DNA of 64,000 bases, from NCBI GenBank assembly GCA_029880265.1, contig JAOUOT010000004.1:1-64000 (forward strand), read 5' to 3'. Source of the stretch: Spirochaetia bacterium (lineage in GTDB: Bacteria; Spirochaetota; Leptospiria; Turneriellales; JAOUOS01). Shown piece after piece: positions 1 through 64,000 of this stretch; position 1 is the stretch's first letter, and each line of letters begins with the position of its first letter. Under the pieces are notes generated by a model, which made no database searches, was not told where the DNA came from, and saw only the letters and a list, made by a program, of their open reading frames with translations. The position numbers were made by a program, and so were the translations under genes.

Positions 1-129
1 CCGTTTAACAGCTTGATTTAATGTTCTTGTCTCAACCTCATAAAGCACGGCTAAATCTCGATCAAGCATAACACGCTTGCCTCTAATCGTCAAAATCTTC
101 TTCGCGATAATATTTTCTGTCTGCGGCAG
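1..129 (-). CDS. ORF6N-domain protein, 5' end only (runs off the window)
   Basis: Read on the minus strand, bases 129 to 1 translate without a stop into 43 residues (beginning [20 protein letters not shown]) that match the start of the ORF6N (phage antirepressor/KilA-N-like) family, including the conserved [16 protein letters not shown] stretch. Family members are DNA-binding proteins common in prophages and mobile islands. No ATG, GTG or TTG lies in this frame just upstream. The only candidate near the family's usual start is the CTG at 129-127, and the bases beyond it belong to the repeat-rich spacer. The gene may therefore use a rare start or may have lost its own start to a rearrangement. 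The C-terminal part lies outside the window. Confidence 0.65.
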
Positions 130-178
130 CGGGGTAAGGGTTTTAAAACTTTTTGGAAAAGTTTTTCAAAAATAGAAT

Positions 179-210
179 GTTACTTTTCTTTGGCAGCAAA
201 GAAAAGTAAC
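179..210. repeat. Perfect 14-bp inverted repeat, 4-nt loop
   Basis: Bases 179-192 (GTTACTTTTCTTTG) are the exact reverse complement of 197-210, separated by GCAG. I recognise this CTTTTCTTTGGCAGCAAAGAAAAG hairpin type as a common dispersed intergenic element of several bacterial genomes. It is the first of several hairpins in the 334-base gene-free stretch 130-463. Confidence 0.85.
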
Positions 211-222
211 CAAAAGAAACTG

Positions 223-282
223 CCCGCAATCGGCCGTCATCCATGACGGATATTGCGGGGTTTGGCTCGGTCATCCTTGACC
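223..282. repeat. Nested hairpins (8-bp outer, 7-bp inner) plus a small 5-bp hairpin
   Basis: Outer arms CCCGCAAT (223-230) and ATTGCGGG (252-259) enclose inner arms CCGTCAT (234-240) and ATGACGG (243-249). A further GGTCA/TGACC hairpin follows at 269-282. The element is much more GC-rich than its surroundings. It resembles REP-like structured repeats; its function is unknown. Confidence 0.75.
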
Positions 283-319
283 TCGCAATGTGCCCCCGGT
301 TTATTTTGTACCATATCTT

Positions 320-380
320 ATTCTGTTAGGGGTCGGTTGCTCGTACCGGCGAAGCCGGTGAAACCCGTGGCTAACAGAAT
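320..380. repeat. 10-bp inverted repeat enclosing a second hairpin
   Basis: ATTCTGTTAG (320-329) pairs exactly with CTAACAGAAT (371-380). Inside it ACCGGC (345-350) pairs with GCCGGT (354-359) over a GAA loop. This gives a two-level cruciform immediately upstream of the methyltransferase gene. Confidence 0.75.
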
Positions 381-414
381 AGTTGACCGCCCATCCCGCA
401 GGAGAATTTTATGA

Positions 415-451
415 CCCACGGCGCTCGTACCCGGAGGGTGATAGCCGTGGG
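415..451. repeat. 8-bp inverted repeat just upstream of the methyltransferase start
   Basis: CCCACGGC (415-422) pairs with GCCGTGGG (444-451), with an ACCC/GGGT stem inside. It ends 13 bases before the ATG at 464, so in mRNA it would form a hairpin in the leader and could affect translation. Confidence 0.65.
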
Positions 452-463
452 CAAAGAAAACAG

Positions 464-1081
464 ATGGATCAAAAAACCCTCGAATACTACCAGCAAAATT
501 CAGATGAAATTTGCAAAAGATACAATTCTGTTTCGACAGAAAAATTTCTGGGTAAATATTTCAAGAATATTTTCCCAGAAAAGAATAAAGAGAAATACAG
601 AATTTTAGATTATGGCTGCGGCAGCGGGCGGGATGTCTTGTACCTGATAAATCAGGGATATGATGCCTATGGTTATGATATTTCTTCTGAAATGATATTG
701 TCTTCCAAAAAGATAAACCCTATTCTGAAAGACCGTCTTTTTGATTCTATCTCATCCTTGAAAGAAAGTGAAAAATATAATTCTGTAATTTGCTCTGCTG
801 TTCTTCAGCATGTGACAGATTCTGAAATTTTAGAAGTTTTAAAAACTATAAAATATTTCCTGAAAGAAAATGGTAATTTGGTCATTAGCTATCCAGTCAT
901 TTATGCAAATTTAGATAATGAAAATCGGGATGATAAAGGCAGACTTCAGATTATCAGAAATTCCGAATTTTACATATCGAAATTAGTCAGCCTGGGTTTT
1001 ACACATGAAAAAGAATGGTTTGATAAAGATTCAATGAATAGAGAGGGTATCTCTTGGCAAACCAGTCTTTTTACATTATGA
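464..1081 (+). CDS. Class I SAM-dependent methyltransferase
   Basis: A 205-residue protein starting MDQKTLEYYQQ. The SAM-binding motif I is plain (ILDYGCGSGRDVLYL, followed about 20 residues later by the acidic YGYDIS of motif II), and the remainder fits a small Methyltransf_11/25-type Rossmann enzyme. A TTG start at 383 is possible in frame, but it would translate the hairpin repeats into a proline- and arginine-rich tail unlike any family member, so the ATG at 464 is preferred. The substrate cannot be told. It lies alone between a hairpin cluster and the HNH gene, in AT-rich DNA typical of the island. A role in defence or toxin biology is only suggested by position. Confidence 0.8.
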   Translation: MDQKTLEYYQQNSDEICKRYNSVSTEKFLGKYFKNIFPEKNKEKYRILDYGCGSGRDVLYLINQGYDAYGYDISSEMILSSKKINPILKDRLFDSISSLKESEKYNSVICSAVLQHVTDSEILEVLKTIKYFLKENGNLVISYPVIYANLDNENRDDKGRLQIIRNSEFYISKLVSLGFTHEKEWFDKDSMNREGISWQTSLFTL

Positions 1082-1121
1082 AATGAGTTGACCTTATAAA
1101 TTGTTTTGCAATAATTGTATG

Positions 1122-2231
1122 ATGTCAATACGCTTGCCAGAATTAGATTATCTGCCTATTGAAAAGTTGAATCAGATTTTCAAAAATACTACAACATCTT
1201 ACAAGTTTTATTGGTTTTTAGCGATATTAGATTATGTTAAAGAAAATGATAAATTAACTGTTTCATTTGCTGATCTATTTTCAAGAATGATTGCTTTTGC
1301 ATGGTATCCAATAAATCACTATAAAATAAATTTTGGCCACCAAGATCAAATTTATAAAATAATTGAGTACTTAAATCAAAATGAAGCAAAACTAAAGCCA
1401 GACATGAAATATAAAGTTGTTGTCGATCAAATTTCTGATATTTATAAAGACTCTAGTGCAAAGTCAGAACAAAGCAGAAAAGAAATATTTCAATTAGATC
1501 GATATGTAATATGCAGGTTTATATCGCCTTTTTTTGATATTAAAAATATTTCAGATAAACAAATTATAATATTGGCAGAAAAAAATTTTAATATTAAAAA
1601 AAAACAGCCAATCTATAGAATTGATAAAGAGAAAAAGGAAATCATAATTCAACCTCAATGGATTGGCTATATAAAAAGATTTAATACTATTTTACAAGAT
1701 TTTACTCTTTGGCATTTGTTAGAATACTTACAGAAAAGAAACCCATATGTTCCAAATTTGGCTAATAAGTTATTTCGGCCAATTGCAAGAGATTTGAAAA
1801 AAGCGAGAATATTTTGGCTTAATGCATTGTCTAGAATAGAGAATCCAAGATGTATATATTCAAATACTGGTCTTTCAAAAGATTTTTCTATAGACCATTT
1901 TTTGCCATGGAGTTTTGTAACGCATGATTTAATTTGGAATACTATACCCACACATAAGAATATTAATAGTATGAAAAGTGACGATTTGCCTCTATTGAAA
2001 ACATATCTAACACCTTTTATGGCAATGCAATATGATGCAATAAATATTATATCCAAACTGGATGACAAAAAAATCCTTGAAGATTACATTATTGGTTTCG
2101 ATAACATAACCTATAGCGATTTAGAAAGTATGTCAAAGGAAAAATTCTTTGAAAGAATCTCAAGACTTATTATACCTCAATATGAAATTGCAAGAAACAT
2201 GGGTTTTTGTGAAAATTGGCTTTATGTTTAA
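1122..2231 (+). CDS. HNH-endonuclease domain protein
   Basis: A 369-residue protein from the ATG at 1122; an ATG at 1119 and a TTG at 1101 are also in frame. The N-terminal two thirds are helical and unassigned. Near residues 245-285 there is an HNH-like core: CIYSNTGLSKDFSIDHFLPW, with Asp258-His259 as the expected catalytic pair, followed by LIWNTIP and a later Asn. The usual zinc-binding CxxC knuckles are reduced to a single Cys, so the zinc site is probably absent. HNH enzymes cut DNA, and proteins of this layout occur in restriction-like loci. It is followed by 253 bases before the next operon, so it is probably a separate unit. No partner methylase is adjacent except the small methyltransferase upstream. 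Confidence 0.75.
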   Translation: MSIRLPELDYLPIEKLNQIFKNTTTSYKFYWFLAILDYVKENDKLTVSFADLFSRMIAFAWYPINHYKINFGHQDQIYKIIEYLNQNEAKLKPDMKYKVVVDQISDIYKDSSAKSEQSRKEIFQLDRYVICRFISPFFDIKNISDKQIIILAEKNFNIKKKQPIYRIDKEKKEIIIQPQWIGYIKRFNTILQDFTLWHLLEYLQKRNPYVPNLANKLFRPIARDLKKARIFWLNALSRIENPRCIYSNTGLSKDFSIDHFLPWSFVTHDLIWNTIPTHKNINSMKSDDLPLLKTYLTPFMAMQYDAINIISKLDDKKILEDYIIGFDNITYSDLESMSKEKFFERISRLIIPQYEIARNMGFCENWLYV

Positions 2232-2484
2232 TGTTTTAATTATGGCTGATGTTTCGGGGGCCTTGACCCGTCCGGCGAGCAAAAAATAAACTGCTATTTT
2301 ATTGTGAGTTCGGGTGGATTAGACAAGGTATCCCAAAATGTTTTGAGCACATAAAAAAAACAATTGATCTAATGTCTCTTTAGATGAAAACTATATCTTG
2401 AGGTAAGATGTGATGCGATCCCCGAAGGCGTTCGTAGTCGCGCCCGAGCATATTTAGATGCAGTGACTTATTGGGAAAAGTTTG
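2232..2484. other. Spacer with imperfect palindrome, no gene seen
   Basis: No ORF of note. Starting near 2262 there is a long imperfect inverted arrangement (CCTTG and ACCCG on the left, CGGGT and CAAGG on the right, ending near 2325) with a short AATAAA/TTTATT stem inside. A GC-rich patch lies at about 2413-2450. The composition differs from the flanking AT-rich genes. A GGGA motif (2473-2476) serves as ribosome-binding site of the next gene. Confidence 0.45.
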
Positions 2485-3381
2485 ATGAATCAAATTGAAT
2501 TTGATATAAAAGCATATGAGTATACCACTCGTACTTACATTCAATTTTTAATTGAAACACACCAATGGGAACCATTAGGCATCGATGATATTAACTCATG
2601 GTTAGAAAACTTCGGCGATCAAATAGGTCGGTATTATGGCCTCAGAATACTAGTAAATTGTAGTTATTATTCAGAAAAACATTTGATACGACTTTTGAGA
2701 AAAGGCTTGCATGATGAATTGATTTATAGAGAGATTATGGCCAACATTGACATAGAAAAAGCATTGAATTATCCATTAACATTTTATAATTCAAAAGCGT
2801 ACGATTATTTAGGTAAAACAATCTTTATACCACTTTTGCATAGTGATGTTCCATCTGAAAGTGGCTATTGGCTTGTACGTACACTTGTTACCCAACAAAT
2901 CATTCATCAGCACAATCAGACATATCCGACCGATTTAGATAAAATTAAAAACTACGAAAATATAATAATAGTTGATGATTGCATTGGTACAGGAGAACAT
3001 ATTAGGGACTTTATCAATAGCAATGTGTATAAAGAGCTCAAAAATTTAGGTAAGAAGATAATATTCTTAGTTGCTGTTGGTGCCAAGGAAGGTGTAAAAT
3101 GTATCGAAAAAATGAATGTTGATATTCGGTGCATCGAAGTACTTGATGAAAACAGGAGAATATTTGGTAATCATGGAAACGTATGGAAAGACGATGAAGA
3201 AAGATGCGCCGCAATTGACTATTTTAAAGAAGTGGAAAAAAATAGAGGTGTAACAATGTTAGGTTATAAAAAGATGGATTATGCAATGATCGTTCAAAAC
3301 AATATTCCAAATTGGAGTTTACCTATTCTTTGGAAAGAGACTGCTGATTGGCAGCCTTTAATTCGTAGAAAATCTTCGTAA
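2485..3381 (+). CDS. Phosphoribosyltransferase-like protein, first gene of an unrecognised operon
   Basis: A 298-residue protein. The diagnostic PRPP-binding motif of type I phosphoribosyltransferases is present as VDDCIGTGEH (Val163 to His172, with Asp164-Asp165), preceded by the hydrophobic strand NIIIV. The N-terminal half is helical. The C-terminus has the NNIPNWSLPILW stretch seen in PRTase-like proteins of defence-type loci, which suggests a special family and not nucleotide salvage. The ATG at 2485 is chosen because GGGA lies 8 bases upstream; a TTG at 2482 is adjacent. Only 5 bases separate it from the ATPase gene, so the three genes 2485-6225 form one transcription unit. The biochemical activity is unknown: it could transfer, or merely bind, a phosphoribosyl compound. 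Confidence 0.75.
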   Translation: MNQIEFDIKAYEYTTRTYIQFLIETHQWEPLGIDDINSWLENFGDQIGRYYGLRILVNCSYYSEKHLIRLLRKGLHDELIYREIMANIDIEKALNYPLTFYNSKAYDYLGKTIFIPLLHSDVPSESGYWLVRTLVTQQIIHQHNQTYPTDLDKIKNYENIIIVDDCIGTGEHIRDFINSNVYKELKNLGKKIIFLVAVGAKEGVKCIEKMNVDIRCIEVLDENRRIFGNHGNVWKDDEERCAAIDYFKEVEKNRGVTMLGYKKMDYAMIVQNNIPNWSLPILWKETADWQPLIRRKSS

Positions 3382-3386
3382 CGAGT

Positions 3387-5300
3387 ATGAATAACCCATT
3401 TAAAGCATTTAGAACAGAGCAACTTGGCGATGACCCTTGGAAGTATTTTATTCAGGATAAAGCATTACAGGATTTGTTAAGTTCGAGACCCCTAATATTT
3501 GAAGGTGGTAGAGGGTCAGGGAAAACCATGTTTTTCTACTGCAATTCCTGGCTTGAAAAATTTAAAAAGATTTTAGCAGAAGGTCAAGATATTAAACAAC
3601 AATTTAATGAAAAAAATTACATTGGTTTTTACTACAAAGTTGATGCTAACTTTATTACGAATTTTCAAGGAAAGGCGATTGAAGAGTCAGTATGGGATGA
3701 TATATTTTCTACCTATCTCAATTTTATTGTTGCCCAGGATATAATAAAGTTTTTTGAAAAATGTATTGAATTACAGGTACTAGAGAATAATCATTTAGCA
3801 GATATATTTGATTATTTGGAATTACGACTTGAGAATAAAATAAATAATACTAATAATGCAAAGCGAGTAATTCAATCAAAGATAGAAGAAATAGTCGATT
3901 TTGTTAATAATCCAACGGATGAGGCAAAACCAAAAATTTTTCATTCAGGCGCATTAACGAATTCGATATTAAGCAAAGTTAAGGAGGTAAATATTTTTCA
4001 AAGTACTCATTTTCGTGTATTTATTGATGAGTTTGAATTTTTGACAGAGAACCAACAAAAACAGATTAATACTTTGATTAAAATGAGTAACTCGACAATA
4101 ATTTATGATATTGCGGTCAAAACAAATGGCAGGAAAACCAAAGAGACACTGAATAAAGATGAGTTAATACAAGAAAAAAATGATTATAAGTATTTTAGAC
4201 CTGAGGTGGAAATCGAAGAAGATGATTATGAAAAACTGCTAAAAGAAATTTGTCGAAAAAGATTCCAAAAACTTTATCAGGATTTATGTATTCAAGATAT
4301 TAAAGAAGAGTGGCTAGATATAAGTTATTATTTAGGTGAACATAATATTAACGATGAGGTGTTATTATACGAAAAACATGAAAAAAAAGCGGCTTTAATA
4401 AATGAAGTAAGGGATATAATAAAGAAAAAAATCATCGATGAAAAACTTACTGATGAATTTGCAAATATTTTAACTGACTGCGATATATTGCATATCAGGG
4501 TTCATAAAAGTCTATTATTAAGAGATAACATGAAACCCGAGGATTTAGTTAAAGAATTCCAACTTTCAAAAAACCGGGAAAGCAAACGGTATACCCAGTG
4601 GTTTAATCAAGGTAAAATGGGTGCTCTCTTTTTGCTAAGCAAAGAATTTAAAATACAAAAACAATACTATGGCTTTAATACATTTGTATTACTTTCTTCA
4701 GGTGTGATCAGAAGTTTTATAGAATTATGTGAGCATAGCTTTGAAATTGCAACAATGAATAAATTCTCTTTTACAAAGCCTAGAATGATTACGCCAGAGG
4801 AGCAAACTATAGTTGCCAAATATATTTCATCGAAAAAGATTAATATACTTAGTTCTGAAAAGCCATACGGTAAGAATTTGGTACAATTCGTCAATACCAT
4901 CGGTAATATTTTTTACCGAATACATACAAGAGCAAATCATACATTATCACACGTTGAACAAAATCATTTTTTTACTAACCGATTGGAGCTAAGGCCAGAT
5001 GTAGAAAAAATTATTGATAACGCTCTAATGCATAATGTCTTAATTAAGAAGTTGCCAACTAAAAAATCAGAAGAGTCAATTGAAACAGAAGATTTCCATT
5101 TGAACCATATTTACTGCCCATATTTCAATATTTCATATAGAACAATGTATAAAATCAAGATTGAACCTGATGATCTGGAAAAGCTATTATTAGGAAATAA
5201 GCCAGACTTAATGAGGTCGGTTAAAAAGATACTGGATTCAATGAATGTTAGAGAAAAATTTGATCTCGATAGTATAGCTGTACAGAGAAATCTATTTTAA
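3387..5300 (+). CDS. P-loop ATPase (ORC/Cdc6-like or STAND-like), second gene of the operon
   Basis: A 637-residue protein with Walker A GGRGSGKT at residues 40-47 and Walker B VFIDEFEF at 211-217. The acidic Asp-Glu pair and the following Phe-Glu are typical of AAA+/ORC-like NTPases. A stretch near 240-260 (SNSTIIYDIAVKTNG) could carry sensor I. The C-terminal ~250 residues are helical with a winged-helix-like feel, but I cannot assign a domain. There is no signal peptide or membrane segment, so it is cytosolic. It follows the PRTase-like gene by 5 bases and is followed by the third gene after one base. The probable role is the energy-using or sensing core of the module. Exact family assignment is uncertain. 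Confidence 0.75.
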   Translation: MNNPFKAFRTEQLGDDPWKYFIQDKALQDLLSSRPLIFEGGRGSGKTMFFYCNSWLEKFKKILAEGQDIKQQFNEKNYIGFYYKVDANFITNFQGKAIEESVWDDIFSTYLNFIVAQDIIKFFEKCIELQVLENNHLADIFDYLELRLENKINNTNNAKRVIQSKIEEIVDFVNNPTDEAKPKIFHSGALTNSILSKVKEVNIFQSTHFRVFIDEFEFLTENQQKQINTLIKMSNSTIIYDIAVKTNGRKTKETLNKDELIQEKNDYKYFRPEVEIEEDDYEKLLKEICRKRFQKLYQDLCIQDIKEEWLDISYYLGEHNINDEVLLYEKHEKKAALINEVRDIIKKKIIDEKLTDEFANILTDCDILHIRVHKSLLLRDNMKPEDLVKEFQLSKNRESKRYTQWFNQGKMGALFLLSKEFKIQKQYYGFNTFVLLSSGVIRSFIELCEHSFEIATMNKFSFTKPRMITPEEQTIVAKYISSKKINILSSEKPYGKNLVQFVNTIGNIFYRIHTRANHTLSHVEQNHFFTNRLELRPDVEKIIDNALMHNVLIKKLPTKKSEESIETEDFHLNHIYCPYFNISYRTMYKIKIEPDDLEKLLLGNKPDLMRSVKKILDSMNVREKFDLDSIAVQRNLF

Positions 5301-5301
5301 T

Positions 5302-6225
5302 ATGTATAAGCCTGTATTTAAATTTCAAGACTGTAAGGACTATCTCTTAAGTACAATCGATATATTAATTATTGGTAATAGTAGTGAAGAAAGGTGTTCT
5401 TATATGAAAAGCCAATATTTGAAAACAGATATTGAAATCGTAGAAATTGAAATGAATAAGGTTGATAATAATGACCTATTATGCGTAGTAAGTAACAAAG
5501 GATTTTTTGAAGAAGAGAAAAAATGGCCATTTTATCAAGGTATGCCAAAAGTATTAGATAAATTAAATATAACGAATAAGAACGTATTGCTGGACATAAC
5601 TGGATTGCAGGTAAATATCATATACTACTTAATAAAATTAATGATAACAAAATATACGCCACAATTATTATTTAGTTGTTACATAGAACCAGATGAATAC
5701 ACAAAGCTTGAGGCAGACCAATATCTTTTAAATGAAGAGGTTTTTGGTTTAAAAGCTATACCTGGTTTTGCTAAATATAAAGAAGAGGCAGATAAAAAGA
5801 TATTAATAGCTTTTTTAGGTTTTGAAGGTGAAAGATTATTAAAAATTATTGAAGAACAACATTCAGATGCTATAGTATATCCAGTGATATCTTTTCCAGC
5901 TTACAAATCTTATTGGAATTATATAGCTCTAAAAAAAAACTATGAAGCATTGAATAATGTAGATTTCTATAAGGATATCGCTTATTACGATGCCCGTGAT
6001 CCAATTGATACGATGAATGTAATTAATACAATATATAATAAAAATCATAGAAAAACGGTTCTTATTACTTCGCTTGGTACAAAGCCAACGATCCTTGGTG
6101 TGGCATTATCAGCGAGTCATAATAAACATATACACCCTATTAGTGATTATCCACTTGAAAGTGAAAAGAAAAGTAGCGGTATAGGCAGGATTTCTATATA
6201 TCCTATTTCAAAGTATACTTTATAG
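5302..6225 (+). CDS. Rossmann/CARF-like protein of unknown function, third gene of the operon
   Basis: A 307-residue protein that begins one base after the ATPase stop. It has two similar alpha/beta halves. The first contains ILIIGNSSEERC (EERC at 29-32) and VLLDITGLQ (Asp98). The second contains KILIAFLGFEGERL and VLITSLGTKPTILGVAL (Ser257 to Pro262). DITG and LGTKP loops after beta strands recall nucleotide-binding Rossmannoid sensors such as CARF domains, but this is an impression from motifs only. No catalytic nuclease motif is visible. Position suggests it works with the ATPase and PRTase-like protein, perhaps as a ligand-binding sensor. The function is otherwise unknown. Confidence 0.65.
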   Translation: MYKPVFKFQDCKDYLLSTIDILIIGNSSEERCSYMKSQYLKTDIEIVEIEMNKVDNNDLLCVVSNKGFFEEEKKWPFYQGMPKVLDKLNITNKNVLLDITGLQVNIIYYLIKLMITKYTPQLLFSCYIEPDEYTKLEADQYLLNEEVFGLKAIPGFAKYKEEADKKILIAFLGFEGERLLKIIEEQHSDAIVYPVISFPAYKSYWNYIALKKNYEALNNVDFYKDIAYYDARDPIDTMNVINTIYNKNHRKTVLITSLGTKPTILGVALSASHNKHIHPISDYPLESEKKSSGIGRISIYPISKYTL

Positions 6226-6310
6226 TGACTTGTAATATTCTCATCTGAGGCTTATCTTGGAAAAATAATTCAGTCATTGCATCTAGCTAAGCCTCGTCAA
6301 ACCCCAAACC

Positions 6311-6359
6311 CGGTCGTCGAGCCGAGTCGTTAGCGAAGCTCGCCGGAGGCTGACGACCG
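6311..6359. repeat. GC-rich hairpin element between convergent genes
   Basis: CGGTCGTC (6311-6318) pairs exactly with GACGACCG (6352-6359). AGCC (6320-6323) pairs with GGCT (6348-6351) with one bulged G, and a small GCGA/TCGC stem sits at the tip. It separates the rightward operon from the leftward XRE gene and could act as a bidirectional terminator without a U-run, or be a mobile hairpin like those at the left end. Confidence 0.6.
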
Positions 6360-6360
6360 C

Positions 6361-6591
6361 TTAACCAAACCCCTCCTTAAAAAACTCTTTCAACTCAAGC
6401 CCAAAGCCTTTACAGATTTTTTCCAGCGTATCAATTCTAACGGCTGGCGGTTTTTTGCTTTCTAATAATTGAATGTGTTTATAATCAACTCCTGATAATT
6501 CGGCCAGTTTCTCTTGTGTGAGATTTTTTTCTGCTCTTAGCTGGCGTAATCTATCACGAATTTTAAGGTTTATGCTAATTTCGCTTGACAC
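6361..6591 (-). CDS. XRE-family helix-turn-helix repressor
   Basis: A 76-residue protein, essentially a single Cro/CI-type HTH domain. The pattern LRQLRAEKNLTQEKLAELSG is followed by the recognition helix VDYKHIQLLESKK and the closing helices VRIDTLEKICKGFGLELKEFF. The GTG start at 6591 is used; no ATG is in frame. The gene is divergent from sspB with 71 bases between starts, and this gap contains two mirror-image palindromes (6602-6640) that are near-ideal operators. It most likely represses its own gene and the ssp operon. Small XRE regulators of this size commonly control restriction-type or toxin loci to delay expression on entry into a new host. Confidence 0.9.
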   Translation of the reverse strand: MSSEISINLKIRDRLRQLRAEKNLTQEKLAELSGVDYKHIQLLESKKPPAVRIDTLEKICKGFGLELKEFFKEGFG

Positions 6592-6601
6592 GTTGAATAA
6601 T

Positions 6602-6640
6602 ACCGTATTTATACGGTCTTGTACACCGTATAAATACGGT
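6602..6640. promoter_or_regulatory. Twin operator: two 16-bp palindromes between XRE gene and sspB
   Basis: ACCGTATTTATACGGT (6602-6617) and ACCGTATAAATACGGT (6625-6640) each have perfect 7-bp arms around a 2-base centre, and each is the reverse complement of the other. Their centres are 23 bp apart, about two helical turns. Each contains a TATAAA that could serve as the -10 box of one of the two divergent promoters, so a bound repressor would block both directions. Confidence 0.88.
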
Positions 6641-6662
6641 GTTTTGGTTTTTTAGGCAATAA

Positions 6663-7562
6663 ATGACTTTATATTTTGCAAAACATGAAACCTTTCAGCC
6701 TCGCCATGGCTGGTTTAAAAAATGTTTTGATGCTATAATTTGTAAACCTAATTTCTTTCAAACAGCAGATGCTCATGTAAAACTTGGCGTTGGAAAGAAT
6801 ATGCTAAAAGCCATTTATTTTTGGGGTCAGGCATTTAAAATTGTTAATAAAAAAGATTCGGCAAGTAATTTATACGCAACAAAATTGGGGCGGTTCTTAT
6901 TTTCAGAAAATGGTCTGGATAAATATTTAGAAGATACCGCGACCCTGTGGCTTTTGCATTATTTTTTGCTGAAAAAGCCGACCATCGCAACGGCTTGGCA
7001 TTTTGCTTTTCATGAATTTTTTTACAGAGAGTTTAGCGGCGATGATTTATTGATTGGCCTTTCTAATTATGCTGCAAAAATTCAAAATAAAACAGCAGTA
7101 TCATCTTTAATAAAAGATGTTAACTGTATACTTCGTATGTATACAGAAAATATTAAATACTACAGAAATCTTGAAGACATTTTATTGTCACCTTTTAATG
7201 AATTGCAATTAATAAAAAAAATAGGTAACTCAAATAAATATATTTTTAATACAAATTATAAAAGACATCTGCCCCCTGAAATCATTACCGCAGTTTGTCT
7301 TGATTATGTCTCATCGCAGGAGACAAGAACGAATACGATATCGTTACCAAAACTAACCCATGAAAAAGGCAGTCCGGGGATGGCTTTTAAGATAAACGAA
7401 AAAATTATTGAAGAGGCGATTGAAGAGACTTCGGCGAAACACAAGGCGGTTAAAATGGCAAGCTCGGCGGGTATCGCGCATCTTGCTTACGAAGGCGAAC
7501 CCTCCCTCATATTTAACGATCTGCTTCGCGCGTATTACAATAAGAAACCGGCGGTTGTATGA
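6663..7562 (+). CDS. sspB: SspB-like DUF4007 protein (phosphorothioation system)
   Basis: A 299-residue protein with the DUF4007 signature at the N-terminus (FAKHETFQPRHGWFKKCFDA, then VKLGVGKNMLKAIYFW). In the described SspABCD system the DUF4007 protein SspB is a DNA nickase that opens one strand so that sulfur can replace a backbone oxygen. Length matches the family. It is the first gene of a tight four-gene operon; its stop overlaps the next start by 4 bases (ATGA). Expression probably depends on the twin operators directly upstream. The first three quarters are AT-rich and the last quarter, from about 7400, shifts to the GC-richer composition of sspC, which is unusual inside one gene and may mark an old recombination joint. 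Confidence 0.9.
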   Translation: MTLYFAKHETFQPRHGWFKKCFDAIICKPNFFQTADAHVKLGVGKNMLKAIYFWGQAFKIVNKKDSASNLYATKLGRFLFSENGLDKYLEDTATLWLLHYFLLKKPTIATAWHFAFHEFFYREFSGDDLLIGLSNYAAKIQNKTAVSSLIKDVNCILRMYTENIKYYRNLEDILLSPFNELQLIKKIGNSNKYIFNTNYKRHLPPEIITAVCLDYVSSQETRTNTISLPKLTHEKGSPGMAFKINEKIIEEAIEETSAKHKAVKMASSAGIAHLAYEGEPSLIFNDLLRAYYNKKPAVV

Positions 7563-10500
7563 CGTCTTTAACGCGCTTCATCTCTGTCGAAAGACGCTAC
7601 GCCCGCTCGGTCAGCCTTGAGCGCGACCTGCTTCACGCCGAAAGCGCGCTTGGTTACGTGTGCGCGCGAAAAAGCGAAGAAATTCTCGAACGCTTCGTCA
7701 AATCTCTCGAAGATTCCCGCTCGGTTTCGGCCTATACCCTGACCGGCGTTTACGGCACGGGAAAGTCGGCCTTTGCCCACTTCTTAAGCGCCTTAACGGC
7801 CGCGGGTTCTGAACCCATTAAAAAAAACGCGCTTGGTATTTTCTCAAATAATAAAACGCAGAAGCAGTTAAAAAGTTTTTTTGCGGATGTACTGCCTGCT
7901 GCCGGTTTTTTGCGCGCGGTCATCACCGCGAAAAATGAACCGGTTACCCGGTCGGTCTTGCGCGCCATTTTATGGGGAGCCTCTCATTACTTTGAAGGCA
8001 AAAAACCGCCGTTTGTCGCCCGTGCGAAAAATCTTTTGAAACAAGAGAAAAATCCGCCTGCTCACAAGGTACTTGAAATTATAGCAGAAGCTTCAAACAC
8101 AGCCGAGGGGCTTCTTATCATCATCGATGAAATGGGCAAGACCCTCGAATATACGGCGCGCGATATGGCATCGCCCGATCTCTTTTTTCTCCAGCAGATT
8201 GCCGAGATGTCAAACACGAAAGGCGGCAAGATTATTTTTATGGGGCTTTTGCACCAGTCTTTTGACGAGTACGCCGTTAATTTGACCTCGGCCATGAAAA
8301 ACGAGTGGGCAAAAGTGCAGGGACGCTTTGAAGACATCCCCTTTTACGAAAGCGCCGAAGACACGCTGCGCGTCATAAAAAGCGCCATCGTTCATGACTA
8401 TAAAAAAATATCCAAAGAAACAAGCAATGCCCTTGGCAATATTTCAAAAAGCTGGCATGATGCGTTAAAATCAAATGCCGCGTTTCATGCGGCGCCCGAA
8501 GAACTTTTGCGGGGGCTTTATCCTTTGCATCCGGTATCGGCGCGTGCCTTGCCCATTTTATGCTATAAATTTGCCCAGAACGACCGCTCTCTTTTTTCGT
8601 TTTTATCAAGCCGCGAACCGCGTTCTTTTCTCTCTTTTTTAGAAGTAAATTTCATAAAAGATACCGGTCTGCCCATGCTTAAAATCGCCGCGCTTTACGA
8701 TTACTTTGTAGAGTCGGCCGGCATCGGCTACAGGCCCGGCTTCCAGAGATGGGTAGAGGTTCAGCAGAAAGTCGAAGAGGCTTATTTTTACGGCGATGAC
8801 CATACCGCCGTATTAAAGACCATCGGCATCTTAAACCTTCTTGCCTCTTCGGGCGCGTTTAGGGCCTCAAAAAAAATGACTCTGCTTTCGCTCGTTGACA
8901 ACCCAAATGACACGGCGGCGCTTAAAAAATGGGAAAAGGTCATTGAAGAACTTGAAAAAGGCGGATTTATTACCTACAGAAAAAGCCTCGATGAATACAG
9001 AATCTGGCACGGATCCGATTTTGATATTGAAGAGGCTCTCTCAAAAACTTCTGCCGATATGAATTTTTCTCTGGCTTCTCTTTTAAATGAAAATTATCCC
9101 GCGAAACCCAATATCGCCCGAAGACACAGCTACGAGACGGGTACCTTAAGGTTTTTTTCTACAACTTACGCCGACTCTTTAACCGATGTTTCTTCTTTAA
9201 ATTATAACGCTTTAAACCCCGACGGATTTATCTTCTGCTGGGTCGATAAAAAATCTCCCGATGAATTTATAAAAAAGACAGAAGAAAGCTTAAAAAACGC
9301 AAGCGAGAAAAAACCGGCTGTTTTTATCAAACCCCGTCATCTTGATAATCTTAAAAAAGCGGCTTTAGAATATCATTCGCTTAAATCTCTTCGAAAAAAC
9401 AGCGCCGAGCTTCAAAATGATAAGGTGGCCTCAGGTGAAGTCAACAAACGCCTTTATCTCGTAGAAAATCTTTTAAGAAATTCTCTTGAAACGGCCTTTT
9501 CTTTTTATACAGAAACAGAAATTTTTTATAACGGCGAAAAAGAGAAAATACAAAACAAAACCGCATTTAACCGCTTTTTGTCAGAAGTATGCGATAATAT
9601 TTATTCAAAGAAAACAGTTATCATTAACGAACTTATAAACCGCCGCGACATGACATCGCAGGGGGCAAAGGCGCAAAAATTTCTCATGCGCGCCATGCTT
9701 GAAAACTGCGGCAAAGAAAGACTGGGCCTTGAAGGCTTCGGCCCCGAAACAACCATTTACGAGACGCTTTTAAACAAAAGCGGAATTTACGCGATTCGCG
9801 AAGACAGGCTTTCTTTTGACGCGCCCCATAAAAAAAGCGGGCTTTCTGCGGCGTGGCTGGCGGTAGAAACATTCTGCTTAAAGAGCGATAAAAAACCGGC
9901 GCAGATAAACAAGCTTTATGAAAAACTCACGAAACCGCCCTTTGGCATTCGCGAACCTGTTTTGCCCGTTTTGCTTCTTGCCGTTTTAATCAAACATGCC
10001 GACTCTTTAAGCCTTTACCATAACGGAACTTTTGTTGCGGTCATCGGCGAAGAGCATATTGACCTTCTTATTAAAAGACCTGAAAATTTCAGCATAAAAT
10101 ATTTTGACCTCGGCGGGCTGAGGGGTGAATATTTCAAAGAACTTGAAACGATTTTCCAGAAGAACGCAGAAAAAGCCGCCGGTAAAATATCTGTTCTTGG
10201 CGTTGTAAAACCGTTCATAAAATTCGTAAACCGTCTGCCCGATTACACGAAAAACACAGGCTCTGTTTCGGTTGAAGCCAAAAACATATTAAATGCCGTT
10301 TTAATCGCCCGCGAACCCGATGAACTTTTATTTCACGACATTCCCCGCGCCCTCGGATACCACACCGGCGATGATTTTTCAGCGACAGTCATTAAAGACA
10401 TTAAAGATAAACTGCGCGAAAAGCTTGTCGAACTTCAAACGGCTTATGAAAAGCTGGTAAAAAAATGCCGCGATTTTCTTTTTCACTCTTTTACCATTTC

Positions 10501-11095
10501 AAGCGAAATTGAAAAAATACGCGAAGAGCTAAGGGTGCGGTCGAAAAAAATTATAAACCAGTGCGCAGAACCGGTTTTAAAGCGTTTCTTAATCGCGGCT
10601 GTCGATGAAAATCAAGAAGAAGAAAAATGGCTTGAGGCGGTTATCATGGTCATTGCCGATAAACCTCCCGCTTCATTTAAAGACGAAGATATCGAACAGT
10701 TTGAAATGAATCTGTTTTCTCTCGCGCGGCGGTTTCAAAATCTCGAATCAATGGCTCTGGCGTCCCACAAAAGAAGCGACGGTTTTGAGGCAAGAAAGGT
10801 AAGCGTCACCAAACCCGATGGCACAGAATACCAGGAAGTCGTCTATATTGAAAACAAAACTCGTTATAAAATAGAACAAATCATATCAAAACTGTTAGAA
10901 GAACATAACAGCTTAAAAGACAAAAAAGCGGTTTTGGCGCTTCTTGCCGATAAAGTCATACAATCAGAAACCGAAAAAAAAGAAAATAATGTTTTTTCCC
11001 GCGAAAGAAAACAAAAACAAGCCGCGCAGAAAGAACAAAAAACTGAAACAAAACTCATTAATATTCAAATCAACAAATCGGGGGGCATATCATGA
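7559..11095 (+). CDS. sspC: SspC-like large P-loop ATPase
   Basis: A 1178-residue protein. Walker A is GVYGTGKS at residues 63-70 and Walker B is LLIIIDEMGK near 185. The rest is a long helical body ending in a lysine- and glutamine-rich tail. Large ATPases of this sort sit between the DUF4007 and PAPS-reductase-like genes in ssp operons (SspC) and supply the energy for DNA handling during phosphorothioation. It overlaps sspB and sspD by 4 bases each, implying coupled translation. It resembles BrxC of BREX in general plan, but no other BREX gene is present. It shows no frameshift or internal stop. Confidence 0.88.
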   Translation: MTSLTRFISVERRYARSVSLERDLLHAESALGYVCARKSEEILERFVKSLEDSRSVSAYTLTGVYGTGKSAFAHFLSALTAAGSEPIKKNALGIFSNNKTQKQLKSFFADVLPAAGFLRAVITAKNEPVTRSVLRAILWGASHYFEGKKPPFVARAKNLLKQEKNPPAHKVLEIIAEASNTAEGLLIIIDEMGKTLEYTARDMASPDLFFLQQIAEMSNTKGGKIIFMGLLHQSFDEYAVNLTSAMKNEWAKVQGRFEDIPFYESAEDTLRVIKSAIVHDYKKISKETSNALGNISKSWHDALKSNAAFHAAPEELLRGLYPLHPVSARALPILCYKFAQNDRSLFSFLSSREPRSFLSFLEVNFIKDTGLPMLKIAALYDYFVESAGIGYRPGFQRWVEVQQKVEEAYFYGDDHTAVLKTIGILNLLASSGAFRASKKMTLLSLVDNPNDTAALKKWEKVIEELEKGGFITYRKSLDEYRIWHGSDFDIEEALSKTSADMNFSLASLLNENYPAKPNIARRHSYETGTLRFFSTTYADSLTDVSSLNYNALNPDGFIFCWVDKKSPDEFIKKTEESLKNASEKKPAVFIKPRHLDNLKKAALEYHSLKSLRKNSAELQNDKVASGEVNKRLYLVENLLRNSLETAFSFYTETEIFYNGEKEKIQNKTAFNRFLSEVCDNIYSKKTVIINELINRRDMTSQGAKAQKFLMRAMLENCGKERLGLEGFGPETTIYETLLNKSGIYAIREDRLSFDAPHKKSGLSAAWLAVETFCLKSDKKPAQINKLYEKLTKPPFGIREPVLPVLLLAVLIKHADSLSLYHNGTFVAVIGEEHIDLLIKRPENFSIKYFDLGGLRGEYFKELETIFQKNAEKAAGKISVLGVVKPFIKFVNRLPDYTKNTGSVSVEAKNILNAVLIAREPDELLFHDIPRALGYHTGDDFSATVIKDIKDKLREKLVELQTAYEKLVKKCRDFLFHSFTISSEIEKIREELRVRSKKIINQCAEPVLKRFLIAAVDENQEEEKWLEAVIMVIADKPPASFKDEDIEQFEMNLFSLARRFQNLESMALASHKRSDGFEARKVSVTKPDGTEYQEVVYIENKTRYKIEQIISKLLEEHNSLKDKKAVLALLADKVIQSETEKKENNVFSRERKQKQAAQKEQKTETKLINIQINKSGGIS

Positions 11096-11889
11096 GCAAA
11101 AAAGAAAGACATGTTCTAGGCTTATCAGGCGGTAAAGATTCTGCGGCCCTAGCTGTTTATCTGCATGATAAAATTCCGGGTATTGAATATTTTTTCTGCG
11201 ATACCCATAAAGAACTGCCCGAAACTTATGAATTTCTTGATAAGCTAAAGGCTCGTCTTGGCATTCATATCGAATATTTAAGCGCCCAGCGCGGTTTCGA
11301 TCACTGGCTTGAACTTTATAACGGTTTTCTGCCTTCGCCCCAGCAGAGATGGTGCACCATACAAATGAAAATCAGGCCCCTTGAAGAATTTATCGGCAGC
11401 GACGAGGCTGTAAGTTACATAGGCATTCGCGCCGACGAAAACCGTTCGGGCTACGTATCGACAAAGCCGAACATAAAACCCGCGTTTCCTTTTGTTGACG
11501 ACGGTCTTGGTAAAGAAGATATCATAAAACTTCTTGAAGAAAGCGGCATCGGCATGCCCGAATACTACAAATGGAGAAGCCGGTCTGGCTGTTATTTCTG
11601 CTTTTTTCAGAGAAAATACGAATGGGTAAAACTTGCCGAACACCATCCCGAATTTTTTGAGCTATCTAAACAATACGAAAAAGAACACTCCGACGGACGC
11701 ATCTACACATGGAACGCCGGCGAAACCCTTGAAGAACTCTTAAAAAGAAAAGATACCATTATCGCTGAAAATGAAAAAAGAGTCGCCAGAGAAAAAAAGA
11801 ACAAACCAAACAAGCCGCTTCATGAAGCCTTAGCTTCTGTCTTAGACGACGAAGACGATGAAGAGCCCTGCATTGCTTGTCATTATTAA
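11092..11889 (+). CDS. sspD: SspD-like ATP pyrophosphatase / PAPS reductase-family enzyme
   Basis: A 265-residue protein with the PP-loop SGGKDS at residues 12-17, which binds ATP and adenylates the substrate, as in PAPS reductases, DndC and SspD. Four cysteines likely to carry sulfur or an Fe-S cluster are Cys167 and Cys170 (GCYFCFF) and Cys260 and Cys263 at the extreme C-terminus (CIACHY). In the pathway it would activate DNA backbone sites and take sulfur from the desulfurase encoded by the next gene. It starts within the last codons of sspC. The C-terminus is acidic (DDEDDEEP). Confidence 0.9.
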   Translation: MSKKERHVLGLSGGKDSAALAVYLHDKIPGIEYFFCDTHKELPETYEFLDKLKARLGIHIEYLSAQRGFDHWLELYNGFLPSPQQRWCTIQMKIRPLEEFIGSDEAVSYIGIRADENRSGYVSTKPNIKPAFPFVDDGLGKEDIIKLLEESGIGMPEYYKWRSRSGCYFCFFQRKYEWVKLAEHHPEFFELSKQYEKEHSDGRIYTWNAGETLEELLKRKDTIIAENEKRVAREKKNKPNKPLHEALASVLDDEDDEEPCIACHY

Positions 11890-11898
11890 AAAATTTTT

Positions 11899-11925
11899 CT
11901 CTGTGTACTCTGTGCCCTCTGTGGC
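11899..11925. repeat. Three 9-base tandem units CTCTGTGNN
   Basis: CTCTGTG occurs at 11899, 11908 and 11917, with a regular 9-base period. Tandem CTCTGTG units of this kind are scattered in intergenic DNA of many unrelated bacteria. Here they occupy the only real gap in the ssp operon, between sspD and sspA, directly before the sspA start. Confidence 0.8.
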
Positions 11926-11945
11926 TAATTACAGAAAATAAAAAA

Positions 11946-13127
11946 ATGAAAGAAAATAAAAAACTCATCTACCTCGATTCTATGGCAACAACGCCCGTCG
12001 ATAAAAGAGTTTTTGAATTCATGACGCCTTATTTTTTAGAAAACTACGGCAATGCCGACAGCGTCGATCATGATATGGGCCTGCGGGCGAAAGAGGCGGT
12101 TAAGACGGCAAAAAAAGAAATAAGCAGCCTTGTTAACGCGTTTAACAGCGAAATCATTTTCACATCGGGCGCGACAGAATCAATCAACATGGCTTTGAAA
12201 GGTTTTGTCAAAAGGCTTTTAAGAATAAAACCATCCGCCGCAACTGAAAAAATAAAAATAGGCGTCTCGCCCGTTGAGCATAAGGCCGTTTTAAATGTTT
12301 TGGAATCGTTAAACGAAGACAATCTTATTGAACTTCATATTTTTAACTGCGATGATAAAGGCAGGCTTTATCTTGAAGAGATTGAATCGTATTGTTCCAA
12401 ATCGCCTCACTTGATTTGCGTGATGGCGGTAAATAATGAAACAGGCAATATATACCCGGTAAAAGAGATTTCAGAGATTGCCAAAAAACACAATGTTAAA
12501 TATTTCTGCGACGCTACGCAGGCCGCCGGTAAAATACCTTTTGAGTTTTCTAACTGGGGTATTGACGCTGCCTGTATCTCGGCTCATAAAATGTACGGCC
12601 CTAAAGGCAGCGGCGCCTTGATTTTCAATAAAGATTTTCTCATAGACCCAATCATCGAAGGCGGCGCCCAGCAAAAAGGTTTCAGAGCCGGCACCTTAAA
12701 CATCCCCGGCATCGTGGGCCTTGGCAAAGCATGCTTTTACAGCGAAACAGAAATGGCCGAAGACGCTAAAAAAATGATCGAATTAAAAACTCATTTAAAA
12801 AAAAGACTGTGTGAAAACATTGGCGATATTGTTTTTACGGGCGATGATGAAAACCAGATTTCAAGCTGTCTGTATTTTGCCGTCCCCGGCATCATCAATA
12901 AAGCCATTATTGCAAGGGTGCGAAATAAACTCTGCATCTCAACCGGCTCGGCCTGCAATAGCGGCCTAGAAACACCGTCTCATGTCTTAAAAGCCATGAA
13001 TCTGCCCGAAGAAATCATCGAAGGCGCCTTAAGAATCAGCTTTATGAAAGATACAACTATTGAAGATATCGATACCTCCGCCAACATAATCGCAAAAGCG
13101 GTACATGAAATGAAACGACTGGTATAA
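11946..13127 (+). CDS. sspA: SspA-like cysteine desulfurase
   Basis: A 393-residue pyridoxal-phosphate enzyme of the NifS/IscS class. It begins MKENKKLIYLDSMATTPVD; an in-frame start at 11877 would only add translated repeat DNA. The PLP lysine is Lys215 in SAHKMYGPKGSGAL. The sulfur-accepting cysteine is Cys337 in STGSACNSGLETPSHVL. It would take sulfur from L-cysteine and pass it to SspD. The order B-C-D-A puts the desulfurase last, unlike the A-first order usually quoted. After it there is a promoter for an unrelated gene, so the operon ends here with no sspE in view. Confidence 0.9.
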   Translation: MKENKKLIYLDSMATTPVDKRVFEFMTPYFLENYGNADSVDHDMGLRAKEAVKTAKKEISSLVNAFNSEIIFTSGATESINMALKGFVKRLLRIKPSAATEKIKIGVSPVEHKAVLNVLESLNEDNLIELHIFNCDDKGRLYLEEIESYCSKSPHLICVMAVNNETGNIYPVKEISEIAKKHNVKYFCDATQAAGKIPFEFSNWGIDAACISAHKMYGPKGSGALIFNKDFLIDPIIEGGAQQKGFRAGTLNIPGIVGLGKACFYSETEMAEDAKKMIELKTHLKKRLCENIGDIVFTGDDENQISSCLYFAVPGIINKAIIARVRNKLCISTGSACNSGLETPSHVLKAMNLPEEIIEGALRISFMKDTTIEDIDTSANIIAKAVHEMKRLV

Positions 13128-13153
13128 CAGTCAATTTTTTTCAGTTATTATAT

Positions 13154-13182
13154 TTGACATTCTTAAATAAATAAAATAATAT
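13154..13182 (+). promoter_or_regulatory. Strong sigma-70-type promoter
   Basis: TTGACA at 13154-13159, a 17-base spacer, and TAATAT at 13177-13182 (an overlapping TATACT follows). It would start transcription just ahead of AGGAGA (13191-13196) and the small leader ORF, reading on into the hemolysin III-like gene. Confidence 0.7.
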
Positions 13183-13202
13183 ACTATATCAGGAGAAATA
13201 TA

Positions 13203-13316
13203 GTGAGTTCCACAATCGATGAAATTACATCAGCCAAAATACCTGCATGCAGGTATTATCGAAGGCCGTTTTCAACTTCCTTTGCCATAATGGGAAGCTT
13301 TTTAAGGATTTCATAA
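13203..13316 (+). CDS. Possible 37-codon leader peptide upstream of the hemolysin III gene
   Basis: A GTG-started ORF, MSSTIDEITSAKIPACRYYR onward, ends with TAA at 13314-13316, ten bases before the next ATG. It has the best ribosome-binding site in the area (AGGAGA, 6 bases before GTG), whereas the gene after it has none. This is the arrangement expected of a leader ORF whose translation feeds or controls the downstream gene. The sequence matches no family I know. It contains a 20-bp perfect palindrome. It could instead be the remnant of a longer gene. Confidence 0.45.
   Translation: MSSTIDEITSAKIPACRYYRRPFSTSFAIMGSFLRIS
13238..13257. promoter_or_regulatory. 20-bp perfect palindrome inside the leader ORF
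   Basis: AATACCTGCATGCAGGTATT reads identically on both strands. It lies about 56 bases downstream of the -10 box. It could be a repressor site acting as a roadblock or, in RNA, one half of a dimerising stem. Confidence 0.6.
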
Positions 13317-13326
13317 TTTAACGAAT

Positions 13327-13950
13327 ATGTACAGAGGCGAGCGATTTAATTCAATTACGCATTTGGTTGGGGCGGTTTTCTCTCTGGCGGCTTTATCTTC
13401 TCTTGTTATTCTTGCTTACCAGAAAGAAGATACATTGAAAATTATAAGCTTCAGTATTTATGGGGGGTCTCTTTTTCTGCTTTATCTTTTTTCAACTCTA
13501 TACCACAGTCTACGCGGGAAAGCAAAAGACTTTTTCAGAAAAATGGACTATATTGCCATATACTTTTTGATTGCCGGCACTTATACCCCCTTTACGCTTA
13601 TTTCGCTTCAACATAACCCATGGGGCTCTATTCTATTCAAATTAATCTGGGGGCTCGCGGCCATAGGAATTTCTATTGAATTGATAAAAAAGACCGGGCA
13701 ACTTAGTATACTTCCGGTTTTTATATATCTGGTTATGGGATGGCTCATCATGCTGGCCATAAATCCGCTGATGCAGATTTTATCAAACACAGGAGTTCTT
13801 TTACTGGCAAGCGGGGGCATTTTCTACACGGGTGGGGTTATCTTCTTTGCTCTGGATAAAAGATTGCGGCACGGGCATGGTATCTGGCACCTTTTCGTTC
13901 TAGTCGGAAGCATATGCCATTTTCTATGTTTACTGCTTTATGTTTTGTGA
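13327..13950 (+). CDS. Hemolysin III / TrhA family membrane protein
   Basis: A 207-residue integral membrane protein with seven hydrophobic segments, the standard length and plan of the hemolysin III (YqfA/TrhA, PAQR-like) family. Recognisable are the N-terminal FNSITHLVGAVFSL, STLYHSL after the second helix, MDYIAIYFLIAGTYTPF, and the final GHGIWHLFVLVGS with the family's conserved histidines for a metal site. Bacterial members act in membrane-lipid or energy homeostasis; the hemolysin name is historical. It lacks a Shine-Dalgarno sequence and probably depends on the upstream leader for translation. Confidence 0.9.
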   Translation: MYRGERFNSITHLVGAVFSLAALSSLVILAYQKEDTLKIISFSIYGGSLFLLYLFSTLYHSLRGKAKDFFRKMDYIAIYFLIAGTYTPFTLISLQHNPWGSILFKLIWGLAAIGISIELIKKTGQLSILPVFIYLVMGWLIMLAINPLMQILSNTGVLLLASGGIFYTGGVIFFALDKRLRHGHGIWHLFVLVGSICHFLCLLLYVL

Positions 13951-13981
13951 TAATATTATTTCTGAAAAACGTTTATAGATA

Positions 13982-15176
13982 TTACATCTTTTCATTTATA
14001 TTTATAGTTCTGCCATGTTCGTCAAAACGCTGCAATACCACCCTGTATGCGTCAAGGGTTCCCTGCAAAAAAGAATCAGCTGAACCCCAGAGATACAATT
14101 GAAATAGTCGAAACATGTTTTCGCCCCATCGTTTCGTTATCTCTTTATGTTTCTTTTCGAGATTTTTGGCCCATTGCCTGCATGTAAGATAGTAACTGTA
14201 TCTGTCATTATAGATTTTTTTTATTTCAAATTTAGATTTAGACAGGTGCCTTAAAAATTCATGAAGACAAAAATAGGTATGATTTCCGGGAAACACATAT
14301 CGGGCGATAAATGTAGGTTTTGTGTTTTTCGCGCGGTCTGAACTTGCGTCAAGATATACAAAACCGCCCGGTTTTAGTAATTGATAAAATTTCTTAATTA
14401 CAGTTTTGTAATTTGTAAGGTGCTCCATAACGCCAAGAATCACGATTGCGTCAAAGGGCTCTTTCGATTTATATTCATAAAAATCGGCAAACTTAACTGT
14501 ACAGGGTATATTCAGGCGTTGTATCAGATTTTGTATGTATGCTTCAGAATGTTTAGATATTGTTATAGAGGTAACTTTAATTCCCTGCAATCCCGCGTAT
14601 TCAGAAAAAACACCCCATCCCCCGCCTACATCAAGAACACGGGACCCGGGTTTTAACCCGCAGGCATTCATCACAAATTTTAATTTGCGTCTTTGGGCCT
14701 GTTCCAGCGATTCATTATCTTTTTCATAGATTGCCTGAGAATAACAACGTGTTTTATCCATAAAAGAAAGGTATAATTCATCTTCATATTCATAATGTTT
14801 AAAAATGGCTCTTCTATCTGTTTTAATTTGTCCAATGATAGCGGGAATCATTTTTCTAAAAATGAAATGCAGCGGATGGGTGTCTGCGAAAATGCCGCGT
14901 ATTGCCATGAGCTTGGGCATTTCGCCTTCAAGGCATATGGAACCATTCATGTAGGCTTCGCAAAATTCTAACTGGTCAAAGCTTGAAAATGCTTTTAACC
15001 CATCTTCATTTATGATTTTTATACACAGTGAGGGTTTGCCTTTGCCGAAATCATAGCTTTTATCGTTGAAAAAATCAATCTTAAATGGTATACGAATACG
15101 ATCTGCCAGTTTATTTCTTATTTTATCGTTAATCTTTTCAATCGCAAACAGGCGCCCTGTTTTTTTTTTGATTCAT
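13982..15176 (-). CDS. Cyclopropane-fatty-acyl-phospholipid synthase-like methyltransferase, frame-interrupted at an A10 run
   Basis: The uninterrupted part, ATG at 14950 to 13982, encodes 322 residues with the CFA-synthase SAM site (GSRVLDVGGGWGVFSEYA) and the VMEHLTNY and KPGGFVYLD segments. The same frame stays open for another 74 codons upstream and encodes the family's N-terminal domain (for example IRIPFKIDFFND and FCEAYMNGSICLEG), but it has no start codon and runs into a stop at 15175-15173. An ATG at 15176-15174 lies in another frame, just before ten A residues on the coding strand. With nine A's, that ATG would read straight into the N-terminal domain and give a normal ~397-residue enzyme. 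As written the gene is off. The explanation could be phase variation, transcriptional slippage, recent inactivation or a sequencing error. The enzyme would methylenate membrane lipids or a related substrate. Confidence 0.85.
15160..15169 (-). repeat. Homopolymer of ten A (coding strand) at codons 3-6
   Basis: Ten consecutive T on the plus strand immediately follow the start region of the CFA-synthase-like gene. A run of this length is prone to slippage, and its present length puts the gene out of frame. Confidence 0.9.
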
Positions 15177-15329
15177 CTTGCTACCCTAACCTAAATTTAA
15201 ATATTTCATCGCGAAATGTCAAATATTTTTAGAGTAAAAATCAATCTTTTTATGAAACAACATATTTTTTTAGTTTTTTAACAATCTCATAACAATAGAC
15301 GCCATGCTCAAAAAATAAAGTTTGACTAT

Positions 15330-16571
15330 ATGCTGAAGATTAGAAAGTTTAAAGCCATAAGACCCGCGAAAGAATTTGCGAAAAAACTGGCTTCGTACCC
15401 TTATGACGTGGTTTCGACAGACGAAGCTCGCGAGCTTGCGAAAGACAATAAATATTCATTCTTACATGTGGTTCGCTCTGAAGTCGACCTGCCCGAAAAT
15501 ACAAACCCTTATTCAGGCGAAGTATACCAAAAAGCAAAAGAAAACTTTCAAGGTTTCTTAAAAGACGGAGTTTTAATTCAAGATGAAACCCCGCGATTGT
15601 ATTTATACAGACAAATCATGAATCAAAAGGCCCAGTACGGCATTGTCGCCTGCGTTTCGGCCGAAGATTATGAAAACAATAAGATAAAAAAACACGAGCT
15701 TACCAGAAAAGAAAAAGAAAATGACAGAACAAATCATGTTATAACCACGAACATTAATTCGGGGCCGGTTTTTTTAACTTACAAACCAAAGTCAGAAATA
15801 AAAGAAGCCGTGGCCAAAATTTCAAAAGAAGAGCCCGAGTATGACTTTACGGCAGACGACGGCATACAGCATACCGTTTGGATAATATCTAACGACGATA
15901 TCTGCGTTAAATTAATCGATCATTTTTCAAAAATGGATTGTTTGTATATTGCAGACGGGCACCATCGCGCGGCCTCGGCTGCGGCCGCCGCAAGAAAAAG
16001 AAAATCAGAAAACAGCTCTCATACGTCAGACGAAGAATATAACTTTTTTCTCGCGGTACTTTTTCCCGCTGACGAGCTTACGCTTCTTGACTACAACAGA
16101 GCGGTTAAAGATTTAAATGGACTTAGCAAAGACGAATTTATTGAAAAAATCAAATCTGTTTTTGATATCGAAACGACAACCGAAAAGTTTAAGCCGCAGA
16201 AAAAGGGTCAATTTGGGATGTATCTTGAAAACCTGTGGTATAAGCTTACGCTAAAAAGCTCTCTTTCAGAAGAAACCGATCCTGTTAAGAATCTTGATAC
16301 CTCAAAACTTCAAAATTATGTTTTTGAATCAATACTTGGCATTGACGACCCCCGAACAAACGATAGAATTGATTTTATTGGCGGCATTCGCGGTTTAGAA
16401 GAACTTGAAAAGATTGTAAACAAGGGCAGTTTCGCGGTTTCATTCGCGTTATACCCCACGTCAACCGACGAGCTGATGAAAATTGCCGACGCCGAGGGTA
16501 TCATGGCGCCTAAATCTACATGGTTTGAGCCAAAGCTTCGAAGCGGCTTATTAATTCATGATTTAGAATAG
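15330..16571 (+). CDS. DUF1015 family protein
   Basis: A 413-residue protein that matches the DUF1015 family over its whole length. The start is typical (IRKFKAIRPAKEFAKKLASYPYDVVSTDEARELA), followed by FLHVVRSEVDLP, YLYRQIMNQKAQYGIVACVSAEDYENN, and the hallmark YIADGHHRAASAAAAARKRK near residue 210. The family often lies next to serine-biosynthesis genes and has no settled enzymatic role. The gene is followed after 5 bases by a ketopantoate reductase-like gene, so the two are co-transcribed. It probably acts in the cytosol on a small metabolite. Confidence 0.9.
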   Translation: MLKIRKFKAIRPAKEFAKKLASYPYDVVSTDEARELAKDNKYSFLHVVRSEVDLPENTNPYSGEVYQKAKENFQGFLKDGVLIQDETPRLYLYRQIMNQKAQYGIVACVSAEDYENNKIKKHELTRKEKENDRTNHVITTNINSGPVFLTYKPKSEIKEAVAKISKEEPEYDFTADDGIQHTVWIISNDDICVKLIDHFSKMDCLYIADGHHRAASAAAAARKRKSENSSHTSDEEYNFFLAVLFPADELTLLDYNRAVKDLNGLSKDEFIEKIKSVFDIETTTEKFKPQKKGQFGMYLENLWYKLTLKSSLSEETDPVKNLDTSKLQNYVFESILGIDDPRTNDRIDFIGGIRGLEELEKIVNKGSFAVSFALYPTSTDELMKIADAEGIMAPKSTWFEPKLRSGLLIHDLE

Positions 16572-16576
16572 GGGTC

Positions 16577-17518
16577 ATGGCATTAAATAAAACCAAAACT
16601 TACGAGCTTAAATCTGTCGCGGTTATCGGGGCGGGAGCCGTCGGATCTTTTTACGGCGCAAAACTTCAATCTTACGGTTTAAAGGTTCAGTACCAGAGCA
16701 AAACATCCGCCTCTGCTCTTAAAAGAAAGAAACTTAAAATAAAAAGCATCTGGGGCGATTTTTCTCTTAAGGCGCAATGCTTTGAATCGACAAACGAAAT
16801 GACGCCCGCCGATTTAATACTTGTATCAAGCAAGGTATTGCCTGAAATTGATCTGTCAAAAAATATCAAGCCTCTTCTTCATAAAAACAGCGTAATTATG
16901 CTCATGCAAAACGGCATCAATGAAGAAGAAAAACTGGCTAAAAAAATAAAAAATAATTCTATACTTGGCGCGCTGGCCTTTACCTGCATTCACAGAATAA
17001 AACCTCATATAATAAACCATTTAGATTACGGATTAATTCGAATAGGAGCCGTTCGTAAAAAAGACGCGAAAACAGCGGAGTATATCGCCGAAATCTTCAA
17101 CAAGGCGGGCATAAAGGCAGATTCTTATTTTCCTTTAAGGCAAATTCGCTGGCAGAAACTTTTATGGAACGTTCCCTTTAACGCCTTGTCAGTGGCCCTC
17201 GGTTCGGTTGATACGAAAAAAATGACTTCAAACGCCGACGCTTTATCTTTGGTAAAACAAATGATGAAAGAAGTTCAGGCGATTGCCAGGGCCGATAAAA
17301 TAAAAATTCCAGACAGCGATATTGCCGCCATGATTGCAAGAACCAATAAAATGGCGCCCTATAAAACTTCAATGCTTTTAGACTTTGAAAATAAAAATCC
17401 CATGGAAATTGAAACCATTCTTGGCGAACCGTTAAAAATCGCCAGAGCTAAAAATGTAAACGCGCCCGTCATGCAGACAATTTATCATTTGCTTAAAACT
17501 CTTGAAGATAAGAAATAA
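16577..17518 (+). CDS. Ketopantoate reductase-like (PanE/ApbA) protein
   Basis: A 313-residue NAD(P)-binding protein with the glycine-rich loop AVIGAGAVGSFYGAKL at the N-terminus, the central LMQNGINEEEKLAKKI motif of the family, and a C-terminal helical half containing RQIRWQKLLWNVPFNALS with the expected catalytic lysine and asparagine. PanE reduces 2-dehydropantoate to pantoate on the way to coenzyme A. Many bacteria carry several paralogues of unknown substrate, so the exact reaction is not certain. It forms a two-gene unit with the DUF1015 gene and converges on the transporter gene 11 bases away. Confidence 0.88.
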   Translation: MALNKTKTYELKSVAVIGAGAVGSFYGAKLQSYGLKVQYQSKTSASALKRKKLKIKSIWGDFSLKAQCFESTNEMTPADLILVSSKVLPEIDLSKNIKPLLHKNSVIMLMQNGINEEEKLAKKIKNNSILGALAFTCIHRIKPHIINHLDYGLIRIGAVRKKDAKTAEYIAEIFNKAGIKADSYFPLRQIRWQKLLWNVPFNALSVALGSVDTKKMTSNADALSLVKQMMKEVQAIARADKIKIPDSDIAAMIARTNKMAPYKTSMLLDFENKNPMEIETILGEPLKIARAKNVNAPVMQTIYHLLKTLEDKK

Positions 17519-17528
17519 TAATATTTCG

Positions 17529-18437
17529 TTAAACCGATTTTTTAACAAAATGCTTTTGCAAGGGCGATTTTTTAAGTTTCAAAAAGAGTATTCCTGATAT
17601 AATAAGGGCCATTCCTAAAAACTGCGGTATTTCAAGTTTTTCATTTAAAAATACATAGGCCCATGTTACCGTAAAGGCCGGGCCCAGCGAACTTACAATG
17701 GCCGATTTTGAAGCTCCTATCATTTTTACGCCGTAAAGATAGGCCACAAAGGGAATAAATCCGCATAGAAAACCCAGCAAAAACGCGATTAGCCATACCT
17801 GCCAATTTACGGGATAGGCTCTGTATCCGAAAAATATTAAAAATAATATAGAAACAAATATCATGCAGTACGTAATTATTTTTATGGGAGAAGTCTCTTT
17901 AATGTTTTTTTCGGCCAGTACATTATAAACCCCGTAAAAAAGAGCGGCCAAAAAGGCGAAATAAACGCCTCTTTGATCAATGTCTGAAAAGTTTGTATCA
18001 TGGGCCCTAATAACAAGAAAAAGTCCCACGAAAGTAAGTATGACCGAAAAAGCTTTTTCCTGCGTAATTTTTTCGTTTTGAAAACGAGACATCATTAAAA
18101 CGGTAATCGCCGGATACGCATAAACCAGAAGAGACGAAACAGACGCGTCTATATAATGAAGCGAATAAAAAGAGAAAATAATTGGCAGGGCCAGACCTAA
18201 AATTCCCATTACAGAGAAGTCAATGAACTCTTTTTTTTTCAACTTAAAAGATTCTTTGCCCTCAATGATAAAAAGTGCCAGAAGAAAAAACGGCAAAGAC
18301 ATAAAAACGCGCATTACGGCAAGCGTTATAGGCTCAACATGATACTTGTACGCCATTTTAACAAGAATTGACTTAAACGAAATGCCTACGGCCGAGGCAA
18401 ACACAAGAAGATATCCCGATTTTAACATTGCTTTCAT
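17529..18437 (-). CDS. EamA/DMT-family transporter
   Basis: A 302-residue membrane protein with ten hydrophobic helices in two repeated halves, the standard EamA (drug/metabolite transporter) plan. Repeat ends are visible as ASVSSLLVYAYPAITVLMM in the first half and ASKSAIVSSLGPAFTVTWAYVFLNEKL in the second. It is an inner-membrane exporter or importer of a small molecule that cannot be named from sequence. The ATG at 18437 is preceded by a short spacer, and the gene is read leftwards, convergent with the reductase. Confidence 0.9.
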   Translation of the reverse strand: MKAMLKSGYLLVFASAVGISFKSILVKMAYKYHVEPITLAVMRVFMSLPFFLLALFIIEGKESFKLKKKEFIDFSVMGILGLALPIIFSFYSLHYIDASVSSLLVYAYPAITVLMMSRFQNEKITQEKAFSVILTFVGLFLVIRAHDTNFSDIDQRGVYFAFLAALFYGVYNVLAEKNIKETSPIKIITYCMIFVSILFLIFFGYRAYPVNWQVWLIAFLLGFLCGFIPFVAYLYGVKMIGASKSAIVSSLGPAFTVTWAYVFLNEKLEIPQFLGMALIISGILFLKLKKSPLQKHFVKKSV

Positions 18438-18509
18438 TATGGCGGCTTACATTTAAAATCTTATTGATTAATAAATTACAGACAAGCGAACTATGCACAA
18501 AGTTTGGCG

Positions 18510-19631
18510 TCAAACACTTTCTTGATAATGTTTATTATTCTTCATCGCCTCTTCATTGAGCCTGTTTCTGTTAATTAAGAATAACATATCATAAATAATC
18601 TTGCCCCATATTACAATACAAGGGAAACCCTTTAGCGTATAAGGTTTTACTATTTCATCTCTTATAAACTTAGGAAAAATATCGGTAGCAGAAAGAGTCG
18701 TAAAAATAAAAGCGGCAATAAACATTATTTTGTTTATGTTATTTTTTTCACTCGATACATACCAAAGAGCTACCCCCGTCATTGCGATTATGAAGGTAGG
18801 AGATTCTGCCTTGTGGTTGAAGATAACCACCCAAATCAATATTGAAGCCAATGTTAAAATTCTAAATTCATATTTATTAAATTTTTTAAGATAAAACAAC
18901 GGAACTAAAAATAAAATCGCTCCTATAAAAACCACAATATTTTTATTTATATCTAAAGCAAACCATGAGTGCAGCCAGCCCATAACAGAATAGCCTTGAG
19001 AAGAAACATGGTCGCTTTTCAGCATAGCAAGATAACTTTGAAAAAGCGACGCGTATTGATTATAGTCAATAAATACAAAAGGAATAATTAACAAGATCAC
19101 CGCGCATATTATTGAATATAAAGCAGACTTCCATTTTTTAGGGTACAAGAGGAATAATGCAAACGCGACAATTCCAAATAATTTTATAAATACGCTGCAT
19201 ACTATCATAAGCGAAGAGAGAAAGTATTTTTTTCTTTCCAGAAATCCGAATGAAAAAATGAACAGTCCTGTCATTAATCCATTTGATTGAGAATTTTGAA
19301 TTGACGTTAATAATTCTATTGAAACGATTAAGATGATTAATCCTTTTTCAAAATCATTATATTTAGGCAAATAATAAACGGCAAATAATAAAATTAGAAC
19401 ATTTAGCAGGTTCCATAAGTTTAAGCCAATCCAATCGGGAAAAACGGCAAATAATCCAAAAAATACAGAAAAGGAGGGGGTATATTTATATAAATCCCAC
19501 TGTTTTTCGGGATATAAAACATATAAATCTTGATTATTTTTAAGATGAAAATAAGAATTTTTAAATATAATGTAATTATTATAACGGGTGTATTCAATAT
19601 TATCGAGCGATTTTTTTTCTGAAGAGAGCAT
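18510..19631 (-). CDS. GT87-type polyprenyl-phosphate-sugar glycosyltransferase (membrane)
   Basis: A 373-residue protein with about nine transmembrane helices resembling GT87 (DUF2029) mannosyltransferases. Features include DLYVLYPEKQWDLYKYTPSFSVFFGLFAVFP near the N-terminus, GLNLWNLLNVLILL, NSQSNGLMTGLF, and FIKLFGIVAFALFLLYPKKW. These enzymes use a lipid-linked sugar and act on the periplasmic side. The frame stays open upstream of the ATG for about 30 codons and encodes a basic stretch and a hydrophobic segment (RNIIIFLCILSLVSS), the first membrane helix expected in this family, but without ATG, GTG or TTG. Either a rare start codon is used or the 5' end is damaged. It is isolated from the main glycan cluster. 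Confidence 0.75.
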   Translation of the reverse strand: MLSSEKKSLDNIEYTRYNNYIIFKNSYFHLKNNQDLYVLYPEKQWDLYKYTPSFSVFFGLFAVFPDWIGLNLWNLLNVLILLFAVYYLPKYNDFEKGLIILIVSIELLTSIQNSQSNGLMTGLFIFSFGFLERKKYFLSSLMIVCSVFIKLFGIVAFALFLLYPKKWKSALYSIICAVILLIIPFVFIDYNQYASLFQSYLAMLKSDHVSSQGYSVMGWLHSWFALDINKNIVVFIGAILFLVPLFYLKKFNKYEFRILTLASILIWVVIFNHKAESPTFIIAMTGVALWYVSSEKNNINKIMFIAAFIFTTLSATDIFPKFIRDEIVKPYTLKGFPCIVIWGKIIYDMLFLINRNRLNEEAMKNNKHYQESV

Positions 19632-20080
19632 TTGAATACTGGAAACCAGTGAAAGAATACAGAGAAATATTATTATATTTCTCTTCTTCTCAATTATCTT
19701 TATCAGCTTGTTCTTTATGGTAATCGCCTTTTTTTCTGGTTTATTTCAGATAGAATAGTAAATGAATTTATAATAATGATAATTACCATGTTGAATTTTA
19801 TTGATATCTAAGAAAGTATTTTTCCATAATTACGCGAAAGAAAACGGTAATTTCAAATTCTAAGTACAATAACGATTGAATAGAATAAGAAGAAGTATTT
19901 ATGAGAAAGATAAGCAAGGCGTTCAAAGAAAACCTCATATTATGTCGTAAAAATAATCTAAAAGAAAGGAGGCGAAACAGAAACGGATTTTTTCTAATTG
20001 ATTGTACAACACGCAGTTATTGATTGTCTTGTGAATCTTAATAGCTAGCAAAATATGATCGTGATAAATGCGAGGCAAAT
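19632..20080. other. Gene-poor gap between GT87 gene and copZ
   Basis: Bases 19632 to about 19725 continue the GT87 frame on the minus strand. The remainder is AT-rich and should hold the promoter of the copper operon, but I cannot identify a convincing CueR- or CsoR-type site. A 40-codon plus-strand ORF at 19901-20023 (MRKISKAFKENLILCRKNN onward), very basic and with AGAAGAAG a few bases upstream, is the only coding candidate. I give it about one chance in four of being real. Confidence 0.4.
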
Positions 20081-20296
20081 ATGAACAAAAAACAAAAACT
20101 GGCGATTGCGGGTATGACCTGCAACCATTGCGCGATAGCCGTTGAAAAGGCTTTTTTAGCCGTCGAAGGGGTCGAAAGCGCCGAAGTTAATCTTGATCAA
20201 AAAAGCGCTCTGATCGTTTATGATGCCGACAAGGTTTCGGCTGAAAAACTGACGGCGGCCTTAAACGAAACGAATTACACGGCTTCTTTGCAATAG
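20081..20296 (+). CDS. copZ: CopZ-like copper chaperone (HMA domain)
   Basis: A 71-residue single heavy-metal-associated domain with the metal-binding GMTCNHC motif near residues 12-18 and the ferredoxin-like fold pattern ([22 protein letters not shown], then a C-terminal helix). Such chaperones bind Cu(I) in the cytosol and hand it to the CopA pump or to a regulator. The gene lies 23 bases upstream of copA and surely shares its transcript. Confidence 0.92.
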
Positions 20297-20319
20297 AACG
20301 CAAAACCGAGACTAAAAAC

Positions 20320-22863
20320 ATGGGCCATGCCAAAGATAGCATCGAAATTGTTGGTATGAGCTGCGCTAATTGCGCGGCTTCAATAGAAAAAGGTCTGCTT
20401 ACAATTGACGGAGTTCGCATGGTTTCTGTAAACCTTGCCGCAGAAAAAGCCGTCGTTGAATATGAAAAAGAAAAAACATCGGTCAGGCGATTTGAAGACA
20501 AAATAAGAGAGTTGGGTTACGATGTGACCCATTCTAATACTACCGAAGAAGCGGCTCAAGCGGTAGATTTGAGCATAACCGGCATGAGCTGCGCCAATTG
20601 CGTAAACACTGTCGAAAAAGCCTTAATGACTATCGACGGCGTCAGGGGGGCCGTGATTAACTTCGCTTCAGAAAAAGCGCATATAACTTTTGATATTCAA
20701 CAAACCAATACAAAAGATATAACAGCCGCAGCTGTCGCGGCGGTTGAAAAAGCCGGTTATTCAGCCCTGGTTATAGAAACTGTATCCGGCAAAAAAGACC
20801 GAGAAGCTGAAGATAAGAAAACCCGCCATATCAAACAACTGGGACGCTTCGCCCTGATCGGAGCTTTGCTAAGCGCTCCTCTTTTATTGGGGATGATTTT
20901 AAGCCTTGTATTTAAGGCGCTGCCGTTGCCATATCAATTTCAATGGCTGCAGAGCCTGATTCATTTTTTGCATAATCCGATTTTTCAGCTTATTCTGGCG
21001 ACCCCCGTTCAGTTTTACATCGGACGCAGATTTTACTTAAACGCATGGTACGCCTTAAAAAACAAAAGCGCCGGCATGGATCTGCTGGTTTCTCTGGGAA
21101 CTTCTGCGGCTTATTTTTACAGCATTTATACGGGCTTTCTCGATTCTTCACTAAAAAAAAGCGGCGAAATGCCGCAGCTCTATTTTGAGGCGTCTGCTCT
21201 GGTAATTACATTGGTATTATACGGCAAATATCTTGAAGCTTTGGCTAAAAATAAAACCTCAGACGCTATCAGGGGCCTGCTTGGTCTTCAGGCAAAAACG
21301 GCGCGCATTATAAAAAACGCAGAAGAAATTGAGGTTCCGATAGAAGACGTGATACACGACGATATTGTTGTGGTTTTACCGGGCGAGAAAATTCCCGTAG
21401 ACGGAATCGTCATTGAGGGGAACTCTTCAATAGACGAAAGTATGTTGACCGGCGAGAGTCTACCGGTTGAAAAAAAAACCGGCGATAAAGTCGCGGCGGC
21501 CACTTTTAACAAGCATGGTTCATTTAAGATGAAAGCTACAGCCGTAGGCAAAGAAACCATGCTTTCTCAAATTATAAAAATTGTAGAAGACGCCCAGAGT
21601 TCTAAAGCGCCAATTCAATCGATGGCCGACCGCGTATCTGGAATTTTTGTTCCTGTCGTGTTAAGCATTGCCGTATCAACTTTTTTGATATGGTTTTTGA
21701 TAATCGGTAATTTCTCTTTAGGGTTGATAAATGCCGTGGCCGTTCTTGTGATCGCCTGCCCCTGCGCGTTGGGCTTGGCCACCCCTACCGCTTTAATGGT
21801 GGGCATGGGCAGGGGCGCGGCTATGGGTATACTCATTAAAAATGCCGAAGCGCTCGAACGATCGGGAAAAATAAACGCCATAATACTTGATAAAACCGGA
21901 ACCATAACTCGCGGTAAACCTGAACTTTCTGATTTGTTCAGCGCGGGCAATTATACCGAAGATGAAATTTTACGTTTAGCCGCGATGGCAGAAAAACGCT
22001 CGGAACATCCGCTGGCGCAATCTATCGTAAAAGCCGCGTATAAAAAATCACGAGAGCGGGCGCCTGAGCCAGAAACATTTAAAGCTCTGCCGGGCATGGG
22101 GGTAATCGCCTCTTTTCATGAAAACGGGAAAAAGCTTGAGGTTCATGCGGGTAAATTACCGTGGCTGAAAAAAATTTTAAGCGGGGCGGATGTAAAATCA
22201 TTCGTCAATAAAAAAGACGAACAAATTGATCAGAAAATCACAGAAAAAGTTGAAGAGCTTGAATCGCTCGGTAAAAGCGCCATAGCATTGGCCATAAACG
22301 GCAGAATAGAGGGCATAATCGCGGTAGCCGATCAAATCAAAAGCGACTCGAAGTCTGCGATAACCGCTTTGAAAAAGATGGGTATAACCGTCTATATGGC
22401 TACAGGCGATAATATGGGCAGCGCGAAAGTCATTGCCGAAGAAGCGGGCATTGATAATATAATCGCTGGCGTATTGCCCGATAAAAAAGCCGACGAAGTT
22501 CTTAAACTTCAAAAAGAAGGGTACTTAGTCGCCATGATTGGCGACGGAATAAACGACGCTCCCGCTTTGGCGAGCGCAGACGTTTCAATGGCCATAGGCA
22601 CGGGAACCGATATTGCCATTGAAACGGCCGATATTACGCTGGTTCACGGAAACCTGCCGGCGATTGTACGTGCCATAAAACTTTCAAAAAAAACCATGAG
22701 TAAAATAAAACAAAATCTTTTCTGGGCCTTCTTTTACAACTCTGTGGGAATTCCTTTTGCCGCTATAGGGTTGTTAAATCCCATCATAGCCGGCGCCGCG
22801 ATGGCCCTGAGTTCCGTATCTGTTGTTACAAACAGTTTAAGCCTGCGGCGTATTAGACTATAG
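20320..22863 (+). CDS. copA: Copper-exporting P1B-type ATPase
   Basis: An 847-residue pump with two N-terminal HMA domains (GMSCANC at residues 12-18 and again near 88), eight membrane helices, the actuator motif TGES, the ion-channel CPC at Cys480-Cys482, the phosphorylated Asp524 in DKTGT, the HP of SEHPLA, and the hinge GDGINDAP near 742. The CPC type with two GMxCxxC domains indicates Cu(I) export across the inner membrane. Length is usual for the family. No copper regulator gene is adjacent. Downstream lies a 229-base gap before the polysaccharide genes. Confidence 0.96.
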
Positions 22864-22929
22864 GCTATGCATAAAGCGCGTCTCAGGGTTGAATTCACAA
22901 AAAGCGCTTGTAAAACAATTAAATTGTTC

Positions 22930-22961
22930 TTGACATTTTATCTGAAAATTGCACATATGTT
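22930..22961 (+). promoter_or_regulatory. Possible promoter of the polysaccharide locus
   Basis: TTGACA at 22930-22935 is followed by weak -10 candidates (ACATAT at 22953-22958 with 17-base spacing, or TATGTT at 22956-22961). It lies in the 229-base gap 22864-23092, which otherwise holds no convincing gene. Confidence 0.4.
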
Positions 22962-23092
22962 TATAAGTAAAAAATCAGCATGTTTCGGCTGCGATTTTTT
23001 CTCTTTTTTTATTCCTATGCGTTCAATCTTTGAACGACATGGCGAAGCTATCTCATAACAAAAATTAAAACTCACTAATAAAGGATAAAACT

Positions 23093-24169
23093 ATGCAATT
23101 TATAGATTTAAAGGCCCAGCAAGAAAGAATTCGTCAATCGCTTGACGCCAGAATAGCCAAGGTATTAGATCATGGTCAATATATTTTGGGCCCTGAAATA
23201 AACGAGCTAGAAGAAACATTGGCCAAATATGTGGGCGTAAAACACTGCATCACATGTTCAAGCGGCACCGACGCGTTGCTCATGAGTCTAATGGCTTATG
23301 ATATTAAGCCCGGCGACGAGGTGATTACGACTCCTTTTACTTTTATTGCCACGGCCGAAGTAATTTCTTTTTTAGGGGCCGTTCCGGTATTTGTAGATAT
23401 TGACGAAAAAACTTATAATATTGATCATTCAAAAATAGAAGAAAAAATTACGTCAAAAACCAAAGCGCTAATGCCGGTAAGTCTATACGGACAATGCGCC
23501 GATATGGATGAAATCAATGAAATAGGCAAAAAGCATAATCTGCCGGTAATTGAAGACGCCTGTCAAAGCTTTGGGGCGCAATACAAGGGAAGAAAATCAT
23601 GCGGATTGTCTTCTGTCGGCTGCGCGAGTTTCTTTCCCGCGAAACCCTTAGGATGTTACGGAGACGGCGGAGCGATATTTACAGACGATGATCTGCTTGC
23701 AGAAAAGTTAAAGCAAATCAGAAATCACGGGCAGGCCGTTCGCTACCAGCATTCGATGATTGGCTTAAATGGGCGTTTTGATACCATTCAAGCGGCTGTT
23801 TTGCTTTCAAAGATGGAAATATTCGACGAAGAAGTTAGACTTCGCGAAGAAGCCGGTAAAAGATATACTGAAAAACTAAAAAATAAAGTAATTACGCCTT
23901 TCATAAAAGATACAAACTTATGCGTTTACGCTCAATATACCGTACAGGTTGAAAATCGTGATGGAATGCAGAAAAAGTTAAACGAGGCGGGAATACCATC
24001 GGCGGTTCATTATCCTATCCCGCTAAATTTGCAGCCGGTTTATCAGTATCTGAATCAGCCCAAAGGAAGTTTTCCTGTCGCAGAAAGTCTAGCCGAAAAA
24101 GTAATGAGTCTTCCAATGCATCCGTACTTAACAGACGAACAAATTGATAAAGTTGCTTCTTGCTTTTAA
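23093..24169 (+). CDS. wbpE: DegT/DnrJ/EryC1 sugar aminotransferase, WbpE-like
   Basis: A 358-residue PLP enzyme. It follows WbpE of Pseudomonas-type O-antigen pathways closely: FIDLKAQQERIRQSL, HGQYILGPEINELE, SLYGQCADMDEIN, CASFFPAKPLGCYGDGGA with PLP lysine Lys184, VYAQYTVQ, AVHYPIPLNLQPVY and SLPMHPYL. WbpE transfers an amino group to C3 of a UDP-3-keto-GlcNAc-uronic acid. The upstream enzymes WbpA, WbpB and WbpI are not visible in the window, so the precise substrate is inferred. A terminator directly follows, so the gene is its own unit at the mouth of the polysaccharide locus. Confidence 0.85.
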   Translation: MQFIDLKAQQERIRQSLDARIAKVLDHGQYILGPEINELEETLAKYVGVKHCITCSSGTDALLMSLMAYDIKPGDEVITTPFTFIATAEVISFLGAVPVFVDIDEKTYNIDHSKIEEKITSKTKALMPVSLYGQCADMDEINEIGKKHNLPVIEDACQSFGAQYKGRKSCGLSSVGCASFFPAKPLGCYGDGGAIFTDDDLLAEKLKQIRNHGQAVRYQHSMIGLNGRFDTIQAAVLLSKMEIFDEEVRLREEAGKRYTEKLKNKVITPFIKDTNLCVYAQYTVQVENRDGMQKKLNEAGIPSAVHYPIPLNLQPVYQYLNQPKGSFPVAESLAEKVMSLPMHPYLTDEQIDKVASCF

Positions 24170-24176
24170 TAAAAAG

Positions 24177-24199
24177 ACCGGAGATTATCCGGTTTTTTT
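24177..24199 (+). terminator. Rho-independent terminator after the aminotransferase
   Basis: ACCGGA (24177-24182) and TCCGGT (24188-24193) form a stem over a 5-base loop, followed by a run of T. An A-run on the left side makes it potentially bidirectional. Confidence 0.85.
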
Positions 24200-24244
24200 A
24201 TTAAAAGATGCGTTCAAAATATGAGCGCATGAGCCTCAGATAGA

Positions 24245-24556
24245 ATGAACAGTCATTTGAAAGAAAGCCAGTTAAAAGCCTTGCAGCTTTTAGAATCAAA
24301 CCCCCAGCTTTCGCAAAGAGATTTATCAAAAAATCTCGGAGTGAGTCTGGGCAAGGTAAATTATATAATAAAAGCTTTACTAGAGAAAGGTTATATAAAA
24401 GCCAGTAATTTTAAAAATAGTAAAAACAAATGGGCCTATATGTATATTTTAACCCCCCATGGTATCGAGACAAAAGCAAACGTTGCGCGTCAATTTTTAT
24501 CAAGAAAGATGAAAGAATACGAAGAGCTAAAACGGTATGTCTCTGGGAATGAATAA
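24245..24556 (+). CDS. EPS-associated MarR-family transcriptional regulator
   Basis: A 103-residue winged-helix protein that fits the MarR-type regulators found beside exopolysaccharide loci. The pattern is KALQLLESNPQLSQRDLSKN, the recognition helix GVSLGKVNYIIKALLEKGYI, then a wing and YMYILTPHGIETKANVARQF. Length matches these small members. It precedes ugd by 43 bases and lies at the head of the long polysaccharide gene series, so it probably controls that series. Whether it activates or represses cannot be told. Confidence 0.88.
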   Translation: MNSHLKESQLKALQLLESNPQLSQRDLSKNLGVSLGKVNYIIKALLEKGYIKASNFKNSKNKWAYMYILTPHGIETKANVARQFLSRKMKEYEELKRYVSGNE

Positions 24557-24599
24557 AATTGCATAGAGAGCTTGTAAAAAATAGTATTCGAAGGAAAAT

Positions 24600-25934
24600 A
24601 TGAATTTAGCGGTTGTAGGAACAGGGTATGTCGGTCTCGTGCAGGGCGCTTGCTTTGCCGAAATGGGAAACGAGGTAATTTGCGTTGATATTGATCAGAT
24701 AAAAGTTGAGAATCTAAAAAAAGGCATAATTCCCATTTATGAGCCCGGTCTTGAGCAAATTGTTAAAGAAAACTACAAGCGCAGAACGCTTCATTTTACG
24801 ACTTCTATAGAAGAAGCGGTTCAAAAAAGCGATATTATTTTTATCGCCGTTGGCACGCCCCAGGGCGAAGACGGCAGCGCCGATTTGCAGCATGTATTAA
24901 AAGTGGCAGAGTCTATAGGCAGCTTCATGGCGCATCCCGTTCTTGTTGTAGATAAATCTACGGTGCCAATAGGCACGGCCGATAAAGTAAAAGAAGCAAT
25001 TCAAAAAAAACTAGATGAGAGGGGCGAGAACTTTGAATTTCACGTGATCTCAAACCCTGAATTTCTAAAAGAGGGGGCCGCCGTTGAAGACTGCATGAAG
25101 CCCGACAGAATTGTTATAGGCGCCGACGACGAGAAGGCCATGAATACGATGAAAGAGCTTTACAGACCGTTTAGCATGAATCTTGAAAGATTTATCGGTA
25201 TGGATGTACGAAGCGCCGAGATGACTAAGTATGCCGCAAATTCTCTGCTGGCGACAAAAATTAGCTTCATGAATGAAATCGCTAATATTTGCGAAAAGGT
25301 GGGCGCCGACGTTAATCTTGTAAGGCACGGAATTGGCTCTGACAAAAGAATTGGACCTCATTTCATATACCCAGGCTGCGGTTACGGGGGAAGTTGTTTT
25401 CCCAAAGACGTCATCGCCCTTGAAAAGATCGCTCTGGAAAACGGAGTTAATCCTGAAATTCTTAAGGCCGTACAAAACGTAAACGAAAGACAAAAAATGG
25501 TTTTAGTAAATAAAATTAAAACTTATTTTGGCGAAAATCTTTCAGGAAAGACTTTCGCAATCTGGGGCTTGAGTTTTAAGCCAGAAACCGACGATATGAG
25601 AGAAGCTTCAAGCATTACTTTGATAAAAAATCTCTTAAAATCTGGAGCCAAAATACAAGCATACGATCCTAAGGCCATGGATGAAGCGCGTCACTTTTAT
25701 TTAAAAGACGATGCCGTTGAATATTTTGAAGACAGATACTCTGTTCTTGAAAACGCCGATGCCGTCGTCTTGGTTACAGAATGGCACGAGTTTAGAAGCC
25801 CCGACTTTGAAAAAATGAAAAATTTACTAAAAGAACCAGTGATGTTTGACGGCAGAAATCAGTTTAAAAAAGATCAAATGAACAAAGCGGGGTTTGCTTA
25901 TTTTCAAATTGGCGTTTCATCAGGCGATATATAA
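24600..25934 (+). CDS. ugd: UDP-glucose 6-dehydrogenase
   Basis: A 444-residue enzyme of the UDP-glucose/GDP-mannose dehydrogenase family. The NAD site is VVGTGYVGLVQGACFAEMG at the N-terminus. The catalytic cysteine is Cys266 in YGGSCFPKDV. The family's KYAANSLLATKISFMNEIAN and AIWGLSFKPETDDMREASS are present. It oxidises UDP-glucose to UDP-glucuronate, which is the substrate of the UDP-xylose synthase-type and 4-epimerase-type enzymes encoded further on. AAGGA lies a few bases before the ATG. Confidence 0.94.
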   Translation: MNLAVVGTGYVGLVQGACFAEMGNEVICVDIDQIKVENLKKGIIPIYEPGLEQIVKENYKRRTLHFTTSIEEAVQKSDIIFIAVGTPQGEDGSADLQHVLKVAESIGSFMAHPVLVVDKSTVPIGTADKVKEAIQKKLDERGENFEFHVISNPEFLKEGAAVEDCMKPDRIVIGADDEKAMNTMKELYRPFSMNLERFIGMDVRSAEMTKYAANSLLATKISFMNEIANICEKVGADVNLVRHGIGSDKRIGPHFIYPGCGYGGSCFPKDVIALEKIALENGVNPEILKAVQNVNERQKMVLVNKIKTYFGENLSGKTFAIWGLSFKPETDDMREASSITLIKNLLKSGAKIQAYDPKAMDEARHFYLKDDAVEYFEDRYSVLENADAVVLVTEWHEFRSPDFEKMKNLLKEPVMFDGRNQFKKDQMNKAGFAYFQIGVSSGDI

Positions 25935-25971
25935 AAATAGATAGTAGCAAAATTAAATAGGAATTTAAAAA

Positions 25972-26697
25972 ATGACTTATGAAAATAAAATGCGTTCGGT
26001 TATTAAAGCGATTTCATGGCGTTTTTTCGCGACGCTTCAAACGGCTTTAATTGTCTGGGTTATTACCGGCGAAATAAAACTTGCGGTAAGCGCAGGCGTA
26101 ATTGACGTTATCATTAAGATAATCTCTTATTTTATTCATGAAAGGGTCTGGAACAGTGTAAAGTATGGCAGAACAGATCGTCCGTCTTTTGTTCTTTGGT
26201 TTACCGGGCTATCGGGAGCAGGCAAAACAACCATTGCCACGGAGGTTTATCATGAATTACAAAAAGAAGAGTACAAAGTAGAGTATTTAGACGGCGACGT
26301 GATACGTTCGATTTTTCCCCAGACGGGGTTTACCAAAGAAGAACGAAACAGGCATTTAGGAAGGGTATCTTATCTGGCAAGTACCCTTTCAAAAAACGGT
26401 ATTTCGGTGATTGCCGCGTTTATATCTCCTTATAAAGAATCGAGAAAATTTGCAAGAAGTCTATGCGAAAATTTTATTGAAGTCTATTTAAGCACGCCCG
26501 TAGAAGAGTGCGAAAAAAGAGACGTTAAAGGCTTGTATAAAAAGGCAAGAGACGGCAAAATAAAACATTTTACCGGCATTAATGACCCTTATGAAGAGCC
26601 TGAAAACCCAGAAATTGTAATTGATACTTCAAGCAAAAATCTTTTTGAATCAAAAAAGGTAGTGATCGATTATCTGAAGCAAAAAGAATTAATTTGA
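25972..26697 (+). CDS. cysC: Fusion of DUF2061 membrane domain with adenylyl-sulfate (APS) kinase
   Basis: A 241-residue protein. Residues about 5-63 form a DUF2061 domain with two hydrophobic helices (RFFATLQTALIVWVITG and VIDVIIKIISYFIHERVW). Residues about 72-240 are an APS kinase with Walker A GLSGAGKTT (79-87), the YLDGDVIRSIFP substrate loop, GFTKEERNRHLGRV, and the lid HFTGINDPYEEPENPEI. APS kinase makes PAPS, the sulfate donor. Its placement inside a polysaccharide locus and its membrane anchor suggest PAPS supply for sulfation of surface glycans. No sulfotransferase is evident in the window, which leaves the purpose open. Confidence 0.9.
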   Translation: MTYENKMRSVIKAISWRFFATLQTALIVWVITGEIKLAVSAGVIDVIIKIISYFIHERVWNSVKYGRTDRPSFVLWFTGLSGAGKTTIATEVYHELQKEEYKVEYLDGDVIRSIFPQTGFTKEERNRHLGRVSYLASTLSKNGISVIAAFISPYKESRKFARSLCENFIEVYLSTPVEECEKRDVKGLYKKARDGKIKHFTGINDPYEEPENPEIVIDTSSKNLFESKKVVIDYLKQKELI

Positions 26698-26794
26698 AAA
26701 GCATGAGGTTATTAAAGAAAATTAATATTGCCGTTATTGATATAAAGCATCAAAAGTCGATTTCTAAATTGGCAAAATTAAAAGGAATCATTCT

Positions 26795-27727
26795 ATGAGA
26801 ATTCTTGTGACAGGAGGCGCGGGGTTTATAGGCTCTCATTTGATTGAGAAACTGCTATCAATGGATAATCATGTAATTTGCTTAGATAACCTATATACCG
26901 GCAGCAAAGAGAATATTAAAAAATTTAACGAAAACAAGAATTTTGAATTTATCTTACATGATATAATAAATTCAATAGACCTTAAGGTCGATCAAATCTA
27001 TAATATGGCGTGTCCCGCATCGCCTGTACATTATCAAAGAGATCCCGTGCAGACAATGAAAACATCTGTGTATGGCATTTTAAATATGGTCGAGCTGGCG
27101 GTTAAAAATAAGGCAACATTACTGCACGCCTCTACTTCAGAGGTCTATGGCGATCCTGAAATACATCCTCAAACAGAAACCTATAAAGGAAGCGTAAATC
27201 CCATTGGGCCAAGGGCATGTTATGACGAAGGCAAAAGAGCCGCCGAGACAATCTGTTTTGACTATTACCGCCAGCATGGTTTGAAACTCAAACTCATAAG
27301 AATATTTAATACTTACGGGCCCCGCATGGATAAAAACGACGGAAGGGTTGTCAGTAATTTTATCGTACAGGCCCTGACGGGAAGCGATATTACCATCTAC
27401 GGAGACGGCTCTCAAACCCGAAGCTTTTGCTATATAGACGATCTGGTTAATGGAATTATTTCTATGATGAATTCCGATGATTCTTTTTCAGGCCCCGTGA
27501 ATTTAGGCAACCCTGGCGAATTTACCATAAAAGAGCTGGCCGAAAAAGTGATAAAGCTGACAAATTCAAAAAGTAAAGTGATTTATAAAAATCTGCCGGC
27601 AGACGATCCCGTGCGAAGAAGACCCGATATCAACTTGGCCCAATCTCAATTAAAATGGCGGCCACAAGTTTTACTAAATGAAGGGCTTGAAAAAACAATC
27701 GAATACTTTCAGGGTATCTTAAACTAG
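26795..27727 (+). CDS. UDP-glucuronate decarboxylase (UDP-xylose synthase) type SDR
   Basis: A 310-residue extended short-chain dehydrogenase. Beside the NAD loop [11 protein letters not shown] it shows features specific to UDP-xylose synthases: [35 protein letters not shown], and [14 protein letters not shown] with the catalytic Tyr-x-x-x-Lys. Reaction: UDP-glucuronate to UDP-xylose plus CO2 via a 4-keto intermediate. The substrate comes from Ugd, encoded 0.9 kb upstream. AAAGGAA precedes the ATG. Confidence 0.9.
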
Positions 27728-27736
27728 AAGCGTATT

Positions 27737-28654
27737 ATGAAAATTCTTGTAACAGGCGGCGCTGGCTTTATAGGTTCTCATATCGCAGACAGGTTGTTGG
27801 CAAATAAACATTCTGTCGCCATTGTCGACAACCTTACAACTGGCAAGAAAGAAAACATCCCGCGAGAAGCGCAATTTTACGAAGCCGATATTTGCGATAA
27901 ACACATTGCAGAAATATTTGAGAAAGAAAAGCCCCAGATACTGGTTCATCAGGCCGCTCAAATTAATGTAAGAGCCTCGGTTGACGACCCCGGTTATGAC
28001 GCCTCGATAAATATCATAGGCTCTATCAATTTATTAGAATGCGCCCGAAAATATGGCGTACAAAAGGTAATATTTGCCTCAACCGGCGGAGCTATTTACG
28101 GCGAACAGGAGTACTTTCCCGCTGACGAGAACCATCCGCAAAACCCCGTATCGCCCTATGGCATAGCGAAACTTTCGGTTGAAAAATATCTGTACTATTA
28201 CAAGGTTCAATATGGCCTCGATTTTGTTTCGCTTCGTTACGCGAACGTGTACGGCCCGCGCCAGAACGCCAAAGGCGAAGCGGGCGTGGTCGCGATATTT
28301 TGCGAAAGAATGTTAAAAAACGAGCAGCCAATCATCAACGGAGACGGCAGACAAACCAGAGACTATGTGTATGTCGCCGATGTCGCCGAATATAACATTC
28401 GGGCGGTTGAAAGCGATGCCTCGGGTATCTTTAATATAGGAACATCAAAAGAAATCAACGTAAACGAAATATTTTATTTGATAAAAAATGAACTAAAGTC
28501 AGAAGCGCCTGAAGTTCACGGAGACGCCAAAGGGGGCGAGCAGTTAAGAAGCGTCATTACTTTTCAAAAGGCAAATGAAACATTTGGTCATGAGCCGCAG
28601 GTTCAAATTGAAGAGGGAATAAGAAAAACGGCAAAGTGGTTTCAGCAGGGTTGA
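27737..28654 (+). CDS. NAD-dependent epimerase, UDP-glucose 4-epimerase-like
   Basis: A 305-residue extended SDR with [52 protein letters not shown], the catalytic SPYGIAKLSVEKYLYYY and RDYVYVADVAEYNIRAV. These motifs are those of compact GalE-type enzymes that interconvert UDP-glucose and UDP-galactose or their derivatives. It begins 9 bases after the UDP-xylose synthase-type gene, so both are made together. The exact sugar is uncertain, because GalE, Gne and uronate epimerases share these motifs. Confidence 0.88.
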   Translation: MKILVTGGAGFIGSHIADRLLANKHSVAIVDNLTTGKKENIPREAQFYEADICDKHIAEIFEKEKPQILVHQAAQINVRASVDDPGYDASINIIGSINLLECARKYGVQKVIFASTGGAIYGEQEYFPADENHPQNPVSPYGIAKLSVEKYLYYYKVQYGLDFVSLRYANVYGPRQNAKGEAGVVAIFCERMLKNEQPIINGDGRQTRDYVYVADVAEYNIRAVESDASGIFNIGTSKEINVNEIFYLIKNELKSEAPEVHGDAKGGEQLRSVITFQKANETFGHEPQVQIEEGIRKTAKWFQQG

Positions 28655-28697
28655 TATCATCTAAGTTACCCACCATTCTTTCTTTTTACGCGATACT

Positions 28698-30473
28698 ATG
28701 AATATTGATACAACAGCGAATATGCTGCGCAGATTATGGCGCCAGTTGACAAAAAAGAGAAGATACCAAATTGTGATTCTCTTCTTTTTCAATATTTTTG
28801 CTTCTTTTGCGGAGGTCATGGGTATAGGTTTGGTCGTTCCTTTTATTGGAGCCTTAACAATGCCTGATAAATTATATGAACATGAGTTGATAAAACCTTT
28901 TTTTCCCATGTTGAATATAAGTTCTGCTGAAGAGATAATTTTACCGATGACAATAATTTTCGGAACAGGCGCATTTATTGCTTCAATAACGAGATTATCG
29001 CTTATTTATGTAAATCATAAAATGTCTAATGCCGTTGGTTTAGATGTCACTACAAGTATTTATAGAAGAATTTTATACCAGTCATATGATTATCATGTAA
29101 ATACAAATAGCAGTGAAATTTTGGGTTTAATAACCAAGACAAACCAGATTGTTCCCATGATTTTAATGCCGTCTTTTTCGTTGCTAAGTTCAATTTTGAT
29201 GCTCGTTTCTGTAATATCTCTACTTATAGCCATGGATCCTTTTCTTTCGATAATTGTTTTTTCGGGATTTGGTATATCTTATTTTTTAATCGCATTTACA
29301 ATCAGAAAGCGAATTAGAAGAAACAGCGAGATTTTTGCAATAGAAGTTGTAAAAAATACAAAAGCTGTTCAGGAGGGGCTAGGGGGTATTCGAGATATTC
29401 TATTAGACGGAAGCCAGGAATTATATGCAAGAATATTCAATACCTCAAGCTATAGATTAAGAAAGGTGAATATCATACATTCTTTGCTTAACGCGGGTCC
29501 TAAATTCTTAATGGAATTTGTAGGAATGATGATGATAGCCCTTTTAGCTTATTCTTCATATGTTTATTCTGGCAGTATAAATTCTGTTCTACCAACACTG
29601 GGCGCTTTGGCTTTAGGCGCTCAACGAATGCTGCCCGTATTGCAGCAGGGATATTCGGCATGGGTAAATATCAAGAATTCACAGGCTTCATTTTCAGATA
29701 TTTTAAGTTCGCTTGAAAAACCGTTGCCGTCTCGCACACAGTATTTTCATAAAGATCCGTTGCCGTTTTCTGAGAAAATTCAATTGAGAAATTTAGCTTT
29801 CAGATATCAGAAAGAAATGCAGCTCATTTTAGATAAGGTCAGTCTCGATATTCCAAAAGGTTCGCGCATTGGTTTTATAGGCGCTACTGGCAGCGGGAAA
29901 AGCACTTTTATCGATATTATTATGGGATTATTAGAACCAACCGAGGGCAGTATAACAGTAGATGAACAGGAAATAAACGAAAAGAATATACGGGCCTGGC
30001 AACTGAATATTGCTCATGTACCGCAGAGTATTTATTTATCAGACAGTTCAATTGCCGAAAATATCGCTTTGGGAGTTCCCTTTGAAGATATAGATCATGA
30101 AAAAATAAAACAGGCTGCAAAGCAGGCCCAGATATCCAATTTTATTGAAAATCTAAAGGATGGCTATGGTACTTATGTAGGAGAGAGAGGTATTCGTCTT
30201 TCTGGCGGTCAAAGACAACGTATAGGAATTGCCCGAGCCTTGTATAAAGACGCTAAGGTTATTGTTTTTGACGAAGCTACAAGCGCGCTTGACAATGAAA
30301 CCGAAAAGGCTATTATGAAGTCAATTAATCTGCTTGGCAACGATTTAACCATACTTATGATTGCGCACCGGTTATCAACAGTAAAAAATTGTGATAAAAT
30401 TATTGAGTTAGAAGATGGCAAAATATTAAGAGAAGGAAGTTACAAAGAATTATTTGAAGCAGAGAAATTATGA
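28698..30473 (+). CDS. ABC exporter half-transporter, PglK/MsbA-like flippase
   Basis: A 591-residue protein with six membrane helices (residues ~25-320) and a C-terminal ATPase. Walker A is GATGSGKST, the Q-loop is in HVPQSIYLSD, the signature is LSGGQRQRIGIARAL, Walker B is VIVFDEATSALD, and the switch is MIAHRLSTV. A fused permease and ATPase inside a glycan locus is typical of lipid-linked-oligosaccharide flippases such as PglK. It is distinct from the Wzm/Wzt pair at 50.0-52.3 kb, so the locus encodes two ABC systems, which may export different glycans. Confidence 0.88.
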   Translation: MNIDTTANMLRRLWRQLTKKRRYQIVILFFFNIFASFAEVMGIGLVVPFIGALTMPDKLYEHELIKPFFPMLNISSAEEIILPMTIIFGTGAFIASITRLSLIYVNHKMSNAVGLDVTTSIYRRILYQSYDYHVNTNSSEILGLITKTNQIVPMILMPSFSLLSSILMLVSVISLLIAMDPFLSIIVFSGFGISYFLIAFTIRKRIRRNSEIFAIEVVKNTKAVQEGLGGIRDILLDGSQELYARIFNTSSYRLRKVNIIHSLLNAGPKFLMEFVGMMMIALLAYSSYVYSGSINSVLPTLGALALGAQRMLPVLQQGYSAWVNIKNSQASFSDILSSLEKPLPSRTQYFHKDPLPFSEKIQLRNLAFRYQKEMQLILDKVSLDIPKGSRIGFIGATGSGKSTFIDIIMGLLEPTEGSITVDEQEINEKNIRAWQLNIAHVPQSIYLSDSSIAENIALGVPFEDIDHEKIKQAAKQAQISNFIENLKDGYGTYVGERGIRLSGGQRQRIGIARALYKDAKVIVFDEATSALDNETEKAIMKSINLLGNDLTILMIAHRLSTVKNCDKIIELEDGKILREGSYKELFEAEKL

Positions 30474-30486
30474 AATTGAGAAAGAA

Positions 30487-30535
30487 GTTCGATTCGGCTT
30501 TTCAGGCGCGATTAGCATTTAAAGCCGAATCGAAC
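30487..30535. repeat. Perfect 15-bp inverted repeat downstream of the ABC gene
   Basis: GTTCGATTCGGCTTT (30487-30501) is the exact reverse complement of 30521-30535; the loop is 19 bases. No T-run follows on either strand, so it is not a textbook terminator. It could stabilise the 3' end of the transcript or be a protein site. Confidence 0.8.
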
Positions 30536-30665
30536 ATGAAAAGACAATGAGCCAAATAGCATCAAAATATAAGGTTTATGCTAATCAAGTTGGCTTTTAG
30601 AAAAAAGAGCTACTTTCAAAATTGCCCTATCTTTTCGGAAAAAAATAATAAGAATTTTACGATCT

Positions 30666-31478
30666 ATGAAAAAAATAATATTAAAATATATTAATTATTT
30701 TCCATTTAGTTCAATATTTCTGGCAAGACTTCAAGGCTTAATAAAGTTCGTTCAGTTGCCTGTAGATGTAATAAAAGCATTTAGAGATTATCGTTTATTA
30801 AAGAAAAGTTTTTCAAAGTCTGAACATCGTTTCTCCCTTTCTTTTCGTACAGGCGAGTTTTATTTAACCGATAAAACATCAAATACTTTGTTTGACGCGC
30901 ACTATATTTATCATCCGGCATGGGCAGCCAGAGCGTTGAAAAAGATTAATCCTACTAAGCATATCGATATATCTTCAACTCTGCATTTTTGTTCTATCGT
31001 ATCATCATTTATTCCCGTTGAATTTTATGATTATCGGCCCGCTCAGCTTAAATTATCAGACTTAACCTCAAAGCATGCAGATTTATTGAAACTGCCCTTT
31101 AAAGATAATAGTGTAAAATCATTATCGTGTATGCATACTGTTGAACATGTAGGCCTTGGTAGATATGGAGACAAGATTGATTATGACGGAGATCTGAAGG
31201 CAATTGAAGAGTTGAAACGCGTTCTGGCGCAAAACGGAGATTTATTATTTGTTGTTCCGCTTGGAAAACCAAAGCTCGTCTTTAATGCTCATCGAATTTA
31301 TTCTTATGATCAGATAATAAATTATTTTAATGGTTTTAGTCTGAAAGAATTTGCTCTTATTCCAGATTTTTCAAATGGTGGCGGAATAATAAAAAATGCC
31401 AGTAAAAAATTAGTTGATAACCAAAAATGGGGATGCGGTTGTTTTTGGTTTAGAAAAGAAAAACCTAATAAAAGATGA
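30666..31478 (+). CDS. DUF268 / methyltransferase-like protein
   Basis: A 270-residue protein. The core CMHTVEHVGLGRYGDKIDYDG is the mark of the DUF268 family, which has a class I methyltransferase-like fold. HIDISSTLHFCSIVSSFIPV and YDYRPAQL precede it, and LLFVVPLGKPKLVFNAHRIYS follows. The SAM glycine loop is weak, so catalysis is uncertain. It overlaps the next gene by 4 bases (ATGA) and so is translationally coupled with a fucosyltransferase-like protein. Likely role: modifying a glycan or its precursor. Confidence 0.82.
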   Translation: MKKIILKYINYFPFSSIFLARLQGLIKFVQLPVDVIKAFRDYRLLKKSFSKSEHRFSLSFRTGEFYLTDKTSNTLFDAHYIYHPAWAARALKKINPTKHIDISSTLHFCSIVSSFIPVEFYDYRPAQLKLSDLTSKHADLLKLPFKDNSVKSLSCMHTVEHVGLGRYGDKIDYDGDLKAIEELKRVLAQNGDLLFVVPLGKPKLVFNAHRIYSYDQIINYFNGFSLKEFALIPDFSNGGGIIKNASKKLVDNQKWGCGCFWFRKEKPNKR

Positions 31479-32332
31479 TCATTTTTTTTCAATCTGGCAG
31501 GCTCGGTAACCAGATATTTCAATATCTATTCTTAAAAAATAAATTACAAAAGAATAAAGAGAAAATTATATTAATAGGTTTTAAAGAATTATCAAAACTA
31601 TTATTTATTAAAGATATATTCATATTGCCATTAAAACGAGATTCTTATCTTTTTTTAATATTACGGCGAATAGCCAGAATTTTCGTTAAGCATAAGATTG
31701 TATCTACCACAAAAATAATAAAGAAAGAGTATTCGGGATATTTGACTGAGACAGCGGAAACTAAATATATTAGAGGATTTTTTACTAATATAAATTTGGT
31801 TCAGCAAGGGTATTTTCAAGACGGCAGTTTATGGACCAAGAAAGATATGAATGATATGAAAATTAAAGAAAATCATCTGTCAAGAGCTTTTGATATACTA
31901 AAATCTGTTCCGGTAAAGATGACCCCTGTTTTTATTCATGTTCGAAGAGGCGATTATCTTTCATGGGGTCCCTATAATAAGTCGGCTGCTTTGCCTATTG
32001 AGTATTATATAAACTCTATAAAGAAGTTTGATCTGAAAAAGACTTTTTTTATCGTATTGAGCGATGATAAAGAATATGTTCAAAATAAATTTCAGTTTAT
32101 TAAAAATAAAAAAATATTATGTGAAGACCAATATTTAGATTTTTCTGTCATGACTTTATGCTCTGGAGGTATTTTGTCTGCAAGCAGCTTTTCATACTGG
32201 GGAGCTATGCTCATGCTAAAGAATAAACCAAAAGCCCCTATATATGCCCCAAATTACTGGGCTGGTTTTCAATCTAAAATATGGTTTCCTTATAAAATAA
32301 AAAACAAGCTTTTTCATTATATAAGTGTTTAA
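31475..32332 (+). CDS. GT11-family alpha-1,2-fucosyltransferase-like protein
   Basis: A 285-residue protein with the two GT11 signatures: GRLGNQIFQYLFLKNKL near the N-terminus and VFIHVRRGDYLSWG (the GDP-fucose-binding HxRRxDY) near residue 155. LSDDKEYVQNKF and GGILSASSFSYWGAMLML follow. It would add fucose from GDP-fucose, which gmd and fcl at 44.2-46.4 kb supply. It is coupled to the upstream DUF268 gene. Confidence 0.88.
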   Translation: MIIFFQSGRLGNQIFQYLFLKNKLQKNKEKIILIGFKELSKLLFIKDIFILPLKRDSYLFLILRRIARIFVKHKIVSTTKIIKKEYSGYLTETAETKYIRGFFTNINLVQQGYFQDGSLWTKKDMNDMKIKENHLSRAFDILKSVPVKMTPVFIHVRRGDYLSWGPYNKSAALPIEYYINSIKKFDLKKTFFIVLSDDKEYVQNKFQFIKNKKILCEDQYLDFSVMTLCSGGILSASSFSYWGAMLMLKNKPKAPIYAPNYWAGFQSKIWFPYKIKNKLFHYISV

Positions 32333-32362
32333 TAAAAATAAAACTTGGCCAATTAAATAAAT

Positions 32363-33322
32363 ATGAAAAAAAATGCAGAAAATTTTTCTACATCGGTCTT
32401 ATTTTTAACATTCAATCGCCTTGAAACCACAAAAAAAGTATTTGAAGAAATCAAAAAAGCAAAACCGCCAAGATTATATATTGCCTCTGACGGGCCTAGA
32501 AAAGAAAAGCCTGATGAAGATGAAACTGTAAAAGCCGTAAGAGATTATATCTTAAGTAATATTGATTGGGATTGCGATGTAAAAACTCTATTCCGGAGAA
32601 AAAATTTAGGCTGTAAAATAGCAGTCAGCACCGCTATCGACTGGTTTTTTAAAAATGAAGAAATGGGTATTATTTTAGAAGACGATTGCCTTCCTAATCA
32701 AAGTTTTTTTCGATTTTGTGAGGAATTATTAGAACGTTATACGGATGATGAACGAATAATGATGGTGTGTGGAACAAATATGGCAGAAACATGGAACTCC
32801 GAAAAACAAAATTATCATTTTTCAATTTATGGGAGTATTTGGGGTTGGGCCTCTTGGCGTCGCGCATGGCAGCATTATGATGTTAATATTAATCTATGGG
32901 GGAATAGCTATGCCAAACAGGCAATAAAAAACATATTCAATAATAAAAAACAATATAATTATCGAAAAAGGGTTTTTGAAAAAGTTTATAGGAAGAATAT
33001 AGATACTTGGGATTACCAATGGAGTTTTGCGCGTATGATAAATTCAGGATTGACAATTGTCCCGTCAAGAAATCTGGTTTCTAATATTGGTTTTGGAGAG
33101 AATGCAACCCATACTACCGGGGAAAATGCAAAAAAATTAAGCATATCGCAACATGATTTATTATGGCCATTAAAAAAACCGGAAATAGTTGTCGTTGACA
33201 AAGAATATGATGATACTTGTTTTAAAATCATAACGGGTAACTACGGAATATTTTATAAAATAAAAAGAAAGTTTGTTTTTTATTTAAGAAAAATTAGAAA
33301 TCTTTTTATGAGGGCACATTAA
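32363..33322 (+). CDS. GT-A fold glycosyltransferase (HlpA-like)
   Basis: A 319-residue protein of the nucleotide-sugar transferase type seen in HlpA-like and GnT-I-like proteins. It shows VLFLTFNRLETTKKVFEEIKK, LYIASDGPRKEKPDEDE, RRKNLGCKIAVSTAIDWFF, the metal-binding IILEDDCLPNQSFF, and IYGSIWGWASWRRAW. The DD of the metal motif is intact. The sugar donor and acceptor are unknown. A short basic C-terminal helix may attach it to the inner face of the membrane. Confidence 0.82.
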   Translation: MKKNAENFSTSVLFLTFNRLETTKKVFEEIKKAKPPRLYIASDGPRKEKPDEDETVKAVRDYILSNIDWDCDVKTLFRRKNLGCKIAVSTAIDWFFKNEEMGIILEDDCLPNQSFFRFCEELLERYTDDERIMMVCGTNMAETWNSEKQNYHFSIYGSIWGWASWRRAWQHYDVNINLWGNSYAKQAIKNIFNNKKQYNYRKRVFEKVYRKNIDTWDYQWSFARMINSGLTIVPSRNLVSNIGFGENATHTTGENAKKLSISQHDLLWPLKKPEIVVVDKEYDDTCFKIITGNYGIFYKIKRKFVFYLRKIRNLFMRAH

Positions 33323-33343
33323 CTAATGTGAGTTTTATATATT

Positions 33344-34456
33344 ATGTTTTTTAAGATATTATTTTTATTAAAGATATTAAAATTTATTAATTGGATTAAT
33401 GTTTCGGGTAAAAAGAAAAAATATCCTAAGGTAATTCAATTGCCATTAACAAACAAATGCAATTCTAAATGTGTCATGTGTAATGTCTGGAAAATGTCCA
33501 ATTCAAATGAAATGACTATTGATGAGTTTGCTAAATATATGAAAGATCCCCTTTTTAAAAAAGTTAATTCAGTTGGAATCAATGGAGGTGAGCCTTCATT
33601 GATTCCCAATTTAGAAAAATATGCAGAAAAAATATTAGCTTTGCCTTCCATTAGAAGTTTAAATATTATTAGTAATGGTTTTAATAAAAATATATTAAAA
33701 CAAATAAGAAGCATATATGTTCTGTCTAAAGAAAAGGGAGTACATTTTCATGTTTCTATTTCGCTTGATGGCTATGAAGATGTTCACAACAAGATTAGAC
33801 GTATACCAAATGCTTTTAAGAAAGTTACATATGTAATTGATGAATTGCACACGAATAAAGAAAAATATTGTGATTCATTAGAAGTGGCATGCACCGTTAT
33901 GCAGCAAAATGTGGATTATTTAATTGAATTAGATACATATGCAAAGCAAAAAAATTATAATATGACTTATAGGCTTGCAGTATCGAATAAAAGAATTGGA
34001 AGTGAAAAAATTTTTTCAAAATATAGTGTTTTAGCTGAAGAAAAATGCATTCAAACAGCAAAAGAATTTTTTTATACAAAATATAAGCAAAGCCAAAGAG
34101 TGAGAGAAAAATATAAGTATTTTTTAATATTTCATTATCTTGGTTTTCGAATACCCAAAAGACTTTTTGCATGTCCTTGGCAAGATTCTGGAGTAACGAT
34201 AAATGCGCGTGGAGAACTTTTTTATTGCGCTGTAGAAAGTAAAATGATAGGCTCATTAAGGCATTCTATAGGAAAAAATATATTCTTCAAAGACGAAAAT
34301 ATTAAATATAGACAAGAGTTAATTAAAAACTATTGCGATCATTGCATTCATTATGTATTTAGACCCAATAGGAAAAGTTTATTAATTATACTTAATAATA
34401 TATTTCATGAAAAATATTATCCAGTTTGGTATAAACTAAAGGCCAAGTTTTTATGA
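33344..34456 (+). CDS. Radical SAM protein with C-terminal cysteine (SPASM-like) region
   Basis: A 370-residue enzyme. The cluster motif is Cys39-x3-Cys43-x2-Cys46 in LTNKCNSKCVMCNVWK, followed by the GGEP-type SAM motif in VGINGGEPSLIPNLEKY. The C-terminal part has several cysteines (FACPWQDSG, LFYCAVES, YCDHCIHYVF) that probably bind an auxiliary Fe-S cluster. Such enzymes carry out radical modifications of peptides, lipids or sugars. It overlaps the pyruvyl transferase-like gene by 4 bases, so the two may act on one substrate. The reaction is not predictable. Confidence 0.87.
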   Translation: MFFKILFLLKILKFINWINVSGKKKKYPKVIQLPLTNKCNSKCVMCNVWKMSNSNEMTIDEFAKYMKDPLFKKVNSVGINGGEPSLIPNLEKYAEKILALPSIRSLNIISNGFNKNILKQIRSIYVLSKEKGVHFHVSISLDGYEDVHNKIRRIPNAFKKVTYVIDELHTNKEKYCDSLEVACTVMQQNVDYLIELDTYAKQKNYNMTYRLAVSNKRIGSEKIFSKYSVLAEEKCIQTAKEFFYTKYKQSQRVREKYKYFLIFHYLGFRIPKRLFACPWQDSGVTINARGELFYCAVESKMIGSLRHSIGKNIFFKDENIKYRQELIKNYCDHCIHYVFRPNRKSLLIILNNIFHEKYYPVWYKLKAKFL

Positions 34457-35610
34457 GAATTGCTATTTTAGGATGGTATGGCACTGAAACAATAGGTGAT
34501 CGAGCAATTTTAGCCGGTTTATTATTCATTTTCAATAAGACATTTATAGATTATGAAATATCTTTGGGTAGTCTTTATCCATTTTTTACTGAGCGTACTA
34601 TCGATGAAGATAAGAGTTTTTACGAAAACATAATGAAAAAGAAAATAAATATAAAAATATTTGATTCAACTATATCGTCTCAATTGGATTCAGAGATAAA
34701 GTCATGTGATATTATTATCATGGGAGGCGGCCCTTTAATGCATATCAAACAGATGAATTTAATTGAATATGCTTTTAAGAAGGCGAAAAGACTCAAGAAA
34801 AAAACAGCTTTATTAGGCTGCGGTGTAGGTCCGCTGTTTAAGTCGTATTTTCAACGGTCACTATTAAAGATAGTTAAATATTCTGATATAATTATCCTTA
34901 GAGACAATTCTTCCAAAGAAAAATTGTATAGTATTGCGGATAAATATAGAGAAAAAATCCATAAGGATAGAGTCTATGTTAGTTTAGACCCTGCTGTTCA
35001 ATGCGCATTAGATTACATGAAGAATCATGATGCAGAAAAAAGGGGCAGTTATATTGCCGTTAATTTAAGAAAATTTCCTGTTTCATATGCTGAAAAAAAA
35101 ATTGCCAATTTAGTTGACTTGGCGTTAGTAAGTTATATAAGAAATATCGCTAAAAATAATTTAGAAAAGAAAATACGCTTAGTTCCCATGCATTATTTTT
35201 ATGTCGGTGATGATGATAGAGAATTTTTAAACTATATTCGTTTTCAATCGGGAATTAACAACATTGTTGTTCAAAATAAGAACTTGTCATTAATTGAAAC
35301 CATGAAGGTTTATCAAAATGCGCAATTTAATATTGGAATGAGATTTCATTCCATTGTCTTACAGACTGTTCTTCATGGTAATAACTATATTTTAGATTAT
35401 ACAGAGCCTGAAGAAGGAAAGATTGCAGGCTTTTTAAAAGATGTTGATCATCAGGGCTTTTACAAAAAAAGATATCTATCATTACAAAAAGATTATTCTG
35501 CATTAATCGCAAATTCTTTTAAGACATACCGAAATTTCATTAGCTTAGATAAAAGTTCAATGAATAAAAAATTAGCTATTTATGGAGAATTATTAAAACA
35601 GTTTTGCTAG
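34453..35610 (+). CDS. Polysaccharide pyruvyl transferase family protein
   Basis: A 385-residue protein with the family start MRIAILGWYGTETIGDRAIL, IIMGGGPLMHIKQMN, TALLGCGVGPLF, ILRDNSSKEKL, VSLDPAVQCAL, and the later ARMRFHS-type motif seen here as NIGMRFHSIVLQTVLHGN. These enzymes use phosphoenolpyruvate to place a pyruvate ketal on a sugar, giving negative charge. It is coupled to the radical SAM gene. Confidence 0.87.
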   Translation: MRIAILGWYGTETIGDRAILAGLLFIFNKTFIDYEISLGSLYPFFTERTIDEDKSFYENIMKKKINIKIFDSTISSQLDSEIKSCDIIIMGGGPLMHIKQMNLIEYAFKKAKRLKKKTALLGCGVGPLFKSYFQRSLLKIVKYSDIIILRDNSSKEKLYSIADKYREKIHKDRVYVSLDPAVQCALDYMKNHDAEKRGSYIAVNLRKFPVSYAEKKIANLVDLALVSYIRNIAKNNLEKKIRLVPMHYFYVGDDDREFLNYIRFQSGINNIVVQNKNLSLIETMKVYQNAQFNIGMRFHSIVLQTVLHGNNYILDYTEPEEGKIAGFLKDVDHQGFYKKRYLSLQKDYSALIANSFKTYRNFISLDKSSMNKKLAIYGELLKQFC

Positions 35611-35652
35611 TTTCCAATAAATTTAATAATTAGAAATGCGGGTATTTAAAAA

Positions 35653-36912
35653 ATGAAATCTATCAAAGTATTAATCATAAACGCTACAGATATTCATGGA
35701 GGGGCAGGTCGGGCGGCGCATAGAATTCATAAAGGCTTATTAAAAAATGACCTATTATCCAAAATGCTGGTTCAAAAGAAATATAGCGATGATTTTACGG
35801 TAGAAGAAGTTGATACTAAGTATAGAAAATATTTGCCTTATCCGGTTCCATTAATTATTGATCATATACCATTGCTATTTTACAGAAAAAGAAAAAAAGT
35901 CACATGGTCTCTAAATTGGTTTCGATCAAGAAGAATAAAAATGATTAATAAATTAGATAGTGATATAATTAACCTTCATTGGATAAATAATGGTTTTATA
36001 AGACTGCAAGACTTAAAAAAGATTAGAAAGCCCATTGTTTGGACACTGCATGATATGTGGGCATTTACCGGAGGTTGTCATTATACTGAACATTGTGAAA
36101 AATATGAAAAAAAATGTTATGCCTGTCATATATTGGGAACAAAAAAAAAGCGAGATTTGAGTAATAATCGTTTCAAAGTTAAGAAAAAAATATATGATAA
36201 GTTAAATATAACAATTGTGACACCAAGCCGCTGGCTGGCAGATTGTGCAAGAAAAAGTGAGTTGCTAAAAAATAAGAATATAAAGGTTATACCCAATGGG
36301 ATTGATTTACGAAAATTCAGGCCTCTGGATACTAAGCAGGCAAGAGAAATTTTGGATGTTCCAAAAGATAAAAAACTTATTCTTTTTAGCGCGCTATATG
36401 CTACCAGTGATTTAAGAAAGGGTTTTCAATATCTCTTTTCGGCATTAAAAGAACTTGCTAACAAAAATAGTTATGAACTTCTTGTTTTAGGCGCAGGAGA
36501 GCCTGAGACTAAAAAAAAGATTCGCTTTGGAATAAAAACTCATTATCTGGGTAAATTAAATGATGATTATTCATTGATTTTAGCCTATAATGCAGCCGAT
36601 GTTTTGGTTGTGCCTTCGGTTCAAGATAATCTTCCTAATACTATTAAAGAAGCATTGGCATGTGGTACGCCATGCGTTGGCTTTGATATCGGCGGTATAC
36701 CCGATATGATCGAACATAAATATAATGGTTATATATCTAAGGCTTTTATAGAGAAAGATTTAGCAAATGGTATAGATTGGGTATTGGGTCAGAATAAAAA
36801 TCTTATAAGAAAAAGAGCGAGAAAAAAGGCAGAAGATATGCTTGATATTGATAAAACCGCTTTAAAATATTCACAATTGTATAAAGATATCTTGAATTAT
36901 AAAGTAAAATAA
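35653..36912 (+). CDS. GT4-family glycosyltransferase
   Basis: A 419-residue GT-B enzyme. The N-terminal domain starts VLIINATDIHGGAGRAAHRIHKGLL and contains IVWTLHDMWAFTGGCHYTEHCEKYEKKCYAC, a cysteine-rich loop typical of a subgroup of GT4 enzymes in capsule loci. The C-terminal donor site shows VIPNGIDLRKFRP and VVPSVQDNLPNTIKEALACGTPCVGF with the E-x7-E pattern. The donor sugar is unknown. A strong hairpin follows the stop codon. Confidence 0.9.
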   Translation: MKSIKVLIINATDIHGGAGRAAHRIHKGLLKNDLLSKMLVQKKYSDDFTVEEVDTKYRKYLPYPVPLIIDHIPLLFYRKRKKVTWSLNWFRSRRIKMINKLDSDIINLHWINNGFIRLQDLKKIRKPIVWTLHDMWAFTGGCHYTEHCEKYEKKCYACHILGTKKKRDLSNNRFKVKKKIYDKLNITIVTPSRWLADCARKSELLKNKNIKVIPNGIDLRKFRPLDTKQAREILDVPKDKKLILFSALYATSDLRKGFQYLFSALKELANKNSYELLVLGAGEPETKKKIRFGIKTHYLGKLNDDYSLILAYNAADVLVVPSVQDNLPNTIKEALACGTPCVGFDIGGIPDMIEHKYNGYISKAFIEKDLANGIDWVLGQNKNLIRKRARKKAEDMLDIDKTALKYSQLYKDILNYKVK

Positions 36913-36923
36913 ATTAGAATAAG

Positions 36924-36960
36924 TACAAATGAAATATTGATAATAAATATTTCATTTGTA
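36924..36960. terminator. 15-bp perfect AT-rich hairpin at the 3' end of the GT4 gene
   Basis: TACAAATGAAATATT (36924-36938) pairs exactly with 36946-36960 over a 7-base loop, 11 bases after the stop codon at 36910-36912. There is no clean T-run after it, so it may terminate weakly or protect the mRNA end. The remaining AT-rich spacer to 37145 holds nothing else. Confidence 0.6.
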
Positions 36961-37145
36961 TAAAATTGAATTAAATTTTTCATTAAATCTAAATTTGTAG
37001 TGAAAGAGTTATTTGGCTAAATAAAACCGAATTAACATTTGCAAAGTTTTATTGCTAACAGAATAATAAATAATTGTTTTAGTTGTTTTCTTTTGAGAGA
37101 CAAGAAATATAAATTATTAAACAGTATGCTAACTTAAGGTAAGTC

Positions 37146-37958
37146 TTGAAAAAAAAATCGAATAAAAAAGAAGTATTAAGCGGAGGACTTAGAAAACAAG
37201 GTTTCATAAAAAAAAATACAAAAAACAGTCCCCTGCTTTCGGTTATTACTGTTGTTTATAATAATAAAAAATATATTTCTGACACTATAGAAAGCGTTTT
37301 AACTCAAGCATACTCTAACATTGAATATATCATAATAGACGGAAAATCAACAGATGGTACATTCGAGATTATTAAGAAATACTCAGAAAAAATAGATTAT
37401 TGGCTTAGCGAGCCCGATAATGGCATTTATGACGCAATGAATAAGGGTATAATGTTGACTTCTGGCGAGATTATCGGTATCTTAAATAGCGACGACTGGT
37501 GGGAACCCGAAACTGCGCAGCTGATAATAGAGGCATATTTGAAAAATGAGAAAGCCGATATCTTTCATGGTAAAATAAGACCAGTTGATTCAAGTGGCAT
37601 ATTTTTACCGGCGCGTACTCACAGTAATTATTTTCTTAAGCGGTTGATAAGCACTCCTTTTAAGCATCCGGCAATGTTTGTTACAAAAAGAGGGTACAAC
37701 AATAGCGGATTATTTGACCTGAAGTATAAAACAGCGGCAGATTATGATTTAATGCTTCGACTTATTAAAGATGGGGCAAAAGATATATTTATTGATAAGA
37801 TTTTAACAAATGTAAGAAAAGTCGGCATAACTACGGGAACAAATACCGTTTCATCGCCCGATGAAATTAAGGAAATTATAGAGAAATTTGCTGGTTTGAA
37901 ATTATTGGGAAAGTTTCTGGTTTTAATGCGACAGTTTATAATGTGGCTAAAAAAATAA
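37146..37958 (+). CDS. GT2-family glycosyltransferase
   Basis: A 270-residue GT-A enzyme with TTG start preceded by AAGG. After a lysine-rich N-terminus (three AAA codons, a run of nine A) and SGGLRKQGF it has the GT2 core: LLSVITVVYNNKKYI, YIIIDGKSTDGTFEII, YWLSEPDNGIYDAMNKG, and GILNSDDWWEPE with the metal-binding DD. Its N-terminal GGLR motif and overall layout match the enzyme at 46410, so the two are paralogues. The donor sugar is unknown. Confidence 0.88.
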   Translation: MKKKSNKKEVLSGGLRKQGFIKKNTKNSPLLSVITVVYNNKKYISDTIESVLTQAYSNIEYIIIDGKSTDGTFEIIKKYSEKIDYWLSEPDNGIYDAMNKGIMLTSGEIIGILNSDDWWEPETAQLIIEAYLKNEKADIFHGKIRPVDSSGIFLPARTHSNYFLKRLISTPFKHPAMFVTKRGYNNSGLFDLKYKTAADYDLMLRLIKDGAKDIFIDKILTNVRKVGITTGTNTVSSPDEIKEIIEKFAGLKLLGKFLVLMRQFIMWLKK

Positions 37959-37987
37959 AGATTTTTATATTTATTCTCTGATTATTT

Positions 37988-39157
37988 ATGGTAAAAAACG
38001 AAAAAAGAAATATTTTATATTATACGCTACTTGATTTTTCAGATAAAACGGGACAAAGTCAATATGCTTATCATGTTTTTAAGGCCTTACAGTCAAATAA
38101 GCAATTTATAATTGACCTTGTCGCTCCCAGACCTAAAAAGAATATTGTTTTAAAGGAACTTTTAAAAAATAAAAATATTAAATTTCATTTTCTAGCTCCC
38201 AAAAAGAAACGCAGAAATTATTTATGGTTTATTCGAAGTATAATAATCTCCTTCTTTATTGTTTTTTTCAAAGTAGGTAAAAAAACATATTTAATTTACT
38301 CATTAAAGCCATATATGATATTGCCGTTAATTTATAGATTTATTTATTCTGCTAAATTATTTTTATTAGTAGAAGGATTAAGTAAAGAAGACGTAAAAAG
38401 AGTTATAAAGCCTAAAATATTGGCAAAGTTATCAAATGTCATAATGGAAAAAAATATAAAAAAAGCATATAAGGTTTATCCTGCGTACCAAACGGCTAAA
38501 GAATGGGTAGATAGTCTACGAAATGATCATTCTAAAGTTATCACCTGCGGCGCCGATATGTCTCTATTTTATCCAATAATCAAAAAAAACTCAAAAAAGA
38601 AAAATGAAAAACTAACAATCGGTTATATTGGAAGTTTTAGAGATGTTCATCTGATACGCGAAATGTTAAAGGCCGTTTTGAATATGCATGTCTCTGTTTT
38701 TTTAATTGGCAAAGGACAGCTCTATAATGAAATTAAAGATTATTTAGAAAAACATATTCATAAAGCAGAGATTGATTTGTTGGGAGAATTGGAACAAAAA
38801 GAAATGTCTAAAATAATTGACGAATGCGATATTATGTGGGGCGCTTGCGATATAAATCACTGGGGAGTTCCTATGAAATGTTTTGAATATCTCTCGTGTA
38901 ACGCAAAAGTGATATATACAAAAAATACAGATTTAAGTTTTATTAAAAAAAAGGGCTATGGATATGAACTTACATCAAATAATATTGAAGATATAAAAAA
39001 ACTAATAAAGAAGATAGAATCTTTGTATAAGAATAATAATTTAAAGAAGAATTCAGATTCGCGGGAATATATATCTAAGCATCATAGCTGGAAAAATTTT
39101 GCCAATCAAATAAATAGCGATATGGCCTTAGTTAGTAGAAATAAACGTGAATTCTGA
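37988..39157 (+). CDS. GT4-like glycosyltransferase
   Basis: A 389-residue GT-B protein, more divergent than its neighbours. The N-terminal half has YYTLLDFSDKTGQSQYAYHVFKAL and a hydrophobic stretch (IRSIIISFFIVFFKVG) that may dip into the membrane. The C-terminal half has KLTIGYIGSFRDVHLIREML and a donor-site region around IMWGACDINHWGVPMKCFEYLSCNAKVIY. It ends 3 bases before a small kinase-like gene. Confidence 0.8.
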   Translation: MVKNEKRNILYYTLLDFSDKTGQSQYAYHVFKALQSNKQFIIDLVAPRPKKNIVLKELLKNKNIKFHFLAPKKKRRNYLWFIRSIIISFFIVFFKVGKKTYLIYSLKPYMILPLIYRFIYSAKLFLLVEGLSKEDVKRVIKPKILAKLSNVIMEKNIKKAYKVYPAYQTAKEWVDSLRNDHSKVITCGADMSLFYPIIKKNSKKKNEKLTIGYIGSFRDVHLIREMLKAVLNMHVSVFLIGKGQLYNEIKDYLEKHIHKAEIDLLGELEQKEMSKIIDECDIMWGACDINHWGVPMKCFEYLSCNAKVIYTKNTDLSFIKKKGYGYELTSNNIEDIKKLIKKIESLYKNNNLKKNSDSREYISKHHSWKNFANQINSDMALVSRNKREF

Positions 39158-39160
39158 GAT

Positions 39161-39835
39161 ATGATAATTGAAATTACCGGCGCCTCTGGCTCAGGAAAAA
39201 CAACATTATTAAAAAAAATATCTAATACTTTTCCTGAATTGATAATTGTAACAGATACTGATGATATTAAAGAAAAGTCAAAATGGCTTGAGGTATTAAA
39301 TTTCATAAAATGGGGATTATATTTTATATTCAGTTGTCCCATGTATTGGAAATATTTTATTAGCTTATTTTCATATATGAAATTCATGGAAGACACTTTG
39401 TTTAATAAATTAAATATGCTTCGAAATAGTATTAAAAAAATATCAATTTATGTTTTTTATAAAAGAAAATACGCCGATAGTCTTGTAATCATTGACGAAG
39501 GTATTTCGCATGTACCTTATAATTTAATAACGACTGCTTCTTCACGATCGATTCCAATAGAGAAAATTTATTCGGGTTTCAAAGACTTAATTACTGATAC
39601 CAGTCTTCTTATACTAGACGTCCCCTTATCTGTAATTGTAGAAAGATTATTAAAAAGGGGTCATAATAGAATTAATATAAAAAATATAGAGAGGTTTGCA
39701 GAAGAAAATAATAGAATAACAAAAGAAATAAAAATTATTGGTAAGAAATATTTCAATAAAATATTTTTAATCGATGAAAAATCTAGCGTTAGAGAAATTG
39801 TTAAAAATATAATTGAGTATAAAAAGCATATATAA
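39161..39835 (+). CDS. P-loop kinase-like protein (thymidylate-kinase fold)
   Basis: A 224-residue protein with Walker A GASGSGKT at residues 7-14, a central LVIIDEGISHVPYNL and the lid-like VERLLKRGHNRI. The fold is that of thymidylate or adenylate kinases, but it lacks the DRY-type nucleotide motif, and similar proteins in glycan loci are thought to phosphorylate sugars or lipid carriers. The substrate is unknown. It sits 3 bases after a glycosyltransferase and 27 before a methyltransferase. Confidence 0.7.
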   Translation: MIIEITGASGSGKTTLLKKISNTFPELIIVTDTDDIKEKSKWLEVLNFIKWGLYFIFSCPMYWKYFISLFSYMKFMEDTLFNKLNMLRNSIKKISIYVFYKRKYADSLVIIDEGISHVPYNLITTASSRSIPIEKIYSGFKDLITDTSLLILDVPLSVIVERLLKRGHNRINIKNIERFAEENNRITKEIKIIGKKYFNKIFLIDEKSSVREIVKNIIEYKKHI

Positions 39836-39862
39836 GAATATTTAAATTAATTGGAGTAGATT

Positions 39863-40528
39863 ATGACAAAGTATGAAGGAAAAAAATATTATCAGAGCGA
39901 AAAAGTAGCCAAGAAATATAATACACAATATGAGGGAAAACTTTCACTAAGAAATTTTCGAATTAGACTAATTGGAAAATTTGAAGAGCTTAAATTTAAG
40001 GGTTTTCTTAAAAAAGTGCCAAAAAATGGCAAGGTCTTAGATATTGCCTGCGGTACAGGAAGGTATACTCGAATTTTATTGCAGAATAAATTTATTGTTA
40101 CAGCCACAGATATATCAAAAGAAATGATAGAGTTTACAAAAAAAAATTCTCATGGGTTAGAGGGTTTAGCTGATATAAAAATAGCCGACGCGGCGAAATT
40201 GCCATTTAAAAACAACTCCTTTGATGGTATAACATGCATCCGTCTTTATCAACGAGTTCCTCATTCTGAAAGAGTTCTTATGCTGAAAGAAATAAAAAGG
40301 TTATCTAAAGATTGGGCTATTGTATTTTTTGGTCTTGAAAATTCTTTTTTAAGAATAAGAAATAAGGTTCGTAGATTTTTTATTAAAGGAAGACCAAGTA
40401 ACCCTTATCCCGCTACAAGAGAAGAAATGTTGTCAGAGATAGAATCTGCGGGTCTGAAATTCATAAAAGGCTCATGGGTTTTCCCGGGTTTGGCGAGCGG
40501 TTATATTTCATTGATTGATTGTCGCTAA
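39863..40528 (+). CDS. Class I SAM-dependent methyltransferase
   Basis: A 221-residue enzyme with motif I VLDIACGTGRYTRILL, motif II VTATDISKEMIEFTKK, ADAAKLPFKNNSFDGITCIRLYQRVPH and RLSKDWAIVFFG. This is the usual Methyltransf_11 pattern. Probably methylates a sugar or lipid intermediate of the local glycan. GGAG lies upstream of the ATG. Confidence 0.88.
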   Translation: MTKYEGKKYYQSEKVAKKYNTQYEGKLSLRNFRIRLIGKFEELKFKGFLKKVPKNGKVLDIACGTGRYTRILLQNKFIVTATDISKEMIEFTKKNSHGLEGLADIKIADAAKLPFKNNSFDGITCIRLYQRVPHSERVLMLKEIKRLSKDWAIVFFGLENSFLRIRNKVRRFFIKGRPSNPYPATREEMLSEIESAGLKFIKGSWVFPGLASGYISLIDCR

Positions 40529-40550
40529 TGCACTTTATTATTGATTATTT

Positions 40551-41630
40551 ATGCAAGAACCCATTAAAAAAACCTACTTAATAACAGGCACAGCCGGGTT
40601 CATCGGTTTTCATGTCGTAAAACGTCTTTTAGAAGAGGGTTGTAACGTTATAGGCGTCGATAATCTGAATACATATTATGACGTAAGTCTCAAATTTGCC
40701 AGGCTGCGCGAAACAGGTATTTATGAAACAGATATTGAATATGCCAAGCTCATTAAATCGTCAATTTATTCAAATTATACTTTTATTCAGCTTGGTATTG
40801 AAGATAGCGAAAAACTCTTTCGGCTGCTTCAAGAAGAGAATATTACTCATATCTGTCATTTGGCCGCGCAAGCCGGGGTCAGGTACAGCATTGAAAATCC
40901 GGGCGCCTATGTCGACAGCAATCTGGTAGGATTTGTAAATTTGCTTGAACTCGCCAGAGAAAAGAAAGTTAATCATTTTGTTTATGCCAGCAGCTCTTCA
41001 GTTTATGGCTTGAACAAAAAAATGCCTTTTTCTGTTCATGACAATGTTGACCATCCGATAAGCTTATATGCGGCTACAAAAAAATCCAATGAATTAATGG
41101 CGCATACCTATAGTCATCTTTTTAAAATTCCGACTACGGGACTTCGTTTTTTTACCGTATACGGCCCATGGGGCAGGCCAGATATGGCTTTGTTTAAGTT
41201 TACAAAAAACATTCTTGAAGGCAGTCCCATTGATGTTTATAATAACGGAAATATGAAGCGCGATTTTACATATATTGACGATATAACAAATGGCGTAATA
41301 AGAGTTTTAGAACATATGCCCATAGAAAACAAAAATTGGAATTTTGAAAATCCCGATCCATCAAGCAGCCCCAGGGCTCCGTATAAAATTTACAATATAG
41401 GCAACAGCAAGCCCGTGTCTTTGGGTGAGTTTATTGCGGCTATAGAGAATTGTACCGGTAAAAAAGCCGTTAAAAATATGCTTCCCATACAGCCAGGAGA
41501 CGTTGAAGAAACATTTGCCGATATAAGCGATATAAAAAAAGATACTGGTTATGTGACGAAAACTGATTTGCAAGAAGGAATTATTCAATTTGTAAACTGG
41601 TATAAAAATTTTTATAAATATTGCAATTAA
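40551..41630 (+). CDS. UDP-glucuronate 4-epimerase-like SDR
   Basis: A 359-residue extended SDR with TGTAGFIGFHVVKRLLEEG, the DNLNTYYDVSLKFARL segment diagnostic of the CapI/LpsL group, CHLAAQAGVRYSIENP, ASSSSVYGLNKKMPF, SLYAATKKSNELMAHTYSHL and FFTVYGPWGRPDMALFKF. Reaction: UDP-glucuronate to UDP-galacturonate. The substrate is made by Ugd at 24.6 kb. The GC content is above that of its neighbours. Confidence 0.9.
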   Translation: MQEPIKKTYLITGTAGFIGFHVVKRLLEEGCNVIGVDNLNTYYDVSLKFARLRETGIYETDIEYAKLIKSSIYSNYTFIQLGIEDSEKLFRLLQEENITHICHLAAQAGVRYSIENPGAYVDSNLVGFVNLLELAREKKVNHFVYASSSSVYGLNKKMPFSVHDNVDHPISLYAATKKSNELMAHTYSHLFKIPTTGLRFFTVYGPWGRPDMALFKFTKNILEGSPIDVYNNGNMKRDFTYIDDITNGVIRVLEHMPIENKNWNFENPDPSSSPRAPYKIYNIGNSKPVSLGEFIAAIENCTGKKAVKNMLPIQPGDVEETFADISDIKKDTGYVTKTDLQEGIIQFVNWYKNFYKYCN

Positions 41631-41650
41631 GATAGGCTACAGAAGTGATA

Positions 41651-42811
41651 ATGAAAAAAAAAGGAACATCACAAAAGATAGAAACGCATATTTGTATCAT
41701 CGGTTCTGAAGATGTTGACGCTCGCATTCCGTTTATTGAGTTACTTGAGAAGAAAAACTGCAGATTTACGGTATTAGGAACATCTGATGGAGAGTCATTT
41801 CGCAATAAAAACATACCGTTTATTCGCTATAAACTGAATCGCGAATTTAGCCCCTTTAAAGACGCCGCAACGGTTTTACAACTGCGCAGAATATTTAAAA
41901 ATCACGATTTTGAAATTATACAAACCTTTGATACCAAACCTTCTTTTTTAGCTCCGCTTTCTTTGCTTTTTATGCGAAAAAAGCCGAGGTTATATCGAAC
42001 AATTACAGGAATGGGGCGAATTTTCTCTCTTAATTCAATTTTTTACGCTTTTCAGAGATATTTATATGGTTTGATTCAGCGGATACTTAAAAAACGCGTA
42101 GATATGACAATTTTTCAAAATAATGACGATGAAAAATATTTCATACAAAAAAAATGGGTAGAAAAAAATAGATATTCTCTGATTAAAAGCTCGGGAATTG
42201 ATCTAAAAAATTATACTCAAAATTCGTCTGTGAAAGAGAAGAAACAATTTAGAAAAAAGCTGAATATTCCTGAAAAAGATATCGTCATTATTATGATAGG
42301 TCGTCTTGTAAAAGAAAAAGGCGTAGATTATTTTATTGAGGCCGCCCGGCAGTTTCATCTTTCGCGAAATAAAGCAACTTTTCTTTTGGTTGGCCCTACA
42401 GAGTCAAAGAATAAAAATTCATATTCAGAAAATAAGCTATTATCTCATTCGTCTTATATGAAATATCTGGGCAAAAGAAATGACATAAAACAGCTTCTAT
42501 CGATAGCCGATATTTTTGTACTGCCGACATATTATCGTGAAGGCGTACCCCGTGTACTATTAGAAGCGTCAGCTATGGGTCTTCCTATTGTAGCGACAGA
42601 TATCGCCGGATGTAATGATGTTGTATCAAACGGCGTTAACGGTTTTCTTGTTCCGGTTAAAGATACGGTTAAGCTTATAGAAAAATTAAATGAGCTATAT
42701 TCAAGCGCCGAGTTGCGTAAAAAATTTGGAAATAATAATAAAAAAATAATTCAAGTGTTTAACTTAGATTTAATATCTAAGCAATACTTAGATTTGTATA
42801 AAATGAAATAG
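41651..42811 (+). CDS. GT4-family glycosyltransferase
   Basis: A 386-residue GT-B enzyme. The ATG at 41651 is followed at once by nine A; a GTG at 41645 is also in frame. The N-terminal domain (CIIGSEDVDARIPFIELLEKKN, LAPLSLLFMRKKPRLYRTITGMGRIFS) resembles WbpX/PglA-type transferases that use UDP-HexNAc derivatives. The donor site shows VIIMIGRLVKEKGVDYFIEA and YYREGVPRVLLEASAMGLPIVATDIAGC with E-x7-E. The donor sugar is unknown. Confidence 0.9.
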   Translation: MKKKGTSQKIETHICIIGSEDVDARIPFIELLEKKNCRFTVLGTSDGESFRNKNIPFIRYKLNREFSPFKDAATVLQLRRIFKNHDFEIIQTFDTKPSFLAPLSLLFMRKKPRLYRTITGMGRIFSLNSIFYAFQRYLYGLIQRILKKRVDMTIFQNNDDEKYFIQKKWVEKNRYSLIKSSGIDLKNYTQNSSVKEKKQFRKKLNIPEKDIVIIMIGRLVKEKGVDYFIEAARQFHLSRNKATFLLVGPTESKNKNSYSENKLLSHSSYMKYLGKRNDIKQLLSIADIFVLPTYYREGVPRVLLEASAMGLPIVATDIAGCNDVVSNGVNGFLVPVKDTVKLIEKLNELYSSAELRKKFGNNNKKIIQVFNLDLISKQYLDLYKMK

Positions 42812-42846
42812 GCGTTTTCAGATATTTAATAGGATTACCAGATAAT

Positions 42847-43872
42847 ATGAAGGTCACCGTCATCATACCGACAAGAAACGAAGAAAAGCATATTGAAGAA
42901 TCGGTTAATTCAATATTAAATACTGATTTTCCCAAATCTGAGATAGAAATTTTCATTATTGACGGAATTAGCGACGATAAAACTTATGAGATAGCGCAAA
43001 ATCTTGCGAAAAACAATAAGAATATAAAAGCATTAAAAAATTCCCATCAAACCGTACCATATGCTTTAAATATGGGTATAAAAAAAGCTCGGGGAAAATA
43101 TATTGTGCGGGCAGACGCTCACTCTAAATACTCTAAAGATTATATAAAAAATCTGTTATATCATATAGAAAAATTGAAAGCAGACAATGTTGGCGGCAGT
43201 TGGATTGTTCTGGCCGCAAATGATTCGGTAAAAGCAAAGGTAATTGCGGCTGTTATGTCGCATCCTTTTGGCGTGGGAAACGCGCATTATAGAATCGGAT
43301 CAAAAAAAATAAGAGAAGTTGACACTGTTCCCTTTGGATGTTTTCGAAAAGAGCTTTTTGATAAAATAGGCTTTTTTGACGAAGACTTAACGAGAAATCA
43401 AGACGACGAGTTTAACGCAAGAATTATAAAAAATAAGGGAAAAATATTTCTTATACCCGACATCAAAATAAATTATGTCGCTCGAGAAACTTTTTGTAAA
43501 CTATTTGCGGTATACTATGAATACGGTTTATTCAAGCCGATGGCGAATATAAAACTGGGCAAACCCGCCACAGTCAGGCAGTTTATACCCCCATTGTTTA
43601 CAGTATTTTTAATTATATTTGCAGCAAGTCCTTTTTTTATGAATAAGATATTTTATTTTTGCGCTTTGGTATTTGGCGTTTATCTGTTAATGTCGTTATT
43701 TTTTTCAGTCAAAGAGGCAAAAAGATTAAAGATTTGGAATATATTTTTATTTATGTACGGTTTTTTCGTCATGCATATAAGCTATGGTATAGGCTATCTA
43801 TGGGGTATTGTTAAGTTTTTTATATTCAGGCGGCATAAAAAGGGTAAAATGATTTTAGACGTAAACAGATAA
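42847..43872 (+). CDS. ExoA-like GT2 glycosyltransferase with C-terminal membrane helices
   Basis: A 341-residue protein. It has the GT2 core VTVIIPTRNEEKHIEESVNSIL, IFIIDGISDDKTYEIA, GKYIVRADAHSKYSKDYI, VPFGCFRKELFDKIGFFDEDL and the acceptor motif RNQDDEFNARII. After residue 245 come three hydrophobic helices. This plan matches the ExoA succinoglycan glucosyltransferase group. The donor sugar is not certain. Confidence 0.9.
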   Translation: MKVTVIIPTRNEEKHIEESVNSILNTDFPKSEIEIFIIDGISDDKTYEIAQNLAKNNKNIKALKNSHQTVPYALNMGIKKARGKYIVRADAHSKYSKDYIKNLLYHIEKLKADNVGGSWIVLAANDSVKAKVIAAVMSHPFGVGNAHYRIGSKKIREVDTVPFGCFRKELFDKIGFFDEDLTRNQDDEFNARIIKNKGKIFLIPDIKINYVARETFCKLFAVYYEYGLFKPMANIKLGKPATVRQFIPPLFTVFLIIFAASPFFMNKIFYFCALVFGVYLLMSLFFSVKEAKRLKIWNIFLFMYGFFVMHISYGIGYLWGIVKFFIFRRHKKGKMILDVNR

Positions 43873-43918
43873 CGGCGATTATAATAAAATGCGCTAAAAT
43901 AGTTTTGAAATATAAATA

Positions 43919-44100
43919 ATCAAATCAAAAGCCGAAGAAGTTTTTGGCTCAAATGCAAAGGTTTATTTGTTCGGATCGCGAGCAGAAGATACAAAAAAAG
44001 GCGGAGACATCGATTTATTTATTGACTCTTCTGAAAAGATATCGCTAGAAAAAAAATTCATTACGCGGTAGAGCTTGAGAAAAAATTAGATAAGACATGA
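43919..44100 (+). pseudogene. Broken minimal nucleotidyltransferase (MNT domain) remnant
   Basis: In the 311-base gap 43873-44183, bases 43919-44071 translate to IKSKAEEVFGSNAKVYLFGS and on through RAEDTKKGGDIDLFID, the catalytic GS-x10-D-x-D signature of MNT nucleotidyltransferases. The frame then meets a stop at 44069-44071, but a one-base shift at the A-run 44048-44056 continues as IHYAVELEKKLDKT to a stop at 44098-44100. No start codon lies upstream; a TAA precedes it. It is therefore a dead fragment, probably of a MntA/HepT-type toxin-antitoxin pair, left inside the polysaccharide locus. Confidence 0.75.
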
Positions 44101-44183
44101 AGTTATGAGATTAAATAAAAAATCATGTTTAATTCTGTAAATCTTGTCTAAAAAAAAGTTAAAGACACATTTAAGGAGAAGGA

Positions 44184-45326
44184 ATGAAAAAAACAGCGTT
44201 AATTACAGGGGTAACCGGTCAAGACGGAGCCTATTTGTCAGAGCTTTTATTGAAAAAAGGCTACGACGTACACGGTATTAAAAGAAGAAGCTCTCTTTTT
44301 AATACCGATAGAATCGATCATCTGTACGTAGATCCGCATGAACAAGATGTAAGGTACAGCCTGCACTACGGCGATATGACAGATTCGACAAATTTAATTC
44401 GAATTATTCAGCAGGTTCAACCCGATGAAATTTACAATTTGGCCGCCCAGTCTCATGTTCAGGTTTCTTTTGAAACTCCCGAATATACGGCAAACGCCGA
44501 CGCTTTGGGGGCGTTAAGAATTTTAGAGGCGGTAAAAATGTTGGGCCTGACTGACAAAACAAAAGTTTACCAGGCTTCAACCAGCGAGTTATACGGAAAA
44601 GTGCAGGAAGTTCCACAGACTGAAAAGACGCCGTTTTATCCTAGAAGCCCTTATGCCGCCGCCAAGCTTTACGCTTACTGGATAACGGTAAATTATCGCG
44701 AGGCCTATAATATTTTTGCCTGCAACGGTATTTTATTTAATCATGAAAGCCCCGTTCGCGGAGAAACTTTCGTAACAAGAAAGATAACGCGCGCCGCTTC
44801 AAAAATCGCTCTGGGTCTGCAAAAGAAAATCTTTTTGGGCAATCTTGACGCGAAAAGAGACTGGGGCCACGCTCACGATTATGTAGAAATGATGTGGCTT
44901 ATCTTACAGCATGACATTCCTGAAGACTGGGTGATTGCCACAGGAGAGACGACAACGGTACGCGATTTTGTGAAATTGGCGTTTGCCGAAGCCGGCATTG
45001 AAGTTGAATTTAAAGGCGAGGGTAAAGACGAAAAAGGATTTATTTCTTCTTTAAACGAAACTGTTCTTGACGCGATTTCAGACGGCTGGAAAAATTATCT
45101 GAAAACCGGTCAGGAGATTATAAGCGTAGACCCTAAATATTTTAGACCAACCGAAGTTGATTTGCTAATAGGCGACGCGTCAAAGGCGCATGAAAAACTG
45201 GGCTGGAAGCCGAAGTATAAATTAATTGATTTGGTTAAAGATATGATGAAAAACGATATCAAACTGATGAAAAAAGACCAGTATTTAAAAGACGGCGGCT
45301 ATAAAGTATTGAATTATTATGAATAA
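44184..45326 (+). CDS. gmd: GDP-mannose 4,6-dehydratase
   Basis: A 380-residue SDR with [75 protein letters not shown] and [20 protein letters not shown], all diagnostic for Gmd. It converts GDP-mannose to GDP-4-keto-6-deoxymannose. An AAGGAGAAGG ribosome-binding site precedes the ATG. It overlaps fcl by 8 bases, as befits consecutive enzymes of GDP-fucose synthesis. Confidence 0.96.
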
Positions 45327-46362
45327 AAATAGCAAGGTATATATTGCCGGTCATAGAGGTCTTGTCGGCAGCGCGATATCTGAAAACCTTAAAAATAAAG
45401 GCTATTCAAATATTGTAACAAAAACAAGCGCCGAGCTTGACTTGAAAAAGCAGGCCGATGTATTTGATTTTTTTGAAAAAGAAAACCCGGAATATGTTTT
45501 TTTGGCCGCCGCCAAAGTAGGCGGCATTGTGGCCAACAATACATACAGGGCCGAGTTTATTTACGATAATTTGATGATACAAAATAATATCATCCATTCG
45601 GCTTATAAAACGGGCGTAAAAAAATTATTATTTTTAGGAAGTACCTGTATTTATCCGCGTATGGCGCCCCAACCTTTAAGAGAAGATTATCTTTTAACGG
45701 CTGAGCTTGAATATACAAACGAGCCTTACGCTATCGCTAAAATAGCGGGTATTAAAATGTGCGAAAGTTACAATATACAATATGGCACAAATTTTATTTC
45801 AGTAATGCCCACAAACCTTTATGGTTTTAACGACAATTTCAACCTTGAAAAATCGCATGTTCTTCCCGCTTTGGTTCGCAAGATTCATTTGGCGAAATTG
45901 TTGTCTGAAAACAACAAAGAAGCCGCAATCTCTGATCTGAAAGTTTCTTCTGAAGAAGAAGCCGATAAAATATTATCTCAATACGGAATAACATCTGAAA
46001 AGATTACTGTCTGGGGCAGCGGAAATCCTTTTAGAGAATTTTTATGGGCAGATGATATGGCTGACGCCTGCGTCTATATTATGGAAAATATTGATTTTTC
46101 AAGTCTGGCTAAAGATAAAAAAGAAATAAGAAATACTCATATAAACATAGGCAGCGGCAAAGAAATATCTATACGCGATTTGGCTAATTTGATAAAAAAG
46201 ATTATCGGCTTTACGGGAGAAATTTATTTTGATACAACGAAACCCGACGGCACGCCCCGAAAACTGACAGATGTTTCAACGCTTCATTCTCTCGGCTGGC
46301 GGCACAAAGTAGAAATAGAAGAGGGTATTAAAAAAATATACGAATGGTATAAAAATAATTAA
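45319..46362 (+). CDS. fcl: GDP-L-fucose synthase
   Basis: A 347-residue SDR with [69 protein letters not shown] (catalytic Tyr and Lys), [12 protein letters not shown], and [17 protein letters not shown]. It epimerises and reduces the Gmd product to GDP-L-fucose. It is about 30 residues longer than the E. coli enzyme because of an insert near residues 190-230, as in some other phyla. It feeds the GT11-type fucosyltransferase at 31.5 kb. Confidence 0.96.
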
Positions 46363-46409
46363 CCGCATGTTTTACGCAACTTTGGCGCGGGCAGCAAGAA
46401 TAAAAATAA

Positions 46410-47201
46410 ATGAAGAAACAAGAAGGGGGTCTAAGGCTTAAGGGCGTAAAAAAAAAATCTACAGACAAAAGACCTCTTGTCAGTATCATAACCGTAGTTC
46501 TCAATGCCGCAAAAGATCTTGAGAAAACTATACTCAGCCTTCAGAGCCAGAATTATGATAATATTGAACATATCGTTATAGACGGTGCGTCATCTGACGG
46601 AACTCTTGCGGTAATAAAAAAGTATTCAAATAATATCGATTACTGGCTGTCTGAAAACGATAGAGGTCTTTATGACGCGATGAACAAAGGCGCAAAAATG
46701 GCAAAGGGAAGATTTTTAATGTTTATAAACGCAGGCGATAAACTTTTTCATCTTGATTTAAGTAATTTAACAAAGACGGCTTCGTGCTATTATTATAATG
46801 AAGAGCTAAGTAAGATAAAGAGAAACCCTTTTACGAAATTCTTTTTATGCCGAAATACCGTATGTCATCAAAGTATAATATATGATAGAAACGATTTTAT
46901 TCCCTTTAGCCTATCGCGTCCCGTTACGGCCGATTTTAAACAAATGACAAAAATTGTTAAAAATTCTATTTTTGCAGATTATAATAATTCTCTGGTTTTT
47001 TTCAAAACGCCTGTTGTTTCGGCAAGAAATAATAAAGAGAGCTTAAGGCAATATATAAGAAATTATAATGAAAAAATAAAAACTGTTTATGATGATATGG
47101 GTTTATTTTATTTACTATTGGCTTTGTTGCATTATTTTCGAAATTTAACGCGTTTTTTACTTCATAAATTTTTCAGGATGACCTTTAAAAAAAATGGATA
47201 A
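46410..47201 (+). CDS. GT2-family glycosyltransferase
   Basis: A 263-residue enzyme with EGGLRLKGVKKKS at the N-terminus, where the Val-Lys-Lys-Lys codons form a run of ten A (46448-46457). It has the GT2 core LVSIITVVLNAAKDLEKTIL, HIVIDGASSDGTLAVIKKY, WLSENDRGLYDAMNKGAKMA and MFINAGDKLF. In place of the usual DxD there is AGD. It is paralogous to the protein at 37146. The last 8 bases overlap the next gene. Confidence 0.88.
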   Translation: MKKQEGGLRLKGVKKKSTDKRPLVSIITVVLNAAKDLEKTILSLQSQNYDNIEHIVIDGASSDGTLAVIKKYSNNIDYWLSENDRGLYDAMNKGAKMAKGRFLMFINAGDKLFHLDLSNLTKTASCYYYNEELSKIKRNPFTKFFLCRNTVCHQSIIYDRNDFIPFSLSRPVTADFKQMTKIVKNSIFADYNNSLVFFKTPVVSARNNKESLRQYIRNYNEKIKTVYDDMGLFYLLLALLHYFRNLTRFLLHKFFRMTFKKNG

Positions 47202-48312
47202 AAGAAAAGTTTGTATGTTATCTCCCATTCATCAGTATCATGATACCAGAGTTTTTTACCGAACAGCAAAAACTTTGCAGAATTTTGGATACAATGTTAC
47301 TTTGTTCGCTAAAAATAAAAAAAAAATAGAGATAATAGACAATATCGTTATAAAGAAAACCGCAGATGTCTCAAATCTTTTTCGTTTTTTTTACTGGTTT
47401 ATTTTGTTTGTAAGAGCCATTAAAGAAAAAGCTGATATCTATCATCTTCATAATCCCGATACGATACCAATTGCAATTTGCCTTAAGTTATTCGGTAAAA
47501 AAGTAATTTATGATACACATGAAGATTTTTCACAGCGTATTTTAATTCGCGATTGGATACCTTTGTTTCTACGTAAAACTATTGCGTTAATAATTCACAA
47601 ATTAGAAAAAAAATTAGGTAAAATCTGCGATTCAATGATTGTTACTCAAGAGCAGCTACAAAAAAAAATACCAGGTTCAGTCTTGATAAAAAACGCTCCT
47701 GTTATTGATAAGAGCCTGTTGGCAGAAGTAGAAAAAGAATCGAAAAAAATTAAGAAAAAAGAAAAAATGATTATTTACGCCGGGCATATTCTTTCAGAAA
47801 AAAGAGGAATTAAAAATATGATTAAAGCCGTTGAATACGCAAATAAAAAAGTATCAATAGGTTTTTGGCTTGCGGGAAAGATGGTATCAGTTTCGTATTA
47901 CAATGAATTAAAAGCAATGTCTGCATGGCGATATGTAGATTATCTTGGTTTTCTGCGCTATGAAGAAGCGATGGCTTATACAGCCTGCGCAGATATGGGA
48001 CTGGCCGTTATACCCGATATTGCCGATCATCAATTCGCAAGCGCAAATAAACTTTACGAGTACCAGACATTTGGAATACCATTTATTTCAAGTGATTTTA
48101 GATTATGGAAAAAAGAGTTAGAGAAAGTCAATTCAGGTTATTTTGTTTCTCCTGATAATATTCAAGCGATAGGAGAAAAAATTATTCACTTGTCAGGAAG
48201 CAGAAAAACGGCATATCAAATGGGAGCAAACGGTAAAAAGTATATTGAAAAAGAATTTAACTGGAACATTGAAGGCCAAAAATTAATAACTTTATATGAA
48301 GATATTTTGTAA
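47194..48312 (+). CDS. GT4-family glycosyltransferase
   Basis: A 372-residue GT-B protein with VCMLSPIHQYHDTRVFYRTAKTL, ADIYHLHNPDTIPIAICLKLFGKKVIYDTHEDF, and the donor region MIIYAGHILSEKRGIKNMIKA through ADMGLAVIPDIADHQFASANKLYEYQTFGIPFI. The E-x7-E is altered to Lys-x-Tyr-Glu, as in WbnE-like members. It starts inside the preceding gene. The donor sugar is unknown. Confidence 0.87.
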   Translation: MDKRKVCMLSPIHQYHDTRVFYRTAKTLQNFGYNVTLFAKNKKKIEIIDNIVIKKTADVSNLFRFFYWFILFVRAIKEKADIYHLHNPDTIPIAICLKLFGKKVIYDTHEDFSQRILIRDWIPLFLRKTIALIIHKLEKKLGKICDSMIVTQEQLQKKIPGSVLIKNAPVIDKSLLAEVEKESKKIKKKEKMIIYAGHILSEKRGIKNMIKAVEYANKKVSIGFWLAGKMVSVSYYNELKAMSAWRYVDYLGFLRYEEAMAYTACADMGLAVIPDIADHQFASANKLYEYQTFGIPFISSDFRLWKKELEKVNSGYFVSPDNIQAIGEKIIHLSGSRKTAYQMGANGKKYIEKEFNWNIEGQKLITLYEDIL

Positions 48313-48331
48313 TTCTTTGAAAATAAAAACA

Positions 48332-49138
48332 TTATTTAACAACAACTTTAAAGTCAATTTTGCCAATATCAGCGGCAGTTTGTGTAAATGAACTCCAGTA
48401 GCTGCCATATAATTTTTCGCATTTTGATAAACAATATAAATCTACCAAAGCGTCTTCAATTGCTTCGGGCTTGTTTCTGTTAAGACTTCTTTTTTTGTTT
48501 ACAACAATATTTTCAGGAAAGATATTAAGTAACAAGATTTCTTCTTCTTTTGAATCAGTAGAAAGAAAGAATTTTGTTTTTTTATTTTCTTTCAGTTTCT
48601 GTTTTATAATTTCAATAAAACCTTCAGTTGGGCTTTTATTTATTGATTTTATATGGTCAGTTCTTCGAATATGCAAGCCAATTATAGGTTTTTTCTTGTT
48701 ATTAAAGTTTATGATTCTTGTCTTAAGAACATTTACAGGATGAAATTCTTTATATGTGTTATCTGAAGGAAAAAACCTTGAATATGTAGTAATAAAAATG
48801 TGTTTTTGGGTATTAGAAAAGATATTATCAAGGCATTCTTTTGAAAAGGTATCTATTTTTTTTTGATTGATGATTATATCATATTTTAAACGATAAAGAA
48901 AGGGAAGAAATTTGTTGATAAATTTTCGAATGAATGTAATGATTATGTTTTCTTTAATATTTGATATCTGATTTATAGCATGCGGTTTAATAAACAGATT
49001 TTCAAACCTGCAATTTAATTCTTTATTTAAGTGCCATTTTATAATCAATTTAGAATTTAATTTTTTATTGAGTTCGATGGCAGAATCTATAACGCGCATT
49101 CTATTGGCAAGGCCGCCGGTTGGAGCAATGGTTATCAT
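48332..49138 (-). CDS. Fucosyltransferase-like GT-B protein (O-FucT/NodZ-like), opposite strand
   Basis: A 268-residue protein with APTGGLANRMRVIDSAIEL at the N-terminus and GLHIRRTDHIKSINKSPTEGF near residue 155. These two motifs are the GDP-fucose-binding signatures of the GT11/GT23/GT65 superfamily. The C-terminal KLYGSYWSSFTQTAADIG supports this. It would use GDP-fucose from Gmd/Fcl. It is one of only two genes in the polysaccharide locus read leftwards, so it was probably inserted separately. Confidence 0.75.
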   Translation of the reverse strand: MITIAPTGGLANRMRVIDSAIELNKKLNSKLIIKWHLNKELNCRFENLFIKPHAINQISNIKENIIITFIRKFINKFLPFLYRLKYDIIINQKKIDTFSKECLDNIFSNTQKHIFITTYSRFFPSDNTYKEFHPVNVLKTRIINFNNKKKPIIGLHIRRTDHIKSINKSPTEGFIEIIKQKLKENKKTKFFLSTDSKEEEILLLNIFPENIVVNKKRSLNRNKPEAIEDALVDLYCLSKCEKLYGSYWSSFTQTAADIGKIDFKVVVK

Positions 49139-49200
49139 AAGTTTTTTACTTTCCTACTAGTGTATACCATAACCCTAAGGTAAAGGATTATAACTAAATC

Positions 49201-49932
49201 ATGATCAGACTTGCAATAAGAAAAGCTTTATGGAAATTCCCGAGAATAAAATTATTAATTAAAGGGCTTATTGATACGATAACCCAGGGAAAAAGAGAAG
49301 CGCTAACTATGGCTGAGTTAATAAGATTGTTAAATAAAGATAATCCTGTAATATTAGATATCGGCTGCAATGATGGTGGGCATACTAAACATTTTTTAGA
49401 AAATTTTAACAAAGCTGAAGTATATAGTTTTGAACCAGATAATAGAGCAATTGAGCTATACAAGAAAAATATAAAAAATTCCCGGGCAAAGTTATTTGAG
49501 ATTGCTCTTTCTGACGAGGATGGTCAGACTGTGTTCCATTCAAGCTCAGGAAATTCAACCGAAATAGAAAGAGATTGGCATAAGTCAGGTTCTATTAAGA
49601 AACCTAAGCATCATCTTGATATTCATCCTTGGTGTAAATTTGAAACAAAATTTACAGTGAAAACCCAAAAGCTTGATACATGGGCAAAAGAAAATAAAAT
49701 TAAAAAAATAGATTTTATTTGGGCTGACGTACAAGGTGCTGAGAAGAATTTAATTATCGGAGGTATAGAAACCTTAAAAAATACTCGTTATTTTTATACT
49801 GAATACAGCAATATTGAGCTTTATGAAGGTCAGCTGAACCTCAAGAATATTAAAAAACTTCTTCCTGGTTTTAAGATAATTCGAAAGTACCGAAATGATG
49901 TTTTATTTAAAAATATAAGAGAAGAAATATAA
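49201..49932 (+). CDS. FkbM-family methyltransferase
   Basis: A 243-residue SAM enzyme with PVILDIGCNDGGHTKHFLENF (motif I), VYSFEPDNRAIELYKKN, ALSDEDGQTVFHSSSG, and the FkbM-specific IDFIWADVQGAEKNLIIGG. It methylates hydroxyl groups of sugars or lipids. It is followed by a 104-base spacer with no recognisable signal, then the exporter genes. Confidence 0.9.
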   Translation: MIRLAIRKALWKFPRIKLLIKGLIDTITQGKREALTMAELIRLLNKDNPVILDIGCNDGGHTKHFLENFNKAEVYSFEPDNRAIELYKKNIKNSRAKLFEIALSDEDGQTVFHSSSGNSTEIERDWHKSGSIKKPKHHLDIHPWCKFETKFTVKTQKLDTWAKENKIKKIDFIWADVQGAEKNLIIGGIETLKNTRYFYTEYSNIELYEGQLNLKNIKKLLPGFKIIRKYRNDVLFKNIREEI

Positions 49933-50036
49933 TAAGGTATAAAATAATATAAGCAGATCTATTTTTAATGTACACTACATACAGGAAATATTTTTATAAA
50001 CAAACAAAAATTGTGAGTTATATATTTATTTGAATT

Positions 50037-50864
50037 ATGGAAAATATCCGTTACTACAAAGCCCCTGCTTATTATTTATTTTCTTTAATAAAAGAAAGAA
50101 AACGAATCTGGCATATGGCCGTAAGCGATTTTAAAAACCAATATTTGAAGTCTTATATGGGGATGTTTTGGGCTTTTTTTCAACCTCTCATCATGATTGT
50201 GATTATATCTCTTGTTATCGCGGGAGGGCTCAGGGGTTCGGGAAGACTCTTGCCTGGCAATGTTCCTTTTGTTGTCTATTTTGTATGCGGTTATGTTTCA
50301 TGGCTGTTTTTTGCCGATATGCTTTCAAGATGCTCTGATTCAATCAGTTCTTTTTCTTATTTGATAAGCAAGGTTGATTTCCCTTTATTTATTCTTCCTT
50401 TGGTTAAAATTATATCGGTTTTTTTTGTACATCTGGCAATGGTATCAGCCGCGTTTTTGATTGCATATTTAAATGGATTTTATCCCGTATGGCACTGGTT
50501 TCAGATAATTTATTTTATGTTTTGCGCCGTTATGCTGATGATAGGGGTTTCGTGGCTTATGGCGTCGATATCTATGTTCATTGACGATGTGCGAAAGGTT
50601 ATGCCGGTTTTTATTCAGCTTGGTTTTTGGAGCACTCCCATCTTCTGGAGCTTTGACATGTTTCCTAAATGGGCACAAGATCTACTGAAACTGAACCCGG
50701 CTTATTATATTGTGAACGGTTACAGAGAATCTCTTATATATGGCAGGGTTTTTTGGGAAGACCCTTATTTAACCCTTTATTTTTGGGGCGTTACGTTGTT
50801 TTTTCTTGCCGTTGGGTCAATTACCTATAGAAATACCCGTCCGCATTTTGCCGAAGTAATTTAA
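50037..50864 (+). CDS. wzm: ABC-2 type polysaccharide export permease
   Basis: A 275-residue membrane protein with six helices of the ABC-2 family. Typical stretches are VSDFKNQYLKSYMGMFWAFFQPLIMIVIISLV, FVVYFVCGYVSWLFFADML and FWSTPIFWSFDMFPKWAQDLLKLNPAYYIVNGYRES. Together with the next gene product it forms the Wzm/Wzt exporter that moves a lipid-linked polysaccharide across the inner membrane. Its GC content is higher than that of its neighbours. It is separated from wzt by 13 bases. Confidence 0.94.
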   Translation: MENIRYYKAPAYYLFSLIKERKRIWHMAVSDFKNQYLKSYMGMFWAFFQPLIMIVIISLVIAGGLRGSGRLLPGNVPFVVYFVCGYVSWLFFADMLSRCSDSISSFSYLISKVDFPLFILPLVKIISVFFVHLAMVSAAFLIAYLNGFYPVWHWFQIIYFMFCAVMLMIGVSWLMASISMFIDDVRKVMPVFIQLGFWSTPIFWSFDMFPKWAQDLLKLNPAYYIVNGYRESLIYGRVFWEDPYLTLYFWGVTLFFLAVGSITYRNTRPHFAEVI

Positions 50865-50877
50865 TTGAAAAGAAAAA

Positions 50878-52272
50878 ATGAATAAAAATTCGATAACTGA
50901 AGAATATTCCATAGAAATTTCAGGCCTCTCAAAAATGTATAAAATGTACAGCTCGAAGAGATCGCGCCTAAAAGAAGCTGTTAATCCGTTTGGCAGAAAG
51001 TATTACAACGAATTTTGGGCGCTGAAAGACATTAATCTGAAGATAAAAAAAGGCGAAGTATTAGGAATTGTCGGAAGAAACGGTTCGGGAAAGTCGACTT
51101 TGCTAAAGATTATTTCGGGAATAATACAGCCGACAAAAGGAACTGTAAAGGTAAACGGCAAAATAAGCGCTCTTCTTGAAGTAGGCAGCGGTATGAACCC
51201 TCAGCTAACCGGCCGTGAAAATATACGGTTTCTTGGCCAGATAATGGGCTATGAAGCCGCTGAAATGGATAAGCATGAAAAAGATATTATTGATTTTGCC
51301 GAACTTGGCCCCCATATTGACCAGCCTTTTCGTACTTATTCAAGCGGTATGCGCTCAAAGCTTGGTTTTGCCATATCGACAGCCGTTAAGCCTGAAATAT
51401 TAATACTTGACGAGGTGTTATCTGTTGGCGACGCTCTTTTTCGAAGAAAAGCCTTTGCGAGAATGGAAGACTTGATAAAAGATGAGAATACGACAGTCCT
51501 TTTTGTAAGTCATAATGATCAGAATATAATACAAATATGTACCTATGCTATTTTATTAAAAGAAGGGGCGTTGTTGTTAGAAAGCTCCACTAAAAATGTT
51601 ACTAAATACTATCAAAAAATGTTATTTTCAACAGAAACCGAATTAAAATCTATTCTTAAAGAAATTAAAAATGAAATTAAGGTACCCCAAGAATCAGATG
51701 GTATGATGAGTACAGAATATAAAAATAGCAATAATTTTAGTAAAAAACTCAACATTGAAAAAAATAATCACAAAGATATGCATAAAACAAGTAAATTGGA
51801 TGCATACTATACTGCAAATATGAAATCTAAATCATCTAGTATTTTGGTCGAAAGTGATACTAAAGTAATTGGCGCTGAAATAAAAACCTTAGATGACGAA
51901 ATAGTCAACAATTTGCCTCTGTATCAAAAATTTAAGATAGTTGTCAAGTATGTTTCAAAAAAAGAGCAAATGATTCGTTTTTCTATTCTTATTGCAGATG
52001 ATAAGTTCAATATATTGACCGGATATTATCACAATGGCCAAAAATCAAAAAAGTCAGTTAGAGCCTATCCGGGTGAGAATAGAATTGAGGTACTATTTGA
52101 AAATAAATTAGTTGTAGGTCTTTATTTTATTTCGTTTTCAATTTATCATGAAGACGGCAAATTGCTTTATGCAGAAAGAGATAGGGCTGTTTTTAGATCT
52201 TTTTCAAATAGCAGAAAAAAAAATCCCGGATTTGTTGAATTGTTTGATGAAGAATACTTAACATTTCATTAA
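50878..52272 (+). CDS. wzt: ABC exporter ATPase with C-terminal Wzt carbohydrate-binding domain
   Basis: A 464-residue protein. The ATPase spans residues ~10-245: Walker A GRNGSGKST at 66-74, Q-loop, signature YSSGMRSKLGFA, Walker B ILILDEVLSVGDA, and switch His in VLFVSHND. A lysine- and serine-rich linker follows. Residues ~325-464 form a beta-rich Wzt_C-type domain (IKTLDDEIVNNLPLYQKFKIVVKY, GLYFISFSIYHEDGKLLY), which in known systems recognises the modified end of the chain. After about base 51540 the composition turns sharply AT-rich, so the binding domain may have been swapped by recombination. Confidence 0.93.
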   Translation: MNKNSITEEYSIEISGLSKMYKMYSSKRSRLKEAVNPFGRKYYNEFWALKDINLKIKKGEVLGIVGRNGSGKSTLLKIISGIIQPTKGTVKVNGKISALLEVGSGMNPQLTGRENIRFLGQIMGYEAAEMDKHEKDIIDFAELGPHIDQPFRTYSSGMRSKLGFAISTAVKPEILILDEVLSVGDALFRRKAFARMEDLIKDENTTVLFVSHNDQNIIQICTYAILLKEGALLLESSTKNVTKYYQKMLFSTETELKSILKEIKNEIKVPQESDGMMSTEYKNSNNFSKKLNIEKNNHKDMHKTSKLDAYYTANMKSKSSSILVESDTKVIGAEIKTLDDEIVNNLPLYQKFKIVVKYVSKKEQMIRFSILIADDKFNILTGYYHNGQKSKKSVRAYPGENRIEVLFENKLVVGLYFISFSIYHEDGKLLYAERDRAVFRSFSNSRKKNPGFVELFDEEYLTFH

Positions 52273-52298
52273 AATAAAGAAAGTGAAGGAAATCGTTT

Positions 52299-52985
52299 AT
52301 GAAAAAACCTATTTATCATCGTATTTTTGGGTATAATACCAATCTTTTACCAAATTCTCATCTTGCGACTCTTGAAAGTGGCGTAAAGACAATTGATGAG
52401 GCCCGAAAGCGAACAGGAGCTACTATTGGCTATCCTGGTTGGACACTTATTTATAACCTACTACTATCACACCTTGATCGAGAACGTGAAGAGGTTATTA
52501 TAGAGACTGGTACAAACATGGGTTGTACCACTATAGTTCTTGCTCAGGCTCTTATAGATGCCGGTTGTAAAGGAAAGGTGATTACAGTTGAACTTGATAC
52601 ACAAAATATTGAAATCGCTAAAAAAAACTGTAAAAAAGCGGGAGTTTCATCTTTTGTCGACTTTCGTTTTGGTAATACTACTAAAATTATGCCAGATATT
52701 GCAAATGAAATAAATTTTACAAGATTTGCATTCCTTGATGCATCTCATCTTTATTCAGACGTCATGTTTGAATTTGAAACAATTTATCCATGTTTAACAG
52801 ATGATGCTTTAGTTTTATTTGACAACACATATCCTCTAGCAGAAACAGGGGAAGATAAGCGTGTAAATGGAGCGCTTAAGGCAATTAAAAAAAAATATGG
52901 TGGAAATTTGATTAATTTAGAATATGTTTCTTGGTTTACACCTGGTCTTGCAATTTGGCAGAAACAGCCCAATCTTGGAGATTAA
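52299..52985 (+). CDS. Cephalosporin-hydroxylase-like / Methyltransf_24-type protein
   Basis: A 228-residue SAM-dependent methyltransferase-like protein: VIIETGTNMGCTTIVLAQAL (motif I), GKVITVELDTQNIEIAKKN (motif II), RFAFLDASHLYSDVMFEFET (the Asp-Ala-Ser-His that in this group binds a metal) and DDALVLFDNTYPL. It probably O-methylates the glycan. In Wzm/Wzt loci a methyltransferase often caps the chain and provides the signal for the Wzt C-terminal domain, which would fit its position directly after wzt. Confidence 0.82.
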   Translation: MKKPIYHRIFGYNTNLLPNSHLATLESGVKTIDEARKRTGATIGYPGWTLIYNLLLSHLDREREEVIIETGTNMGCTTIVLAQALIDAGCKGKVITVELDTQNIEIAKKNCKKAGVSSFVDFRFGNTTKIMPDIANEINFTRFAFLDASHLYSDVMFEFETIYPCLTDDALVLFDNTYPLAETGEDKRVNGALKAIKKKYGGNLINLEYVSWFTPGLAIWQKQPNLGD

Positions 52986-53068
52986 TAAAAGAATAATATT
53001 TCAATTTGATAGGGGGCTCAGGTTTTAAAATATGTTTTATTGTAAGAAAAATCAATTAATATTATTTG

Positions 53069-54949
53069 ATGAGCAAAGTTATGAACATAGATATTAATAG
53101 TTTATTTGAGAATAAGAGCATTTCGGCCAAGGGGGCGTTTAATAGAGAGTTATCTGATGAGATGACAGAGTTTTTATCAATTTACTTAAAAAATTCTATT
53201 GGTTTAGAGATAAGCAAATACGATATAAATAAGGTCATAAATTTAATTAATAATATTGAAATAAATATAGATGGTAGAATAGCTGGGAATATAGAAAATT
53301 ATATTATAAATTATTTTGTCTGCCATGCGGCCTCCAAACTTGCTCATAAAAATAAAAATCCGGCCTTTTTAGAAATAGGCGTGCTTTTTGGAGGGAGTCT
53401 TATTTTATCTCAAATAGCCAAAGACAGAAAAAATGAGATTACGAGTATTGGAATAGACCCTTTTGATGGATATTATTATTCTGATACTGGTAGTAAAAAT
53501 GATATTGTATTAGATATTCCTATTGATATAGAAACAGCAAAGCAGAATATAAAGAAAATCCTTGGTAATATGACAGGAATAGAATTGCTGCCCTATTACA
53601 GTTACGATCAAAAATCTGTTGATTTTATTGGCGATTATAGTCTCCTTGCTTTGTTTATAGATGGAGATCATACTTATCATGGTATTCAAACAGATTGGAG
53701 CATGTATAGTGAACGAGTAGTTGACAATGGTTTTGTTATAATTGATAATTACCATGATAAAGATTGGCCCGAGGTCACAACATTTGTTGACAATGTTATT
53801 TTAATTGATTCGCGCTTTTCTCCTGTCATTGTTTATGATCATGTTATGATTTTAAAGAAAATTTCAGACTATAAAATACCCTATAATTATTTATCTAAAA
53901 TTATAATGTTTCGTGAATTAGAATTGGCCCGAGAGTATAAAAGGAGTTTAAAACTACAAAAAGAAAATAAAGAGCTAATCTATAAAGATGAGCAACTGAA
54001 TCGGCAACTGCATAGTACAAATCAAAAACTGAAAGAAAAAGAACAAATAATTTATGAATTAAGGAATTCGCGGTCGTATCGTTTTGGTTTTTATGTCTTG
54101 CATCCAACAAAAATTCCTTCAAAGATAATTGAAAAAATCCTAAATAAATTTATAAATAAAAAAAATAAACTTGAGAATCCGAAAGAGAATTTACAAAAGA
54201 ATATTAATCATATAGATGAAGTAAACGTTATAGCAGAGCATCTTTCAAAAAAAGATATAAAAAAAGGGTTTATGCTTGATGTTGGCGCTCATCGTGGGGC
54301 TGCAATGGGCCCATTTGCAGTAAATGATTGGAATGTGATTTGTTTTGAGCCTGATCGTAAAAACAGAAAATATCTCTTGAAATCAGCCAGTCGTTTTAAT
54401 GATAAAGTAAAAGTAGAAAATTTTGCGGTATCGAATAAAGATAACGAAGTACTTCCTTTTTACACAAGTGAAGAATCAACAGGTATAAGCAGTTTAAATG
54501 ATTTTCATAGTTCTCATAGAGAATCATATCAAGTAAAAACAGTAACATTAAAAACCTATTTACAAAAGAATAATATTACAAAGGTTGATTTTTTAAAAAT
54601 TGATACAGAAGGATTTGATCTTTTTGTCTTAAAAGGTTTTCCATTCGAAAAAATAAAGCCATCTTATATCTTATGTGAATTTGAAAATTATAAAACTAAA
54701 AGACTTGGCTATACAACAGTTGACTTGATAAAATTTTTACATGATCATGGTTATTCTATAATTATCTCAGAATGGGAACCCGTTGTGCGCTATGGCATTA
54801 AACACAAATGGAAATACTTTATAGATTCAGAGAAAGCACCGGACAATGATCGTGCTTGGGGAAATATTATTGCAGTTTTGAATAAGAATGACTATAAAGA
54901 ATTGTCAGACGATCTCCGTAAGATTTATAAATTTAAGAAAGATGTCTAA
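53069..54949 (+). CDS. Two-domain methyltransferase: Methyltransf_24-like + coiled coil + FkbM-like
   Basis: A 626-residue protein from the ATG at 53069 (TTG at 53066 and ATG at 53081 are alternatives). The N-terminal module (~100-260) has FLEIGVLFGGSLILSQI, IGIDPFDGYYYSD, ALFIDGDHTYHGIQTDW and FVIIDNYHD. Residues ~290-345 are a charged coiled coil (ENKELIYKDEQLNRQLHSTN). The C-terminal module (~395-620) is FkbM-type, with FMLDVGAHRGAAMGPFAVND, VICFEPDRKNRKYL, and VDFLKIDTEGFDLFVLKGF. This plan recalls chain-terminating WbdD-type proteins, where a methyltransferase and a coiled coil set the polymer length. The next gene starts within its last codons. Confidence 0.82.
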   Translation: MSKVMNIDINSLFENKSISAKGAFNRELSDEMTEFLSIYLKNSIGLEISKYDINKVINLINNIEINIDGRIAGNIENYIINYFVCHAASKLAHKNKNPAFLEIGVLFGGSLILSQIAKDRKNEITSIGIDPFDGYYYSDTGSKNDIVLDIPIDIETAKQNIKKILGNMTGIELLPYYSYDQKSVDFIGDYSLLALFIDGDHTYHGIQTDWSMYSERVVDNGFVIIDNYHDKDWPEVTTFVDNVILIDSRFSPVIVYDHVMILKKISDYKIPYNYLSKIIMFRELELAREYKRSLKLQKENKELIYKDEQLNRQLHSTNQKLKEKEQIIYELRNSRSYRFGFYVLHPTKIPSKIIEKILNKFINKKNKLENPKENLQKNINHIDEVNVIAEHLSKKDIKKGFMLDVGAHRGAAMGPFAVNDWNVICFEPDRKNRKYLLKSASRFNDKVKVENFAVSNKDNEVLPFYTSEESTGISSLNDFHSSHRESYQVKTVTLKTYLQKNNITKVDFLKIDTEGFDLFVLKGFPFEKIKPSYILCEFENYKTKRLGYTTVDLIKFLHDHGYSIIISEWEPVVRYGIKHKWKYFIDSEKAPDNDRAWGNIIAVLNKNDYKELSDDLRKIYKFKKDV

Positions 54950-57425
54950 ACGAGTAATATTTTATCCAATAATTACCGATCCTGAAAATATAAATGACGT
55001 TATTGCTCGAGGTTTATGGTACTTTAGTTATATACAGCCATCAGAAATTATTTTCCCCATTAGTGAAGAGCTTGCAGAAATTGATATTAAAATACCTGAC
55101 GATATGGATCAGGCAATAAGTGATATAGAATATATAAAAGTTCATGGTAAGATCAAAAAAAATATTTATACTGATCCTAATAAATTACAAAATGATTTAT
55201 CTAATTTTGATATAATTGCTTTTTGGTCTTCAGATGAAATTCCTTTTTTGGAAACATTAATTACAAAGTTGAAAAGAAATGGAAAAACGATTGTAAAAGC
55301 AGATAAGCGTAACGATAGATACGAGGGTTCTTTCTACATACAAGCTGGTTTTGATAATTATGACGACAAAGATGAGCTAATACATATGGAGAAAGAAAAA
55401 TTTACAAGACTTCAATCTCAATTATCTGAAATTTCAGAAATTTTTGTCTATGGCACAGGCCCTTCATTTGAAATGTACAAGTATTTTAATCATAGTAACG
55501 CTCTATCAATAATATGTAACACGACGATACTTGATTTAGAGTTTATGAATTATGTGAACCCTAAAATTCTTGTTTTTGCAGATCCTATTTTCCATTTTGG
55601 TGTTTCTAGATATGCGGGCAAATTTCGCGAAAAATTAAAGAGTACGATGGAATTATTTTCAGACTTGTCGGTGATTATTCCTTTCAAATATTATCCAATG
55701 GCAAAAGCATATTTTGATCATGCAGATCGTATTATCGGTATTCCGTTTGAAAAAAAAGAAAAATTTAATCTAAATTTAAAAACCGAGTTTCAGGTTAAAA
55801 CAACAGCAAATATTCTTACGTTACTACAATTTCCGCTTGCTTCAACCTTTTCATCAAATATTAATCTAATTGGCTTTGATGGTAGGCCCAAAGAAGAGAA
55901 TAAATATTTTTGGCAGCATAATAGAAAGGTTCAACTAAATGAAGAAATGGACAATATTAAATTTGTACACCCCGGCTTTTTTGAAATCAATTATGATACA
56001 TATTACGATGAGCATCTTGAAAATTTAGATAATATGTTAAACCAGGCATCGAAGTCTGGTATTCAAGTTTCTTTGTTAACGCCATCGCATATGCCAGTAT
56101 TAAGCAAATATCTAGATAATGAAAAAATATTAAAATCTCATTTGCAAACTACAAATAAGAAAAATATAGTTATAAGTATAAATCCTGATCTTATAAATGA
56201 TAATGGACATTATTTGTATTATGATAAAAGAGTATCTGAAGAAGCAGAAAAAAATAACTTTGATTTTATAAGTTTGGCTAACAGTGAATGTAAATACAGT
56301 TGTATAGAAGAAATGAAAATCATACCCTTTTTTAAGGAACATTCTTGGTCTTTGAGAAAAACTGATTCTATAACAACAGAAGATGAATATAGAGAAGAAT
56401 TTAGAAAATTATTTCGATCATTAGCTGGTACAAAAGATAAAAAATATTATTTATATATGTACCTTGGGCATATTCGGTTGCTTCCAATAATTTGGCAGGA
56501 ACTCTTATCTGCTAAGTGTGAAAATATCTCATTTTTATTTAATCTTTTTTGGTCATCATTTGATTATAGCGATTATATATTCAAAGAGAAGAAATTCACT
56601 GAAGAAGAAAAAGAAATTTATAAGTTTGCTGGAAGTGTAAGCAATATAAAAGGAATTCAACTGTCAGCTGAAACGGAACGACTTTCAAATTTCTTGAAAA
56701 ATCAATTTCATATAGAAAATAGCATATACCCTTTTTTTTGTGTGACAGATATTTCAAATGAGCAATTCTCAGAAAATGACGCTAAGAATATAAAAATTAA
56801 TGAAAAAATCAGGGTTGTTTATCCGGGGCGGCAAACTAAAGAAAAGGGTTGGGAAATAGTGCAGGCATTATCTCATAAAATACAGGATATTAAAGATATT
56901 GAGCTAAGTTATCGACAAATTGAATCTAATAAGTTGGATAAAGCCAATAATGGATTGGATACTCAAGAATATCATGCTCTTTTTGAGATGTCAGATATAA
57001 TACTTATACCATACGGTAAAATCGAATTTTATGATAGAACATCAGGTTTATTTATAGATGCAGTGATACATGAAAAGCCAATTATCGCCACAAAAGATAC
57101 TCTGATAGGAAATACAATTGTAAAATATGATATCGGCCAAGTCTTCATCGGAGATAATATTGATGAATTACTGGAGTCTATATACAAATTAAGGGAAAAT
57201 TATTCAATGTATTTGAGAAATATCAGAGATTATAAGATAAAATGGCTGCGAGAGAATAATACAAAAAATTTCTTAAATGCGCTTTTAAATGTAAAAGATT
57301 TTAAAATTCCCAGTAACGCTTCAAGTATCGCTTCCGAAATCTCAAAATTAAATAAATATAAATCGCAAAATAATCTAAAAAACTTCTATTTAAAGGCTAA
57401 AAATATAATAAAGAAAACTTTTTGA
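54942..57425 (+). CDS. Large DUF115-like plus glycosyltransferase fusion protein
   Basis: An 827-residue protein starting MSKRVIFYPIITDPENINDV at 54942, overlapping the previous gene by 8 bases. After ~150 residues comes a DUF115/MptE-like region: IFVYGTGPSFEMYKYFNHSN, IICNTTILDLEFM, ILVFADPIFHFGVSRYAG, then SSNINLIGFDGRPKEENKYFW and FVHPGFFEINYDTYYDEHLENL. The same block order is seen in the separate protein at 62312. The C-terminal ~400 residues resemble GT4 enzymes (IRVVYPGRQTKEKGWEIVQAL, IILIPYGKIEFYDRTSGLFIDAVIHEKPIIATK). DUF115 proteins include flagellin-glycosylation factors. Here the domain may transfer or activate a nonulosonic-like sugar. The fusion is unusual. Confidence 0.75.
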   Translation: MSKRVIFYPIITDPENINDVIARGLWYFSYIQPSEIIFPISEELAEIDIKIPDDMDQAISDIEYIKVHGKIKKNIYTDPNKLQNDLSNFDIIAFWSSDEIPFLETLITKLKRNGKTIVKADKRNDRYEGSFYIQAGFDNYDDKDELIHMEKEKFTRLQSQLSEISEIFVYGTGPSFEMYKYFNHSNALSIICNTTILDLEFMNYVNPKILVFADPIFHFGVSRYAGKFREKLKSTMELFSDLSVIIPFKYYPMAKAYFDHADRIIGIPFEKKEKFNLNLKTEFQVKTTANILTLLQFPLASTFSSNINLIGFDGRPKEENKYFWQHNRKVQLNEEMDNIKFVHPGFFEINYDTYYDEHLENLDNMLNQASKSGIQVSLLTPSHMPVLSKYLDNEKILKSHLQTTNKKNIVISINPDLINDNGHYLYYDKRVSEEAEKNNFDFISLANSECKYSCIEEMKIIPFFKEHSWSLRKTDSITTEDEYREEFRKLFRSLAGTKDKKYYLYMYLGHIRLLPIIWQELLSAKCENISFLFNLFWSSFDYSDYIFKEKKFTEEEKEIYKFAGSVSNIKGIQLSAETERLSNFLKNQFHIENSIYPFFCVTDISNEQFSENDAKNIKINEKIRVVYPGRQTKEKGWEIVQALSHKIQDIKDIELSYRQIESNKLDKANNGLDTQEYHALFEMSDIILIPYGKIEFYDRTSGLFIDAVIHEKPIIATKDTLIGNTIVKYDIGQVFIGDNIDELLESIYKLRENYSMYLRNIRDYKIKWLRENNTKNFLNALLNVKDFKIPSNASSIASEISKLNKYKSQNNLKNFYLKAKNIIKKTF

Positions 57426-57472
57426 ATATATTATGACGCATTGTTTAAGTAATGAATTAGGATTTTAATTTT

Positions 57473-58144
57473 ATGGCGGAAAAAATAATAGCTCTTCTTC
57501 CCATGAAAGGTCATTCAGAGAGAGTTCCAAATAAAAATATGCGAAGTTTTAATGGAGAGCCACTATATCATCATATAGTAAAAACCTTACTTTCTATTTC
57601 GTTAATAGAAAAAATTATTGTAAATACCGACGGGCAAGAGTTAAAAAATGATATAGAAAATCATTTCCCAGAGATACAAATTAATAATCGACCCTTAGAA
57701 ATTTGTGGAGATCTTGTACCAATGAATGATATTATATCATACGATCTAGAGAAATCTGGATGTACCCACTATATTCAAACTCATAGCACGAACCCTTTAG
57801 TAAAAGCTTCTACAATTAAACGAGGTATTGAAAAATATTTTTCTATACTAGATAAGTATGATAGTCTTTTTTCTGTTACAAAATTACAAACTAGATTATA
57901 CTGGGAAAATGCCGAACCCTTGAATCATAACCCAAAAGAGTTGTTAAGAACACAAGATTTGCCCCCTGTCTATGAAGAAAATTCCAATTTCTATATCTTT
58001 TCCAAGGAATCCTTTAAAACCGTTGGAAGTAAAAGAATAGGCCGAAAGCCATTTATGTTTGAGGTTCCAGCAATTGAAGCAGTAGATATTGATGAAGAAT
58101 ATGACTTTATTTTGGCTGAAGCATTACAAAAAATTATACAATAA
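57473..58144 (+). CDS. CMP-sugar synthetase-like cytidylyltransferase
   Basis: A 223-residue member of the acylneuraminate cytidylyltransferase family: IIALLPMKGHSERVPNKNMR (the R-x3-NKN nucleotide loop), IEKIIVNTDGQELKNDIE, HYIQTHSTNPLVKASTIKRG, and AIEAVDIDEEYDFILAEAL with the metal-binding Asp pair. The family couples CTP to an anomeric keto-sugar acid such as sialic, legionaminic or Kdo acid. The N-terminal PMKGHSER differs from the common PARGGSKR of NeuA, so the sugar may be unusual. It begins a run of six metabolic genes. Confidence 0.85.
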   Translation: MAEKIIALLPMKGHSERVPNKNMRSFNGEPLYHHIVKTLLSISLIEKIIVNTDGQELKNDIENHFPEIQINNRPLEICGDLVPMNDIISYDLEKSGCTHYIQTHSTNPLVKASTIKRGIEKYFSILDKYDSLFSVTKLQTRLYWENAEPLNHNPKELLRTQDLPPVYEENSNFYIFSKESFKTVGSKRIGRKPFMFEVPAIEAVDIDEEYDFILAEALQKIIQ

Positions 58145-58146
58145 TT

Positions 58147-58779
58147 ATGAATATCCTTTTTGATTTTGACGGCGTTATAATCGACTCAATGCCTGTTCGC
58201 GAGAAGGCTTTTGCTTATGCAGTTGAAAGCTATTCTAAAGAAAATATAATCGAATTTATTGAATTTCATAAGGCAAATGGAGGAATGTCACGATTTATAA
58301 AATTTAAGTATTTCATTAACAATATAATTAAAGAAGATTGTAATAAAGATAAAATAGCTTTCTTAGCCGAAAGATATTCTGATTATGTTAATAGTCATCT
58401 TGTCTCTAAAAATAAGCTAATTGAAACGGTCTTAAAATTTATAATTGAACAATATCAGAAATATCCAATGTATATTATTTCTGCCTCAGAGCATAAAGAG
58501 TTAAATTATATCTGTGAAAAACTCGACATTGCAAAGTACTTCAAAAAGATATATGGAACACCGCCTCTTGAAAAGTCTAAACTGATGAAACTTGTATTGA
58601 AAAGGCATAAAATAGCTAAACGTCATGCGGTTTATATCGGAGATTCTATAAATGACTTAGAAGCGTCTATAGATAATAATATAAAATTTTTTGGTTTTAA
58701 TAATCCGGAATTAAAAAACAGGGAAAAGGCGACTTATATTGAGTCTATTGATCAGGTTTTATCTTACTTTAATGAATAG
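58147..58779 (+). CDS. HAD-superfamily phosphatase
   Basis: A 210-residue HAD hydrolase: nucleophile motif LFDFDGVIIDSMPVR at the N-terminus, motif II YIISASEHKEL, Lys in PPLEKSKLMKLV and motif III/IV AVYIGDSINDLEASIDN. A helical cap domain sits after motif I. It starts two bases after the cytidylyltransferase stop, so the pair probably act in sequence: dephosphorylation of a phospho-sugar acid, then CMP activation. The 194-base gap after it holds nothing recognisable. Confidence 0.87.
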   Translation: MNILFDFDGVIIDSMPVREKAFAYAVESYSKENIIEFIEFHKANGGMSRFIKFKYFINNIIKEDCNKDKIAFLAERYSDYVNSHLVSKNKLIETVLKFIIEQYQKYPMYIISASEHKELNYICEKLDIAKYFKKIYGTPPLEKSKLMKLVLKRHKIAKRHAVYIGDSINDLEASIDNNIKFFGFNNPELKNREKATYIESIDQVLSYFNE

Positions 58780-58973
58780 AAGCATTAAAACTCTTTTCAA
58801 TTAAAAATTATAGTGTATAAATATTAAAATATCATTTTTTAACTCGTAACGAAAAAATATATTGATGTGATATGTTTAATATTAATTGTGCTTCAAACTG
58901 ATTTTAATCGCAAGATATTCCGTTTTATTTTATAATATGGTGGGAAACTAAATGAAATAATTGTGATTTCTTT

Positions 58974-59969
58974 ATGGAGTTATTTATTTCAACATATCCT
59001 TTTGGTACGATCAGCAAAGAGCCCCTTAATCTTCTTGATGAGAGCGGCTTGAAATATGTGATAAATCCATTGCATAGAAAATTGAAGCCTTTTGAGCTGG
59101 CAGAACTTGCGGCTGAGTCTGATTTGTTAATAGCAGGTACAGAGAATTTAAAAATGTTGCTTGAAAAAAATAAAAAAATAAAAATGATTTCTCGCGTTGG
59201 TATTGGTCTTGACTCTGTACCCTTGCGATATTGTAGAGATAATAATATTCAAGTCGCATATACGCCTGATGCCGTAACAATGGCTGTTGCTGAATTAACT
59301 GTTGGAGTTATGATAGCAATTATTCGTAAAGTATTGTTTGCCGATAATGAGTTGCGAAATGGTTTATGGACAAGGCCAATGGGTATAAGAGTAGGAAATT
59401 CAAAGATTGGGATTATTGGTTGCGGCAGAATTGGGACAAATGTGATTAATTTACTTTCTTCGTTTAAGCCTAAAGAGATACTTGTAAATGATATTAACGA
59501 TATAACGGCGTTTATTGAGAATATGACAATTAAAAATGGTATAAATATAAGGTTTGCAAGTAAAGAAGAAATATATAATGAAGCGGATATAATTTCTTTG
59601 CATATACCATTAACTAATAACACAAAAAATATAATAGATATAAAAGCATTGTCTAGTTTAAAAAAAGGGGCGTATTTGATTAACCTTTCCCGAGGCGGCA
59701 TTATTAATGAATCTGATTTACTGCAATGGCTTAAATCAGAGAAGGCCGGAGGAGCAGCAATTGATGTTTTTGAAGAAGAACCTTATGCTGGCCCTTTACT
59801 CAAAATGGATAATGTAATATTAACTCAGCATATGGGATCCTGTTCTTTTGACTGCAGGTCTAGAATGGAAATTGAAGCAACGAAAGAGGTTATTCGATAT
59901 TTCAAGGGAGAAAAAATTATAAATCCTGTACCAATAGAAGAATATGATTTTCAAGCAAATACCGTATGA
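58974..59969 (+). CDS. D-isomer-specific 2-hydroxyacid dehydrogenase (SerA-like)
   Basis: A 331-residue NAD-dependent dehydrogenase. The Rossmann loop is IGIIGCGRIGTNVINLL; catalytic elements are the Arg in INLSRGGIINESDLL, the Glu in VFEEEPYAGPL, and the His in ILTQHMGSCS. It resembles phosphoglycerate dehydrogenases that oxidise or reduce 2-hydroxy acids. Coupled by 4 bases to the cyclase-family gene, it likely handles a 2-keto or 2-hydroxy acid intermediate of the cassette and not serine synthesis. Confidence 0.87.
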   Translation: MELFISTYPFGTISKEPLNLLDESGLKYVINPLHRKLKPFELAELAAESDLLIAGTENLKMLLEKNKKIKMISRVGIGLDSVPLRYCRDNNIQVAYTPDAVTMAVAELTVGVMIAIIRKVLFADNELRNGLWTRPMGIRVGNSKIGIIGCGRIGTNVINLLSSFKPKEILVNDINDITAFIENMTIKNGINIRFASKEEIYNEADIISLHIPLTNNTKNIIDIKALSSLKKGAYLINLSRGGIINESDLLQWLKSEKAGGAAIDVFEEEPYAGPLLKMDNVILTQHMGSCSFDCRSRMEIEATKEVIRYFKGEKIINPVPIEEYDFQANTV

Positions 59970-60658
59970 AAGAGTGTTGGATCTACTTATCCCATAAATT
60001 AGAAGTTTCTACTCCTGCTTATGGCAATGGCGAAAAGTTATCAATTCAACGGGTTAAAAGTATTGATGTGGGCGATTCTTCGAATAATTCAGTTCTTATC
60101 ATGTCAACCCATTTAGGTACGCATGTTGATAGTCCTTTTCATTTTGACTTGCGGGGAAGAACGCTTGATAAAATTTCAGCAAATGAGTGGGTCTATAATA
60201 ATGTGTATTTAATTGAATATCATGCAAAACCATGCGAATTAATTGGCGGTCATGATTGGCTTGAAATATTTAATCAAATTCCAGTTGAAACAGATTTACT
60301 TTTAGTTAAAACAGATTTTGAAAAATATCGAAATGAGGCCAGAGAAAAACCATATGATTCTCAATATATATTTAAAAATCCAGGCTGGAGGCCAGAAGCC
60401 GGTTCCTGGTTAAGAAAAAATCGAAAAATAAGAGCGGTTGGTTTTGATTTTATTTCATTAACATCTTATGAGAATAGAGAGTTAGGCCGAGAGGCTCACA
60501 GAGCTTTTCTTGGTACTAATGATGACACAGAGCCTATATTGATTGTAGAAGATATGAAATTGTCTGAAATAAATAAAAATCCCAAGCAGGTAATTATTTT
60601 GCCAATTATATTTGAAAATGCAGACGGATCTCCAGTAACTGTCATTGCGAGAGCATAA
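59966..60658 (+). CDS. Cyclase-family (kynurenine-formamidase-like) metal hydrolase
   Basis: A 230-residue protein with the metal-binding signature His49-x-Gly51-Thr-His53-x-Asp55-x3-His59 (HLGTHVDSPFH) of the cyclase/KynB family. GGHDWLEIF and AVGFDFISLTSYENRELGREAHRAFL complete the pattern. Family members hydrolyse amides, lactones or formyl groups. The placement between a hydroxyacid dehydrogenase and an aldolase suggests lactone or ester opening of a sugar acid. It starts in the overlap ATGA. Confidence 0.85.
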   Translation: MKECWIYLSHKLEVSTPAYGNGEKLSIQRVKSIDVGDSSNNSVLIMSTHLGTHVDSPFHFDLRGRTLDKISANEWVYNNVYLIEYHAKPCELIGGHDWLEIFNQIPVETDLLLVKTDFEKYRNEAREKPYDSQYIFKNPGWRPEAGSWLRKNRKIRAVGFDFISLTSYENRELGREAHRAFLGTNDDTEPILIVEDMKLSEINKNPKQVIILPIIFENADGSPVTVIARA

Positions 60659-60680
60659 TAACAAATGTATTTTTGAAAAA

Positions 60681-61439
60681 ATGAAAGATTTTATTAATAT
60701 TAAACAGAAGCTAAAAAATAACGAACCCACAGTAGGAACATGGATGCAAATTCCAGACACATCTGTGGCTGAAATTATAGGTAAATCAGGATACGATTGG
60801 GTTGCTCTAGATCTGGAGCATGGATTATTTAGTCCTTGCCAGTTGCCTGATATTTGCCGGGCTATTGAGATTGGCGGTAGTGTACCATTTGCGCGTATTT
60901 CGTTTAATCATTTTAAAGAAATAAAGCATGCTCTTGAAGCTGGTGTTCGTGGTATTATTATACCAATGATAAGCTCAGCTGAAGAACTCAAAGAGGGAAT
61001 AAACAATGCTTTGTATCCTCCAAATGGAAACCGCGGCGTTGGTTATTCTAGAGCTAATCTTTTTGGCAGATATTTCAATCAAAATGTACCAGCCATAAAT
61101 CGCGAGATTATTGTAGTGGCGCAAATTGAAAATATGAATGCGGTAAAATCTCTTGATGAAATATTGCAAGTTAAAGGTCTTGACGCTATTATAGTCGGTC
61201 CCTATGATCTTTCTGCATCGATGGGAATTACCGCTGAATTTGAAAATCCTGATTTTATAGAAATTATGAGGCATATAAAAAGCAAAGCTCAAACATACCA
61301 AGTACCAATGGGAATGCACATTGTTCAACCATCCCCCGAAGAACTGAAGTTAAGAATTAAAGAAGGCTATAGATTTATTGCATACAGTATAGATGCAGTA
61401 TTTTTATATAAATCGGCATTGAACCCGATAAAATTATAG
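60681..61439 (+). CDS. HpcH/HpaI-family aldolase
   Basis: A 252-residue protein from the ATG at 60681; the frame extends upstream only into the end of the previous gene. The class II pyruvate-aldolase features are all present: WMQIPDTSVAEIIGKSGYDW, ALDLEHG with the catalytic His47, FARISFNHFKEIKHALEAGVRGIIIPMI, VVAQIENMNAV and VGPYDLSASMG with metal-binding Glu and Asp, and LFGRYFN. Such enzymes join pyruvate, or a related ketoacid, with an aldehyde to give 2-keto-3-deoxy acids. Here it could build the carbon skeleton of a keto-deoxy sugar acid that the cytidylyltransferase activates. Confidence 0.9.
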   Translation: MKDFINIKQKLKNNEPTVGTWMQIPDTSVAEIIGKSGYDWVALDLEHGLFSPCQLPDICRAIEIGGSVPFARISFNHFKEIKHALEAGVRGIIIPMISSAEELKEGINNALYPPNGNRGVGYSRANLFGRYFNQNVPAINREIIVVAQIENMNAVKSLDEILQVKGLDAIIVGPYDLSASMGITAEFENPDFIEIMRHIKSKAQTYQVPMGMHIVQPSPEELKLRIKEGYRFIAYSIDAVFLYKSALNPIKL

Positions 61440-61455
61440 TTTTGGAGTATAAAAT

Positions 61456-62331
61456 ATGAATATAGTAGTATTTGGCGGAGCAGGTTTTTTAGGATCGCAT
61501 GTTTGCGATAAGCTTAGCGAAGTGGGTCATAGTGTAACAATATTTGATATACGAGAATCGCCTTATAAACGAGATAATCAAGAGATGATAGTTGGCGATA
61601 TTCTTGATGCTGAATCGATTCGTTTAGCCATTAAAGGCAAAGATATCGTTTTTAATTTTGCCGGCATAGCAGATATTGAAGAGGCGAAGACAAAACCTCT
61701 TGATACGGTAAGGTACAATGTTCTAGCAAATGTTATGATTCTTGACGAATGTCGTCTCGCGAATGTTTCACGCTTTGTATATGCCAGTACAGTATATGTT
61801 TATAGCAAAGTTGGCGGTTTCTATAGAGCGAGCAAGCAGGCCTCTGAACTATATATTGAAAATTACTTAGAACAGTATAACTTAGATTATACTATATTAA
61901 GATATGGTTCTCTATACGGACCTCGCTCAGACGAAAAAAATGGTATCTACCGTTTTATAAAGCAAGCCCTCACCGAAGGTGAAATTCATTATTATGGCAC
62001 GGAAAATGCCTTAAGAGAGTATATTCATGTTGAAGATGCTGCGCGCTTAAGCGTTGAAATATTAAAGCCTAAATATAAAAATCAACATATTGTGATTACA
62101 GGAACAGAAATGCTTAAAGTTTCACAATTATTTCAAATGCTAAGAGAGATAACCAACAAAGACTTTAATATCTTTTATGAAACGAGCAACGATCATCCCC
62201 ACTATGAAATGGTACCATATTCATATATGCCCAAAGTCGGAATGAAACTAGTAAATCCATATCATGTTGATTTGGGTCAGGGCCTAATTCAGGTTGTAGA
62301 AACTGTAGATCATGAACATTCCAATAAATAA
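61456..62331 (+). CDS. NAD-dependent sugar epimerase/dehydratase (SDR)
   Basis: A 291-residue extended SDR with VVFGGAGFLGSHVCDKLSEV, FNFAGIADIEEAKTKP, YASTVYVYSKVGGFYRASKQASE (catalytic Tyr-x-x-x-Lys as YRASK), LRYGSLYGPRSDEKNG and REYIHVEDAARLSVE. The substrate is unknown. It sits at the end of the sugar-acid cassette and overlaps the DUF115 gene by 20 bases. It may modify the sugar precursor before or after the aldol step. Confidence 0.87.
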   Translation: MNIVVFGGAGFLGSHVCDKLSEVGHSVTIFDIRESPYKRDNQEMIVGDILDAESIRLAIKGKDIVFNFAGIADIEEAKTKPLDTVRYNVLANVMILDECRLANVSRFVYASTVYVYSKVGGFYRASKQASELYIENYLEQYNLDYTILRYGSLYGPRSDEKNGIYRFIKQALTEGEIHYYGTENALREYIHVEDAARLSVEILKPKYKNQHIVITGTEMLKVSQLFQMLREITNKDFNIFYETSNDHPHYEMVPYSYMPKVGMKLVNPYHVDLGQGLIQVVETVDHEHSNK

Positions 62332-63079
62332 ATTCAAACGCTATCTTAAAAATAATATCAATAAGTTCAGCTTTCATGAGAGACGTTGGTCTATAAGAGA
62401 AAGGTTGCGGCTTTTAAAATTTGATAATACTTGTCGCGATGAAGAATGTGTCATTCTGGGTAATGGGCCTTCATTGCATGGCTTTGACTTTAATAGGTTA
62501 AAGGGGAAAAAAGTATTTGCTTTAAATAAATTTTATTTGGCTTATGAAAATACAGATTTTCGGGCATCGTATCATGTAATTGTGAATCGTTTTGTTATAG
62601 AGCAATCAAAAGATTTTATTCTTAATCTAAATTATCCAGTGTTTTTATCTTATGATAATGCAGGAGGCTGGCTTCCTAAAAAAAAGAATATCTATTATAT
62701 TCGCCGTGGCGGATTCTATTTGGATTTTCAGCCTCATCCATATTTTTATACCTGTGAAGGGTATACGGTTACATATGTTGCCCTCCAGCTAGCATACTGG
62801 ATGGGCTTTAAAACTGTCTATTTATTGGGTGTGGATCATAATTTTATATATGAAGGTAAGCCAAATGAAGAAATGATAATGAATGGCGATGATATAAATC
62901 ATTTTCACCCTGGTTACTTTAAAAATCAGAAGTGGCAAAATCCCGACCTTGAAGCATCAGAAGCCGCATATTCTTTGGCAAATTTCATTTATACCAGAGG
63001 AGGTCGCAGAATATATAATGCAACAGAAGGTACTAAATTAGATATTTTTCCCAAGATCGATATTGAAACATTTTTGTAA
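62312..63079 (+). CDS. DUF115 (MptE-like) protein
   Basis: A 255-residue protein with ECVILGNGPSLHGFDFNRLK, the glycine-rich loop of the DUF115 / 6-hydroxymethylpterin pyrophosphokinase MptE-like family, followed by VFALNKFYLAYENTDFR, VALQLAYWMGFKTVYLLGVDHNF and HFHPGYFKNQKW. Relatives act in flagellin glycosylation with nonulosonic acids, or as pyrophosphokinases. It probably transfers or handles the CMP-activated sugar made by the neighbouring cassette. The same domain is embedded in the fusion protein at 54942. Confidence 0.85.
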   Translation: MNIPINKFKRYLKNNINKFSFHERRWSIRERLRLLKFDNTCRDEECVILGNGPSLHGFDFNRLKGKKVFALNKFYLAYENTDFRASYHVIVNRFVIEQSKDFILNLNYPVFLSYDNAGGWLPKKKNIYYIRRGGFYLDFQPHPYFYTCEGYTVTYVALQLAYWMGFKTVYLLGVDHNFIYEGKPNEEMIMNGDDINHFHPGYFKNQKWQNPDLEASEAAYSLANFIYTRGGRRIYNATEGTKLDIFPKIDIETFL

Positions 63080-63167
63080 TATAAATTGCCCTTATCTTAG
63101 AAATTGATGCAATCTTTGGAATAATTAAATTGAATTATATTGTCGTAATATATTGTTACTTAAACTA

Positions 63168-63911
63168 CTAACGTGGATAGAATATCTTTCTAGACTCATT
63201 CGCATTGATTGATTTTTGTTTAACCGCTTTATAATACGCTGAATTTGTTAAACCTTCAGGTTTTTTTGGAAAGTTTATTTTATCATCCGTTAAAGCCTGT
63301 ATATTTGTGTACCCTGCAGATTGAAGCATTGCAATAAAAAGTTTTCTGGTTGGGTGCCAGCCACTTAAGGCGTCAGTATGTTTCTCCCAAAAATTTGGTA
63401 TATTGATAACACTAATATCTTTTCTGTTGTACATGAATAATCCATCTCCAGGATAAGTTTGTACTGACACTATAAGATCATTATGATCTAATCCTGACAA
63501 ATAATCCAGAACATATTGTGGATCTCGAAAATGGTATATCAGACCTAAACAAAGAATTATATCATGTTTCCCAAGTAGATGAGCATTAAATAGGTGCTCA
63601 TCAGAGAAAACTAAATTTAAATTCTCTTCTTGAGTTATTTTTTTGAGAATTTCTATAGAATGGGCTTTATTATTTTTATATGGATCAGGTTCTGCAGCGG
63701 TAACTATGGCCCCCATTCTTGCTAATTCTAAACTGAGGCCTCCTGTATTAGAACCCAAATCCAAAACTGTTCGACCTTTCCAGTAATTTGGATTACCCAT
63801 GGTTACGGCATTGCATAATTTTTTACTATCCCACTCACCTTTTAATAGTATTTCACCATTCTTCCCATAAACAGTCTGGCAGGCCGGCAGGGTATTTTCT
63901 TTTTTTTGCAC
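63168..63911 (-). CDS. Class I SAM-dependent methyltransferase (CmoB/DUF1698-like)
   Basis: A 247-residue protein read leftwards. The GTG start at 63911 follows an excellent Shine-Dalgarno sequence (AAAGGAGGAT, minus strand of 63920-63929), and the next codons contain a run of eight A. Motif I is TVLDLGSNTGGLSLELARMG, motif II VTAAEPDPYKNNKA, and ILCLGLIYHFRDPQYVLDYL is typical of the CmoB-like group. The substrate is unknown; a glycan or secondary role fits as well as a tRNA one. It converges on the DUF115 gene, and the 88-base gap holds only AT-rich sequence. Bases 63930-64000 hold no feature I can support. Confidence 0.85.
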   Translation of the reverse strand: MQKKENTLPACQTVYGKNGEILLKGEWDSKKLCNAVTMGNPNYWKGRTVLDLGSNTGGLSLELARMGAIVTAAEPDPYKNNKAHSIEILKKITQEENLNLVFSDEHLFNAHLLGKHDIILCLGLIYHFRDPQYVLDYLSGLDHNDLIVSVQTYPGDGLFMYNRKDISVINIPNFWEKHTDALSGWHPTRKLFIAMLQSAGYTNIQALTDDKINFPKKPEGLTNSAYYKAVKQKSINANESRKIFYPR

Positions 63912-64000
63912 TATTTTTATCCTCCTTTTAGTCAGTTTTTCTTTATTTTCCTTCTCTGCAAGTGTTTTTTATAAACGAATTTCTCAGCCAAGGGCAGCGG

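Follow-up and report, generated by a model that had tools for sequence, protein, structure and literature searches.

A phosphoribosyltransferase, ATPase and CARF gene trio as the probable core of a modification-dependent defence system

Relatives of the PRTase-CE family are the effectors of type III-A retrons, in which they have no CARF partner, and phosphoribosyltransferases (PRTases) also function in DprA-PRTase/ShosTA defence. The gene trio described here lies in a 64,000-nucleotide stretch of a Spirochaetia bacterium contig (hereafter the window). Like type III-A retrons, it encodes a protein of the PRTase-CE effector family (PADLOC PRTase_III-A, 6e-28), but its partner set is a methylase, an ATPase and a CARF protein instead of a reverse transcriptase and a retron RNA; at the window locus, there was no reverse transcriptase among the 10 genes scanned and no Rfam match in 1-14000. 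With DprA-PRTase and ShosTA, the module would share a PRTase as the toxic arm combined with a DNA-related sensor. Its predicted sensor, however, combines an ORC/CDC6-like AAA+ ATPase with a CARF protein, a DNA methylase accompanies them, and a profile scan of the window trio's neighbours found no member of the DprA family.

The CARF effectors of type III CRISPR systems (Can2, Card1, Csm6 and Cam1) have the same fold with two lobes per chain. In contrast to these, the CARF6-clade protein of the module stands alone: the host has no Cas10 that passes the cut-off, and no CRISPR genes were recognised at the window locus. BREX, MADS and Ssp/Dnd also combine a DNA modification enzyme, presumed to mark self, with an ORC/CDC6-clade or other ATPase; unlike them, the module has no PglZ, PglX or SspE, has a PRTase as putative effector, and contains an ATPase with no PADLOC match. 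In Thoeris, TIR and ThsA are the signal maker and the sensor. If the PRTase were a signal maker, the module would likewise pair a NAD/nucleotide enzyme with a Rossmann-type ligand sensor, but with a PRTase for the NAD enzyme and a DNA methylase and an AAA+ ATPase in addition.

Genes and families of the window trio

The trio (2485-6225) consists of three intact co-oriented ORFs, each opening with ATG (2485, 3387 and 5302) and separated by 5 bases and then by 1 base (Table 1), the arrangement described in the first-pass annotation. That annotation had also reported an intact PRPP-binding motif, clear Walker A and B motifs in a 637-residue ATPase and a two-lobed, Rossmann-like or CARF-like third protein, and the profile, alignment and structure comparisons agreed with it on each of these. 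The first protein matched PF24390 over its full length (E=9.7e-45, 153.8 bits, cut-off 27); its PRPP loop VDDCIGTG (DDxxGTG) is intact, and D165, D166 and G171 are invariant in a 68-row alignment. AlphaFold (AF2) models of the PRTase and the CARF protein were built from relatives. The best PDB matches of the PRTase model (pLDDT 91) were orotate, uracil and adenine PRTases.

Table 1. Features of the window at and around the trio
Feature	Position	Strand	Basis and reading
Small SAM-dependent methyltransferase (Methyltransf_23)	383..1081	+	Profile match; Ssp-locus neighbour, not a DNA N6-MTase
HNH_4 nuclease-like protein, 376 aa	1101..2231	+	PF13395; part of the Ssp locus, not of the module
PRTase-CE family phosphoribosyltransferase	2485..3381	+	PF24390, PADLOC PRTase_III-A, AF2 model; predicted effector
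ORC-CDC6-like AAA+ ATPase, 637 aa	3387..5300	+	PF24389; predicted DNA-bound sensor/switch
Two-lobed CARF protein, CARF6 clade	5302..6225	+	PADLOC CARF6, AF2 model; predicted ligand sensor or regulator
XRE-type HTH protein	6361..6591	-	Profile match; probable ssp operon regulator
SspB, SspC, SspD and SspA phosphorothioate DNA-modification genes	6663..13127	+	PADLOC

The ATPase matched PF24389 (E=1.1e-92, 312 bits, cut-off 27). Its Walker A (GGRGSGKT) and Walker B (FIDEFE) motifs are intact, and the Walker residues are invariant across relatives; the window ATPase forms a long branch with at most 28% identity to relatives. The third protein matched the PADLOC CARF6 profile PDLC01913 (E=2.6e-41), and its AF2 model (pLDDT 86) matched the structures of Cam1, Can2, Card1, Csm6 and Csa3. 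For Cam1, Can2, Card1 and Csm6 the match probability was 1.0, with a partial alignment (TM about 0.3 of the query). The EERC, DITG and SLGTKP loops, picked out by eye at first, are among the most conserved motifs of the CARF protein. Used as the sole query in a scan of the genome collection contigs, the window CARF protein gave no matches.

The first-pass annotation could not match the trio to a named system. Indeed, PADLOC 2.0 contains no model for the ATPase and no system for the set, and NCBIfam gave no useful name for any of the three window proteins, but each protein does belong to a catalogued family (PF24390, PF24389 and CARF6). The accessions PF24389 and PF24390 are consecutive, which suggests that the curators may have known the pair. 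No description of the set was found in the literature searched, which did not extend to the CARF census by Makarova et al. (2020) or to most subscription papers. In addition, a system containing a PRTase was validated by DefensePredictor, with its composition given only in a figure. Because of the census and that figure, an earlier description of the set may exist. With its parts catalogued and the literature coverage partial, we do not rate the system as categorically new; it is probably a methylation-associated abortive defence system of known parts, apparently unnamed as a set.

The trio as a conserved unit normally travelling with a DNA adenine methyltransferase

ATPase-based searches yielded 89 loci, 79 from a scan of the species-genome collection and 10 from plasmids and IMG/VR. 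In all 84 loci with sufficiently long contigs, the order PRTase-ATPase-CARF was kept and an N6-type DNA methylase adjoined the trio; four methylase-less loci and one PRTase-less locus were cut by contig ends, and the PRTase was split into two ORFs in two loci. Among the 85 loci holding a methylase, it was located upstream (32), downstream (22) or downstream on the opposite strand (31). Clearly, the cluster is recurrent, and the proposition that the three genes never co-occur elsewhere, which the first-pass annotation had named as an argument against a module, is false. The module was right as to the conserved trio, but the usual unit has four genes, the trio plus a DNA methylase; the methylase had been missed because the window copy is without one.

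The hosts span six phyla, namely Pseudomonadota, Bacteroidota, Planctomycetota, Campylobacterota, Thermodesulfobacteriota and Acidobacteriota. Employing tblastn with the ATPase, we found 149 plasmid records, of which 130 were from Klebsiella and 134 were predicted to be conjugative; the CARF protein was found in 147 records with nearly the same organism counts. RefSeq labels the genes of the Klebsiella set as 'hypothetical protein' (three times) and N-6 DNA methylase. If our interpretation is correct, considerably more than 100 sequenced conjugative plasmids of Klebsiella carry a four-gene defence system that has gone without a name.

Evolutionary distances of the PRTase, ATPase and CARF protein co-varied (Spearman 0.48-0.64), and those of the MTase co-varied weakly with the trio (0.13-0.31). 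In 24 of 160 close pairs, the MTases were less than 30% identical, indicating methylase swaps. Selection on each of the four genes is purifying (dN/dS 0.04-0.28 where measurable). A divergent subtype B, present in Rhizobiales, Moraxella and one prophage-like contig, carried an MTase of the N6_N4 class in 6/6 loci, and the C-terminus of the Klebsiella MTase resembles type I specificity subunits.

The putative effector has been exchanged at least once. In one genome (G047), SIR2_2 is fused to an ORC-type ATPase where the PRTase would be, accompanied by a CARF6 gene and two additional genes, of which one is DUF6884; the SIR2 part matched ThsA models. Four Pseudomonas loci carry a SIR2_2 gene between the CARF gene and the methylase. 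Known NAD-degrading effector domains therefore sit in the place of the PRTase or beside it. Downstream of the SIR2-ORC/CARF pair, a 369-aa gene (L129 3302-4408) showed a weak NCBIfam match to DpdA (E=0.006, 15.5 bits, cut-off 200), with no support from Pfam, PHROGs or PDB for a DpdA-type transglycosylase. As a hint, it might be another swapped DNA-marking enzyme, a 7-deazaguanine transglycosylase.

In 9 loci of three clades, a dUTPase_2 gene shares the operon, and 4 Rhizobiales loci contain ThyX; these neighbours point to pyrimidine nucleotides. They also speak for a plain operon of nucleotide salvage, or for a regulator of such an operon, as does the fold of the PRTase, which matches salvage enzymes. 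Yet the constant partners are a DNA methylase, a DNA-type AAA+ ATPase and a CARF protein, the occurrence on plasmids and prophage-like contigs is patchy, and only 2 of 393 genomes of the window host's phylum match PF24389 over the cut-off. A salvage operon is already disfavoured and, in our judgement, very improbable.

The Ssp locus around the window trio

As noted at first, the trio is AT-rich (30% GC vs 42% for the ssp genes) and is flanked by an HNH gene and an Ssp system: the HNH gene comes first, then the trio, then SspB-C-D-A. It is the surrounding locus, not the trio, that carries the SspA-D set of an Ssp phosphorothioate system (PADLOC matches: SspB 2e-96, SspC E=0, SspD 2e-115, SspA 3e-121). 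We rejected the HNH and HTH genes as parts of the module, as both accompany Ssp in relatives: proteins 40% and 36% identical to the HNH_4 protein adjoin Ssp genes in G055 and G156, and HTH homologues do so in G160 and G156. Three copies related to the window Methyltransf_23 gene lie beside HNH-HTH-SspC in G156. Relatives of the same order that have no trio also carry HNH, small methyltransferase and HTH genes next to Ssp genes; the simplest reading is therefore that the trio was inserted into a phosphorothioate locus, between its HNH gene and its HTH-SspBCDA genes. Among the sampled loci, only this one combines the trio with adjacent Ssp genes.

The first-pass annotation had also taken hairpin repeats as the bounds of this DNA. 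The GC-rich flanking hairpins are single-copy in the genome and unlike each other; they are thus not boundary repeats and were rejected as boundaries of a mobile element. A near-perfect palindrome (6599-6643), a likely operator, lies where the HTH and SspB genes diverge. An HNH_4 protein of 373-376 aa adjoins Ssp in three genomes of the same order (the window gene at 1101-2231; L156 12022-13146; L159 8736-9857) and is a candidate alternative Ssp nuclease; in G090, its place beside SspB is taken by a 752-aa protein (L158 5401-7659), DUF262/SspE-type by eye. The sole GmrSD_N gene of the genome was rejected as the Ssp restriction partner; it is located more than 130 kb away beside McrBC, and the McrBC pair and this gene lie near the far end of the same contig (L132 4275-9934; G000 C26 about 140274-145933).

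The window trio has the gene order and the common strand of the module. A DNA methyltransferase adjacent to it is missing on a contig that starts at window base 1: the module MTase profile had no match in the window, and the N6_Mtase and N6_N4 matches of the same genome fall on other contigs. Since the contig begins there, a methylase may lie farther upstream. In our sample, this trio is the sole untruncated PRTase-bearing member without a DNA methylase nearby. That isolation, together with the long branch and the embedding in another system, would suit a methylase-less remnant that drifted into the Ssp locus and no longer works. We consider a remnant improbable, as the ORFs are full length and tightly spaced and keep the residues that are invariant in the PRTase, the Walker motifs and the CARF protein.

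Proposed mode of action

The module is probably a conserved, modular, modification-dependent defence system with an exchangeable effector acting on nucleotides or NAD. More specifically, we regard it as fairly probable that the trio is the core of a mobile abortive defence system of this kind that works as follows. The methylase would mark host DNA, and the ORC/CDC6-like AAA+ ATPase would assemble on DNA and detect invader DNA that is unmarked or replicating. A nucleotide ligand may be bound by the CARF protein, which would gate or read the resulting state. The PRTase would then be released or activated and use PRPP to disrupt the nucleotide pool, probably its pyrimidine branch, with abortive infection as the predicted outcome. 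Weighing against this defence explanation are the absence of a methylase from the window, the long branch of the ATPase and the lack of a second Ssp-adjacent trio.

In the window copy, phosphorothioation may replace methylation as the self mark, because the methylase is missing and the trio lies inside an Ssp locus. That Ssp provides the mark is possible but doubtful; if it does, the window copy offers a test of phosphorothioate substituting for N6-methyladenine.

The genes examined included no recognisable nucleotide cyclase, and the genome of the host (about 92% complete) contains no Cas10 above cut-off, with one sub-cut-off palm-domain match. A source of the CARF ligand is therefore needed, and it would be supplied if the PRTase, or SIR2 in its place, made a PRPP- or NAD-derived nucleotide that is sensed by CARF6, with the ATPase executing or licensing the final step. 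CARF folds bind nucleotide ligands, and both PRTase and SIR2 perform ribosyl-nucleotide chemistry. However, the ATPase would then be the sole dedicated effector left, and the PRTase-CE relatives in retrons act as effectors where no CARF protein accompanies them. We regard a signal-making PRTase as unlikely. Its extension to a CRISPR-independent CARF signalling pathway, in which the ATPase detects that a DNA mark is missing (methylation, or phosphorothioation for the window copy), the PRTase or SIR2 makes the messenger for the stand-alone CARF6 protein, and mark chemistry and enzyme are interchangeable, appears slightly less likely still. The effector role of the PRTase is favoured over the messenger role because PRTases are effectors in retron III-A and DprA-PRTase/ShosTA. 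Should the proposed defence mechanism hold, a CARF sensor would be tied to DNA marking without CRISPR, and PRTase effectors would gain a defined sensor, making their cellular effect directly testable.

Near the module methylase, a P-loop ATPase of about 570 aa (with a zinc ribbon in L097) and a protein of about 280-330 aa recur together (L049, L050, L061, L063, L064, L097 and L126), possibly as a six-gene extended form of the system.
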